A stretch of 46,171 bases of DNA, from contig JADLDY010000051.1 in NCBI GenBank assembly GCA_020846435.1, positions 1 to 46,171 of the forward strand, written 5' to 3'. The position numbers were made by a program, and so were the translations under genes. The notes beneath the pieces were generated by a model. The model saw nothing but the letters and a program-made list of their open reading frames with translations, was not told where the DNA came from and made no database searches. Source of the DNA: Deltaproteobacteria bacterium. GTDB lineage: Bacteria; Desulfobacterota; GWC2-55-46. This document shows, one piece after another, positions 1 through 46,171 of the stretch. How positions within the stretch are numbered: the stretch's first letter is position 1; every line of letters begins with the position of its first letter.

Positions 1-870
1 AAAAACTGATAAAACCGCTTTGCTATACGATGTTGGTTGTAGGAGTTGTAAGTGTTTTAGTTTTTAAAACACGAGGTCTGATATTTATGTACCCTGCTGA
101 AATTCGTGAGATTGCCGAATTTAAAATTGATAATGAGGCCTATAGGATTAATAGATGTTTTATCGACAAAGATGCTGAACCATCTTCTTTTCTCAGTGAG
201 TGCCTGGAATATGAAAATAAAAAGGAGCATTCTGTTTTTTTGTGGGGGGATTCGCATGCCGCTGCTTTGTATCCCGGCTTAAAAAAACTGAAGGCGGAAA
301 ATAATGCGTTTAGTCTGTCTCAATTTACTTCAAGTGGTTGCCCCCCCCCTTGTTGGGTTGGATATTGAGCAGAGAAAAAATTGCAAACCGATAAACGACA
401 TGATCTTGTCAAAGATAAGAACCGTTCAACCTGATATCGTTATCCTTGCTGCTAATTGGCTTGCGTATCACGAAAAGGAAATAACCGAAGGAGTATTGTC
501 TGAAACACTGAAAACGCTTAAAGATGCTGGTGTCAGGCGTGTGGTTGTATTTGGGCAAGCACCTGTCTGGAAACTAACTCAACCATCCGTATATCTAATG
601 GTTTGGCGAAGATTGGACAAAACAACTGAAAGAACAAAGTTGTATTTTGATAGCAACTCAGTACGAATCGACAATTTAGTAAATAAAACTGTAACTTCTT
701 TGAACGCAACTTTTATTTCTCCAATAAAATCTCTTTGTAATGAGCAGGGGTGTTTGCTTGTTGCTGGGCAGAATATTCCAGTAACTGGGGATCGTGATCA
801 TCTTACCGTAGAAGGTTCAAAATTGTTAATTGAGAGCTCTAAATCAAAGATATTTGACTATAGTCTTTAA
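1..870 (+). pseudogene. SGNH-domain (acyltransferase-type) C-terminal part, frameshifted and cut by window edge
   Basis: The reading frame is open from the window edge, so the N-terminal part lies outside. The visible part resembles the SGNH hydrolase-like domain found at the C terminus of OafA/YrhL-type acyltransferase-3 proteins, which O-acetylate surface polysaccharides. There is a GDSH block (WGDSHAAALYPGL) near 247-285 and a late DRDHLT block near 790 that would supply the catalytic Asp/His pair. The frame breaks at a run of nine C at 341-349. Removing one C would join the halves through GCPPLVGLD, the expected family sequence. The region is clearly more AT-rich than its neighbours, which suggests horizontal acquisition. 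It could be a true pseudogene, a phase-variable gene in the OFF state, or a homopolymer sequencing error. Confidence 0.72.
341..349 (+). repeat. Homopolymer run of nine C at the frame break
   Basis: Nine consecutive C residues lie exactly where the upstream frame (stop at 366-368) and the downstream frame of the SGNH-domain gene meet. A change to eight C restores one continuous reading frame. Such tracts are known to slip and switch surface-glycan genes on and off in other bacteria. Here that is inference only. Confidence 0.8.
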
Positions 871-938
871 TTTAAAGACTGAGCCGTGAGGCGTAACCCA
901 ACACAATATAAAAAGACCGTATCAAGAAAGGCAAAATC

Positions 939-1151
939 ATGGACATGGTAAAAGACTCTAACGGCAACGCCCTCGCTGAAGGTGATTCGGTTCAGCTCAC
1001 CAAGGACTTGAAAGTCAAGGGATCTTCTTTAAACCTCAAGAGGGGAAAGGTCTTCAAGAACATCCATCTCACCTCGAACAGCGAAGAGATAGAGTGCCGC
1101 GAGGGAAAGACCACCATCGTGCTCAAGACCTGTTTTTTGAAAAAAGCCTGA
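939..1151 (+). CDS. Short PhnA-domain protein
   Basis: This 70-residue protein matches the C-terminal domain of the PhnA/YjdM family: DSNGNALAEGDSV near the start, then a basic KDLKVKG stretch and an IECREGK turn. E. coli YjdM is about 111 residues and carries an N-terminal zinc ribbon, which is absent here. Short ribbon-less versions are common in other bacteria. Despite the old name, a role in phosphonate metabolism is not established and the function is unknown. The start is preceded by an AGAAAGG ribosome site. A possible -10 box (TATAAA) lies in the short gap after the SGNH gene, but I see no clear -35. Confidence 0.8.
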   Translation: MDMVKDSNGNALAEGDSVQLTKDLKVKGSSLNLKRGKVFKNIHLTSNSEEIECREGKTTIVLKTCFLKKA

Positions 1152-1216
1152 TACGGTTGGGCGCGTCATGGACGCCTTCAAGACGATCAAACGCACTGAA
1201 CGGGCCCCTCTTCTGC

Positions 1217-2214
1217 ATGGTTAACAGGACAAGCCACATCATAAAAGTCATCCTTGTCTTTCTGGTCATAATGGCGTTCGGCGTAGCCGGCCTGATGATC
1301 ATAGAGGGGTGGCCTTTCCTCGACGCTCTCTACATGGTCGTCATCACCCTTTCCACCATAGGGTACAGGGAGGTGCACGAGCTCTCCACGCCGGGCACTA
1401 TCTTCCTTATCGGCTTCATCATCCTCGGCGTCGGGTCTTTCCTTTATGTCGTGTCGACGACGGCGGAGTTCATAGTAGAAGGGCACCTCAAGGGCGTTCT
1501 CGGGAGAAAGAAGATGACGAAAAAGATACACGAGCTCAAGGGCCATTACATCATCTGTGGCTTCGGCAGGGTCGGCCAGCGAGTGGCGCAGGAATTGAAA
1601 AAGACGGCGCGGAGTTTGTCGTGATCGATGTCAATCGCGACGCTATAAACGCCTGCGTGCAGTTGGGCTATCTTTACATCGACGGGTCGGCCTCGAATGA
1701 CGATGTTCTCAAAGAGGCCGGGATAATGACCGCGAAGGGGCTGGTCTCGGCCATAGATTCCGACGCAGAGAATGTCTATGTCACTTTGAGCGCCAAGACC
1801 CTGAGGAGCGACCTATATGTGGTCGCGAGGGCGAGTTGTGATGAAGCCGAGTTCAAGCTTTTGAAGGCCCACGCGGACAGGGTGCTCTCGCCGTATACCA
1901 TTGGCGGAAGGCGGCTCGCGAGCCTCCTCATGCGCCCCAATGTCGTCGAGTTCCTCGATGTCGTCATGCACGCGGGGCAGGAAAGGCTTCTCATGGAAGA
2001 GATAACGGTGCTGGGGGAATCAACGCTCTCCGGCCTCACCATAGGCGATGTGAAGTCCCGTTGTCCGGGCGGCGTCAACATACTCGCCATAAAGAAGAAC
2101 GGCGACCCGAAGGTCACCGCCAGCCCGGCAGGCAAGACAGTGATAAGTACAGGGGACATGCTCATAACGCTCGGCACGCGCGAACAGCTAAAAGAGCTCG
2201 AGGATATGATATAG
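1217..2214 (+). pseudogene. TrkA-type potassium channel (Kch/MthK-like), frameshifted
   Basis: The first half holds two membrane helices around a pore loop with the filter motif TIGYRE, followed by the start of an RCK/TrkA-N domain (HYIICGFGRVGQRVAQEL, a Rossmann GxGxxG). The second half continues the RCK-N domain (EFVVIDVNRD, DGSASND) and ends in a TrkA-C domain, finishing near GTREQLKELEDMI. The frame breaks at five A at 1598-1602. One extra A gives a continuous protein of about 332 residues, the normal length for this family of cytoplasmically gated inner-membrane channels. ATG 1217 is the only sensible start in this frame, because further upstream it overlaps phnA. A homopolymer sequencing error is at least as likely as a real mutation. 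Confidence 0.78.
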
Positions 2215-2683
2215 AAGATGGCGGCCCTATGGATGGGGCAAGATGAGAACCTTTTTTTGCAATACGAGATTGCTTCGTCGCTTCGCTCCTCGCAATGACG
2301 GAAGTCTCCCTCTCCCACAAGGGTAGAGGGAGTTTATCATGCGGCTCCTCAGAATGACAGCATACTTTAAATAATCCCCCCTCAGTCCCCCTTTAGAAAA
2401 GGGGGAGGTAATAAAGAAGAAGAGATTGCTTATCTCGCCCCATCCATGGGGCTCGACCCTTCGGGCCCGCGATCGCTCAAAATTCAATTTTTACTGTCCT
2501 GCAAAAATTGTCGTCGCTTCGCTCCTCGCAATGACGGCAATCCCCTTTACAAAAGGTGGAAAGTAAAAAATAAAAAAGGCGGAGCGAATGCCCCGCCTTT
2601 TCTTATTCAATCATCTCGTCTGTCATTGCGAGCGAAGCGAGGCAATCTCTGAGATTGTCTCGGCTGCGCCCTCGCGATGACCA
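2215..2683. repeat. Gene-free patch of nested interspersed repeats
   Basis: These 469 bases between two convergent genes hold no credible gene. They contain a perfect 11-base inverted pair (ATGGATGGGGC 2229-2239 and GCCCCATCCAT 2437-2447). Several copies of an attgcttcg...cgcaatgac repeat lie near 2268-2300, 2508-2537 and 2625-2682; the last is a degenerate inverted pair able to form a long hairpin. Purine/pyrimidine palindromes lie at about 2309-2332 and 2376-2410 (a ccccctttagaaaaggggg type). The pattern fits successive insertion of short mobile palindromic repeats. Confidence 0.75.
2574..2606. terminator. Bidirectional intrinsic terminator
   Basis: Inverted arms AAAAGGCGG (2574-2582) and CCGCCTTTT (2593-2601) are flanked by A-rich sequence on the left and T-rich sequence on the right, so the hairpin could terminate both converging transcripts. 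Its loop and stem are almost the same as those of the terminator after nadA at 9050-9078. Confidence 0.75.
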
Positions 2684-3097
2684 CTAATCGAAGGTTATCT
2701 CTTTTATATTCTTCGCCAAAATCCTGTAAGTACCGTAGCTCGTCGTGCCCATGAACCTCTGGTCGTTGTCCAGGCTTATGGCGACTACATCGCCGCTCTT
2801 CATCGTAACCTGGAAGTCGCTCTTGTTGTTGGTTCCGCTTCCGGTGGCGACGACCTTCTTTATCTTCTCAAAGGCGACAGTCACTGTGCCCTTGCCCCTT
2901 GTCCCTATGAAAAAGATATTGCCTTCCCACGACGCGCCGACTACCTTTGTGGTTATGTCCTGGTCGTCTCTTATTGTGGCGTTGTGGCTCACTTCCGGGA
3001 CCGGAACATCAGGGCCCGGGCTTTTTCCCATGCCGACGAGGGCTACCCAGAGGAAAACAAAAGACAGAACAGCAAAAGACCTTTTTATGCGCAACAT
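2684..3097 (-). CDS. Exported hypothetical protein
   Basis: This 137-residue protein starts with a basic segment and a hydrophobic helix (residues about 5-24), consistent with Sec export. No lipobox cysteine is present. The mature part is predicted to be beta-rich, with alternating polar and hydrophobic residues and a conserved-looking core (GKGTVTVAFEKIKKVV, then DFQVTMKSGDVVAISLD). The layout recalls small periplasmic proteins seen in Geobacter relatives, but I do not recognise a named family. It is transcribed alone, converging on the channel gene across the repeat patch. Function unknown. Confidence 0.7.
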   Translation of the reverse strand: MLRIKRSFAVLSFVFLWVALVGMGKSPGPDVPVPEVSHNATIRDDQDITTKVVGASWEGNIFFIGTRGKGTVTVAFEKIKKVVATGSGTNNKSDFQVTMKSGDVVAISLDNDQRFMGTTSYGTYRILAKNIKEITFD

Positions 3098-3287
3098 CCG
3101 AATCCTCCGAAAGTAAGTTGCCTAATTATTGCAGGCACCAAGGCGAAAAGTCAAGGAAACTAAGGGGGAAACACGAAGGCAGGCCGTTTGAAAAAACGCA
3201 CCCTTCTCCCGCAAGGGGAGAGGGGCGCTCCGCGTCAATCTCCGCATATTGACTTCCCGCGCCGGGCGCCTCTGGTGGGCGCATTGT

Positions 3288-3316
3288 TTGACTTTTACCG
3301 GGTTTGTCTTTATACT
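3288..3316 (+). promoter_or_regulatory. Sigma-70-type promoter, probably giving a leaderless mRNA
   Basis: TTGACT (3288-3293) and TATACT (3311-3316) are separated by exactly 17 bases. Transcription would start near 3323, only about four bases before ATG 3327, and there is no Shine-Dalgarno sequence in between. Confidence 0.7.
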
Positions 3317-3326
3317 TAAAGTACTT

Positions 3327-3587
3327 ATGGCCACCAGGATAAACTTCATAGACCTTTACTCCATCTATAACGAGCTTGACGCTAATGTCATCGAGTCTCT
3401 TATGGAAGGGTTCAATATAACCTGTTCCATAAGGACGCTCGGCCGCGAACGCTTTGCCACAGATGTGGGCGGCTACCTCGAAAAGCGCATAGCCGTCGAG
3501 GAGGACAAGATAGAGAACGCGAGAAAGCTCATAAACGAGGCCATAAGGAACGGCGTCATCTCCAAGGAAGGCAAGTTCCGCGTCTGA
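3327..3587 (+). CDS. DUF2007-like putative signal-transducing protein
   Basis: This is an 86-residue soluble protein. The pattern DLYSIYNELDANVIESLMEGFNI, then a strand pair, then AVEEDKIENARKLINEAI resembles the small DUF2007 fold, in which an alpha/beta unit ends in a helix after a V-x-EED motif. The biochemical role of that family is not settled. A longer frame reaches back to 3249, but it would run through the promoter, so ATG 3327 is preferred. No ribosome site precedes it, which agrees with a leaderless transcript. It sits alone ahead of the sirtuin gene. Confidence 0.6.
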   Translation: MATRINFIDLYSIYNELDANVIESLMEGFNITCSIRTLGRERFATDVGGYLEKRIAVEEDKIENARKLINEAIRNGVISKEGKFRV

Positions 3588-3660
3588 TTTTTCCGGCCCT
3601 TTTCCGCTCCTCTTTGTCGCAAGGGCTTCTTTTTTCCGGTCTGATATCCTTTAACAATAC

Positions 3661-4377
3661 ATGCGAATTCAAATAGAAAAGCTTAAAAGCAGGCTTAAGA
3701 AAGCCCGCTCGCTCGTGGTCCTGACAGGAGCTGGCGTCTCTTCCGAGAGCGGCGTGCCGACCTTCAGGGGGGCGGATGGCCTGTGGCGAAACCATGACCC
3801 TATGGCGCTCGCGACCCCTGAGGCGTTCGAGGAAGACCCTGTCCTCGTCTGGGAATGGTACGACTGGCGCCGTTCCATCATCTCGAAGATCCAGCCCAAC
3901 CCGGCCCACTACGCCATTGCCGAGCTCGAAAAAAGATATGCCGAGTTCACGCTCATAACCCAGAATGTCGACGGGCTCCACCTGCTTGCCGGGAGCCAAA
4001 AGGCGATAGAGCTGCACGGCTCCATCTGGACTCTGAAGTGCGTAGAGTGCGGAAATTCAAGCGAAAACAGGGAAGTGCCGATAAAGATACTGCCGAGGTG
4101 CTCCTGCGGCGGCCTCCTCCGGCCTTCTGTCGTCTGGTTCGGAGAAGCTCTCCCTGAAGGCGCTCTCTACCGCGCCTTTGAGGCGTCGTCGAACGCCGAA
4201 GTCATGCTGGTCGTCGGCACTTCCGGAGTTGTCCAGCCAGCCGCGTCATTGGCTTTGAGGGCAAAGGGGGCAGGGGCTTTTGTCGTTGAGATAAACCCGG
4301 AGGAGACTCAACTTTCAGGTTCTCTCGACATGAGACTTTCCGGCAAGGCGGGCGAGCTGATGCCAACTCTTCTTTAG
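3661..4377 (+). CDS. cobB: NAD-dependent protein deacylase (sirtuin, class III type)
   Basis: This 238-residue SIR2 protein removes acyl groups from lysines using NAD+. It shows the GAGVSSESGVPTFRG NAD site (residues 23-37), QNVD (101-104), the catalytic His119 in the LHG motif, and a zinc site of two cysteine pairs (C127/C130 and C147/C149). Residues Y67 and R70 in WYDWR form the Y-x-x-R pair that in SIRT5 and E. coli CobB binds acidic acyl groups, so desuccinylase or demalonylase activity is plausible. A TATCCT -10-like box at 3645-3650 lies only 11 bases before the ATG, hinting again at a very short leader. It is not tied to a cobalamin pathway despite the gene name. Confidence 0.9.
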   Translation: MRIQIEKLKSRLKKARSLVVLTGAGVSSESGVPTFRGADGLWRNHDPMALATPEAFEEDPVLVWEWYDWRRSIISKIQPNPAHYAIAELEKRYAEFTLITQNVDGLHLLAGSQKAIELHGSIWTLKCVECGNSSENREVPIKILPRCSCGGLLRPSVVWFGEALPEGALYRAFEASSNAEVMLVVGTSGVVQPAASLALRAKGAGAFVVEINPEETQLSGSLDMRLSGKAGELMPTLL

Positions 4378-4468
4378 CTGTTAGTTCCAGTAGAAATTCG
4401 TCTCGTACCTTAGTATAATATCGGCCGCGGTCGCGTCAGCGGCCAGAATCTCTCAAAAGGGGGCTAAA

Positions 4469-4909
4469 TTGAAGGTTTTTACCAGCGCTATCAGGATCAG
4501 ATCGAGTGCCAAGACCGAAGAGGTCAATATCACTAACCAGGTGGAAGCTGTAATACTTGAAAGCGGCATCCATGAGGGGCAGGCGCTGGTATTTACCGGC
4601 CATACGACCGCGAGCTTACACCTGAACAACGCTGACAAGGACCTCGAAGAGGACTTCCACAACTTCCTCAAGCAGATAGTCCCGAACAAACCCGACTACA
4701 AGCACAACAAGGGCGAGTACGGCAGGAACGCCGACGCTCACCTCAAGAGCCTTCTTGTCGGCAACAGCGTGACCATACCGGTCACCAAGGGCAGGCTCGC
4801 TCTCGGCCAGTGGCAGGCCATCTACTTCTCGGAGTTCGACGGACCGAGGAGCCGCCTCATATCCATCAAGGTCTTCGGCGTCCCTGAGCAGAGCGTCAAG
4901 GGCCGTTGA
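4469..4909 (+). CDS. yjbQ: YjbQ family protein (secondary thiamine-phosphate synthase)
   Basis: This 146-residue protein matches the UPF0047/YjbQ family: VFTGHTTASLHLNN near residues 42-55, YGRNADAHLKSLLVG near 89-103, and a C-terminal GQWQAIYFSEFDGPR. The conserved histidines are in place. E. coli YjbQ has weak thiamine-phosphate synthase activity; the main physiological role remains uncertain. The start is TTG, preceded by an AAAAGGGGGC ribosome site. The stop overlaps the TTG start of rsmD (TTGA), so the two are probably translationally coupled. A TATAAT box at about 4413 may belong to their promoter. Confidence 0.85.
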   Translation: MKVFTSAIRIRSSAKTEEVNITNQVEAVILESGIHEGQALVFTGHTTASLHLNNADKDLEEDFHNFLKQIVPNKPDYKHNKGEYGRNADAHLKSLLVGNSVTIPVTKGRLALGQWQAIYFSEFDGPRSRLISIKVFGVPEQSVKGR

Positions 4910-5472
4910 GGATAGTCTCAGGCGCTTTCAAGGGCAGGAGGCTCTCGACCCCCAAAGGGATGGACATAAGGCCTACCTCCGACAAGGTCAGGCAGGCCAT
5001 ATTCAATATCCTCCCGATGGAGTTCCCGTTTAAAAGGGCTCTCGACCTTTTCGCCGGCACAGGCGCGATGGGGTTGGAAGCCCTGAGCCGCGGCGCGCTT
5101 CAAGCGACCTTCGTCGACAGCGGCGCCGAGGCCATATCGCTGATCAAAAAAAACATGGAGTCCTGCGGCGTCGAGGCAAGGGTATACAGGAGCGACGCGC
5201 AGGCCTCTTTGAAACAGTTCAGCCGAAAAGGCGAAAAGTTCGACCTCATAATAATAGACCCGCCGTACAGCACGGCCCTTTTGAGGGAAGCTCTCGAGGC
5301 GATCGACTCCGACGGCCTCCTTTCCCCGGAAGGGGTCATAGTGGCTGAGACCACTAAGAGGAACGCATTTCAAGCTGATTTGAAAACCCTTGAGGTCTAT
5401 GACGAGAGGCGCTACGGGGATACGGTAGTCTATTTTCTCAGATGCAAGGCTGCAACAACTTTTGAAAATTAG
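4906..5472 (+). CDS. rsmD: 16S rRNA (guanine-966-N2)-methyltransferase RsmD
   Basis: This 188-residue Rossmann methyltransferase modifies 16S rRNA on the small subunit. It begins with the typical MRIVSGAFKGRRL and IRPTSDKVRQAIFNIL blocks. The SAM site is LDLFAGTGAMGLEALSRGA (about residues 46-64) and the catalytic DPPY motif is near residue 117. The TTG start overlaps the yjbQ stop. The extreme C terminus (TFEN and the TAG at 5470-5472) is encoded by the terminal inverted repeat of an R2 element, so insertion has probably replaced the original end of the protein. coaD follows, as often seen in bacteria. Confidence 0.9.
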   Translation: MRIVSGAFKGRRLSTPKGMDIRPTSDKVRQAIFNILPMEFPFKRALDLFAGTGAMGLEALSRGALQATFVDSGAEAISLIKKNMESCGVEARVYRSDAQASLKQFSRKGEKFDLIIIDPPYSTALLREALEAIDSDGLLSPEGVIVAETTKRNAFQADLKTLEVYDERRYGDTVVYFLRCKAATTFEN

Positions 5473-5588
5473 ATATTTTTTCTGAGATCAAGGAAGGGCG
5501 GAAATAAAAAGCGCAGCATATATGAGAATATGTGAGCATTTTTATTTACGCCCTGACACAGAGGTCGGGAAAAAGAGCAATTTTCCAG
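5461..5588 (-). mobile_element. R2 element, copy 1 (MITE-like)
   Basis: This stretch of about 128 bases, read on the minus strand, aligns with 33679-33808 with only about 17 mismatches over some 123 positions counted by eye. Its ends are inverted (TTGAAAATTAG at the left and GCAATTTTCC at the right) and match the sharper terminal repeats of copy 2. An imperfect internal hairpin lies at about 5507-5544 (AAAAAGCGCAGC against GTGAGCATTTTT). It supplies the rsmD stop codon and ends just before the coaD ribosome site. No transposase is encoded. Confidence 0.75.
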
Positions 5589-5595
5589 GAGAAAG

Positions 5596-6096
5596 ATGTC
5601 TAAGCATATCGGTGTATATCCCGGCACCTTCGACCCTATAACAAAAGGGCACCTCGACGTTATCGAGCGCGGCATCAAGCTCTTCGACGTCCTCGTGGTG
5701 GCGGTCGCCGAGGGGCTCACAAAGACCCCGCTCTTCGATGTGAATGAGCGGCTCGAGATGATACGGGCCGAGGTGAAAAAGTACAAGAGCGTCAGGGTCG
5801 AGAGCTTCGACTGCCTGCTCATGGATTACATGAGAAAGAAAAAGGCCAAGATAGTTCTGCGCGGCCTTCGCGTTGTCTCAGACTTCGAGTACGAGTTCCA
5901 GATGGCCCTCATAAACAGGAAGCTCGACTCTGACATTGAGACGGTCTTCATGATGACCTCAGACAACTACGCTCCGGTGAGCTCGCGTTTCATAAAAGAG
6001 ATCGCCAGATTAGGCGGGGATGTAAGCGCCTTCGTGACTCCGGGTGTCTCCCGCCGCCTCGACAAAAAGTACAAGCAGCTTGGAAAAGGACAGTAA
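5596..6096 (+). CDS. coaD: Phosphopantetheine adenylyltransferase
   Basis: This 166-residue enzyme transfers AMP from ATP to 4'-phosphopantetheine, the penultimate step of coenzyme A synthesis. It shows the nucleotidyltransferase signature YPGTFDPITKGHLDVI (residues about 8-23, with the T/H-x-G-H histidine at 19), the R-G-L-R block (VLRGLRVVSDFEYEFQ), and the late SSRFIKEIARLGGDV motif. The length is normal for the family. An AGGAGAAAG ribosome site precedes the ATG directly after the R2 element. The aminotransferase gene follows 17 bases later, probably in the same transcript. Confidence 0.95.
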   Translation: MSKHIGVYPGTFDPITKGHLDVIERGIKLFDVLVVAVAEGLTKTPLFDVNERLEMIRAEVKKYKSVRVESFDCLLMDYMRKKKAKIVLRGLRVVSDFEYEFQMALINRKLDSDIETVFMMTSDNYAPVSSRFIKEIARLGGDVSAFVTPGVSRRLDKKYKQLGKGQ

Positions 6097-6113
6097 CTTC
6101 AAGGAGCGTCACG

Positions 6114-7310
6114 ATGATTAAGCTTTCAGACAGGCTCGCGGGACTCGAGGAATCGGTAACGCTCGCCATTACGGCAAAGGCCAGGGCGATGAAGGCCGAA
6201 GGCCGCGATGTAATAGGCTTCGGCGCGGGAGAGCCTGACTTCGATACGCCGGAGAACATCAAAGAGGCGGGCATAAAGGCCATAAGGGACGGCCACACCA
6301 AGTACACGGCCGTCGGCGGCATAAACGAGCTCAAGGACGCCATAATAGGCAAGTTCAACAAGGAGAACTCCCTTGCCTATACGCGGGACGAGATACTCGT
6401 CTCATGCGGCGGCAAGCATTCCATCTTCAACCTCTTTCAGGCGATATTGAATCCGGGCGACGAGGTCATAATACCCGCGCCGTACTGGGTTTCATACCCG
6501 GTCATGGTCGCCCTCGGCGGAGGCACCCCGAAGGTCGTGCACACGAAGGAGTCCGACGGCTTCAGGATGTCGCCGGAGGCGTTCAGGGCGGCTATCAATC
6601 CCAGGACAAAGGCCGTAGTCATCAACAGCCCCTCCAACCCCACTGGAGCTGCCTACACTGAAAAAGAGCTCGTAAAAATCGCTGAGATAGCCCTTGAAAA
6701 CGGCCTCCTCATAATATCCGACGAGATATACGAGAGGCTCTCCTACGACGGTTTCAAGGTGACCTCGATCGCCTCGCTTTCAGAGGAGGCGAAAAAGTCC
6801 ACGGTAGTGTTGAACGGCGTCTCCAAGACCTATTCGATGACAGGCTGGAGGATAGGCTACGCGGCAGGCCCGAAGAACATCATAAAGGCCATGACCAACA
6901 TCCAGAGCCAGTCGACTTCGAACCCGACTTCCATCAGCCAGTGGGCGGCGGTCGAGGCGATAAGCGGACCGCAGACCGAGATAGACAAGATGGTCGCCGA
7001 GTTCGTCAAGAGGCGCGATTCTATAGTCGCGGGCCTCAACGCCATCGACGGGATAAGCTGCATAAAGCCGCAGGGCGCGTTCTATGTCTTCCCTAATGTC
7101 TCGAAACTCTTCGGCAGGAAGTACAAGGGCTCTCCCATAAAGGGCTCAGTTGACCTCGCGACTTACCTTATTGACGAAGCCGGGATAGCGGTTGTCCCGG
7201 GCGAGCCGTTCGGCGACGACAACTTCATAAGGCTCTCCTACGCTACTTCCATGGACCATATAGTAAAGGGCGTGAAGAGGATAGGCGAAGCTGTAAAAGA
7301 GCTGAAGTGA
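6114..7310 (+). CDS. aspC: Class I pyridoxal-phosphate aminotransferase (aspartate aminotransferase type)
   Basis: This 398-residue fold-type I enzyme has the hallmarks of the Ig subgroup of aspartate aminotransferases: FGAGEPDFDTPENIKEA at the N terminus, SPSNPTGA near residue 171, SDEIYERL, and the PLP lysine in SKTYSMTGWRIGY (about residue 238). The conserved arginine near the end (FIRLSYATS) would bind the substrate carboxylate. It likely transfers the amino group between aspartate and 2-oxoglutarate; related family members also act on prephenate. A strong hairpin terminator follows about 70 bases downstream. Confidence 0.9.
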   Translation: MIKLSDRLAGLEESVTLAITAKARAMKAEGRDVIGFGAGEPDFDTPENIKEAGIKAIRDGHTKYTAVGGINELKDAIIGKFNKENSLAYTRDEILVSCGGKHSIFNLFQAILNPGDEVIIPAPYWVSYPVMVALGGGTPKVVHTKESDGFRMSPEAFRAAINPRTKAVVINSPSNPTGAAYTEKELVKIAEIALENGLLIISDEIYERLSYDGFKVTSIASLSEEAKKSTVVLNGVSKTYSMTGWRIGYAAGPKNIIKAMTNIQSQSTSNPTSISQWAAVEAISGPQTEIDKMVAEFVKRRDSIVAGLNAIDGISCIKPQGAFYVFPNVSKLFGRKYKGSPIKGSVDLATYLIDEAGIAVVPGEPFGDDNFIRLSYATSMDHIVKGVKRIGEAVKELK

Positions 7311-7380
7311 AAATTGTTATTTTTCACCCTTCCTCGGCCTCGGAAAAAATATTTAATTTTCAGAGACACCCTAAGAATAA

Positions 7381-7413
7381 AAAGGCCAGTTCCTTTCGGA
7401 ACTGGCCTTTTTT
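7381..7413. terminator. Bidirectional intrinsic terminator between aspC and amrA
   Basis: Perfect 13-base arms AAAGGCCAGTTCC (7381-7393) and GGAACTGGCCTTT (7398-7410) enclose a TTTC loop. They are flanked by A-runs on the left and T-runs on the right, so transcripts from both sides would stop here. Confidence 0.9.
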
Positions 7414-7465
7414 ACTTTATCAGTCAAAAGATAGCGAAGCGATCTCGTTTTTCAGGTAAAGCCTT

Positions 7466-8017
7466 TTACGACACTTCCTTCTCCCCGAATATCTCGGCCT
7501 CGAAAATATAGATGTCCGCGCCCTTTTGCCAGGCGTCTTCAGGCAGGTCTGCCTTGAGGCAGGTCTCGGCGAGGAAGGTATCCCTGTCAAAGTCGTGCTC
7601 GACTGCGACCTGCGGCAGGAGCACGCCGGCCCGCGGCCCCTGTTTTATGAATATGCCGTGGCGGCCGATCTCTATCTCGTTTACGTCGGTTATCTGCCTT
7701 AAGGGCGTGAGGACGGATATCTCGATCTCGATACCCTGCAGTTCCTGTTTTTCAACGGGGCTGAACCTCGGGTCCCTGAAGGCCGCGGCGACAGCGTTCT
7801 CCTGTATCGTCTTCCAGAGGGGGGCTTTCGAGGCGAAGACGCCGATGCAGCCGCGCAGGCGTCCGTTGCTGTGCAGCGAGACGAAAGCGCCAGAGCCTCT
7901 TTTGAGAGCATCCGACTCTATGGCAGGGTTCAGAAGCCTTAGCTTCCCGCCTGCTTTCGTCTCTATCGCTTCTCTCGCAATTTTCAGGAGCGTCTTTTTT
8001 TCAGCGGTGTTGAGCAT
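7466..8017 (-). CDS. amrA: AMMECR1-domain protein (AmmeMemoRadiSam system protein A)
   Basis: This 183-residue protein contains the invariant LRGCIG motif of AMMECR1 proteins (about residues 54-59), then AFRDPRFSPV and the EIEISVLTPL strand. In many prokaryotes it is found with a Memo-like protein and a radical SAM protein; neither is present here. The molecular activity of the family is not firmly known. It is divergent from nadA, with 74 bases between the start codons. The ATG is preceded by an AAGGCAAGGG ribosome site on the minus strand. Confidence 0.88.
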   Translation of the reverse strand: MLNTAEKKTLLKIAREAIETKAGGKLRLLNPAIESDALKRGSGAFVSLHSNGRLRGCIGVFASKAPLWKTIQENAVAAAFRDPRFSPVEKQELQGIEIEISVLTPLRQITDVNEIEIGRHGIFIKQGPRAGVLLPQVAVEHDFDRDTFLAETCLKADLPEDAWQKGADIYIFEAEIFGEKEVS

Positions 8018-8022
8018 ATCCC

Positions 8023-8051
8023 TTGCCTTTGCTTTTTCGGAATATTATCAT
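8023..8051 (+). promoter_or_regulatory. Predicted nadA promoter
   Basis: TTGCCT (8023-8028) and TATCAT (8046-8051) are spaced by 17 bases, which places the transcript start near 8058 and leaves a leader of about 34 bases before the nadA ATG. No operator dyad is evident. Confidence 0.55.
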
Positions 8052-8091
8052 ATAAGTTCAAGCCGGGCATAACGCTTTTTAAGGGTGTGAG

Positions 8092-9018
8092 ATGACTCAG
8101 AAGGAAGAGCTTAAAAAAGAGGTGAGAGCGCTCCTCAAAGACAGGGACGCGGTGATGCTCGCCCACAACTATCAGCGCGACGAGATACAGGAGACAGCCG
8201 ACATCACTGGCGATTCGCTGGCCCTCAGCCAGGCCGCCGCCGAGAGGCCGGAGAAGGTGATAGTCTTCTGCGGAGTCCACTTCATGGCCGAGAGCGCGGC
8301 GATATTATCTCCTCAAAAGACCGTCATACTGCCGAGGATGGACGCTGGCTGCCCAATGGCCGATATGATAACCCCAGAAGAGCTCAAGAGGGAGAAAGAA
8401 AAAAGGCCTGGCGTGCCTGTCGTCGCCTATGTCAACACGAGCGCGGCTGTAAAGGCCCTGAGCGACATCTGCTGTACCTCTGCTAACGCCGTCAGGGTTG
8501 TAGATTCGCTCCCTGAGGAGAGGGTTTACATGATCCCCGACAGGAACCTCTCGCACTATGTCTCACTTCAGACAAAGAAGAAGATGGAGTGGTGGGACGG
8601 CTACTGCCCGACGCATGAAAGGCTCACGCCAGCGGATGTGCTGAAGGCCAAAGAGCAAAACCCCGGAGCCTTGTTCGTATGCCACCCTGAGTGCCACCCG
8701 GATGTGGTGAAGCTCGCGGACCATGTCTGCTCGACCTCAGGGATGTACAAGTTCGCCAAAGCGACGAAGGCGCAAACGCTCATCATAGGCACTGAGCAGG
8801 GGATACTCTATAGGCTCAAGCTGGAAAACCCTGAGAAGAAGTTCATACTGCCTTCCAGGGCCCTCATCTGCCCGAACATGAAGCTGACGACCCTTGAGGA
8901 TGTCGTTGAGAGCCTCAGAGAGATGAAAAATGTAGTGACCGTGCCGGATGACATAAGAGAGGCGGCCAAGCTGACTCTCGACAGGATGCTCAAAGTGCCG
9001 AGGGATACGGTGGCATAG
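8092..9018 (+). CDS. nadA: Quinolinate synthase
   Basis: This 308-residue [4Fe-4S] enzyme condenses iminoaspartate with dihydroxyacetone phosphate to make quinolinate for NAD synthesis. The cluster ligands are visible with the right spacing: C87 in AGCPMAD, C172 in GYCPTHE and C260 in ICPNMK, as in the Thermotoga enzyme. Other signatures are [12 protein letters not shown] near the start and [10 protein letters not shown] near residue 233. The length matches the compact type of NadA. nadB and nadC are not in the window. A single-gene transcript is likely, between its own promoter and the terminator at 9050. Confidence 0.95.
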
Positions 9019-9049
9019 GCTTGTCATTAAAAAACGAGAACAAATAAAG

Positions 9050-9078
9050 AAGGCGGGGCAAATGCCCCGCCTTTTGTT
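9050..9078. terminator. Intrinsic terminator after nadA
   Basis: The arms AAGGCGGGGC (9050-9059) and GCCCCGCCTT (9064-9073) are followed by TTGTTTT. A-rich sequence on the other side also allows termination of the converging P-type ATPase transcript. It is nearly identical in core to the hairpin at 2574-2606. Confidence 0.85.
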
Positions 9079-9098
9079 TTGCGTATCAACACAGCATC

Positions 9099-11729
9099 TC
9101 AAAAGCCAGCGCTCTCCCGCTGTGCCCTGTCCCGCCTGCGCCTCTTTATCGCTTTTTCAATCTCCACGGCTATGAACACGGCAGAGGACATGATGAGCGT
9201 GAACGCGAGCTCGTTCAGGCTCAGCGGCTCGGTCTTGAATATCGGGTTCAGGAGCGGGACGTAGATGGTCGTCATCTGCAGGCCGAAGGTCAGGGCCACC
9301 GCTCCAAGAAGGGGCTTGTTCGACAGGAGCCCCATGCTGAAGATCGATTCAGTCTCAGACCTTATCGCGAGGACATGGCCTATCTGGCTGAGGCACAGGA
9401 CCGTGAATACCATCGTCTGCCAGTGGGCCGTGCCGCTTTTTATGCTCAAAGCCTGCGTGAGAATCGAGATGCCTCCCATGAGCAGGCCCACCCATATTAT
9501 GTGGGTGCCGAGCCCCTGAGCGAATATGCTCTCCTTCGGGTGTCTCGGTGGCCTTTTCATGATATTCTTCTCCGGGCCTTCCACGGCGAGCGCAAGCCCG
9601 GGCAGCCCGTCCGTCACGAGGTTTATCCATAGTATGTGGATGGGAAGCAGAGGGATGGGCAGGCCGAAGAACGGGGCGAGGAATATGGTCCATATCTCGC
9701 CGGAGTTGCTGGTCATCGTGTATTTTATGAATTTTCGTATGTTGTCGAAGATCCTGCGGCCTTCCCTCACAGCCTTGACGATGGTGGCGAAGTTGTCGTC
9801 GGTCAGGACCATGTGCGCCGCTTCCTTGGCAACGTCCGTGCCAGTTATGCCCATGGCGACTCCTATGTCGGCGCTCTTGAGCGCTGGCGCGTCGTTCACG
9901 CCGTCGCCTGTCATGGCCACGAACTCGCCCTTGTCCTGCAGGGCTTTTACTATCTTGAGCTTTTGTTCGGGAGCGACCCTGGCGTAGACCTTTATCGACT
10001 CGACCCGCTGCTCGAACTCCTCCATGGGGAGCTTTTCGAGTTCCCTGCCGGTCATGATGCCCCTGGCGTCGTCGTCGAGGAGCCCGAGCCTTCTGGCTAT
10101 GACGCGGGCCGTTATCGGGTGGTCCCCGGTTATCATGACCGGTTTTATTCCGGCCGTCTTGCACAGGTCTATCGCTTCCCGGGCCTCTTCCCTCGGCGGG
10201 TCCATTATGCCGACGATGCCGAGCACCGTGAGCCCTGATTCGGCCTCATCCGGGTCGAGCACCTCCGGGACGCGTGTCCATGTCTTTTGCGCGACGCACA
10301 GGACCCTGAGCCCGTCGGCGGCCATTTTTTCGGCGGCTTTCATAATTCCGGCGGCGTCGAGCCTGACCTTGCCTTCGGCCGTGAGCATCCATTCCGACCT
10401 CTCGAGGATGACCTCGGCCGCGCCCTTGGTCACTGACACGGCCCCTCCTTCGGTTGAGTGCATCGTCGTCATGGCCTTTCGTTCCGAGTCAAAGGGTATT
10501 TCGCCGGTCCTCGGGCGCTCTGATTCGACCGAAGACTTCTCGAAGCCGTGCTCTCTCGCGTAGTTGAAGAGCGCCACTTCTGTGGGGTCTCCGAGCATGC
10601 CGCTGGACCCTTCGCGCGCGTCGTTGCAAAGGGCTATGGCCTTCATGAACTCTCCTCCGGCTTCGTCAGGGACCCTGTGCCCTGAGCCGTAGAGCGTCCC
10701 GGCTATCCAGGCTTCCTCGACAGCCATCTTGTTCATCGTGAGGGTGCCGGTCTTGTCAGAGCAGATGTAGGTGATGGAGCCGAGCGTTTCCACGGCCGGG
10801 AGCTTTCTCACAAGAGCGTTCTGTTTTATGAGCTTTTTCGCCCCGAGCGCGAGCGAGATTGTCACCACCGCTGGCAGGGCCTCCGGGATCGCGGCGACCG
10901 CGAGCGAGATGGCGGTTAAGACCATGAGAAGCGGCTCTTCCCCCCTCATTACGCCTATGCCGAAGACCGCGCCGCAGATGAGCAGGACCGCTATGCCGAG
11001 TTTCTGTCCGAACGAGGCGAGGCGCTTTTGCAGGGGGGTCCTGACCTCTTCGCTCTCCTGCAGGAGAGCGGCTATGCGGCCGAGTTCCGTGTCCGTGCCG
11101 GTGGCGACCACTACCCCCGCGCCTCTGCCGTAGACGACGGAAGTGCCGCTGTAGGTCATGTTCTTCCTGTCGCCGAGAGGCAGGTCTTTTTCATGCAGGG
11201 TCTTCGTGTGCTTTTCAACCGGGGCAGACTCACCGGTGAGAGCCGCCTCTTCGCATTTCAGCTGGGCCGTCTCGATGAGCCGAAGGTCGGCCGGAACGAC
11301 ATTCCCTGCCTCAAGGAGCACGATATCCCCTGGAACGAGCTCAAAGGCCGGGACTGTCTCATGAGAGCCTGCGCGTATTGCCACGGCTGAAGGCGCCGCC
11401 ATCTTCTTCAGGGCAGCCAGGGCCTTCTCGGCCCTGTACTCCTGGACAAAGCCTATGACGGCGTTCAGGACGATTATGACGACTATGGCGATCGTGTCGG
11501 CGGCGTCCCCTAGTAGTCCGGAGATGAGAGCCGCGGCGATGAGGACTATGATCATGAAGTCCTTGAACTGGTCAAGGAACATGGCGAAGACGGTCCTCTT
11601 TTTCTTCTCCTCGAGCATGTTGGGCCCGTATTCCGCGAGCCTTTTTTCAGCCTCCTCGCGCGTCAGCCCTTTTTGAGAGGAGCCAAGCTCCTCTATCGCC
11701 GTCTCGTAGTCCCGGGTGTGCCAGCTCAT
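9099..11729 (-). CDS. Calcium-type P-type ATPase (P2A)
   Basis: This 876-residue membrane pump couples ATP hydrolysis to cation movement. It shows TGES (165-168), PEALP in helix M4 (282-286), the phosphorylated Asp in DKTGTLT (D325), the hinge block GDGVNDAPALKSADIGVAMG, and NLVTDGLPGLAL in M6. This M6 signature and an N-terminal cation-ATPase domain point to a SERCA/PMR1-like Ca2+ (possibly Mn2+) exporter. The ATG at 11729 is chosen over longer starts because GGAGG lies just upstream (minus strand). It is expressed from a long leader with hairpin and short ORFs, described separately. Confidence 0.9.
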   Translation of the reverse strand: MSWHTRDYETAIEELGSSQKGLTREEAEKRLAEYGPNMLEEKKKRTVFAMFLDQFKDFMIIVLIAAALISGLLGDAADTIAIVVIIVLNAVIGFVQEYRAEKALAALKKMAAPSAVAIRAGSHETVPAFELVPGDIVLLEAGNVVPADLRLIETAQLKCEEAALTGESAPVEKHTKTLHEKDLPLGDRKNMTYSGTSVVYGRGAGVVVATGTDTELGRIAALLQESEEVRTPLQKRLASFGQKLGIAVLLICGAVFGIGVMRGEEPLLMVLTAISLAVAAIPEALPAVVTISLALGAKKLIKQNALVRKLPAVETLGSITYICSDKTGTLTMNKMAVEEAWIAGTLYGSGHRVPDEAGGEFMKAIALCNDAREGSSGMLGDPTEVALFNYAREHGFEKSSVESERPRTGEIPFDSERKAMTTMHSTEGGAVSVTKGAAEVILERSEWMLTAEGKVRLDAAGIMKAAEKMAADGLRVLCVAQKTWTRVPEVLDPDEAESGLTVLGIVGIMDPPREEAREAIDLCKTAGIKPVMITGDHPITARVIARRLGLLDDDARGIMTGRELEKLPMEEFEQRVESIKVYARVAPEQKLKIVKALQDKGEFVAMTGDGVNDAPALKSADIGVAMGITGTDVAKEAAHMVLTDDNFATIVKAVREGRRIFDNIRKFIKYTMTSNSGEIWTIFLAPFFGLPIPLLPIHILWINLVTDGLPGLALAVEGPEKNIMKRPPRHPKESIFAQGLGTHIIWVGLLMGGISILTQALSIKSGTAHWQTMVFTVLCLSQIGHVLAIRSETESIFSMGLLSNKPLLGAVALTFGLQMTTIYVPLLNPIFKTEPLSLNELAFTLIMSSAVFIAVEIEKAIKRRRRDRAQRESAGF

Positions 11730-11824
11730 CTGTCCTCCATGTGGCGCGTCTTTGCGCTGCAAGCGCCGGAGATATTGCCGCGACTTGATATGACAGGTCC
11801 AACCGTCAGGCAGTACCATTTCAT
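11726..11824 (-). other. Possible leader ORF of 32 codons overlapping the ATPase start
   Basis: A short frame starts at ATG 11824 after AAGGGG and ends with a TGA that overlaps the ATPase ATG (ATGA). It begins MKWYCLTVGP and resembles nothing I know. The start/stop overlap is the kind of arrangement that couples translation, but chance cannot be excluded. Confidence 0.3.
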
Positions 11825-11847
11825 GGTAGATGACCCCTTAAATTGAA

Positions 11848-11883
11848 AAAGACCTTTACCCTGTAATAAGGCCGAAGGTCTTT
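11848..11883 (-). promoter_or_regulatory. Hairpin with U-run in the ATPase leader (possible attenuator)
   Basis: Perfect 9-base arms (AAAGACCTT and AAGGTCTTT) with an 18-base loop are followed on the minus strand by TTCAATTT. A 15-codon frame (11856-11903, MADKKHSKTFGLITG) ends inside the second arm, so a ribosome reading it would mask the first arm. This could be an attenuator or a plain terminator. Confidence 0.4.
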
Positions 11884-11957
11884 GAGTGTTTTTTGTCCGC
11901 CATGGTGTCCCGTTCCTGCTTTTTAGAGCTTCAATGGGGAAGATGCGGCACCTTTTA

Positions 11958-11986
11958 ACTTAACCATAGCGAAAAATGGCTGTCAA
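11958..11986 (-). promoter_or_regulatory. Predicted promoter of the P-type ATPase gene
   Basis: On the minus strand TTGACA (11986-11981) and TTAAGT (11963-11958) are 17 bases apart. The -35 is consensus and the -10 is weak. A start near 11951 would give a leader of about 220 bases. The remaining sequence up to 12060 shows no gene. Confidence 0.45.
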
Positions 11987-12066
11987 GTGGCTTAGGGGCG
12001 AGCCCCGGCCGTCTTAACCGCCGGAATTACCAATGGAAACAGATTGCCCCTCTCTGCTAACTCCGA

Positions 12067-12096
12067 TTGAAAGTCGCTCCCGTGCTGTACTATAAT
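12067..12096 (+). promoter_or_regulatory. Predicted promoter of the LPS heptose cluster
   Basis: TTGAAA (12067-12072) and a consensus TATAAT (12091-12096) are spaced by 18 bases, ahead of waaF, with a leader of about 50 bases. No other strong promoter precedes the first three genes. Confidence 0.65.
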
Positions 12097-12153
12097 ATCG
12101 TATCAAGCGCCTGCAGGCGGATGTACTTGTGCGCCCGGCGGTCAGAAGGCAAG

Positions 12154-13173
12154 ATGGCGATCAAAAAAATACTCGTCAGGGCCCCGAACTGGATAGGGGA
12201 CGCGGTCATGTCATTGCCCGCGCTCGAAGCATTGAAGTCCCTGTATCCCTCGGCTGATATATATCTCCTTGCCAAGTCAAGGGTTGTGCCGGTCTTTGAG
12301 AACAACCCGGCGATAAGCGGCTTTATCACGGTGGAAGGCGGCAGGCACAAGGGTTTTTTCGGTGCTCTCAGGCTCTCAGGGGAGCTGCGCGAGCGTGACT
12401 TCGACCTCGCGGTCCTCTTCCAGAACGCGTTCGGCGCGGCCCTTGTCGCCTTCCTTTCCGGCGTCAAAGAGCGCGTGGGATACGCCAGAGACATGCGCTC
12501 CGGCCTCCTTACGAAGGCTGTCCCGGTGTCGGCCGAGATCAAAAAGAAGCACCAGGTATTCTATTACCTCAACATTATAAAGGCGCTCGGAGCGAAGGTG
12601 CCGGAGGCCCCTGTGCCGAAGATATATATATCAGACAGGGAGAAGGCGGCGGCAAAAGCGTTTCTTGAAAGAGAAGGACTCTCTGGCAAGCCCGTCTTCG
12701 GGGCCGCCCCAGGCGCGGCCTTCGGGCCTGCCAAGAGGTGGCCTTCCGAGAGGTTCGCCTCAGTTTTAAAAGGTCTTGTGGACGAGTACAAAGGCTGCGC
12801 CCTTGTCTTTGGCGGGCCTGATGACAAAGAGGCCTGCTCAGGCGTCAAGGCGGCCCTGCCTTCTGTGACAGACCTCTCCGGCAGGATTACCCTGCGGGAG
12901 TCGATAGCGCTTGTCGCTCTTACAAGAGTCTTCATAACGAACGACTCAGGCCCAATGCACCTGGCCGCGGCTATCGGCGTGCCGACAGTCGGGATCTTCG
13001 GCTCGACCGAAGATTCGCTCACAGGCCCTGTCGGCAGGAAAGCAGTATCAGTGCGCGAGAAGATCGACTGCAGCCCGTGCTTTAAAAGGGAGTGCCCCTT
13101 TGGCCATTACGATTGCCTCAAAAGGGTCGAGGCGGCAAGGGTGCTCGCGAAGGCAAGGGAGATGATGGAGTGA
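12154..13173 (+). CDS. waaF: LPS heptosyltransferase II (GT9)
   Basis: This 339-residue family GT9 enzyme adds the second L-glycero-D-manno-heptose to the inner core of lipopolysaccharide at the inner membrane. It opens with KILVRAPNWIGDAVMSLPALEAL, the classic WaaF start, and carries the ADP-heptose site near the end (FGPAKRWPSERFA, VFGGPDDKEA, TNDSGPMHLAAAIGVPTVGIFGS). The ATG at 12154 follows AGAAGG. An upstream TTG at 12067 would read through the promoter and is rejected. The stop overlaps the GTG start of gmhB. Confidence 0.93.
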   Translation: MAIKKILVRAPNWIGDAVMSLPALEALKSLYPSADIYLLAKSRVVPVFENNPAISGFITVEGGRHKGFFGALRLSGELRERDFDLAVLFQNAFGAALVAFLSGVKERVGYARDMRSGLLTKAVPVSAEIKKKHQVFYYLNIIKALGAKVPEAPVPKIYISDREKAAAKAFLEREGLSGKPVFGAAPGAAFGPAKRWPSERFASVLKGLVDEYKGCALVFGGPDDKEACSGVKAALPSVTDLSGRITLRESIALVALTRVFITNDSGPMHLAAAIGVPTVGIFGSTEDSLTGPVGRKAVSVREKIDCSPCFKRECPFGHYDCLKRVEAARVLAKAREMME

Positions 13174-13736
13174 GAGAGTCCGGCAGGCAGAGGGTCGTCT
13201 TCCTTGACAGGGACGGCACCATAAACGAGGATGTCGAATATCTTTCAAACCCATCCGGCCTCGTTATCATAGAGGGCGCCGGAAAAGCGATAAGGCTCCT
13301 GAACGAAAGGGGCATAAAGGTCATAGTCGTCACAAACCAGTCCGGTGTGGGAAGAGGCTACTTTAAAGATTCTGACGTTGAGGCAGTGAACGCGAGGCTC
13401 AAAGAGCTACTTGCGAGGGACGGCGCGTCGATCGACGCCAGTTATCACTGCCCCCATCGACCTGACGAAGGGTGCGAGTGCAGGAAGCCTGGGACAGCTT
13501 TGGCGAAGAGAGCGGCAAAAGAGCACGGGGCTGATTTGAGCCGCGCTTACGTAGTGGGCGACAAATCCTCTGATATCGGCCTTGCCAGAAACCTTTTCGC
13601 GAAGGGCGTGCTCGTCCTCACAGGCAAAGGGGCTAAAGAGGCCGAGGGACTCGTCGAGCCGCCGGACTTTATCGCTCAAGACCTCCTCTCGGCGGTCGAA
13701 TGGATACTCGAAGACATGGAACGGACCGGCGGTTGA
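13170..13736 (+). CDS. gmhB: D-glycero-D-manno-heptose-1,7-bisphosphate 7-phosphatase
   Basis: This 188-residue HAD phosphatase makes heptose-1-phosphate for ADP-heptose synthesis. It shows the catalytic DRDGTIN (residues about 11-17), the VVTNQSGVGRG motif, and the zinc loop CPHRPDEGCECRKP (Cys-x-His ... Cys-x-Cys), which separates GmhB from histidinol phosphatases. The late GDKSSDIG motif completes the site. The GTG start overlaps the waaF stop (GTGA), and its own stop overlaps the next start (TTGA), so the three genes are tightly coupled. gmhA and the nucleotidyltransferase domain of HldE are not in the window. Confidence 0.93.
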   Translation: MRESGRQRVVFLDRDGTINEDVEYLSNPSGLVIIEGAGKAIRLLNERGIKVIVVTNQSGVGRGYFKDSDVEAVNARLKELLARDGASIDASYHCPHRPDEGCECRKPGTALAKRAAKEHGADLSRAYVVGDKSSDIGLARNLFAKGVLVLTGKGAKEAEGLVEPPDFIAQDLLSAVEWILEDMERTGG

Positions 13737-14743
13737 AGATACTCATCGTCAAGCTCTCGTCCATAGGCGACGTCGTGCACACGCTTCCGGCGCTTGAATC
13801 CCTCAGCCGGGGATTCAAAAGCGGCGGCGTGAAAGTAAAGATAGACTGGCTCGTCGAAGAGGCCGCTTCAAGCGTATTGAAAGGCCACCCTCTGATAAAC
13901 GAGCTGATAGTAGTCAGGCGCGGCTGGGGCAAGAACCTCAGGGCCAATTTGAAGACAGCCGGAGAGCTAAAGGACAGGCAATACGACCTTGTGCTCGACT
14001 TCCAGGGGCTACTGAAGAGCGCCATCTGGGTCTGGCTTTCAAAGGGCAAGAGAAGGATCGGTTTTTCGAACGCGAGGGAGGGGAGCCATTTCGCGTATAA
14101 CGAAAAGCTCCCCGCCTATGATGTCGAGCAGCACGCTGTCGACAGGTACCTTTCATTATCGAGGAGCGTCGGAGGCGCGTCCGGCGAGGCGGTCTTTGAG
14201 ATAGACGCCGCGAAGGCGTCCGAATCGATAAAAAAGAAGCTCAGGCAAAAAGGCGTCGCCAGCCCTTTTTTCGTCATGGTCACGAGGGGCAGGTGGGCCA
14301 CCAAGCTCTGGCGCGACGACAGGTTCATAGAGGTTGCCAGAAGGCTCGTCAGGGATAAGAAGCTCTCCTGCGTGCTCGTTGGAAGCCCGTCAGACAAAGT
14401 CGAGCTCGACAGGATCGCCGGGTCGATAGGAGAAGGCGCGTTCAACATGGCTGGGGAGACTGACCTCAAAGAGCTCTTCGCGCTTTTCAGGCTTGGCAAG
14501 TTCGCCGTGACGGTAGACTCGGGCCCCATGCACATTGCCGCGGCCTCAGGCGCCAGGACGGTCGCCCTCTTCGGCCCGACCGCCCCATGGCGCACCGGCC
14601 CTTACGGGAAAGGGCACGTCATCGTGAGGAAGGGGCTCCAGTGCAGTCCGTGTTTCAAAAAGGCCTGCGCTTCCCCCAGATGCATGGAAGAGATTACAGT
14701 GGAAGATGTCATGGAGGCGGTAGATAAAATAGCAGGCTGCTGA
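13733..14743 (+). CDS. waaC: LPS heptosyltransferase I (GT9)
   Basis: This 336-residue GT9 protein starts MKILIVKLSSIGDVVHTLPALESL, the diagnostic WaaC beginning, and ends with the nucleotide-sugar site (TVDSGPMHIAAASGARTVALFGPTAPWRTGPYG). It would add the first heptose to Kdo. TTG 13733 is chosen over an ATG at 13700 because it coincides with the family start and overlaps the gmhB stop. The last residues (AGC) and the stop codon are encoded by the terminal repeat of an R1 element, so the original C terminus may have been altered slightly. Confidence 0.92.
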   Translation: MKILIVKLSSIGDVVHTLPALESLSRGFKSGGVKVKIDWLVEEAASSVLKGHPLINELIVVRRGWGKNLRANLKTAGELKDRQYDLVLDFQGLLKSAIWVWLSKGKRRIGFSNAREGSHFAYNEKLPAYDVEQHAVDRYLSLSRSVGGASGEAVFEIDAAKASESIKKKLRQKGVASPFFVMVTRGRWATKLWRDDRFIEVARRLVRDKKLSCVLVGSPSDKVELDRIAGSIGEGAFNMAGETDLKELFALFRLGKFAVTVDSGPMHIAAASGARTVALFGPTAPWRTGPYGKGHVIVRKGLQCSPCFKKACASPRCMEEITVEDVMEAVDKIAGC

Positions 14744-14988
14744 AAACCCATAGCGAGCGAACCCCCGCAGTTTTATGCGGGGTCAAGCGAGCGAATAGAA
14801 AATCGATACTTCCTTAGGTTTCGAAGCTCCCTGCGGCTTGCCGAGGTAAGCTTCAAAAAGTCCATCTGCGTCGTTGTCTTCATCGCTCGTCATTGCGGCG
14901 TACACAAAAAGTACGCCTCTTTCCTCACTCCTCGACGCCTTGCAGCTGGAGCTTTTTGAGCAGTCTGGACGATGTTATTTTTTTCAGC
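14734..14988 (+). mobile_element. R1 element, copy A (MITE-like, structured)
   Basis: About 255 bases match 26765-27012 along nearly their whole length. The left end AGGCTGCTGAAAAC is identical to copy B; the right end is decayed (TTTTTTTCAGCA). Three hairpins are visible: CCCCGCA/TGCGGGG (14763-14782), GAAGCT/AGCTTC (about 14824-14855) and GGCGTAC/GTACGCC (14897-14917). It carries the waaC stop codon and fills the gap before the PAP2 gene. No ORF is encoded. Confidence 0.8.
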
Positions 14989-15025
14989 AATTTGAACTCC
15001 TATATAATACCGGACGGAACAACTG

Positions 15026-15607
15026 ATGGACGCCATAATGAATTTCGACATAGAGGTTTTCAGGTTCATCAACACCGGCATGACCGCCCCGTTCCTCGAC
15101 ACTGTCATGACCTTTGTGACCGACAAGATGAATTTTCTTGGCGCTGTCATAGTCGCGGCCGCGCTAATATGGATACTCGGCAAGAGGCAGGACAGAATTG
15201 GCCTCGTTGTGCTCGTCCTGCTTGTCATATCGAGCGACCTCGTCGCGAACGCCATGAAGCACTACTTCATGCGCCTCAGGCCTTGCCATACGATCGAGGG
15301 CGTCAGGCTGCTCGTCGGGTGCGGCAAGGCGTTCTCAATGCCTTCGAGCCACGCCGTCAACATCTTCAGCGCCATGGCCTTTCTGACCGCCCGTTACAGG
15401 AAGTTCTGGCCGGTCTTCATGGCGATAGCTCTCATCGTCGCCTACTCGAGGGTCTATGTCGGCGCGCATTACCCGACAGACGTCATGGCGGGCGCGGTCC
15501 TCGGCACTGTCATGGCGCTCATCTTTTACTCGGCCGAGAGGGGCTATCTGAGGGGCAGGCTTGTCGAGAGCCTCGAGGCCCTGAGGAAGAGAAGGGGCGG
15601 CAATTGA
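15026..15607 (+). CDS. PAP2-family lipid phosphatase
   Basis: This 193-residue membrane phosphatase holds the three PAP2 motifs: KHYFMRLRP (K-x6-R-P), MPSSHAVN (PSGH-type) and SRVYVGAHYPTDV (SR-x5-H-x3-D), spread over about five membrane helices. Members dephosphorylate undecaprenyl pyrophosphate, phosphatidylglycerophosphate or lipid A. The envelope context favours undecaprenyl carrier recycling or lipid A modification. A TATAAT at 15003-15008 lies 18 bases before the ATG but lacks a clear -35. A second ATG lies four codons downstream at 15038. The stop overlaps the start of the next gene. Confidence 0.88.
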   Translation: MDAIMNFDIEVFRFINTGMTAPFLDTVMTFVTDKMNFLGAVIVAAALIWILGKRQDRIGLVVLVLLVISSDLVANAMKHYFMRLRPCHTIEGVRLLVGCGKAFSMPSSHAVNIFSAMAFLTARYRKFWPVFMAIALIVAYSRVYVGAHYPTDVMAGAVLGTVMALIFYSAERGYLRGRLVESLEALRKRRGGN

Positions 15608-17118
15608 ATTACAGGTCAGCGACGATAGCGCTCCTTGCGGCTCTCGCTCTCTTCAGGGTCTGCTACATACTATTCGGGCCGTTCGACGTCTCCCCTGACG
15701 AGGCGCACTACTGGGAGTGGTCGAGGAGGCTCGGCCTCTCGTATTACAGCAAGGGGCCTGCCGTCGCCTATGTGATAGCCTTCTTCACCTCCATCTTCGG
15801 CAATAATGAATTCGGCATAAGGATAGGGGCTGTTCTTTTTTCGACAGCCGCCTCTTTCGTGCTCTTCCTTCTCGGCAAGACGCTCTTCAAAAGCGAGAAG
15901 GCCGGTTTCTGGTCGGCCCTGCTCCCGAACATGACGCCGATATTCTCTATTGGCGCTGTCCTCATGACGACAGACGTCATGCTTGTCTTCTTCTGGGGGG
16001 CGGCGGCGTTATGCGTCTATCTGGGTTCGACCAACGGCCGTCCTCTCTGGTGGTACGCGGCTGGCGGGGCTGTCGGACTGGGCTTTTTAAGCAAGTACAC
16101 GATGGTGCTTATCGTGCCGTGCCTCGCGCTTTTTCTCCTGGCCTCAAGGGATAAGAGGCGCTGGTTCAGGAGGCCTGAGCCGTATATGGCCGGGGCCATA
16201 AGCCTTGTCCTCGCGGCCCCTGTAATCCTCTGGAATATTATGCATGGACAGGTTACAATACGGCACACAATGGGCCAGGCGCACCTGGGCGAAGGAGCTC
16301 TTTCGGCCATCGACGCGCTCGAGTTCATCGGAGCGCAGGCGGCCCTCCTCGGGCCGATCGTCTTCGCTGCCCTGGTCTATGGCGTATGGATGGCCTTCGC
16401 GAGGGGGTTGAGGGAGAAGCGCGACGAGCTCATGCTCGTTTTTTTCACCTCTGCCCCGCTCTTTGTTTTTTTCGCCGTTAAAAGCCTTCACGGCAAGGTG
16501 CAGGCCAATTGGGCTGTGGCCGCCTTTGTGACGGCCTTTCCAGCGGCGGTCTGGGCGGCCGGAAGGCTCTACGAGAGAAGGCGCTCTCTCGTTCTCTTTC
16601 TGACGGCGACTGCGGTTGTCATGGGGGTGGCCGCCTCATTCCTGACTTACTTCCCCTGGCTCCTGGAGCCGCTGGGAGTAAAGAAGGTGCTCACAGGGCC
16701 GCCCTTCAACAGGGTCGTTGGCTGGGCAGGGTTAGGGATAAGCGTCACGCGCATGAAAAATGAGATGAGCGCCTCTTCGGGTGGCGTCGAGCCGTTCATC
16801 ATAAGCGACACCTATCAGACGGCTGGCGAGCTCGCCCTTTACGTCGAAGGCAACCCGGTCGTCTACAACGCGGCCGTCGGGACCCGGCGCATGAACCAGT
16901 ACGACCTGTGGCCCGGCCCTGAGGGGCTCACTGGAAAGAGCGCCATATATGTGAAGGCCGGAGACTCGGAGCTCGACCCTGAGGTTAAAGCGGCCTTCGA
17001 CAGGTGCGATAAGGAACTGCTGGCAATAAGCTGGCAGGGCAGGCCCGTGAAGGAGTTCTGTGCGTACCGCTGCTACGGCTTCAAGGGCTTTGAGGCAAGG
17101 AAACTGGAGAACTACTGA
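15604..17118 (+). CDS. ArnT/PMT-like membrane glycosyltransferase
   Basis: This 504-residue protein has about 10-11 membrane helices and the GT-C signature FDVSPDEAHYWEWSRRLGLSYYSKGP near the N terminus (residues about 25-50), with the DE pair expected in the first periplasmic loop. It belongs to the dolichyl-phosphate-mannosyltransferase/ArnT superfamily (GT83/GT39), which transfers sugars from a polyprenyl-phosphate donor to lipid A or other targets in the periplasm. The C-terminal 150 residues form a soluble domain (DTYQTAGELALYVEG). The TTG start overlaps the PAP2 stop. The next gene is a GT2 enzyme that could make the polyprenyl-linked donor, so the two may form a pathway. Confidence 0.85.
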   Translation: MNYRSATIALLAALALFRVCYILFGPFDVSPDEAHYWEWSRRLGLSYYSKGPAVAYVIAFFTSIFGNNEFGIRIGAVLFSTAASFVLFLLGKTLFKSEKAGFWSALLPNMTPIFSIGAVLMTTDVMLVFFWGAAALCVYLGSTNGRPLWWYAAGGAVGLGFLSKYTMVLIVPCLALFLLASRDKRRWFRRPEPYMAGAISLVLAAPVILWNIMHGQVTIRHTMGQAHLGEGALSAIDALEFIGAQAALLGPIVFAALVYGVWMAFARGLREKRDELMLVFFTSAPLFVFFAVKSLHGKVQANWAVAAFVTAFPAAVWAAGRLYERRRSLVLFLTATAVVMGVAASFLTYFPWLLEPLGVKKVLTGPPFNRVVGWAGLGISVTRMKNEMSASSGGVEPFIISDTYQTAGELALYVEGNPVVYNAAVGTRRMNQYDLWPGPEGLTGKSAIYVKAGDSELDPEVKAAFDRCDKELLAISWQGRPVKEFCAYRCYGFKGFEARKLENY

Positions 17119-17145
17119 GAGCCATCTGGCGGGAGGGGTCTTTTT

Positions 17146-18090
17146 TTGGAAGAGTCGGTTTCAATAGTAATACCCGTATATGAGGAAGAGGAGTCGCTGC
17201 CCCATCTCTACAAGTCCATAAAAGACGTGATGGACCCTCTCAAGAGGAAGTACGAGATAGTCTTTGTCGACGACGGCAGCAGGGATAATACCTTCAAGGT
17301 GCTGGAAGCCTATCAGAAGAAGGACCCGGCAGTCGTCGTCATCTCGTTCAGGAGGAACTTCGGCCAGACGGCGGCCATGGCCGCGGGCTTCGAGTACGCG
17401 CAGGGCGACATCATCGTCACCATGGACGCTGACCTTCAGAACGACCCCACGGACATCCCCAGGCTCCTCGAGAAGATGAAGGGGCATGACGTCGTCAGCG
17501 GCTGGAGGAAGAAGAGGCAGGACAAGTTCATCTCACGACGCCTGCCCTCCATGATAGCCAATGGGCTCATATCGAAGGTCACGGGAGTCCACCTGCACGA
17601 TTACGGCTGCACGTTGAAGGCTTACAGGAAAGAGGTCATAAAGAACGTGCGCCTCTACGGAGAGATGCACCGCTTCATCCCGGCGATAGCGAGCTGGTTC
17701 GGCGCGTCCATAACCGAGGTCGAGACAAACCACCACCCGAGGAAGTTCGGCAAATCCAAGTACGGGATATCGCGCACCATAAGGGTCGTCCTTGACCTCA
17801 TCACGGTCAAATTCCTCCAGAGCTTTTCCACGAGGCCGATACACGCCTTCGGCCCGGGCGGGCTCCTTTTAGGTTTTCTGGGCTTCATAATAGCCCTGTA
17901 CCTTAGCTTCGAGAAGGTAGTCTTCGGGCAGAGCATCGGCGGCCGCCCGCTTCTTTCCCTCTCAGTCCTGTTCATGATACTCGGAGTGCAGCTCGTCATC
18001 ATGGGCCTTCTTGGCGAGATGCTCGCGAGGATCTACCACGAATCTCAGGGCAAGCCAATATACACGGTCAAGAAGGTGCTCGGAAGATGA
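17146..18090 (+). CDS. GT2 polyprenyl-phosphate glycosyltransferase (DPM1/GtrB/ArnC-like)
   Basis: This 314-residue enzyme has an N-terminal GT-A domain (SIVIPVYEEEESLPHLY, VDDGSRDNT, and the metal site TMDADLQNDP at about residue 85-95) and two C-terminal membrane helices (about 235-258 and 270-295). This is the architecture of enzymes that load a sugar onto undecaprenyl phosphate on the cytoplasmic face. Which sugar cannot be read from the sequence. The start is TTG with GGGAGGGG eight bases upstream. The final ATGA overlaps the start of the flippase-like gene. Confidence 0.9.
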   Translation: MEESVSIVIPVYEEEESLPHLYKSIKDVMDPLKRKYEIVFVDDGSRDNTFKVLEAYQKKDPAVVVISFRRNFGQTAAMAAGFEYAQGDIIVTMDADLQNDPTDIPRLLEKMKGHDVVSGWRKKRQDKFISRRLPSMIANGLISKVTGVHLHDYGCTLKAYRKEVIKNVRLYGEMHRFIPAIASWFGASITEVETNHHPRKFGKSKYGISRTIRVVLDLITVKFLQSFSTRPIHAFGPGGLLLGFLGFIIALYLSFEKVVFGQSIGGRPLLSLSVLFMILGVQLVIMGLLGEMLARIYHESQGKPIYTVKKVLGR

Positions 18091-19052
18091 AGTCAGCCCT
18101 CTCGACCCTCGTAAAGATACTCATAAGCGGCGCGATACTGTATTTTCTCATGCGCAACATGGACGTCAAGGCCGTCTGGCAGACCTTCTCTTCTGTCGAG
18201 CCGCTCGCGGTCGTGTTCGTCGCCCTCCTCATAGTCTTCAACCAGTCGGTCTCGAGTTACAGGTGGTCGGTCATACTTAAAAAAGATCTGGATGTCTCCT
18301 ATCTGCGCCTCCTTTCCATATACTTCGTCGGCATGTTCTTCAACAACTTCTTGCCGACCATGGTCGGCGGCGACATCGTGAAGGGCTACTACCTCTACAA
18401 GTACTCGCGCAAGGGAGATGTCGCGATCGCCTCGATATTCATGGACAGGTACTCGGGGTTCGCCGCTCTCATGGTGATCACAGCCCTGACGCTCATCCCG
18501 GGCTACGCGCTCATCAAGGGCACGCCCCTTCCCGGTTTTTTCGCGCTGCTCATCGGCGGCTTCATCGTCATGAGCCTCGTCATCTGGGTCGGCCCGCTCC
18601 ATGCCGGGGCCATGAGGCTGGCGAACAAGGTCCACTTTTACGGCATCAACCAGAAGATAGACACCCTCTACAAGGTCTTGATGAGCTACAAGCGCCACGG
18701 CGACATACTCGTCAAGGCGTTCGTCTGCTCGCTCATCGTCCAGTGCGGCGTCATGATAGGCTATTATGTGCTCGGCAGGGGGCTTGGCATGGACATACCC
18801 CTGGCCTATTATTTCCTGTTCATACCTCTTACGACGGTCATAGCGATGCTGCCGATATCCCTTTCAGGGCTCGGGATAAGAGAAGGCGCTTTCGTATTCC
18901 TATTCACGATGGCCGGGGCGACCAAGGAACAGGCCCTGACGCTCTCCCTCCTGTGGTTCGCGACCGGCGTCATCGTCAGCCTCATCGGCGGAGTAGAGTA
19001 CGTGAGGATGGGCGGAAGGAAGGCCGTCGAGGACGGCATGTCCAGGGAGTAG
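18087..19052 (+). CDS. Flippase-like membrane protein (LPG synthase TM-domain family, UPF0104/AglD type)
   Basis: This 321-residue protein has about seven to eight membrane helices and the family motifs R-W near SSYRWSVIL, FFNNFLPTMVGGDIVKGYYLYKY and ISLSGLGIREGAFVFLF. It is related to the membrane part of lysylphosphatidylglycerol synthase (MprF) but has no soluble aminoacyl-transfer domain. Because it follows a polyprenyl-phosphate glycosyltransferase with an ATGA overlap, it may flip or help handle the polyprenyl-linked sugar. That role is inference from position. Confidence 0.85.
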   Translation: MKSALSTLVKILISGAILYFLMRNMDVKAVWQTFSSVEPLAVVFVALLIVFNQSVSSYRWSVILKKDLDVSYLRLLSIYFVGMFFNNFLPTMVGGDIVKGYYLYKYSRKGDVAIASIFMDRYSGFAALMVITALTLIPGYALIKGTPLPGFFALLIGGFIVMSLVIWVGPLHAGAMRLANKVHFYGINQKIDTLYKVLMSYKRHGDILVKAFVCSLIVQCGVMIGYYVLGRGLGMDIPLAYYFLFIPLTTVIAMLPISLSGLGIREGAFVFLFTMAGATKEQALTLSLLWFATGVIVSLIGGVEYVRMGGRKAVEDGMSRE

Positions 19053-19105
19053 CCTTAAAAATTTTCCGTGATATAATCCACCTTATCAGAGATACAGGAG
19101 GTCTT

Positions 19106-19276
19106 ATGGCCGTAGACAAGGAACTGCTCGACATACTCGCCTGCCCCAAGTGCAAGGGAGCCGTGAAGCTCTCGTCCGCCAAGGACGGGCTCATCTGCGA
19201 GAAGTGCGCTATCAAGTACCCCATAAAGGACGATATCCCGGTCATGCTCATAGACGAAGCGACACCGGTGAAGTAG
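19106..19276 (+). CDS. Trm112 family zinc-ribbon protein
   Basis: This 56-residue protein has the YcaR/Trm112 pattern: LLDILACPKCKG, then CEKCAIKYPIKDDIPVML, with two C-x-x-C pairs for one zinc. In bacteria these small proteins commonly sit in lipid A or LPS clusters near lpxK or kdsB; in eukaryotes Trm112 activates methyltransferases. ATG 19106 follows an ideal AGGAGG at 19096-19101. A TATAAT at 19072-19077 hints at a promoter, without a good -35. Confidence 0.88.
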   Translation: MAVDKELLDILACPKCKGAVKLSSAKDGLICEKCAIKYPIKDDIPVMLIDEATPVK

Positions 19277-19396
19277 TCCAGCCAGCCAGGCTATTTCCAT
19301 CAATACAGACCCTCGACCAAAGAGCATCCTCACATTCTGACGCTTTCTCAGCCCTGTCCGCCGCCTCCCGGCGGGCTCGATGGCGGGCTTTAGCGT

Positions 19397-19425
19397 TTGC
19401 CCGTAAAGGGGAAGTGTGTTATATA
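19397..19425 (+). promoter_or_regulatory. Possible promoter upstream of hldE1
   Basis: TTGCCC (19397-19402) and TATATA (19420-19425) are 17 bases apart in the 207-base gap before the heptose kinase gene. The match is moderate. Confidence 0.4.
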
Positions 19426-19483
19426 AAACGGGTCAATCCCCGTAATTTAACGCAGGCTTTCATGGAAGAGCCGCGGAGAGCAG

Positions 19484-20494
19484 ATGAGACGATACCTGAG
19501 CCTCAGGAGGGCCGAGACCCTCATCGAAAAGTTCAAGAAGGCGCGCATCCTCGTCATAGGCGACCTCATCATGGACCATTTCATCTGGGGCAAGGTAAGA
19601 AGGATCTCGCCTGAAGCGCCGGTGCCGGTCGTCGAGGTCACCTCAGAGTCGATAGTCCTGGGCGGCAGCGCCAACGTCGTCAACAACATACACAGCCTCG
19701 GCGGACGCGCCGCGGTAACCGGCGTCATCGGAGCTGACGACGACGGCAGGCGGCTCGTGGAGATGCTCAAGGTAAAGGGCATAGAAGCCGACGGCGTAAT
19801 AAAAGACAGCCGGCGGCCTACGACCGTAAAGACCAGGATAATCGCCCACAGCCAGCAGATGGTCAGGTTCGACCGGGAGAAGAAGGACAGGATAGAGCCG
19901 GAGACCTCTGCCAGGATATTGAGCTACATAAAAAAGGCGGCGAAAGCCGCCGATATAATCGTCATATCCGACTACGCCAAGGGGCTCATAACCCGGGAGC
20001 TCGTTGAGGAGGCCAACGCCGTCTGCAAGAGGCTCGGCAGGCCGGTGGCGGTCGACCCGAAGGTCGAGCACTTTGATTTCTACAAGGGAGTCACCATCGT
20101 GACCCCGAACAACCTCGAGGCCTCCCAGGCCTCCGGTGTCGAAATAAACGACGACGAGACGCTCCACAGGGCCGGAGAGGTCCTTTTCAACACGCTCGGC
20201 TGCCAGGCCCTCCTCATCACGAGGGGAGAAAACGGCATGAGCCTCTTCGAGGACTCCTCCGAGACCCACATACCGACCGTCGCAAAAGAGGTCTTTGACG
20301 TCAGCGGCGCGGGAGATACAGTCATCGGCACCCTGGCGCTCGCTCTGGCCGGAGGCGCGAGCTTCCGTGAGGCGGCCGTGCTCGCCAACTTCGCGGCAGG
20401 CGTCGTCGTAGGCAAGGTCGGAACGGCGACCCTCAGCCCGGAAGAGTTAAGGGAAGCCGCGGCAAAGGGATTGAAGACAAGGCTTTTGAAATAG
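19484..20494 (+). CDS. hldE1: D-glycero-beta-D-manno-heptose-7-phosphate kinase (single-domain RfaE/HldE)
   Basis: This 336-residue PfkB/ribokinase-family enzyme phosphorylates heptose-7-phosphate at C1 for ADP-heptose synthesis. Signatures: VIGDLIMDHFIWGKVRRISPEAPVPVVEV near residue 26, GGSANVVNNIHSLGG, the DYAKGLIT block and the catalytic DVSGAGDTVIG near residue 270. E. coli HldE is bifunctional (477 residues); the C-terminal cytidylyltransferase-like domain is absent here, so a separate RfaE2 must be encoded elsewhere. The product is the substrate of GmhB in this same cluster. Confidence 0.93.
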   Translation: MRRYLSLRRAETLIEKFKKARILVIGDLIMDHFIWGKVRRISPEAPVPVVEVTSESIVLGGSANVVNNIHSLGGRAAVTGVIGADDDGRRLVEMLKVKGIEADGVIKDSRRPTTVKTRIIAHSQQMVRFDREKKDRIEPETSARILSYIKKAAKAADIIVISDYAKGLITRELVEEANAVCKRLGRPVAVDPKVEHFDFYKGVTIVTPNNLEASQASGVEINDDETLHRAGEVLFNTLGCQALLITRGENGMSLFEDSSETHIPTVAKEVFDVSGAGDTVIGTLALALAGGASFREAAVLANFAAGVVVGKVGTATLSPEELREAAAKGLKTRLLK

Positions 20495-20514
20495 GTCTGG
20501 AAGGGGGCAGTGTG

Positions 20515-21384
20515 ATGGTCAAGTCAATGACAGGCTGGGGCAAGGGTGACTTCGCCATCGGAGGGGACACGTTCACCATCGAGGTGAAGACCCTTAACAA
20601 CCGCTTCATAGATATCTCGGCGAGGTATCCTGAGAGGTTCTCCCCGATGGAGACCCGCCTGAGGGACGAGATAAAAAAGGCGTTCGCGAGGGGCTCTTTC
20701 ACGGTCCACATCTACCCGGTGAGCGCAGAGACGGCCGCGCTCAAGCTCAACGTGCAGATGGCAAGGCTCTATCTCGAGGCCGCCAGAGAGCTCAAGGACG
20801 CGCTCGGCGTGAAGGGCGAGATGGACGTCGCGACCCTTTTGCGCCAGAAGGACATATTCGCCTATGAGAGGAAGGGGCCCTTTGCCGAGGATGACTGGCT
20901 CAGCGTGAGGGCAGGGCTCGTCGCGGCTCTCGAGGCGGTCGAGGCATGGCGCCTCAAGGAAGGCGAAGCGCTTTCAAAAGACCTTTTTTCAAGGCTTGAG
21001 AACCTCGAGGCCTTTCTCAGGGTCGTAGAGGCGAGGATACCGAAGATGCTCGAAAGTTACAGAGAGAGGCTCAAATGCGAGATGGACAGGGTGCTCGCCG
21101 GAAAGTTCGAGGACTCGCGCATACTCCTGGAGGCCGCCATCTTCGCGGAAAAGACAGACACGGCCGAGGAGGCGACCCGCCTCAAGAGCCACATCGATAT
21201 GTTCAGGAAGCTCCTCAATGAGGAGGGCCCTGTCGGCAAGAAGCTCGATTTCCTCTGCCAGGAGCTCGGCAGGGAGATAAACACGATAGGCTCCAAGGCC
21301 AATGACACGCAGATAACCCAGACAGTAATCGAGATGAAGGGCGAGGTCGAAAAGATAAGGGAGCAGGTGCAGAACGTCGAGTAG
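20515..21384 (+). CDS. yicC: YicC family endoribonuclease
   Basis: This 289-residue protein starts MVKSMTGWGKGDF and contains the RFIDISARYPERF block and the C-terminal EEGPVGKKLDFLCQELGREINTIGSKAND signature, both diagnostic for YicC. E. coli YicC is 287 residues and has been shown to be an endoribonuclease acting on small RNA. A GTG lies one codon upstream; ATG 20515 is preferred. It precedes gmk and rpoZ, a very common order. The small DUF370 gene that often lies between yicC and gmk is absent. Confidence 0.93.
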   Translation: MVKSMTGWGKGDFAIGGDTFTIEVKTLNNRFIDISARYPERFSPMETRLRDEIKKAFARGSFTVHIYPVSAETAALKLNVQMARLYLEAARELKDALGVKGEMDVATLLRQKDIFAYERKGPFAEDDWLSVRAGLVAALEAVEAWRLKEGEALSKDLFSRLENLEAFLRVVEARIPKMLESYRERLKCEMDRVLAGKFEDSRILLEAAIFAEKTDTAEEATRLKSHIDMFRKLLNEEGPVGKKLDFLCQELGREINTIGSKANDTQITQTVIEMKGEVEKIREQVQNVE

Positions 21385-21468
21385 CCCGGTTTTCTGTAAA
21401 GGCGCCGATGATTTGATGGACGCGGATTCTATTCCATATATGAAAACAGCTTACGGAAAAATGAGACG

Positions 21469-22083
21469 ATGAAAGGCATCGCATACATAATCTCCGCCCC
21501 GTCAGGCGCGGGCAAGACGACTTTGTGCAGGATGGCCGCGGCCCATTTCCCGGAGATAAGGAACTCGGTATCATACACGACAAGGAAGCCGCGCCCCGGC
21601 GAGGTGAACGGCCGCGACTACTGGTTCATAGATGACGAGACATTTGACCGGATGGTGGCTGCTGGCGAGTTTCTGGAGCACGCCGGGGTCTACGGCAGGC
21701 GCTACGGCACCTCCAGGAAAGACCTCGAGGCGCTCCTCGAGGAGGGTTTCAGTGTCATCCTCGAGATAGACGTGCAGGGCGCGGCCAGCATAAGAAAAAC
21801 TCTCAAGGGCGGCGTGTACATCTTCATACTCCCGCCTTCGCTCAAGGCCTGCGAGCAGAGGCTCGTGGACAGGGGCAAGGACAGCCCTGAAGACATCAGA
21901 AAACGGCTCAAGATCGCCGAAGAAGAGATAAAGAGCGCACCTTCTTACGATTATCTCATAGTGAACGACGATCTCGGCCGGGCTTTCGAGGACCTCAAGG
22001 CGGTGATGATGGCCCAGAGGGCGGCATCGATGAGGATGGAAGGCCGATTGAGGGAGCTTTTCGGCGGCATTTTAAAGGATTGA
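21469..22083 (+). CDS. gmk: Guanylate kinase
   Basis: This 204-residue enzyme phosphorylates GMP to GDP. The P-loop [14 protein letters not shown] (residues about 6-19) is followed by [20 protein letters not shown], the GMP-binding segment with its conserved Arg and Tyr, and by the lid region. The length is standard. It feeds GTP and dGTP synthesis and sits with rpoZ as in most proteobacteria. Confidence 0.96.
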
Positions 22084-22144
22084 CATATCAGTACATCGAT
22101 CGTATAATTTTCTTCTGTTTTTTGATATTCAAGGAGGCTGGCTC

Positions 22145-22363
22145 ATGGCAAGGATTACCGTCGAAGATTGTCTAAAGCAGGTGCACAGCAGGTTCATACT
22201 CGTGCATCTCGCTTCCCAGAGGGCAAGAGACCTTATGAAGGGCGCGCCTGCGCTCGTGCAGTCCGATAACAAGTCTGTCGTCACCGCGCTCCGTGAAGTC
22301 GCGGCAGGCAAGGTCAATATGGTGCCCAGGTCACGCAAGAGAGAACTGCCTGAGGACGAATAA
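22145..22363 (+). CDS. rpoZ: RNA polymerase omega subunit
   Basis: This 72-residue protein has the omega signature [31 protein letters not shown], and [17 protein letters not shown]. Omega helps assemble the beta-prime subunit and forms part of a ppGpp site in proteobacteria. An AAGGAGG ribosome site precedes the ATG. The strong terminator at 22391 follows. Confidence 0.95.
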
Positions 22364-22390
22364 GAAACCTCACCGGCTTTTTAAATGAGA

Positions 22391-22428
22391 AAGGGGCGGG
22401 CTGAATATTCAGCCCGCCCCTTTTGTTT
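22391..22428. terminator. Bidirectional terminator between rpoZ and the peptide ABC operon
   Basis: Near-perfect arms AAGGGGCGGGCTGA and TCAGCCCGCCCCTT around an ATAT loop are followed by TTGTTTT. This ends both the rpoZ transcript and the convergent ABC transporter transcript. Confidence 0.92.
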
Positions 22429-22457
22429 TCCCAGCCCGCTCTGGCGTCGCTCATCTA

Positions 22458-24332
22458 TCAGTTGGGCAGCTTCCACGCTGAGATCAGTTTCTCGTCTATC
22501 TTCGGTATGGCGGCAAGGAGCTTTTTCGTGTACTCGTGCTTCGGGTCGGCGAATAGTTCGGCCGTGGTGTTCCTCTCGACTATTTTCCCGGCGTACATGA
22601 CGGCGACCTCGTCGGCTATGTACTCGACGACCCCGAGGTCGTGGGTTATGAAAAGGAACGAGAGGCCAAAGTCCCTCTGAATGGACTTGAGGAGGTTTAA
22701 TATCTGCGCCTGCACAGACACGTCGAGCGCTGAGACCGCCTCGTCGCAGACGATGAACTCCGGGTCTACCGCCAGCGCCCTCGCTATCCCGATCCTCTGC
22801 CTCTGCCCGCCTGAGAACTCGTGCGGGTATCTTCCGGCCATCTCCGGGGCAAGGCCGACCCTCTGGAGGACTGACGCTGTCTTAGCGGCCCTCTCCGGCC
22901 TGCTCATGCCGGGCCTCAGGGTCCTGAGCCCTTCCTCGATAGTCTCCCTCACGGTAAGTCTCGGGTTCAAGGATGAGTACGGGTCCTGGAAGATTATCTG
23001 CATCAGGGACCTGTGCTCGCGGAGCTCTTTTTCACTTAGCGAAGCCAGGTCTTTTCCCTTGAAGACGATCTCTCCGGCTGTCGGCTTTATGAGCCTGATT
23101 ATCGATTTGCCGGCTGTCGTCTTGCCGCAGCCAGACTCTCCGACAAGCGCGAGGGTCGAGCCCTTTCTTATTGAAAGGTCTATGCCGTCGACGGCTTTCA
23201 TGTGGCCCGCGACCCTTTTCAAGATTCCCTTTCTCACCGGGTACCATGTCTTCAAGCCCTTGACCTCAAGGATCACTTCAGTGCCTGGAGCCCTGGCGGT
23301 TATGGCCGCAAGAGTGTCAGGCGCCTGGCTCAAGGGCCTTGAATGGGGCTTTGACATGAAATCTTTGTCGTGCAGGTGGCAGGCGACTCTGTGCTCTTGA
23401 GCCCTCTGGATAAGCTCCGGCTCGATCGTCGCGCACCCGGCCATCTCCTTGGGGCAGCGTCCCGAGAAGTGGCAGCCCTCTGGCCACGCGGTCGCCGGCG
23501 GCACCGTGCCTGGGATGGTGTCGAGGCTGAGCCCGCGTTTTTCCTGCCCCGGTATCGAGCGCAGGAGTTTTACAGTGTAAGGGTGCAGAGGGGTCCTGAA
23601 GAGGGCCTTTGCTGAGGCCGTCTCGACGAGCTTGCCGCCGTACATGACGCCGACGAAGTCGGCGTTCTGGTAGACGAGGGCCATGTTGTGGGTTATGAGG
23701 AGCACCGCGGTCCCGAGAGAGTCCTTGAGCTCTCTGATGAGCTTTAATATCTGGTCCTGTATAGTGACGTCAAGGGCTGTCGTGGGCTCGTCCGCTATGA
23801 GGAGGTCTGGTCTGCACGCCAGGGCCATGGCTATCATGACTCTCTGCCTCTGCCCGCCGGAAAGAGAGTGCGGGTACTCGCCAAAGAGCCTTTCAGGCTC
23901 AAGCAGGCCGACCCTGCCGAGCATCTCGACAGCGGCCAGACGCGCTTCCATGGCCGACTTCCCCTGATGCAGGGTGATCGTTTCCATGACCTGCTCGCCT
24001 ATCGTGAAGACGGGGTTTAAAGAGGTCATGGGCTCCTGGAATATCATCGATATGTTGTTGCCGCGTATCTCCCGCTTTTCGCGCTCGCCGAGTGGCACGA
24101 TGTCCCTGCCGTTCAGGAGGATGCGGCCGTCCGCGATGAACCCGGCCGGCTCGGAGACGAGCTGGATGATGGAGAGGGCCGTGACCGATTTGCCGCAGCC
24201 CGACTCTCCTACGAGGGCAAAGGTAGACCCGCGCGCTATCTCGAAGGAGACGCCGTCAACTGACCTCGCAAGACCTCTGGGGGTCTTGAAGAAGGTTTTG
24301 AGGTTTTCAACTTTCAGGGTCGGAGTATCCAA
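22458..24332 (-). CDS. Peptide ABC transporter ATPase, two fused domains (YejF/GsiA-like)
   Basis: This 624-residue protein is a tandem fusion of two ATPase domains of the Dpp/Opp class. The first domain has GESGCGKS (about residue 39), LSGGQRQRVMIA and LLIADEPTTALDVT; the second has GESGCGKTT (about 380), FSGGQRQRIGIA and FIVCDEAVSALDVS. Between them lies the oligopeptide-type C-terminal extension with its cysteines (CHFSGRCPKEMAGC), which in related transporters can hold an Fe-S cluster. It powers the two permeases encoded upstream. The start is TTG at 24332. It is the last gene of the operon. Confidence 0.92.
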   Translation of the reverse strand: MDTPTLKVENLKTFFKTPRGLARSVDGVSFEIARGSTFALVGESGCGKSVTALSIIQLVSEPAGFIADGRILLNGRDIVPLGEREKREIRGNNISMIFQEPMTSLNPVFTIGEQVMETITLHQGKSAMEARLAAVEMLGRVGLLEPERLFGEYPHSLSGGQRQRVMIAMALACRPDLLIADEPTTALDVTIQDQILKLIRELKDSLGTAVLLITHNMALVYQNADFVGVMYGGKLVETASAKALFRTPLHPYTVKLLRSIPGQEKRGLSLDTIPGTVPPATAWPEGCHFSGRCPKEMAGCATIEPELIQRAQEHRVACHLHDKDFMSKPHSRPLSQAPDTLAAITARAPGTEVILEVKGLKTWYPVRKGILKRVAGHMKAVDGIDLSIRKGSTLALVGESGCGKTTAGKSIIRLIKPTAGEIVFKGKDLASLSEKELREHRSLMQIIFQDPYSSLNPRLTVRETIEEGLRTLRPGMSRPERAAKTASVLQRVGLAPEMAGRYPHEFSGGQRQRIGIARALAVDPEFIVCDEAVSALDVSVQAQILNLLKSIQRDFGLSFLFITHDLGVVEYIADEVAVMYAGKIVERNTTAELFADPKHEYTKKLLAAIPKIDEKLISAWKLPN

Positions 24333-24452
24333 TGGTTGCCTTTTTGTTGCCTCTCAGGTCTTTATGTGACCGGGGAAGCTATCTCTTTGACTTCCCCTCC
24401 CATCGAGTGGGAGGAGATTTGTGGCGAGGCACCTGTCAGTTTCAGACCATAC

Positions 24453-24478
24453 GGCCACGAAACACGGCCACGGACACG
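24453..24478 (+). repeat. 26-base repeat, left copy flanking the permease gene
   Basis: This stretch, with a CACGGCCACGGACACG core, is matched in inverted orientation at 25667-25692 with about four mismatches. The pair brackets the YejE-like gene almost exactly. Confidence 0.6.
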
Positions 24479-24487
24479 AAAAAGGCC

Positions 24488-25660
24488 TTACTTGTACCTC
24501 AGCCTCGGGTCGAGCGCGTCACGCACGGCGTCCCCGAATATGTTGGCCGGCAGAACGAGGCCGAACATGAATACAAAGGCGGCGAGCAAATTCCACCAGA
24601 CGACCGGGTCTCTCGAGAGCTCGAGGCGCGCGGTGTTTATCATGTTGCCCCAGCTGCCCATCTGCGGGCCGACCCCTATGCCTATGTAGCTCAATATCGC
24701 CTCAGCCAGGACGAGGCCGCTGAACTGGAGGACGAATGTTATGAGCACAAGGTGCATGAGGTTCGGGACGATGTGCCTGTATATGATGCCAGGGCTCCTT
24801 ACGCCGAAGGCCTTTGACGCCTGCACGTATTCAAGCTCTCTGAGCTTCAATGTCTCGCCCCGGATGAGCCTGCACAGGTCTGTCCACGAGGTTATGCCGA
24901 GTATGAGCGCGAGCCAGAAGAGCCTGTCGTTGAAGATGAAGACGCCGAAGTCCAATTGGGAGTCAGTTATGAGCCCGCCCTGAAATCCGGTCGTGCCGAA
25001 AAGGAGCATGAACGCGACTATGAGGAGGACGCCGGGGATGGAAGCGAGAGTCGTGTAGATGTACTGGACCGCGTCGTCGATGAAGCCGCCGTAGTAGCCT
25101 GCCATGACCCCGAAGAATATCGCGAACGGGACGATTATGAGGGTAGTGCCGGCGCCTATGACTATTGCCGTGCGCACGCCCTTTAGGGCGGTAAAGAGGA
25201 CGTCGGAGCCGACCTTGTCGGTTCCGAGCCAGTGGTTTCCCGGGTGCCTGAGCTTCGGGTAGTCCCTTGCCGTAGTGCCGTCTGGGAGCTCTATCGATTC
25301 CTTGGCGAAAAGCTTATCCGCGAATGGCGCTGAATAGGTCTTCTCGGTGTTTGTCATCATGCCTGAGAGCGACCTCTCAAGCAGGCTCAATGCCTGCGGG
25401 CTCCAGACCTCCCTGCCATCGGCTGTTTTAACTGGCGCTCCGTCTTCGCCGGTGACAGGGTCCCTGTACCGCACGCTGTCGAGGAGGGCGACGAAGAGGT
25501 AGAGGCCGAGTATCGCCATGCACAATAGAGCGAGCCTGTTCTTTTTGAGAGAGCGCCAGGCGGCCGCGGCCGCGCCTTCTCCTCTGGCCGCGAAGGCGAA
25601 GTAGATGATCGAGGCCACGATGAAGTAGACTATCAGGTCGGTCGCTAAGATTACTGGCAT
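24488..25660 (-). CDS. Peptide ABC transporter permease (YejE/DppC-like)
   Basis: This 390-residue inner-membrane protein belongs to the DppC group. Residues 1-23 form an extra N-terminal helix not usual in DppC; a second helix lies at about 45-62. A long periplasmic loop (about 65-150) follows, as in YejE. The binding-protein-dependent transport core has the EAA-type loop (EYVQASKAFGVRSPGIIYRHIVPNL) that contacts the ATPase. YejE proteins carry peptides such as microcin C in E. coli; the substrate here is unknown. The ribosome site before ATG 25660 is weak, so translation may depend on upstream genes. Confidence 0.9.
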   Translation of the reverse strand: MPVILATDLIVYFIVASIIYFAFAARGEGAAAAAWRSLKKNRLALLCMAILGLYLFVALLDSVRYRDPVTGEDGAPVKTADGREVWSPQALSLLERSLSGMMTNTEKTYSAPFADKLFAKESIELPDGTTARDYPKLRHPGNHWLGTDKVGSDVLFTALKGVRTAIVIGAGTTLIIVPFAIFFGVMAGYYGGFIDDAVQYIYTTLASIPGVLLIVAFMLLFGTTGFQGGLITDSQLDFGVFIFNDRLFWLALILGITSWTDLCRLIRGETLKLRELEYVQASKAFGVRSPGIIYRHIVPNLMHLVLITFVLQFSGLVLAEAILSYIGIGVGPQMGSWGNMINTARLELSRDPVVWWNLLAAFVFMFGLVLPANIFGDAVRDALDPRLRYK

Positions 25661-25666
25661 TTTATC

Positions 25667-25692
25667 CGTGTCCGTGACCGGGATTCGTGACC
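25667..25692 (-). repeat. 26-base repeat, right (inverted) copy
   Basis: This is the inverted partner of 24453-24478. A further partial copy of the CACGGCCACGG core lies at about 25746-25757. Confidence 0.6.
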
Positions 25693-25765
25693 GGTTCTTG
25701 ATTGAAGCTGATTTTTTTCATGCCGTATTTATTCCGATGCGCGCACCACGGCCACGGCCCGCGTG

Positions 25766-26746
25766 TTATTCAAAACGCACCCTCGGGTCGACGAGCGTGT
25801 AGCTTATGTCGGTCAGTATGAGCCCGGCTATGTAGAGTATGGAGCCGAGAAAGACCATGGAGCGCACTATGGCGAAGTCCTGCGCCTGAATCGCGTCTAT
25901 GGTGAAGTTGCCGAGGCCCGGTATCGCGAAGAAGGTCTCGAGTATGAGGCTGCCGTAGAAGAGGAACGGTATCGAGACGACGACGTTCGTCAACACCGGT
26001 ATCATGGCGTTCTTCATCGCGTGCTTGAAGAGCACGGAGCCTTCGGTCAGCCCCTTTGCGCGGGCCGTCCTCACGTAGTCCTTGTTTATCTCCTCGAGGA
26101 ATACAGTCCTGTAAAAGCGCACGCCTGAGCCTATTGAGGCCAGAATACCTATTATTATGGGAAGGACAAGGAATTTCAGGGAATCGAGCCCTGTGTCGTA
26201 CCCTGATATGGGAAAGAGCTTTAATACCTTGCCGAGGATGAACTGCCCGCCGATTATGTAAAAGAGGGTAGACACCGACATGAGCGCCACTGCGGCTACC
26301 ACGCCCCAGATGTCGATGTAGGTCGCCCTGTAATAGGCGAGCATCATCGCGAGGAAGAGGTTTACTGCGAGCCCGGCCATGAACATTGGCAGGCTTATGG
26401 CCAGGGAAGGCCACATCCTCGTGCGTATCTCTCCGCTGATGTCGATGTTGTTCCTGTCAGACCTGCCGAAATCCAGCCACAGGAGCGGCACCGACTTCTG
26501 GTAGAAGATAGTCTGCGTGAGCGTCCTGACGCCGCCTTCAGCGGTGTTTATGAAGGCCGGGAGGTCGTAGCCGTGGTCTGTCTTCCAGTTCTCAATGGCC
26601 TCCGGCGTGACGTTCTTGTCGCCGAGAATCTTCCTCGCCATGTCCTCCGGCGTGTTCACGTAGAAAAAGAGCACGGCTGTGAGCACGTTGACGCCGATTA
26701 TAATGGGCACGGCGTAGAGTATGCGGCGGATGATGTAGTTGAGCAT
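25766..26746 (-). CDS. Peptide ABC transporter permease (YejB/DppB-like)
   Basis: This 326-residue DppB-type permease opens MLNYIIRRILYAVPIIIGVNVLTAVLFFY, a typical first helix. It has a periplasmic loop with a long charged segment and the EAA loop EEINKDYVRTARAKGLTEGSVLFKHAMKNAMIPVL. A GTG start further upstream (26782) would take its first codons from the R1 element; ATG 26746 matches the family start and is preferred, although no strong ribosome site is seen. It pairs with the YejE-like permease to form the channel. Confidence 0.9.
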   Translation of the reverse strand: MLNYIIRRILYAVPIIIGVNVLTAVLFFYVNTPEDMARKILGDKNVTPEAIENWKTDHGYDLPAFINTAEGGVRTLTQTIFYQKSVPLLWLDFGRSDRNNIDISGEIRTRMWPSLAISLPMFMAGLAVNLFLAMMLAYYRATYIDIWGVVAAVALMSVSTLFYIIGGQFILGKVLKLFPISGYDTGLDSLKFLVLPIIIGILASIGSGVRFYRTVFLEEINKDYVRTARAKGLTEGSVLFKHAMKNAMIPVLTNVVVSIPFLFYGSLILETFFAIPGLGNFTIDAIQAQDFAIVRSMVFLGSILYIAGLILTDISYTLVDPRVRFE

Positions 26747-26764
26747 AGTTTTTTCGCTGGACAG

Positions 26765-27012
26765 AGGCTGCTGAAAACTCACAGCGAGCGTATTCCCCGC
26801 AGCTTTGCTGCGGGGTCAAGCGAACGAATAGAAAACGATACTTCCTTAGGTTTCGAAGCTCCCTGCGGCTTGCCGATGGGAGCTTCAAAAAGTCCCATCT
26901 GCGTTGTTGTCTTCATCGCTCGTAATTGCGGCGTACAAAAAAGTACGCCTCATTCCTCGCTCTTCGACGCCTAGCATCTGGAACTTTTTGAGCAGCCTGA
27001 GTTTTCCAGCAG
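26765..27012 (+). mobile_element. R1 element, copy B (best preserved)
   Basis: This copy of about 248 bases has recognisable terminal inverted repeats: CTGCTGAAAACTCA on the left and TGAGTTTTCCAGCAG on the right, complementary apart from one bulged base. Internal hairpins are CCCCGCAGC/GCTGCGGGG, GAAGCTCCC/GGGAGCTTC and GGCGTAC/GTACGCC. The first two stems differ from those of copy A partly by changes that keep pairing. It sits between the binding-protein and permease genes of the minus-strand peptide transporter and covers most of the 308-base gap at 26747-27054. No ORF is encoded. Confidence 0.85.
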
Positions 27013-27054
27013 ACTTGTTTTAGTGAATCGTGGCTGCGATGATACGGGCCATCG

Positions 27055-29304
27055 CTATTTTTTCCCCAGCCCCCGTTTTCTCCTCATGGCCATTATGGCA
27101 GGCAGGCTTGCCCCTGCGATTATAACAACGACAACAGCCACAGGCCAGAAGATCGGCCTGTTCCACTCATGCCTCCTGGCCTGCCTTTCGGCGGCGTCGA
27201 GGATAAGGTACTTCATAGTGTTGTTCGCCATCGAGTTGGGCTTCAGGTTCCCTGTCCATGCGTGGGCGAGCGTGAAGGCCACCGGGTGGTAGCCCCATGT
27301 CCAGGGAGCGTCCTGTCTGGCTATCGCGACCATCTCGTCTATGACCTTGCCCCGCGCTTCCCCGTTCTCCATGTTCTCCATTATTTTGAAGAGGCGGTCG
27401 AACTCGGCGTTGGCGTAGTTGGCCGCGTTCTCGCCCTTGTGGGGCACCTTGGCGTTCGAGCCTGCCAGCAGGAAGAAGAAGTTCTCCGGGTCAGGGTAGT
27501 CCGCGTTCCAGCCCCACGAGAAGAACTGGAAGTTGCCGCTGAACATCTTCTCCTGAAAGCGGTTGTAGTCTGTCGTCCTGTTCTCGAGCTGTATGCCGAG
27601 GAGGCTGAACTTCTTTATGTACCAGTTTATCATCTGGGTCGAGTCGGCCCCGGTCCAGGGGTTGTCGAAGGTTATGACAAGTGGGCGTCCTGTCTTGTCC
27701 CTGCCTCCGGGATAGCCAGCCTCGCTCATGAGAGCCTTCGCGTACTCGATCGACTTTCTCACCGGCTTTCCTCTTGTCTCGTCCCAGTCGTAGACAAATG
27801 GGTTGATGCCCTCGCGGCCTTCTCTGTACCCGAAGATGCCGGGCGGCAGCGGTGAGTGGGCGCCAACCCCCCTGCCGTTGCTGAATATCTCGATGAATTC
27901 CTCGTAATCGAGCGCGATGGATATGGCCTGCCTGAGTTTTTGCTGCTCCGGCGAGTAGCCGCCGACTGTCGCTTCCAGCATGTTGAAGCCTGAGTAGAAG
28001 GTCGAGGGCCGCACCGAGGTCAGGAGCCGTATGTCCCGCTCTTCCATCGCTTCCGTCAGCTCAGGACGGCCCGCCGAGCTGATGGAGACTGCCTGGTCAA
28101 AGCTGTCGGAGGTTATGCCTGAAGTGTCGTAGTAGCCCTGAAGGAACTTGTTCCACCTCGGGATGGCTTCCTTCTCGAGCTTGAAGACTATCCTGTCGAT
28201 GAACGGGAGCTTTGAGCCGGCCTTCTTCAGGAGCCCGTTGGGGCTGTCAGAGCTCTCGCCCTCGGCCGGGTATTCCTCGTAATGGAAGTTGGCGTTCCTC
28301 GTGAGGACGACTTCCATGTTCGGGTTGTTAGTCTCCATCATGTACGGCCCGGTGCCTATGGGGAAGCGGTCGAGGGTGATGTTCTTCCCGGCAAGGGGCC
28401 CCTGGCCGTAGAACTCTGCGGCCTCTTTCGGCACTGGCGCGAAAAACGGCATGGCGAGCCAGTACGCGAACTGCGGGTACTTTGTCTTGAGTATTATCCT
28501 GAAGGTATGGTCGTCGACCTTCTCGACTCCGGGCAAAGGGTGCTTCGAGTAGTCGAGGATTATGGGGTTTTCCTGTTCGTCGACAGCCTGGTTGTAGGAG
28601 GCCCCGGCGGCTCTTTTCCTCTCTTCCCTTATGCTGGAGAGGTCGTCGCGCAGCGCCCCGGAGAACTCCTGAAGACCGGCTACATATTTTTCGATGATCG
28701 AAAGGACGGGGCTTTCGACCCTCGGGTCGGCAAGCCTCATTATCTGGTAGATGAAGTCGTCGGCGACAAGCTCCTTCGAACCCTTCATCGGAAAATCGGC
28801 TATGCCGTCCATGCCGTCGAGGTCGCCTTTCCTGAGGCTCCTGTAAAGTGGCTCTCCGTCGGCCCCCCTGGCAAAGGCGGGGTGCTCCTGGTATTTTATC
28901 CCCTTCCTGACCTTTATCTCGTAGACGGCCATCGCGACGCTCTCGGCGGCGGCGTCCATGGGCAGGACTTTGCCGTCATGTCCGTAATAGACAGGGTTAG
29001 GGACTTCCTCGGCTGTAAGCGGGACGAGGGTATATGGCCTTTTGAGGTAATGGTACTGCAGGAGCGGCTCGTAGATCTGCCCTATGAAGTCGTACTCGTC
29101 AGAGCTGTACGCCCTGGCCGGGTCAAGGTGTTTGGGTGGCTCGAGGAATGTCGTGTAGAATATGTTCGCGCCTTTTTCCGAAGCCCTGTAAGGGTCGTTT
29201 GGCGTGCAGCCTGAAATAATAAACAGGGACGCTAAGGCCGCGAGCCAGAGCTGGACGGCGGGGACGCCCTTGAGCAATCCCCTGTTAAACTTTTTATTTA
29301 ACAT
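27055..29304 (-). CDS. Large peptide-binding lipoprotein with C-terminal membrane anchor
   Basis: This 749-residue family 5 (DppA/OppA/YejA-like) solute-binding protein is the first gene of the transporter operon. Residues about 15-33 are a signal sequence ending in the lipobox ISGC, so it should be a lipoprotein. The family core is visible (ANIFYTTFLEPPKHLDPARAYSSDEYD early, and YNRFQEKMFSGNFQFFSWGWNADYPDPENF late). Unusually, the C terminus has a membrane helix (IFWPVAVVVVIIAGASLPAIMAM) followed by a basic tail, giving a second anchor. ATG 29304, with CAGGAGA upstream, is preferred over a start 12 codons earlier. It is longer than most members because of inserted charged segments (about residues 215-250). 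Confidence 0.9.
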   Translation of the reverse strand: MLNKKFNRGLLKGVPAVQLWLAALASLFIISGCTPNDPYRASEKGANIFYTTFLEPPKHLDPARAYSSDEYDFIGQIYEPLLQYHYLKRPYTLVPLTAEEVPNPVYYGHDGKVLPMDAAAESVAMAVYEIKVRKGIKYQEHPAFARGADGEPLYRSLRKGDLDGMDGIADFPMKGSKELVADDFIYQIMRLADPRVESPVLSIIEKYVAGLQEFSGALRDDLSSIREERKRAAGASYNQAVDEQENPIILDYSKHPLPGVEKVDDHTFRIILKTKYPQFAYWLAMPFFAPVPKEAAEFYGQGPLAGKNITLDRFPIGTGPYMMETNNPNMEVVLTRNANFHYEEYPAEGESSDSPNGLLKKAGSKLPFIDRIVFKLEKEAIPRWNKFLQGYYDTSGITSDSFDQAVSISSAGRPELTEAMEERDIRLLTSVRPSTFYSGFNMLEATVGGYSPEQQKLRQAISIALDYEEFIEIFSNGRGVGAHSPLPPGIFGYREGREGINPFVYDWDETRGKPVRKSIEYAKALMSEAGYPGGRDKTGRPLVITFDNPWTGADSTQMINWYIKKFSLLGIQLENRTTDYNRFQEKMFSGNFQFFSWGWNADYPDPENFFFLLAGSNAKVPHKGENAANYANAEFDRLFKIMENMENGEARGKVIDEMVAIARQDAPWTWGYHPVAFTLAHAWTGNLKPNSMANNTMKYLILDAAERQARRHEWNRPIFWPVAVVVVIIAGASLPAIMAMRRKRGLGKK

Positions 29305-29383
29305 GTCTCCTGAGGGGTGACAGGTGTCATTGACCGGCATCCTGTAATATCTTTAAAAGCCGCAGTTAAACGGAGGATTTGAA

Positions 29384-29412
29384 AATTTAGCACATGAGGC
29401 CCCCACGGTCAA
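29384..29412 (-). promoter_or_regulatory. Predicted promoter of the peptide transporter operon
   Basis: On the minus strand TTGACC (29412-29407) and TAAATT (29389-29384) are 17 bases apart, with a TG-type extended -10. The transcript would start near 29377, 73 bases before the binding-protein gene, divergent from rpoD. Confidence 0.6.
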
Positions 29413-29446
29413 CTATCTTCGTGAAAAATAACGTAAATCCGCTAAC

Positions 29447-29486
29447 TTGACCCGGCTTGACATTTGCTGTAAAGTTATGTTAGGAT
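29447..29486 (+). promoter_or_regulatory. Predicted rpoD promoter region with tandem -35 boxes
   Basis: TTGACC (29447-29452) and TTGACA (29457-29462) lie ten bases apart. The first has TAAAGT after 17 bases (29470-29475), and the second has TAGGAT after 18 bases (29481-29486). Either could drive rpoD. Confidence 0.5.
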
Positions 29487-29530
29487 TAAATGATTTCTCT
29501 GTCCCAGGAAACACCTACAAAGGAAGGGCT

Positions 29531-31057
29531 ATGACCAAGAAGGCAAGCGGCGGCAACGGCAACAACCAGGAACTCGGAAACCTTATCGACATTGGCAAGG
29601 ATAAGGGTTTTCTCACATACGACGAGATTAACGACGCGTTTCCGCAGGATAATTTCTCAGTCGAGGAGATGGACACCCTCCTTGAGACCCTGGGGGATCT
29701 CGGTATAGACGTAGTCGATACCTCTGAAAAGGGCGCCGATGCCCAGGAAGCCGCCGAGACAAGAGAAGAAGCGGGCGTTGAAGAGGCCGAGCGCGTCGAA
29801 GACCCCGTCAGGATATACATGAGGGAGATGGGCGCGGTCCCGCTCCTGAAGCGCGAAGAAGAGATAGTCTATGCCAAGAGGATAGAGGAGAGCAGGAACG
29901 AGCTCAGGAGGATGACCCTTTCGAGCCCCTTCGCGGTCGTGGAAGTCCTGAGGGTGGTCGAGAGGTTCAAGGCGGGCAAATCCTCGCTCCGCAACCTCAT
30001 GGAGGAGGCTGAAGAAGAGCTCGAGGAGGGTGCCAGCGCCTCCGATGCCTCTGAAGAGATAATCTCCAAGCTCGAGCGCCTCAAGAGGAGAAAGCCCGAG
30101 AGCGCGTACAAGCTCCTTAACGAGGTAAGCCTCAGCATAAATATCATAAGGCGCATCGTAAAGAGGATCGTAAGGCTCGAGCACCTCATCGAGCGCGAGG
30201 AGTCCAAGAAGGGCCCCAAGAAGCAGGAGAGGGCAAAGCTCAGGATAAAGCGGATAATGAAGCGCCTCGAGATGAAAAGGGGCGACCTCAAGGAGATAGC
30301 GCGCCAGGTCAAGGTCCACGACTACAACATGTGGGAGGCCAAGCAGCGCCTCATCGAGGCCAACCTCCGTCTCGTCGTCTCCATTGCCAAGAGGTATGTG
30401 AACCTCGGCCTCAAATTCTCAGACCTCATCCAGGAAGGCAACATCGGCCTCATGAAGGCCGTTGACAAGTTCGACTACAAGAAGGGCTACAAGTTCTCCA
30501 CCTACGCGACATGGTGGATAAGGCAGGCCATCACGAGGTCCATCGCCGACCACGGCAGGACCATCAGGATACCTGTCCACATGATAGAGACCATCAACAG
30601 GCTCCTTCAGACTTCAAGGCAGCTTCTGAAGGAACTCGGCAGGGAACCCTATCCCGAAGAGATAGCCGAGAGGATGGACATACCCATCCAGAAGGTCAGG
30701 CGCATCCTGAGGCTCATGAAGCAGACCCTCTCTCTTGAGACGCCAATTGGCGACGACGAGGAGAGCTCACTCGGGGACTTCATAGAAGACGAGAAGTCGC
30801 CTTCGCCTGCTGACGCGGCAATAGAAAAAGACCTTTCAGACCAGACAAACGCCGTGCTCGAGACCCTCACCCCCAGGGAAGAGAAGGTCTTGCGCATGAG
30901 GTTCGGCATAGGCGAAAAGCAGGATTACACGCTCGAGGAAGTCGGCAAGGTTTTAGGCGTCACCCGCGAGAGGGTGCGCCAGATAGAGGCGAAGGCAATA
31001 AGGAGGCTCAGGCATCCTACAAGGGCCAAGCTCCTCAAGGGCTTCAGCGAGGGCTGA
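29531..31057 (+). CDS. rpoD: RNA polymerase primary sigma factor
   Basis: This 508-residue protein is the housekeeping sigma-70 factor. An N-terminal region 1.1 ([13 protein letters not shown]...) is followed by region 1.2 ([16 protein letters not shown]). The core region 2 helix ([39 protein letters not shown]) binds polymerase and the -10 box, and the C-terminal region 4.2 helix-turn-helix ([26 protein letters not shown]) reads the -35. It is shorter than E. coli RpoD (613 residues) because the non-conserved insert between regions 1.2 and 2 is small. ATG 29531 follows AGGAAGG; earlier in-frame codons lie in the promoter. A terminator follows at 31088. dnaG is not adjacent. Confidence 0.96.
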
Positions 31058-31087
31058 ACCTTACGCATTAAATTTATACGCTCTTTC

Positions 31088-31128
31088 AACGGGGGGCTCT
31101 TTTTATAAGGGCTCCCCGTTTTTTTTGC
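31088..31128 (+). terminator. Intrinsic terminator after rpoD
   Basis: The imperfect arms AACGGGG...CTC and GGGCTCCCCGTT are followed by a run of eight T at 31119-31126, a strong terminator in the + direction. Confidence 0.88.
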
Positions 31129-31233
31129 CTCTGGAAGCCGAGCGCGGCCTCCCTCGTAATTTTTATCAATTAATCGTGCGGTTTATCTGCTAATATTGTT
31201 TTCTTTAAATCACGCCATGAACGGACAGAAGCG

Positions 31234-31875
31234 GTGCGCGTCAAAGAACTTTTCAGGGAATCCATCATGGCCGCCAGACGGCGGCGGAATTTAATAGTAT
31301 TCTTCGCCCTTGTCCATATTGTTTTTCTGGGCCTGGGGCAGTGGATGGTCGCTCAAGGCTACCCGGGCGTACTCGATCTGCGTACCGAGCAGCTCAAGAA
31401 CCTGCAGGATCTCTCCTACCTCAAGCCGCTTACCGGGGTGCTGGCTGACAACCTCCTGTTGAAGATACTCTACACATTCGCCTTCAACCTGGTCATGGGC
31501 GCGTTCGTCTCGACGACCCTTACAGGCCTCGTCTTTTTCTTCCCGTACATGATAGCCGTCTGGAGGAGCTTTCTCATAGGCATACTCGTTGCCGACATGG
31601 ACACTTCTCTTGCGATGGCCGTGATATTCTACGGCACATTCATCCTCGAGTTCGGGGCGTACTGCGTCTCTTCCGCGATAGGGGCCGACCTGGGGCTCTC
31701 GTACCTGTGGCCCTCGAGAAAAGGCACGGAAAGCCGGTCAGAAGCCTTGAAAATTGCCGCAAGAGACGGCGCGAGGCTATATCTTCTTGTCGCGGTCATA
31801 CTTTTTGCCGCGGCCGTCTGGGAGATTTCCTGGCTCCACTACATGGGGCCGCTGTTGAAGCCGCTCGCCTCCTGA
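31234..31875 (+). CDS. SpoIIM-like (DUF95) membrane protein
   Basis: This 213-residue protein has about four to five membrane helices with the pattern of the stage II sporulation protein M family: a basic N terminus (MAARRRRNLIVFFALVHIVFLGLG), a central FFPYMIAVWRSFLIGILVADM, and HGTFILE-like YGTFILEFGAYCVSSAIGADLG. In sporulating Firmicutes SpoIIM works in engulfment. Outside that group the family is widespread and of unknown role, so sporulation should not be inferred. The start is GTG 31234; a later ATG at 31267 is possible. Confidence 0.7.
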   Translation: MRVKELFRESIMAARRRRNLIVFFALVHIVFLGLGQWMVAQGYPGVLDLRTEQLKNLQDLSYLKPLTGVLADNLLLKILYTFAFNLVMGAFVSTTLTGLVFFFPYMIAVWRSFLIGILVADMDTSLAMAVIFYGTFILEFGAYCVSSAIGADLGLSYLWPSRKGTESRSEALKIAARDGARLYLLVAVILFAAAVWEISWLHYMGPLLKPLAS

Positions 31876-31890
31876 TTACTGGAAAAAATC

Positions 31891-31922
31891 GAAATTTTCA
31901 TCATTTATTGCTGAAATTTTCA
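31891..31922 (+). repeat. Two direct repeats GAAATTTTCA, 22 bases apart
   Basis: GAAATTTTCA occurs at 31891-31900 and 31913-31922. Each is nearly palindromic (GAAA-T-TTTC), and the period is two helical turns. They lie just upstream of a possible promoter, as an activator or repressor pair might. Confidence 0.4.
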
Positions 31923-32067
31923 AGATTTTGCTTGGATAGGCCTGCCATCTGTGCTATAAGGACTGCTAAACGTCGCGTGACATGGAAGTCACATTGAAGT
32001 TGTACGGGTTTTTCTCCAGGTCTGGATTCTCTTTGATTTTCGGCATGTTCTGATTCAGGTAGTTCAT
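31901..32067 (-). pseudogene. Broken small ORF (frameshift), unknown family
   Basis: On the minus strand, ATG 32067 after GAGGA starts a 33-codon frame (MNYLNQNMPKIKENPD...) that stops at 31966. A neighbouring frame continues (TRRLAVLIAQMAGLSKQN...) to a stop at 31901. One added base near 31978-31985 would give a single protein of about 55 residues with natural-looking composition. The stretch is AT-richer than its surroundings. I do not recognise the family; it may be a remnant of a small gene or a chance frame. Confidence 0.4.
31932..31960 (+). promoter_or_regulatory. Possible yggS promoter
   Basis: TTGGAT (31932-31937) and TATAAG (31955-31960) are spaced by 17 bases, about 145 bases before yggS. 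The site overlaps the broken minus-strand ORF, so one of the two readings may be wrong. Confidence 0.4.
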
Positions 32068-32105
32068 TCGGGGTCCTCAAAAATCCACTTTGCCGGGCAT
32101 TCCTG

Positions 32106-32822
32106 ATGACGGGAACCATCTCCGACAACCTCCTCAACATCCAAGAAAGAATAAGAAAGGCCGCCAGAAGGGCAGGCCGTGACCCGGGAGAAGTGACGGT
32201 CATCGCGGTCACCAAGACGGTCGAGGCCAAGCGCGTCAAAGAGGCCATTTCAGCGGGCCTGCGCGTCTTCGGCGAGAACTATGTCCAGGAAGCCCAGGAG
32301 AAGATGGGCAAGTTCAAGGAAAAGAGCCTGAAGTGGCACTTCATTGGCCATCTGCAGAAGAACAAGGCCAAACTCGCCGTCGAGCTCTTTGACCTCATAC
32401 ACACGGTCGACTCTGTGGAACTTGCCCAGGAGCTCAACAAGCGGGCATCAGAGCCGCTCGATGTACTGATAGAGGTCAACATAGCCAGGGAAAAGACCAA
32501 GGCAGGGGTTGACCCTGATGGAGCGGTAAAGCTCGCGAAGGCGTTGTCGGCCATGCCGAATTTAAGGCTGCGCGGCCTCATGGCCATACCTCCTTCTTTT
32601 GAGCAGCCTGAGATGTCGAGGCCGTACTTCGCGATGGTCCGCAGGCTCGCCGAGCGCATAAACAAGGAGAGGCTTCCCGGCGTTTATCTGCGGGAGCTTT
32701 CAATGGGCATGTCAAGCGACTTCGAAGTAGCCATAGAAGAAGGCGCCACAATGGTAAGGCTCGGCACTGCCATCTTCGGTACAAGGACAGCGCCTGACAA
32801 GAAAGCCGCCAAGACCGCCTGA
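32106..32822 (+). CDS. yggS: PLP homeostasis protein (YggS/PROSC family)
   Basis: This 238-residue single-domain PLP-binding barrel has the PLP lysine in AVTKT (about residue 37), then FGENYVQEAQEK, WHFIGHLQKNK, the MGMSSDFEVAIEEGATMVRLGTAIFG block that holds the phosphate, and the usual length. The family binds pyridoxal phosphate and balances B6 and amino-acid pools without a known catalytic step. It heads the conserved block yggS-proC-yggT-divIVA-yggU. Confidence 0.94.
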   Translation: MTGTISDNLLNIQERIRKAARRAGRDPGEVTVIAVTKTVEAKRVKEAISAGLRVFGENYVQEAQEKMGKFKEKSLKWHFIGHLQKNKAKLAVELFDLIHTVDSVELAQELNKRASEPLDVLIEVNIAREKTKAGVDPDGAVKLAKALSAMPNLRLRGLMAIPPSFEQPEMSRPYFAMVRRLAERINKERLPGVYLRELSMGMSSDFEVAIEEGATMVRLGTAIFGTRTAPDKKAAKTA

Positions 32823-32840
32823 TCCTCCCTCATACAAAAT

Positions 32841-33677
32841 ATGCTCACTAAAAAAACAATAGGATTCCTCGGCGCAGGCAACCTCGCCGAGGCCCTTATC
32901 AAGGGGCTCATCTCCTCGAGGAGCGTCGCTCCCGGCCATATTGTCGCGGCTGACAGGATGAGCGAGCGGCTCATCCACATGGCGGAAGTCCATGAGGTAA
33001 AGGTCTTCAGCCGCAACTTCGAGGCGGTGAGGAGCTCGGATATAATATTCCTCACGGTCAAGCCGCAGGACGCCCTTGGCGTGCTCGCCGAGATCGCCCC
33101 GGAAGCAGTACAGGGCCAGCTCCTAATCTCGGTGGCAGCCGGCATAACAACGGCCAGCATCATGGAAGCCTTGAAAGACGCGGGCTTGAAGCACTTCATG
33201 CCGATAGTGAGGGCCATGCCGAACACGCCGGCGACAGTCCGCGAGGCGGCGACCGCCATCTGCGCGGGCCCGGGAGCCGGCACCGGACATCTCGAGCTCG
33301 CGGCCGCCCTCTTCTCGACCGTCGGGGCCGTGACCGTCATAGAGGACGAATCGCTCATGGACGCTGTCACCGGCTTGAGCGGGTCAGGGCCGGCCTATGT
33401 ATTTCTCTTCATGGAGGCTTTGATAGAGGCCGGGGTGAAGCTCGGGCTGGCCTCTGATACGGCTAAGGCCCTCGCCATGCAGACGGTTCTTGGCGCGGCC
33501 AAATACGCGATTGACAGCCGCAAGGACCTTGGTGAGCTCAGGCGCATGGTGACTTCCCCTGGAGGCACGACCATGGCCGGCCTTAAAAAGCTGGACGAAG
33601 GCGGCTTCTGTGAGATAATAGAAAAGGCGGTCGAGGCCGCCACCAAAAGGGCGAAAGAGCTGTCAGCGGGAAAATAG
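32841..33677 (+). CDS. proC: Pyrroline-5-carboxylate reductase
   Basis: This 278-residue enzyme performs the last step of proline synthesis. It shows the NAD(P) site IGFLGAGNLAEALIKGL (residues about 6-22), MPNTPATVREAATAI near 130, and the C-terminal signature LSGSGPAYVFLFMEALIEAGVKLG ... SPGGTTMAGLKKL. The length is typical. It follows yggS by 18 bases. An R2 element begins directly after its stop codon. Confidence 0.95.
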   Translation: MLTKKTIGFLGAGNLAEALIKGLISSRSVAPGHIVAADRMSERLIHMAEVHEVKVFSRNFEAVRSSDIIFLTVKPQDALGVLAEIAPEAVQGQLLISVAAGITTASIMEALKDAGLKHFMPIVRAMPNTPATVREAATAICAGPGAGTGHLELAAALFSTVGAVTVIEDESLMDAVTGLSGSGPAYVFLFMEALIEAGVKLGLASDTAKALAMQTVLGAAKYAIDSRKDLGELRRMVTSPGGTTMAGLKKLDEGGFCEIIEKAVEAATKRAKELSAGK

Positions 33678-33678
33678 G

Positions 33679-33808
33679 TTCTGAAAATCGCTCTTTTTCC
33701 TGATATCTGTTTCAGGGCGTAAATAAAAATGCTCACATATTGTCATATATGCCGCGCTTTTTAGCTCCAAACTTCCTTGACCTCGGAAAAAACAGCTGAT
33801 TTTCAGAA
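33679..33808 (+). mobile_element. R2 element, copy 2 (better preserved)
   Basis: This 130-base element is bounded by perfect 11-base terminal inverted repeats, TTCTGAAAATC (33679-33689) and GATTTTCAGAA (33798-33808). It is the inverted partner of 5461-5588. The centre (AATAAAAATGCTCACATATT) is fully conserved between copies and forms one arm of an imperfect hairpin with the following CATATATG...GCGCTTTTT. It starts two bases after the proC stop codon. No ORF is encoded. Confidence 0.82.
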
Positions 33809-33874
33809 GGCATACGTCAATCCGTAAGCGACAACATACTACTTCAATAATTTTCTCCGGGAGACAGGGTAAAA

Positions 33875-34186
33875 ATGTTCGTACTTTCAAACTTTCTGGT
33901 CGGATTCGCCAAGATACTCGACATGGCGCTTACGATATACTTCTGGATAATCGTTGTCAGGGCTCTCATCTCCTGGGTCAACCCAGACCCGTACAACCCG
34001 ATAGTGCGTTTCCTCTATCAGGTTACAGAGCCTGTCCTTTACAGGGTGAGGAAAGTGGTGCCGTACATGGGCGGGCTCGACCTCTCGCCCCTTATCGTGA
34101 TCTTCATCATATATTTTTTCCAGTGGGCCGTAATACCATCCATCATGGAGCTGGCGTTAAGGCTTAAGACCGGAGGAGGCATATGA
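33875..34186 (+). CDS. yggT: YggT family membrane protein
   Basis: This 103-residue protein has two membrane helices (about residues 8-32 and 68-90) and the YggT signature WIIVVRALISWVNPDPYNPIVRFLYQVTEPVLYRVRKVVP. Its function is poorly defined; it is linked by position to cell division and osmotic tolerance. The ribosome site is GGGAGACAGGG. The last ATGA overlaps the divIVA start, so the pair is coupled. Confidence 0.92.
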   Translation: MFVLSNFLVGFAKILDMALTIYFWIIVVRALISWVNPDPYNPIVRFLYQVTEPVLYRVRKVVPYMGGLDLSPLIVIFIIYFFQWAVIPSIMELALRLKTGGGI

Positions 34187-34680
34187 AACTGACACCGCTT
34201 GAGATAAGGAGCCACGGGCTCAGGAAGAGCTTCAAGGGCTACGACGTAAAAGGGGTGGAAGAGCTCCGCGACATGGCGGCCGACGCCCTTGAGGAGGCGG
34301 CCAGGGAGATAATGGCCCTCGAGGAGAGGATCAGCGACCTCAGCGAGCGCAACAGGGATTACGCGGCGAACGAGAACATCCTGCGCGAGACCATAACTAC
34401 AGCGCAGAGGATGGTAGACGACCTGAAGGCCAACGCCCGCAAGGAAGCCGAGCTGGTCGTTGCCGAGGCCAGGCTCAATGCCGAGGATATAATAAGGCAG
34501 GCGCAGGAGAGGGCCTCCCGGGTGCAGGACGACATTTACAGGCTCCGTAAGCAGAGAAAGGAGCTGGAGGCGTCCATGAAGGCGGTGCTCGATTATCACT
34601 CCGGCGTCTTCCTCGCTGAGGAAGAGGAGGCCAGGCGGGCCGATGAGGAAACGGACAAGCTCAAGTACCTCTCCAAGTAA
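34183..34680 (+). CDS. divIVA: DivIVA-domain protein
   Basis: This 165-residue protein opens with the DivIVA membrane-curvature segment (MKLTPLEIRSHGLRKSFKGYDVKGVEELRDMAADAL, the R-G-Y-D-x2-x-V pattern) and continues as a long coiled coil to about residue 145, with regular Leu/Ala heptads. DivIVA proteins gather at curved membranes and scaffold division or polar proteins. In Gram-negative groups this short form sits beside yggT. It ends in a charged tail and overlaps yggU by 38 bases. Confidence 0.9.
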   Translation: MKLTPLEIRSHGLRKSFKGYDVKGVEELRDMAADALEEAAREIMALEERISDLSERNRDYAANENILRETITTAQRMVDDLKANARKEAELVVAEARLNAEDIIRQAQERASRVQDDIYRLRKQRKELEASMKAVLDYHSGVFLAEEEEARRADEETDKLKYLSK

Positions 34681-34978
34681 GTACCCCTTTCTCACGGCGC
34701 ACTCCGAGGGCGTCCTCATACGCGTCCGTCTCCAGCCACGCTCCTCCAGAAACCAGATAGAAGGAACCCTTGAAGGCTCCCTGAAGATAAGGCTTACAGC
34801 CCCTCCGGTCGAGGGCGAGGCCAACCGGTCCCTGATAGAATTCCTCTCGGATATCACAGGGTTGCGAAAGAGCGCCTTTTCCATCTCATCAGGGCACAAG
34901 TCCAGGGAGAAATCGGTTCTGGCAACTGGCGCCGCCATTGGCGACATGGAAAAAGTTTTTTCTGAAATACTTCCCTGA
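34643..34978 (+). CDS. yggU: YggU/DUF167 family protein
   Basis: This 111-residue protein has the DUF167 core: VLIRVRLQPRSSRNQIEG, SLKIRLTAPPVEGEANRSLIEFLS, then SISSGHKSREKSVL. The function is unknown. The ATG lies inside the end of divIVA (overlap 38 bases) and no later in-frame ATG, GTG or TTG precedes the core, so this start is kept. The first 17 residues (MRKRTSSSTSPSKYPFL) are not family-like, perhaps a by-product of the overlap. Confidence 0.88.
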   Translation: MRKRTSSSTSPSKYPFLTAHSEGVLIRVRLQPRSSRNQIEGTLEGSLKIRLTAPPVEGEANRSLIEFLSDITGLRKSAFSISSGHKSREKSVLATGAAIGDMEKVFSEILP

Positions 34979-34994
34979 AACTCCCCAGACCCCG

Positions 34995-35021
34995 TAAAGT
35001 TACGCCGCAACCCGCCGATAA
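34995..35021 (+). promoter_or_regulatory. Sigma-28 (FliA) flagellar promoter for motAB
   Basis: TAAAGTTA (34995-35002) and GCCGATAA (35014-35021), spaced by exactly 11 bases, match the FliA consensus (TAAAGTTT-N11-GCCGATAA) at 15 of 16 positions. They lie 32 bases before the motA ATG. Confidence 0.88.
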
Positions 35022-35053
35022 GTAGAGAAATACTTCCATAGGATGTTCCCCGC

Positions 35054-35905
35054 ATGTTCCCGATAATAGGCGTACTTATTGTTTTTGGTTCTATAATCGG
35101 CGGCTATCTCATGGAGAAAGGCAATGTCCATGTCCTTTTCCAGCCAGCCGAGTTCGTAATCCTCGGAGGCGCGGCCCTCGGCGCTCTTGTCATTACCTGC
35201 ACGCCAAAGGCACTCATCAAGATCCTTAAAAACCTCTCCAAGCTCTTTGGAAGCGGCCCCGGGAAAAAAGAGTACGTCGACCTCCTGAGCCTCATGTACC
35301 TGCTCTTCGCGAAAGCAAGGAAAGACGGCCTGCTCGGGGTCGAGGCTGACATCGAGGCTCCGGAAAAGAGCCCGATATTCAAGAAATACCCGCAGATAAT
35401 GAAAAACCACCACGCGGTCGAGTTCATCTGCGATAACTTCAGGATCTACATCCTTGGCGTCAAGCCCTTCGAGTTCGAGGAGATGATGGACAGGGAACTG
35501 GAAGCCCATCACGAGGAATCAAACATGCCGTCGGCCGTCATCGGCAAGGTCGCGGACTCTCTGCCCGGTTTCGGTATAGTCGCCGCGGTCCTCGGCGTCG
35601 TCATAACGATGGGCAAGATGAGCGAGTCGCCCGACGTCATAGGCCACAGCATAGCTGCGGCCCTTGTCGGCACTTTTCTCGGCATACTCCTGTGCTACGG
35701 CTTCCTTGGCCCCATCGGCAGCAACCTCGAGTACAGGGCAAAGGACGAGGCAAAGTACTACGAGGCCATAAAGGTCGCCATCCTTGCTTTCTCAAAGGAG
35801 CTGCCCCCGCAGCTTGCGGTAGAGAGCGCGAGGAAGGTGCTCTTCAGCGACTCCAAGCCGACCTTCAAGGAACTTGAGACCGCTGTCAGGAAAAAGGCGG
35901 CCTGA
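35054..35905 (+). CDS. motA: Flagellar motor stator protein MotA
   Basis: This 283-residue inner-membrane protein forms, with MotB, the proton channel that drives flagellar rotation. Four helices are visible (about 1-20, 31-52, 168-190, 199-222). Between helices 2 and 3 is the cytoplasmic loop (with EAHHEESNMPSAVIGKVADSLPGFGIVAAVLGVVITMG) that touches the rotor, and the proline-bearing segment of helix 3. The long type of MotA with its C-terminal cytoplasmic tail is present. It is expressed from the sigma-28 promoter, so it should be a late flagellar gene. motB follows after two bases. Confidence 0.95.
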   Translation: MFPIIGVLIVFGSIIGGYLMEKGNVHVLFQPAEFVILGGAALGALVITCTPKALIKILKNLSKLFGSGPGKKEYVDLLSLMYLLFAKARKDGLLGVEADIEAPEKSPIFKKYPQIMKNHHAVEFICDNFRIYILGVKPFEFEEMMDRELEAHHEESNMPSAVIGKVADSLPGFGIVAAVLGVVITMGKMSESPDVIGHSIAAALVGTFLGILLCYGFLGPIGSNLEYRAKDEAKYYEAIKVAILAFSKELPPQLAVESARKVLFSDSKPTFKELETAVRKKAA

Positions 35906-35907
35906 TC

Positions 35908-36666
35908 ATGAGCGCGGCCCCGCAGAACCAGCCCATCATAATAAAGAGGATAAAGAAGGGTCACGGAGGAGGCCACCACGGAGGCGCCTGGAAGGTCGCC
36001 TACGCCGACTTCGTTACTGCCATGATGGCCCTTTTTCTGGTCCTGTGGCTGGTCGCCATGCTCTCGATAGACACCAAGAAGGCTGTTGCCGAGTACTTCA
36101 GGTCGCATACCGTCTTCAAGGGCACCGAGGCTGGAGGAGCGACAGGCTTTTCCACGATGATAGGCGGCCCGGTCAAGATAGACGCGGAAGAAGGCGGGAT
36201 AAAGAGCCGGGACAAGAGGTTCGAGCTCATTGCCGCCAAGCTCAACAAGATAGTCGAGGACAAGCTCCACGAGTACAGGGAGCAGGTGATGATATTCACG
36301 ACGAGCGAGGGGATAAGGCTCGAGCTTACCGAGAGGGACATGAGCCCCATGTTCGAGAGCGGTACGGCCAAGCTCATGCCAGGCGGCGAGGAGGTCATAT
36401 CTACTCTGGCCGAGGTTTTAAGCGAGTTCCCGAACGCCATCGCCATAGAGGGGCACACCGACAGATCGAGATACCCGGGGGGCAACTACACCAACTGGGA
36501 GCTCGCGGCCGACAGGGCGAACGTTGCCCGCCGCCAGCTTGTTTCAAAGGGCTTTGACGCCGCCAAGATAACCAGGGTCACGAGCTACGCCGACGCTGTC
36601 CCGTTAAGGGACGACCCCTTTGACCCTGCCAACAGGCGCGTCAGCATACTCGTGCAGCCTGATTGA
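35908..36666 (+). CDS. motB: Flagellar motor stator protein MotB
   Basis: This 252-residue protein has one membrane helix with the proton-carrying Asp34 (KVAYADFVTAMMALFLVLWLVAM), a plug-like linker, and a C-terminal OmpA-like peptidoglycan-binding domain (IAIEGHTDRSRYPGGNYTNWELAADRANVARRQLVSKG). The His/Gly-rich N terminus (KKGHGGGHHGGAWKV) is typical of this subgroup. The linker is of standard length. No other flagellar genes are in the window. Confidence 0.95.
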   Translation: MSAAPQNQPIIIKRIKKGHGGGHHGGAWKVAYADFVTAMMALFLVLWLVAMLSIDTKKAVAEYFRSHTVFKGTEAGGATGFSTMIGGPVKIDAEEGGIKSRDKRFELIAAKLNKIVEDKLHEYREQVMIFTTSEGIRLELTERDMSPMFESGTAKLMPGGEEVISTLAEVLSEFPNAIAIEGHTDRSRYPGGNYTNWELAADRANVARRQLVSKGFDAAKITRVTSYADAVPLRDDPFDPANRRVSILVQPD

Positions 36667-36705
36667 AAGGCCGCGCGAAAAAAACCATGACCTCAATTCA
36701 AATCT

Positions 36706-37563
36706 TCAGAAGATCAGAATAGACGCCACGCCCGCGAGCATTATCGCGCTTCCCAGGAGCCTCTCCTTTATCTTCTCCTCTTTGAACATCGCCCAACCGT
36801 AAATAACGCTGAACACGAGGCTGAGCCTTTTGACGGCTATCATGTAGGCGACCTGCGTCATGCTTATCGCCATGAAATGCGTTATCACCATCGTCGCGGT
36901 GCAAAGGCCTATCGGAAGGAATGTGGCGGGCTTTTCAAAGACAGAGCCGAGCTTGCCCTTAGCGCTCAAGAATATTGTCAGGACTATGGTGAGCGTGAGC
37001 GGGTAGAAAAAGCCGAAGAAGACAGGGCTCGAGTGCTGGACCGCCACTTTGCCGAGCGTCGAGGTCACGCTGTATATGACCGCGACGATAAGCATGAGGA
37101 CTGACCCCGGCTCCTTGAATATCGCCTTTACCGGCTCCAGAAGCCCTTGTTTTGACGCGCTCGCGTTCAGAGTGTACGCTCCGGCCGTGATAAGGACTAT
37201 CCCGATGATGCCTCCAATGGAAGGCACCTCTCCGAGTGTCGCGAAGGCTATGAAGATGATGAAGACCGGGCTCATGGCGAGGAACGGGACAGTGAGCGAA
37301 AGCGGGGAGAGCCTTATCGCCTTGATGTAGAGGACGAGGGATATTACCTCGAGCGGGACGAGGCCGCAAACCGTCAGCCAGAACGTGGCGTCGAGCTCAG
37401 GGATCGGGACGAACAGGAGCGCGAGCGCCAGAAAGGGGAGGGCATACCCTTCCCTGACCCAGACGATGACAAGCTCGTCTGTTTTGCCGAGCGCCCGCTT
37501 GCTCAGGGCGTCGGCGGTCGAGAGGGCAATCGCTGTTGTGAGCGCGAACAGGACCCAGGTCAT
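36706..37563 (-). CDS. EamA/DMT-family transporter
   Basis: This 285-residue protein has ten predicted membrane helices in two EamA repeats (about 1-135 and 150-285), each ending with the family pattern (GIIGIVLITAGAYTLN; LGSAIMLAGVASILIF). Such proteins export or import small metabolites; the substrate cannot be told. It lies 71 bases downstream of rsmE in the same direction, probably as a second gene of that unit. It converges on motB across 39 bases with no hairpin that I can see. Confidence 0.88.
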   Translation of the reverse strand: MTWVLFALTTAIALSTADALSKRALGKTDELVIVWVREGYALPFLALALLFVPIPELDATFWLTVCGLVPLEVISLVLYIKAIRLSPLSLTVPFLAMSPVFIIFIAFATLGEVPSIGGIIGIVLITAGAYTLNASASKQGLLEPVKAIFKEPGSVLMLIVAVIYSVTSTLGKVAVQHSSPVFFGFFYPLTLTIVLTIFLSAKGKLGSVFEKPATFLPIGLCTATMVITHFMAISMTQVAYMIAVKRLSLVFSVIYGWAMFKEEKIKERLLGSAIMLAGVASILIF

Positions 37564-37634
37564 GGCAGCATGATACCACGCCTTTGCACGTTATGGGCAA
37601 AGCAGTTTGTTCTTCTCAGACGGCGTTTTCAAGC

Positions 37635-38372
37635 CTATCCGCCGAGTGTGTGCCTCAGAAGTCCTGTTGAGAATATTGCGGCTGTCTCTGTCCTGAGGAT
37701 TCTCCAACCGAGGTTTATGCTGACGAATCCTTTTTCCTCCGCGGCTTTTATCTCCTCTTTCGTAAATCCGCCTTCAGGCCCGGCAAGGACCGCCGCGCCC
37801 GCGATTGGTAGAGTCGTTCTCTTGAGCAGGTCTTTGAGCTCGATTTGCGCCCCTTCCCAGAGGAGGAGCTTCAATTCAAAGCCTTCCGCGGCTCTCAGGG
37901 CCTCCTCGAACTGGCGATAGGGCAGGACTTCGGGGATATCAGGGCGTCTCGACTGTTTAGCGGCCTTTCTCGCTATCTCTCCCCAGTTGTGAGAGCGCCT
38001 CTGGCGCGAGTCGAGCTCGGTGAGGCTTATCGACTTTTCAGACTTGAACGGCAGTATGGAGCTCACCCCAAGCTCTGTCGCCTTTTGTATGATAGTCTCC
38101 ATGCGCTCCCTTTCAGGAAGGGCCTGCATGAGGAGTATCTCAGGGCCTTCTTCTGCAATGCCCATTTTCTCGTACGCCAGCAAAGTTGCCGAATTTTCCA
38201 GAAGCTCGGTGAGCCTCGCCCGGAAGAGGGTGTTGTCAGGCCCGGAGACTGTAAACGCCTCCCCTGGCCTGGGGATCCATTCCATGAGGCAATCGAAGGC
38301 CGCCCCTTCAATTTCGAAGGGAGTCCCTGTTTTAATAGAGCTTTCAGTTCTGATGGAGCCCCTGCCAAGCAT
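37635..38372 (-). CDS. rsmE: 16S rRNA (uracil-1498-N3)-methyltransferase RsmE
   Basis: This 245-residue SPOUT methyltransferase has an N-terminal PUA-like domain and a C-terminal knot: LPERERMETIIQKATELGVSSILPFKSEKSI, SRRPDIPEVLPY, AVLAGPEGGFTKEEI and the knot signature SINLGWRILRTETAAIFS. It modifies U1498 in the decoding region of 16S rRNA. The ATG at 38372 is ordinary. It is divergent from cobQ, with 117 bases between starts. Confidence 0.94.
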   Translation of the reverse strand: MLGRGSIRTESSIKTGTPFEIEGAAFDCLMEWIPRPGEAFTVSGPDNTLFRARLTELLENSATLLAYEKMGIAEEGPEILLMQALPERERMETIIQKATELGVSSILPFKSEKSISLTELDSRQRRSHNWGEIARKAAKQSRRPDIPEVLPYRQFEEALRAAEGFELKLLLWEGAQIELKDLLKRTTLPIAGAAVLAGPEGGFTKEEIKAAEEKGFVSINLGWRILRTETAAIFSTGLLRHTLGG

Positions 38373-38489
38373 GGAAGATAAACCTCTATTTTGGTCTTGA
38401 GGAAAGTAGTATAATCTGTCCGGCTTCTGGTTGGAAGAAAAAGGAAAAAGAGGTCAGGGGCTTTCGAGAACAGGTCTTGTGAAAGAGCG

Positions 38490-39974
38490 ATGCTGAAGGT
38501 CAAAAAAAACATAATGCTCCAGGGTACGAGCTCTCATGTCGGCAAGACGGTCCTTACGGCGGCCCTTTTAAGGTGCCTTGTTGACAGGGGTTTCAAGTGC
38601 GCGCCGTTCAAGGCGCAGAACATGGCGTTGAACTCGGCCGTCTCATCCGACGGCGGCGAGATAGGCCGCGCGCAGGCTTTTCAGGCCGAGGCCGCGGGCA
38701 TCCCTTCGAGCGTCCACATGAACCCCGTGCTCTTGAAGCCCACCGGAGAGGCCCGCTCACAGGTTATCATACAGGGCAGGGTCCATTCGGTGATGAGCGC
38801 GGCTGAGTACCACAAGTTCAAGCCCAAGGCTATGGAGTTTGTCCTTGAGAGCTACCGGGCCCTCTCTTCGGTCTACGACGTCATCGTCATCGAGGGAGCG
38901 GGCAGTCCGGCCGAGATAAACCTGAGGGAAGGCGACATAGCCAACATGGGCATTGCCGAGGCGGTTGACAGCCCTGTCCTTCTCGTCGGCGACATAGACA
39001 GGGGCGGGGTCTTCGCCTCTCTCGTGGGCACGCTTGAGCTCCTTTCTGAATCTGAAAGAGCGCGCGTCAAGGGCTTCATCATAAACAAGTTCAGGGGAGA
39101 TAAAACCCTCCTCATGCCGGGCCTCGATTTTCTCGAAGAGCGCACTGGAAAGAAAGTCTTTGGCGTAGTGCCGCATTTTTCCGGGCTCGTCCTGCCTGAC
39201 GAGGACAGCGTAGGCCTCGAAAACAACGGCTCTTGCACCTCCGGCCGCCTCAAGGTCTCTGTCATAAAGCTGCCGAGGATCTCGAACTACACTGACTTCG
39301 ACCCGTTGAAGGCTGACCCCGGATTAAGTGTCGTCTTCGCTGAATCTCCGTCTGAGATAGAAGGGTCGGCCCTTGTCATAATCCCGGGCACGAAGAGCAC
39401 CATAGAAGACCTCCTCTGGCTCCATGAAAAAGGCCTTGCCGCCGCTATCCAGAAGCACGCGGCGCAGGGAGCTTCAGTCTTCGGCATCTGCGGCGGCTTT
39501 CAGATTCTGGGAAAAAAAGTCTCAGACCCCTTTGGCGTGGAGTCAGGCGTTGCCGAGGCTCAAGGCCTCGGCCTGCTCGATGTAGAGACAGTCCTCAATA
39601 AAGAGAAGTCCACATTTCAGGTGTCAGGCACTGCCGGGTTCGGCAAAAGGGAGTTCGATGTAAAGGGCTATGAGATACACATGGGAGAGTCGATAGCCTC
39701 TTGCGCGCCCTTTGCGGCAATCAACGAGAGAAACGGCGAGGGCGTCTCAGTGAGCGACGGCGGCGCATCTGCCGACGGACGCGTCTGCGGCACCTATATT
39801 CACGGCATATTCGATAACGACGGCTTCAGGAACGCGCTCTTTGAGTCTCTTGGGGCAAGGGCTTTGCCTAAGTCCTCGTTCAGCGAGGCGAGGGAAGCAT
39901 CCCTTTCTGAGCTCGCGAGGCTCTTTGAAGAGAGCGTGGAGATGGAAGAAGTTTTGAGGGCCATCGGGCTATGA
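38490..39974 (+). CDS. cobQ: Cobyric acid synthase
   Basis: This 494-residue glutamine-dependent amidotransferase amidates four side chains of adenosylcobyrinate a,c-diamide in B12 synthesis. It shows the ATP site IMLQGTSSHVGKTVLTAALLR, the block FKAQNMALNSAV, NPVLLKPTG, the glutaminase nucleophile in VFGICGGFQILGKKV (about residue 332) and the His in GYEIHMGES. The length is typical. A TATAAT at 38410-38415 may be the -10 of its promoter. The leader is only about 75 bases, too short for a cobalamin riboswitch. The stop overlaps the cbiB start. Confidence 0.95.
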   Translation: MLKVKKNIMLQGTSSHVGKTVLTAALLRCLVDRGFKCAPFKAQNMALNSAVSSDGGEIGRAQAFQAEAAGIPSSVHMNPVLLKPTGEARSQVIIQGRVHSVMSAAEYHKFKPKAMEFVLESYRALSSVYDVIVIEGAGSPAEINLREGDIANMGIAEAVDSPVLLVGDIDRGGVFASLVGTLELLSESERARVKGFIINKFRGDKTLLMPGLDFLEERTGKKVFGVVPHFSGLVLPDEDSVGLENNGSCTSGRLKVSVIKLPRISNYTDFDPLKADPGLSVVFAESPSEIEGSALVIIPGTKSTIEDLLWLHEKGLAAAIQKHAAQGASVFGICGGFQILGKKVSDPFGVESGVAEAQGLGLLDVETVLNKEKSTFQVSGTAGFGKREFDVKGYEIHMGESIASCAPFAAINERNGEGVSVSDGGASADGRVCGTYIHGIFDNDGFRNALFESLGARALPKSSFSEAREASLSELARLFEESVEMEEVLRAIGL

Positions 39975-40966
39975 GGTGGTTCTTTGAGCTGCTGAACCTG
40001 GTCCCATTTTCACCGGTAGCCCTTGTTTCAGGGTATCTCCTCGACCTTGTCTTCGGCGACAATGAAAAGCTCCCCCATCCGGTGCGCTGGATCGGAAGGC
40101 TCATAACGACGCTTGAAAAGCATTTGAGGAAGCTCCCCGCGACCTCGGGATGGGAAAAGGCAGGCGGGGCGTTGCTCGCGGTCCTGACAGTCGCTGTCGT
40201 ATACGGGGCGAGCCTCGCGATACTGTTCATCTCCTACGAGATATCGCCTTATCTGTGCTTCGCGGTATCGACGCTCCTTGTCTGGACGGGCATGTCGGCA
40301 AGGTCTTTGGGGGATGAGGCAAAAGGAGTATTGAAGGCGTTTGATAACGGCGGCATAGAGGCGGCAAGAATAAGGCTTTCAAGGATAGTCGGCAGGGATA
40401 CGGGAAGCCTCGACAAAAAAGATGTACTGAGGGCAACTACCGAGACCGTCTCGGAGAACACTTCCGACGGGGTCGTGGCCCCGCTCTTTTTCCTTGCCAT
40501 CGGAGGCCCGGCCCTGATGATGGCCTACAAGGCCGTGAACACGCTCGATTCGATGGTGGGCTACAAGAACGCGAGATACATCTCCTTTGGATGGTTTTCC
40601 GCGAGGCTCGACGACGCGGCGAATTACATCCCCGCCAGAATCGCGGGAGTTCTTGCCGTTTCAGCTTCTTTTATTTTAGGGTATAATTGGTTGTCTTCAA
40701 TGAGGACAATGCTTCGCGACGGAGGCAAGCACCCGAGCCCGAACTCCGGGGTAATAGAAGCGGCCTTCGCGGGCGCTCTCGGCGTGAGATTCGGAGGGCC
40801 GTCATCCTACGGGGGCAGAGAGTCTGTAAAACCCTTCATAGGGGTTGAGGCGCGCCAGTTCGACCCTTTGATAGTCCTGTCGTCGATAAGGCTCATGTAC
40901 GCGACCACATTCCTCATGGTCTCTCTGACGCTCGTGGTGAGGGTCGCGGCCGTCTTTGCGCTGTAA
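39971..40966 (+). CDS. cbiB: Adenosylcobinamide-phosphate synthase
   Basis: This 331-residue membrane enzyme joins adenosylcobyric acid with (R)-1-amino-2-propanol phosphate. Diagnostic stretches are LDLVFGDNEKLPHPVRWIGRLI near residue 20, the central ATTETVSENTSDGVVAPLFFLAIGGPALMMAYKAVNTLDSMVGYKN, and HPSPNSGVIEAAFAGALGVRFGG. Four to five membrane helices are predicted. ATGA couples it to cobQ. Its aminopropanol-phosphate substrate is supplied by CobD, encoded about 3 kb downstream. Confidence 0.94.
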   Translation: MRWFFELLNLVPFSPVALVSGYLLDLVFGDNEKLPHPVRWIGRLITTLEKHLRKLPATSGWEKAGGALLAVLTVAVVYGASLAILFISYEISPYLCFAVSTLLVWTGMSARSLGDEAKGVLKAFDNGGIEAARIRLSRIVGRDTGSLDKKDVLRATTETVSENTSDGVVAPLFFLAIGGPALMMAYKAVNTLDSMVGYKNARYISFGWFSARLDDAANYIPARIAGVLAVSASFILGYNWLSSMRTMLRDGGKHPSPNSGVIEAAFAGALGVRFGGPSSYGGRESVKPFIGVEARQFDPLIVLSSIRLMYATTFLMVSLTLVVRVAAVFAL

Positions 40967-41008
40967 AAGGATCTGTTGTCATCTCATCTGCCGGATAGAG
41001 GCTCTTCA

Positions 41009-41476
41009 ATGTCCAACGCTTTGAGGTTCGTGCTTTTGTTCAGCGTCGCCGTATGGGTAGGCGGCCAGGTGTTCTTCACCTTTCTGGTCACTCCGGCGAT
41101 TTTCAAGGCGCTGCCGAGGGATACTGCGGGCGACCTTGTCTCGACCCTGTTCCCGAAGTACTGGGCTCTCGGTTACGCCGCCGGTTTCATAGCTGTCGCG
41201 TCAATCCTGCTCCTGTCGTTCAGGGAGAAATCCTTTCCCAGGGCGAGGATAGCCCTCCTCGTCTTCATGACGGGCCTTACCATGTATTCAGGCATGGTCA
41301 TAGGGCCGAGGGCAAGGCAGGTGCGCCTCGAGCTCAAGAGCGCGGCAGAGCCAGCGAAGATAGATGAGCTTAAAGCGAGCTTCAGGCGTGAGCACATGGA
41401 AAGCTACGCTGTCAACATGGCGGTAATGGCCGCAGGCGCGGCCTTTATCTTTTTGACGGCCCGCAACGCCAGGTAA
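41009..41476 (+). CDS. DUF4149 (TMEM205-like) membrane protein
   Basis: This 155-residue protein has four membrane helices (about 5-25, 45-66, 75-95, 132-150). The family pattern is VWVGGQVFFTFLVTPAIFKALPRDTAGDLVSTLFPKYW, then SGMVIGPRA. The function is unknown; related proteins are loosely linked to copper or metal resistance without clear proof. ATG 41009 with AGAGG upstream is preferred over a GTG/TTG start 11 codons earlier. It separates the cobalamin genes from the dodecin gene. Confidence 0.82.
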   Translation: MSNALRFVLLFSVAVWVGGQVFFTFLVTPAIFKALPRDTAGDLVSTLFPKYWALGYAAGFIAVASILLLSFREKSFPRARIALLVFMTGLTMYSGMVIGPRARQVRLELKSAAEPAKIDELKASFRREHMESYAVNMAVMAAGAAFIFLTARNAR

Positions 41477-41512
41477 AGGCGTCGGGAAAACAGCTTCTCA
41501 AGGAGGTTCGTC

Positions 41513-41719
41513 ATGGACAGGGTCTACAAGAAAATAGAGATCATAGGAATATCTTCGGTGAGCTTCGAGGACGCCGTAAACAAGGCCGTCGCCAAGGCGT
41601 CGACCTCGCTTCACGGCCTCGCCTGGTTTGACGTAGTGGAGCAGCACGGCCGCATCGAGAACGGCAAGGTAGCCGAGTATCAGGCAGTGATCAAGGTCGC
41701 GTTCAAGCTCGACCAGTAG
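41513..41719 (+). CDS. Dodecin family protein
   Basis: This 68-residue protein matches dodecin: KKIEIIGISSVSFEDAVNKAVAKASTSLHGLAWFDVVEQHGRIENGKVAEYQAVIKVAFKLD. Dodecins form hollow 12-mers that store flavin or coenzyme A and buffer free flavin. The central WFDV segment, whose Trp stacks on flavin in bacterial and archaeal dodecins, is present. A strong AAGGAGG site precedes the ATG. It stands just ahead of acyl-CoA synthetase genes, which fits a CoA or flavin link but proves nothing. Confidence 0.92.
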   Translation: MDRVYKKIEIIGISSVSFEDAVNKAVAKASTSLHGLAWFDVVEQHGRIENGKVAEYQAVIKVAFKLDQ

Positions 41720-41737
41720 GAGGCGCTGAAAGCGCGG

Positions 41738-43111
41738 ATGCAGAAAAGACATGACCTGACGGCTTTTTTCAGTCCGTCGTCGATAGCCCTTGTCGGTGCG
41801 AGCCCGTCAGCCGGAAAGATATCGGGTATCATACTCGAGAACCTCAGGAATTCGTTCAAGGGGGCCATATACCCCGTGAACCCACACTACAATGAGGTCA
41901 TGGGGCTCAGATGCCACCCTTCGATAGAGGCCATCGGCTCTCCCGTAGACCTCGCTGTCTACGCTCTCGGGGCAGAATCTGTCCCAGAGGCTATCCTGAA
42001 TACCGGAGGTAACGCGGCCGGCGCGGTCGTAGTAAGCGGCGGCTTTGCCGAGGCAGGCCCGAAAGGCGTCCTCCTCGAGAAGGCGTTGAAGGACGCGGCG
42101 CGCTCAACAGGCATCCGCGTCATCGGCCCGAACTGCCTCGGAATATACGACGCGGTCACAGGGCTCGACACCTTCTTCGTTCCCAGGGACAGGGTCAGGA
42201 GGCCTGGCAGGGGTACTCTTTCCATCATCTCGCAGAGCGGCTCTTTCGCGGCGACGGCCATCGACGAACTCGCGACCGACGGCATAGGGGTCGCCAGAGT
42301 CGTAAGCTACGGGAACAAATCAGACGTAGACGAGGCAGACTGTCTCGACTTCCTCGCCGAAGACCCTGAGACAAAGGCAGTAGCCATTTACGTCGAGTCG
42401 ATAGAGGACGGCAGGCGTTTTGTCGAGTCTGCCGCGAGGTGCTCTGCCATAAAGCCGGTAATGGCAGTCAAGGTCGGAAAATCAGCCTCAGGGATATCCG
42501 CCGCCCGCTCCCATACAGGCGCCATCGCCGGGTCTTATGAGATATACAGGGCGGCCTTCAGGAAGGCCGGCATAATAGAGCTTAATGGCTATGAGGACTT
42601 TCTCGTGGCCTGCAAGGCCTTCGGCCTGACCTCGGGCGCGGCAGGCAAAAGGGTCATGATAATAACCGACGGCGGCGGCATGGGCGTCAACGTAGCTGAC
42701 GAGTGCATCGCTGCCGGGCTCACTGTCCCGCCCCTTCCTGAAGAGCTCATAGAGGAGCTCTCCGCGGCCTTCCCGCCGTACTTCACGACAGGCAACCCTC
42801 TTGACCTTACGGGGAGCGCGACTGATGAGTCCTTCGCGTTCGCTCTCAGCAAGACCATGTCAGGCGACTACTACGACATGGTCATAGTCGCGGCTCTATG
42901 GGGCCCTCCCGCGCTTACCGACAACCTGCCGGGCATGCTCGCGCAAAAGCCGGGCTTCAATGAAAAGCCCATAATCGCATGCACGCCGGGAGGCGCGTAT
43001 TCGAGGGAGAGGATAAGGCTCTTTCACGAGGCCGGGCTCCCCGCGTTCCTGACCCCCGAGGCCGCCGTTACAGCGGCCTGTGTCCTTTCGAAAAGGCAGG
43101 GGAGGCGCTGA
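41738..43111 (+). CDS. Acyl-CoA synthetase (ADP-forming), alpha subunit
   Basis: This 457-residue protein has a CoA-binding domain (SSIALVGASPSAGKISGIILENL, residues about 14-36) and the succinyl-CoA-ligase-like domains, with the catalytic phospho-His259 in RSHTGAIAG. It corresponds to the alpha part of acetate-CoA ligase (ADP-forming). Such enzymes convert acyl-CoA + ADP + Pi into acid + CoA + ATP, giving ATP during fermentation of amino acids or pyruvate. The substrate (acetyl, branched-chain or aryl acyl) cannot be decided. It is followed directly by the beta subunit (TGATG overlap). Confidence 0.92.
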   Translation: MQKRHDLTAFFSPSSIALVGASPSAGKISGIILENLRNSFKGAIYPVNPHYNEVMGLRCHPSIEAIGSPVDLAVYALGAESVPEAILNTGGNAAGAVVVSGGFAEAGPKGVLLEKALKDAARSTGIRVIGPNCLGIYDAVTGLDTFFVPRDRVRRPGRGTLSIISQSGSFAATAIDELATDGIGVARVVSYGNKSDVDEADCLDFLAEDPETKAVAIYVESIEDGRRFVESAARCSAIKPVMAVKVGKSASGISAARSHTGAIAGSYEIYRAAFRKAGIIELNGYEDFLVACKAFGLTSGAAGKRVMIITDGGGMGVNVADECIAAGLTVPPLPEELIEELSAAFPPYFTTGNPLDLTGSATDESFAFALSKTMSGDYYDMVIVAALWGPPALTDNLPGMLAQKPGFNEKPIIACTPGGAYSRERIRLFHEAGLPAFLTPEAAVTAACVLSKRQGRR

Positions 43112-43812
43112 TGGACCTGCGCGGTATTGAGCGGATAGTGAAGGAGGCGTTGAGCGTCAGCAGGAAAGTGCTGGTCGAGCCTGACGCGAAAGAGGTGTTG
43201 AAGCTCGCCTCTTTCCAGGTGCCTGCCTCAAGGGTCGTCAAGGACGTCTCCGGCGCGATAGAGGCCGCCAGAGAGATAGGCTTTCCGGTCGCCCTGAAGC
43301 TCATCTCCCCTGACATCATCCACAAGAGCGACGCCGGAGGGGTCTTCCTCAATGTCATGGACGAAAAAGAGATAGAAGAGAAGTGGTCGGGGATGATTCT
43401 CGGCATGGCCGACGACTACCCGACCGCCATTATCGAGGGCTTCCTCGTGGAAGAGATGGTAGGCTCTGGCGCGGAAGTCATAGTGGGCTGCCTGAGGGAC
43501 CCGCAGTTCGGCCCGGTAGTCATGTTCGGCATAGGTGGCGTGACTGTCGAGCTCATGAAGGACGTCTCGTTCAGACTTGCGCCGATTACGAGGGAAGAGG
43601 CCTTTGAGATGATGGCTGAGGTAAAGGGCTTCCCAATACTCACAGGCTTCAGGGGCAAGACAATAAAAGACCTCGACGCCATTGCCGACGCTCTCATCAA
43701 GCTTGGCGAGATAATGGCCCGCGTCGACGGAATAAAAGAGCTTGAGATAAACCCGCTTATCGTGCATGAAAGGGGCGCTGTCGTAGCCGACGCGAGGGCG
43801 ATTTTAGAATAA
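43111..43812 (+). CDS. Acyl-CoA synthetase (ADP-forming), beta subunit (ATP-grasp)
   Basis: This 233-residue protein is the ATP-grasp subunit. It has PVALKLISPDIIHKSDAGGVFLNV (about residues 53-76), VEEMVGSGAEVIVGCLRDPQFGPVVMFGIGGV and the closing metal/ATP motif IKELEINPLIVHERGAVVADARAIL. ATG 43111 overlaps the alpha stop; further upstream this frame is inside the alpha gene. In many bacteria alpha and beta are fused; here they are separate as in archaea. It completes the enzyme. Confidence 0.93.
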   Translation: MDLRGIERIVKEALSVSRKVLVEPDAKEVLKLASFQVPASRVVKDVSGAIEAAREIGFPVALKLISPDIIHKSDAGGVFLNVMDEKEIEEKWSGMILGMADDYPTAIIEGFLVEEMVGSGAEVIVGCLRDPQFGPVVMFGIGGVTVELMKDVSFRLAPITREEAFEMMAEVKGFPILTGFRGKTIKDLDAIADALIKLGEIMARVDGIKELEINPLIVHERGAVVADARAILE

Positions 43813-43813
43813 G

Positions 43814-44896
43814 GTGGATAGAGTTAAGGACATACACGGAGGCAACATCTGGCTTGCCTCGGCCTCAAGAGGTACTCATCCCTCTGACATACTCGACTTC
43901 AGCGCGTCGATAAACCCGCTCGGCTTTCCAGCGTCTGCCCGAAAGGCGCTCCTTGGCGCTTTTAAATCCATCCCTCCTTACCCTGACCCTGCTTCAACTG
44001 AATTGAAAAAGGCCATCGCGAACTTCCACTCGATTGGCACAGGCGAGGTCGCGCCGGCGAACGGCTCTAACGAGCTGATAAGCGTGATACCGAGGCTTCT
44101 CAAGAGCGGGCCATCCCTTATCGTGGAGCCCGCGTTCACCGAGTACAAAAAGGCCCTCGAGCTCGAAGGCATTAAAGTAAAGAGACATCTGCTCCGTGAG
44201 AGGGCCGGCTTCAGGCTCAACGCCAAAAGGCTCAAAAAGGCGATGGAGGGCTCCTCTGCCGTCTACATCGCCAACCCTTCAAACCCCTCAGGCGCGCGGG
44301 CCGGAAAAGACTGCCTGCTCGATGTCATAGCCCACGCCGGAAAGACTGGCGCGCTTGTCGTCATCGACGAGGCGTTCGCGGATTTCACCGGGGTGAGCGT
44401 CATCCCTGAGGCGATAAAGGCCGGGAATGTCATTGTCCTGAGGTCCATGACAAAGTTCTACGCCATGGCCGGCCTGAGGCTCGGTTACGCGGTCGGCGGA
44501 AAAAAGCTCATGGCCCGCCTTGCGGCTTTCATCCCGGCGTGGTCAGTCAACACGCTCGCATCTGCAGCCGGGGTTGCGGCGCTCAAAGACAGGGCGTTCA
44601 GGAAAAGGACTCTTGAGTGGTTTGAATGTGAAAGGGAATTTCTTTTCAAAGGGCTCTCCTCGCTCTCCGGACTGACGCCTTTTGAAAGCTCGGCCAACTA
44701 CGTCATGGTGAGGCTGAAAGAAGGCGTTGACGCGAGAGCGCTCAGGAAGTGGCTGCTTGAAAAGGACGGTATACTGATAAGGGAGCTTTCGGCTTTCCCG
44801 GGGCTTGGCCCGCAGTTCTTCAGGGTCGCGGTCCTCGGCAGGGAGGCCAATAAAAAGCTTCTCGCGGCCTTGAAGAGGTTTTTAAGGCACTCATGA
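43814..44896 (+). CDS. cobD: L-threonine-O-3-phosphate decarboxylase
   Basis: This 360-residue PLP enzyme of the HisC-like fold makes (R)-1-aminopropan-2-yl phosphate for the B12 nucleotide loop. CobD hallmarks are KDIHGGNIW at the start (HGGN), LDFSASINPLGFP near residue 28, PYPDPASTELKKAIA, NPSNPSG, the PLP lysine in RSMTKFYAMAGLRLGYA and the final FFRVAVLGR. HisC proteins lack the HGGN start. GTG 43814 begins one base after the previous stop. The product feeds CbiB encoded upstream. Confidence 0.92.
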   Translation: MDRVKDIHGGNIWLASASRGTHPSDILDFSASINPLGFPASARKALLGAFKSIPPYPDPASTELKKAIANFHSIGTGEVAPANGSNELISVIPRLLKSGPSLIVEPAFTEYKKALELEGIKVKRHLLRERAGFRLNAKRLKKAMEGSSAVYIANPSNPSGARAGKDCLLDVIAHAGKTGALVVIDEAFADFTGVSVIPEAIKAGNVIVLRSMTKFYAMAGLRLGYAVGGKKLMARLAAFIPAWSVNTLASAAGVAALKDRAFRKRTLEWFECEREFLFKGLSSLSGLTPFESSANYVMVRLKEGVDARALRKWLLEKDGILIRELSAFPGLGPQFFRVAVLGREANKKLLAALKRFLRHS

Positions 44897-44913
44897 GGTC
44901 GCCTGCCGAAGGT

Positions 44914-45282
44914 TCAGAGCGCGACCCGTATCACGGTCTTTACGTTCCCTCTCACGTTGAAGTCGCCGACCACTTCCAGCTTCCTCGGGGCGAGAGCGGC
45001 TTTGAGGTCGTCGAATATGAGGTTGGTGACGGCCTCGTGGGAGACCGCCCTGTCACGGAACGAGTTTAAATAGAGTTTCAGAGACTTGAGCTCCACTACC
45101 TTTTTGTCAGGCACGTAGTTTATCTTTATCGTGGCGAAGTCCGGGTACCCTGAGCGGGGGCACAGGCAGGTGAACTCCGGGAACGATATCTCGATCGCGT
45201 AATCTCGCTCAGGGCTGGGGTTGTCCCAGGGCTCGAGCTTCGCTTCTTCAACGGCCTTCGCGCCGTACTTTTTCTCTGTCAT
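44914..45282 (-). CDS. queF: NADPH-dependent 7-cyano-7-deazaguanine reductase (short, type I)
   Basis: This 122-residue T-fold enzyme reduces preQ0 to preQ1 in queuosine synthesis. The catalytic Cys41 and Asp48 lie in [11 protein letters not shown], and the NADPH/substrate segment [22 protein letters not shown] is intact (with E64 or E82 and H82-83 region in the usual places). The short single-domain form matches the Bacillus type. No preQ1 riboswitch was recognised in the gap upstream. It converges on cobD with 17 bases between stops. Confidence 0.93.
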
Positions 45283-45353
45283 GGTCAGGGCCCTTTCTTC
45301 TTCAATCCTGATATATTATCAGAGCGCCGGAGCCTGTGTAAAGATCCATCCCC

Positions 45354-45382
45354 TTGACAAAAGGGCCCTCTTCGGAATAAAT
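45354..45382 (+). promoter_or_regulatory. Predicted promoter of the DsrE-like gene
   Basis: A consensus TTGACA (45354-45359) and ATAAAT (45377-45382) are 17 bases apart, 31 bases before the start. The -35 lies in CTTGACAAAAGGGC, which is repeated exactly ahead of tRNA-Arg at 45933-45946. Confidence 0.6.
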
Positions 45383-45412
45383 GGGTAGTAATCCTGAAAA
45401 GGAGGAACATAT

Positions 45413-45763
45413 ATGTCTATGGTGACGATAGTTCTGCAGGACGCGCCCTACGGCAACGAGAAGGTCTGGAACGCCTTGCGCCTCTCTCAGGCGCTCATCT
45501 CCGTGGGCTCGAAGGTGAGGATATTCCTCTACGGCGACAGCGTGGTCGCCGCTAAGCGCGGGCAAAACCCGCCGAAGGGCTACTATAACGTCGGCGAGAT
45601 GCTCTCGGCCCTCATGGAAAAGGGTGTTGAGGTGAAGTCCTGCCTGACCTGCACTTCGGCCAGGGGGCTCGTGCAGGAGGACTTTATAGAGGGCGCCCTC
45701 ATCGGCAAGACGATAGACCTCGCCAGGTGGGTGCATGAGGGCGAAAAGGTCATGGTATTCTGA
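45413..45763 (+). CDS. DsrE-family sulfur-relay-like protein
   Basis: This 116-residue alpha/beta protein resembles the DsrE/YchN fold: VTIVLQDAPYGNEKVWNALRLSQALISVG at the N terminus, IFLYGDSVVAAKRGQ in the middle, and a SCLTCTSARGL segment near residue 80 with C-x-x-C, where DsrE proteins carry their persulfide-accepting cysteine. A role in sulfur transfer or redox signalling is plausible; no dsr or tus genes accompany it. AAAGGAGG precedes the ATG. The stop codon borders R1 copy C. Confidence 0.82.
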   Translation: MSMVTIVLQDAPYGNEKVWNALRLSQALISVGSKVRIFLYGDSVVAAKRGQNPPKGYYNVGEMLSALMEKGVEVKSCLTCTSARGLVQEDFIEGALIGKTIDLARWVHEGEKVMVF

Positions 45764-45889
45764 CAGGCAGCCATGAAAGCCCCATCTGCTTTGTCGTCAG
45801 CGTCGCTTGTAATTGAGGCGTACAGAAAAAGTACGCCTCAATTCCTGCTCCTCGACTCCTCGCACCTGGAACTTTTTGAGCGGCCTGTC
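45762..45889 (+). mobile_element. R1 element, copy C (shortened)
   Basis: About 128 bases match the right half of R1 copies A and B (from CCCATCTGC to CTTTTTGAGC). Its ends pair as GACAGGC (45762-45768) and GCCTGTC (45883-45889). The internal hairpin is the strongest of the family: 13-base perfect arms AATTGAGGCGTAC (45811-45823) and GTACGCCTCAATT (45831-45843). It overlaps the stop codon of the DsrE-like gene and probably terminates or caps its transcript. Confidence 0.75.
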
Positions 45890-45933
45890 TGAACCGGTGT
45901 CTCAGGTGTCTTTTCGCGGCAAAAGATTCCCTC

Positions 45934-45962
45934 TTGACAAAAGGGCAGTTTTTTTGTAACTT
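45934..45962 (+). promoter_or_regulatory. Predicted tRNA-Arg promoter
   Basis: TTGACA (45934-45939) is consensus; the best -10 at 17 bases is TAACTT (45957-45962), which is weak. tRNA-Arg starts 19 bases later. Confidence 0.5.
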
Positions 45963-45980
45963 GATTTGATTCGGTTTGAA

Positions 45981-46056
45981 GCGCCTGTAGCTCAGTGGAT
46001 AGAGCATCGGCCTCCGAAGCCGAGGGTCGGAGGTTCGAATCCTCTCAGGCGCGCCA
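45981..46056 (+). tRNA. tRNA-Arg (anticodon CCG)
   Basis: The 76-base gene folds as a normal cloverleaf: acceptor GCGCCTG with CAGGCGC, D arm GCTC...GAGC, anticodon stem TCGGC/GCCGA with loop CTCCGAA (anticodon CCG), and T arm with GGTTCGAATCC. The CCA end is encoded (46054-46056). Confidence 0.96.
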
Positions 46057-46122
46057 GGAATACTGGGTCTGAGGGTGAACGAGGGCCGGGTTCACAAGCT
46101 TTTCAACAACAGAATATGTCTT

Positions 46123-46171
<49 letters not shown>

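Follow-up and report, generated by a model that had tools for sequence, protein, structure and literature searches.

Palindromic elements at gene ends of the window

The window, a stretch of 46,171 bp that makes up one contig of the 2.40 Mb draft genome of a groundwater deltaproteobacterium (henceforth G000), holds copies of two palindromic elements, R1 and R2, most of them at the ends of genes. By RsmD, the named genomes nearest to G000 come from groundwater metagenomes and carry the label Deltaproteobacteria. R2 copy 1 (5460..5588, plus strand; ~128 bp, palindromic, CM match of 150.4 bits), which occurs in some relatives and is missing from others, is located between rsmD (4906..5472, plus strand) and coaD (5596..6096, plus strand), both defined by gene call and comparison, for coaD with a relative without R2. 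The R2 end (TTTTGAAAATTAG) contains the rsmD stop codon (TAG, 5470-5472), and the TGA (14741-14743) of a waaC-like heptosyltransferase gene (13733..14743, plus strand) lies inside the end (CAGGCTGCTGA) of R1 copy A (14733..14967, plus strand), a composite of 235 bp with a core (14853-14967) and an extra hairpin arm and with ATAG (14729-14732) directly 5' of it. An earlier note on this DNA had placed both stops within the element ends, and their coordinates are confirmed. As the note also reported, R2 copy 2 (33679..33808, minus strand; CM match of 128.2 bits) follows the proC gene (32841..33677, plus strand), starting 1-2 bases past the TAG (33675-33677). Its claim that the TGA of a DsrE-like gene (45413..45763, plus strand) overlaps R1 copy C (45764..45887, plus strand; 124 bp, CM match of 117.1 bits) has to be corrected: the stop (45761-45763) abuts the element without overlap. 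Copy C is flanked on each side by TCTGA, a candidate target duplication. R1 copy B (26764..26999, plus strand), a composite of 236 bp, is 17 bp from a gene start and 55 bp from the nearest stop, and a decayed R2 remnant (7305..7365, minus strand; CM match of 33.2 bits) carries on its edge the TGA (7308-7310, d=-6) of an aminotransferase gene (6114-7310). An Rfam search of the window matched only tRNAs. Another dispersed-looking repeat, TCGTCGCTTCGCTCCTCGCAATGACGG, is present twice (2275-2309 and 2511-2545).

R1 is a dispersed, non-coding element of 122-160 bp with ~80 copies in G000 and >100 in G008, a complete 2.75 Mb relative from a different genus that served as an independent replicate. 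With at most 150 candidates scored per genome, R1 was found in 28 of 40 family relatives at E<=1e-4, several of which had at least 92 matches. The G000 form is an imperfect palindrome of 122-124 bp with the ends CAGGCTGCT[C/G]AAAAAG..CTTTTTGAGCAGCCTG, and composite forms of 206-236 bp, including window copies A and B, also occur in this genome. The true element in G008 is longer, AATAAAAACGGAGTTTTTCAGCAAGCTG following the palindrome, so that R1 has the outer terminal inverted repeats CAGGCTGCTGAAAAA / TTTTTCAGCARSCTG and the shape of a near-complete palindrome plus a third arm. In G000, the outer arms of a copy vary together (11.03 of 13 matches versus 10.09, a level reached in 0 of 5000 shuffles); in G008, whose copies are fresher, the arms agree weakly. 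A terminator-like pattern is present within R1 copy A, with two such patterns found against 0.5 in shuffles. R2 is a palindrome of 120-130 bp with terminal inverted repeats CTCTAAAAATTAG / CTAATTTTTAGAG, represented in G000 by ~22 full copies plus decayed ones.

Several arrangements were seen along the way. Three R1 copies stand head to tail in tandem at C69:42959-43343 of G000, with a spacing of ~128 bp, and a tandem pair of R2 occupies C18:19756-20014. At C26:9764-9884, one R1 copy directly adjoins, at distance 0, the stops of both genes of a convergent pair. In the relative G002 (C41, ~18936-19086; L320), a composite R1 in opposite orientation lies just past the terminator of a gene whose G000 counterpart has R1 at its stop. 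The arms of single R1 copies in G000 share 38 matched departures from the consensus, a number reached in 0 of 5000 shuffles, as if pairing had been kept or restored.

Stop-codon association and the YTAR target

The earlier note had proposed a shared insertion preference at gene termini, to be checked against random intergenic placement, and an association with stop codons is borne out, strongly, across the genome. We fetched ~595 kb around the R1 and R2 copies of G000, called genes with a trained, home-made codon model and measured the distance from each element end to the neighbouring gene end. On the stop side, 20 R1 copies are at exactly 0, 14 at 1-4 and five at -11, the stop in the last group being the TGA of CAGGCTGCTGA. 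Unlike the stop side, the start side showed no peak at 0 in either G000 or G008. When each copy was re-placed at random inside its own intergenic gap, omitting copies with a stop inside the element (nine R1, nine R2), R1 began on the first base after a stop in 17 of 57 cases versus 1.98 expected (P<=5e-5) and within 0-4 bases in 29 versus 5.9 expected (n=57); for R2, three of 13 copies were at 0 versus 0.22 expected. From G008, 89 R1 copies were fetched with flanks, 74 of them full copies with a clear right end, and 25 of these 74 abut a stop exactly, or 28 when three with a gene model ending inside the element are counted. Reverse-oriented copies in G008 meet stops with their opposite end (8/25). 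R1 copies are not fully independent, and abutting sites common to both genomes number two among the compared orthologues.

The flanks of the G008 copies reveal what the element inserts into. A YTAR-like 4-mer is present at both outer flanks of R1, and the left and right 4-mers are identical in 15 of 74 copies versus 4.6 when shuffled (0 of 5000 shuffles as high), the identical pairs including the rare non-consensus TTAT/TTAT and TTGG/TTGG. Thus, R1 has a 4-bp target-site duplication with the palindromic consensus YTAR (pyrimidine-T-A-purine), as does IS5, which duplicates PyTAPu (PMC5493358, PMC10359306). Of the 31 copies bordered on the left by a gene start, 15 are still preceded by TAA or TAG, and YTAR is also found at deep intergenic sites. 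Since TAA or TAG precedes R1 on gene-start sides too, the target is the tetranucleotide and not the stop codon. Several abutting sites carry non-YTAR 4-mers, for example CTGA, GTAG and ATAA; the G000 copies are older, and YTAR has been lost from many of their flanks.

How much of the association does this target explain? Using a YTAR matrix trained on G008 copies away from stops, with training and test thus in the same genome, the expected number of exact abutments rose from 2.5 under uniform placement to 9.1-11.0, compared with 25-28 seen. YTAR accounts for roughly four-fold of the eleven-fold excess and leaves ~2.5-fold over, a remainder that persists when the 15 or 40 bp upstream of starts are dropped. 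YTAR weighting falls short of the observed stops, so something more is needed, such as selection, DNA structure or an extended target. The remainder perhaps reflects selection against insertions at other intergenic positions, instability of the duplex at gene ends (as proposed for IS5; PMC5493358), a longer motif or a matrix blurred by old copies.

The origin of the stop codons

The earlier note had further proposed that element ends supply the stop codons and suggested comparing the C-termini of RsmD and WaaC with relatives lacking the element. The end residues do differ. RsmD of G000 ends in ..TFEN*, its last two codons and stop (GAA AAT TAG) being part of the R2 end, and the protein of L243, whose insertion is in common with G000, ends in ..VSEN*, whereas that of L244, without R2, ends in ..GEPGNV* and its gene overlaps the coaD start. 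WaaC of G000 ends in ..KIAGC*, of which AGC* spans the junction with R1; in the same-genus relative G001, whose waaC is without R1, it ends in ..KILAERNS* and the ATG of the next gene overlaps the stop. A G008 gene has the same AGC* tail, compared with ..LSAVTSGR* in its G000 orthologue. By these comparisons, rsmD and waaC did gain new stops and last residues from the elements.

The proposal does not extend to the abutting copies. In 14 pairs of reciprocal best orthologues of G000 and G008, one member alone has an abutting element. The C-terminal lengths differ by no more than ~1 residue in 13 of these pairs, with a mean difference of 0.4 in one direction and 1.2 in the other, versus 1.6 in pairs without elements. 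Judged from orthologues that end alike, the stop at abutting copies is the gene's own, and stops supplied by elements are a minority.

Empty sites in relatives, namely the waaC site in G001, the rsmD site in L244 and C29:35681 in G003, bear on the note's other suggestion, that terminators are the target. At C29:35681 of G000 the element separates the stop from a hairpin, which is directly 3' of the stop in G003 and G002 and still intact in G000. Since the rsmD and waaC insertions split overlapping genes of operons, at places where one would not expect a terminator, and the terminator at C29:35681 was left intact, terminator targeting is not supported by the cases examined. The C29:35681 site of G001 (C1, ~35990; L305/L311) reads GAATAGCAATAAAAAAGCCC, possibly the footprint of a lost R1.

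We consider the following account as a whole to be probable. A DDE-type transposase acting in trans would mobilise R1 and duplicate a 4-bp YTAR target. A TAA or TAG stop that follows a pyrimidine is a YTAR site; CTGA would be a weaker one. Landing at a stop would keep the coding sequence and its stop whole on the left and so survive selection, whereas landing on a YTAR within a gene would not; as a result, the element would begin on the base directly after the stop. Occasionally, an insertion may land a few codons inside the tail of a gene, where an in-frame stop in the element end (CAGGCTGCTGA in R1, TRAAAATTAG in R2) would create a new C-terminus. R2, whose ends are approximate, would behave similarly. 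A duplicated target that contains a stop codon, so that insertion regenerates the stop, is a simple and testable reason for apparent stop-seeking. Every element that targets YTAR (or a TA-type site) would have a harmless landing place at each suitable gene end, and such sites would let high-copy families accumulate in compact genomes. As at rsmD and waaC, such insertions would also remodel C-termini and separate overlapping genes of operons.

This account was weighed against three other explanations of the position of the elements. Chance, in that short intergenic gaps bring any element near a stop, has practically no probability left: gaps are indeed short in these genomes, but abutment far exceeds what re-placement in the same gaps gives in G000 and uniform placement in G008. 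Direct targeting of stop codons or gene ends, beyond any sequence preference and guided for example by transcriptional or translational termination or by terminator hairpins, would be in line with the excess that remains after YTAR weighting, including when the 15-40 bp before starts are excluded, and with the convergent gene pairs of G000, where six of 14 copies are at a stop versus 1.4 under uniform placement. We nevertheless regard it as unlikely, given YTAR at gene-start sides and at deep intergenic sites, insertions at gene overlaps within operons and, at C29:35681, an insertion upstream of an intact terminator and not within it; moreover, the 4-mer model that leaves the excess is crude and blurred by old copies. 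Slightly less likely still is retention of elements behind stops for the sake of their hairpin, which would serve the upstream gene at its 3' end as a terminator or mRNA stabiliser. The palindromes are strong (folding z of -4.5 to -7.9) and the G000 arms co-vary as described above, but the arms agree weakly in the fresher copies of G008, the element is often between genes of an operon, and the same genes are mostly without it in the other genome (14 one-sided abutting pairs versus two shared).

Orientation and mobilisation of R1

The orientation of R1 in G008 follows the replication fork, whose direction we took from the sign of the GC skew around 1.3 Mb. Before this point 49 copies are on the plus strand and nine on the minus strand, and after it 10 are plus and 42 minus (L181-L220); 66 of the full copies are oriented with the fork and eight against it (n=74). 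Only 63% of genes (263/417) are co-oriented with the fork in G008, and R1 follows the fork against both neighbouring genes in 15 cases, compared with one in which it follows both genes against the fork. This low gene co-orientation, together with the ratio of 15 to one, argues that gene direction does not explain R1 orientation. Some transposons are known to insert in an orientation that depends on the fork (PMC5493358). It is conceivable, if rather doubtful, that insertion is coupled both to the fork and to properties that the DNA has at gene ends, such that stops would be hit beyond YTAR and orientation would report fork direction. If fork-following orientation is general, such elements would be markers of replication direction.

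A duplicated palindromic target is a habit of DDE transposases, from which we infer a DDE enzyme for R1. No fitting transposase emerged among the IS1182/IS5-type DUF772 (PF05598), DDE_Tnp_1 (PF01609) and IS701-type DDE_5 (PF13546) families, which are absent or nearly so; PF01609 occurs in only four of the 40 relatives and in neither G000 nor G008. The DNA searched contained no autonomous long copy with R1 ends, only separate R1 ends paired around ordinary genes, and no R1 match was found in a plasmid collection. A literature search for the end sequences returned the strings only in C. elegans, goat and pneumococcal-repeat contexts, with no obvious match. Short, non-coding and present in high copy number, with terminal inverted repeats, a target duplication and empty sites, R1 has the features of a MITE; no parent IS with matching ends was found among the transposase families and DNA searched.

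Among the closest parallels are IS5 (IS5 family, IS5 subgroup) and its derived MITEs, which share with R1 the 4-bp YTAR duplication, terminal inverted repeats and short, non-coding, high-copy derivatives. Unlike IS5, R1 forms an almost complete palindrome and has a third arm, and G000 has no DDE_Tnp_1 gene; to our knowledge, the R1 ends CAGGCTGCTGAAAAA are not those of IS5. IS711 of Brucella also has a YTAR target, with a reported preference for palindromic repeats (PMC2266754), but duplicates TA only and encodes a transposase itself. Correia/NEMIS, RUP, ERIC and related repeats are described, in the parts of PMC2229807 available to us, as palindromic intergenic repeats of 100-150 bp with terminal inverted repeats, some of which supply stops. 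They are similar to R1 as small, palindromic, MITE-like repeats but differ in that several of them use a TA target; those parts make no mention of exact seating on stop codons.

REP elements and their RAYT transposases resemble the R1 system in being palindromic and 3' of genes, and RAYT is present in this family. R1 could be REP-like, with the Y1 (RAYT) transposase of these genomes as its mobiliser, and RAYT-like genes are indeed present, one with an R1 remnant 90 bp upstream; old R1 copies show no obvious duplication, and orientation with the fork is expected of single-strand transposases. We hold this to be very improbable, since the RAYT genes are flanked not by R1 but by their own GTAG-hairpin repeats (GTAGGGTGCGC..GCGCACC), R1 is without the GTAG-hairpin layout, and its duplicated palindromic target fits staggered double-strand cutting. 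With a single R1 remnant near genes that carry their own repeats, RAYT/REP was rejected as the mobiliser of R1. The RAYT-like Y1 genes lie within GTAGGGTGSGC..GCSCACC hairpin repeats (L225, L226, L228-L230, L232 and L234), which constitute a REP family of this lineage.
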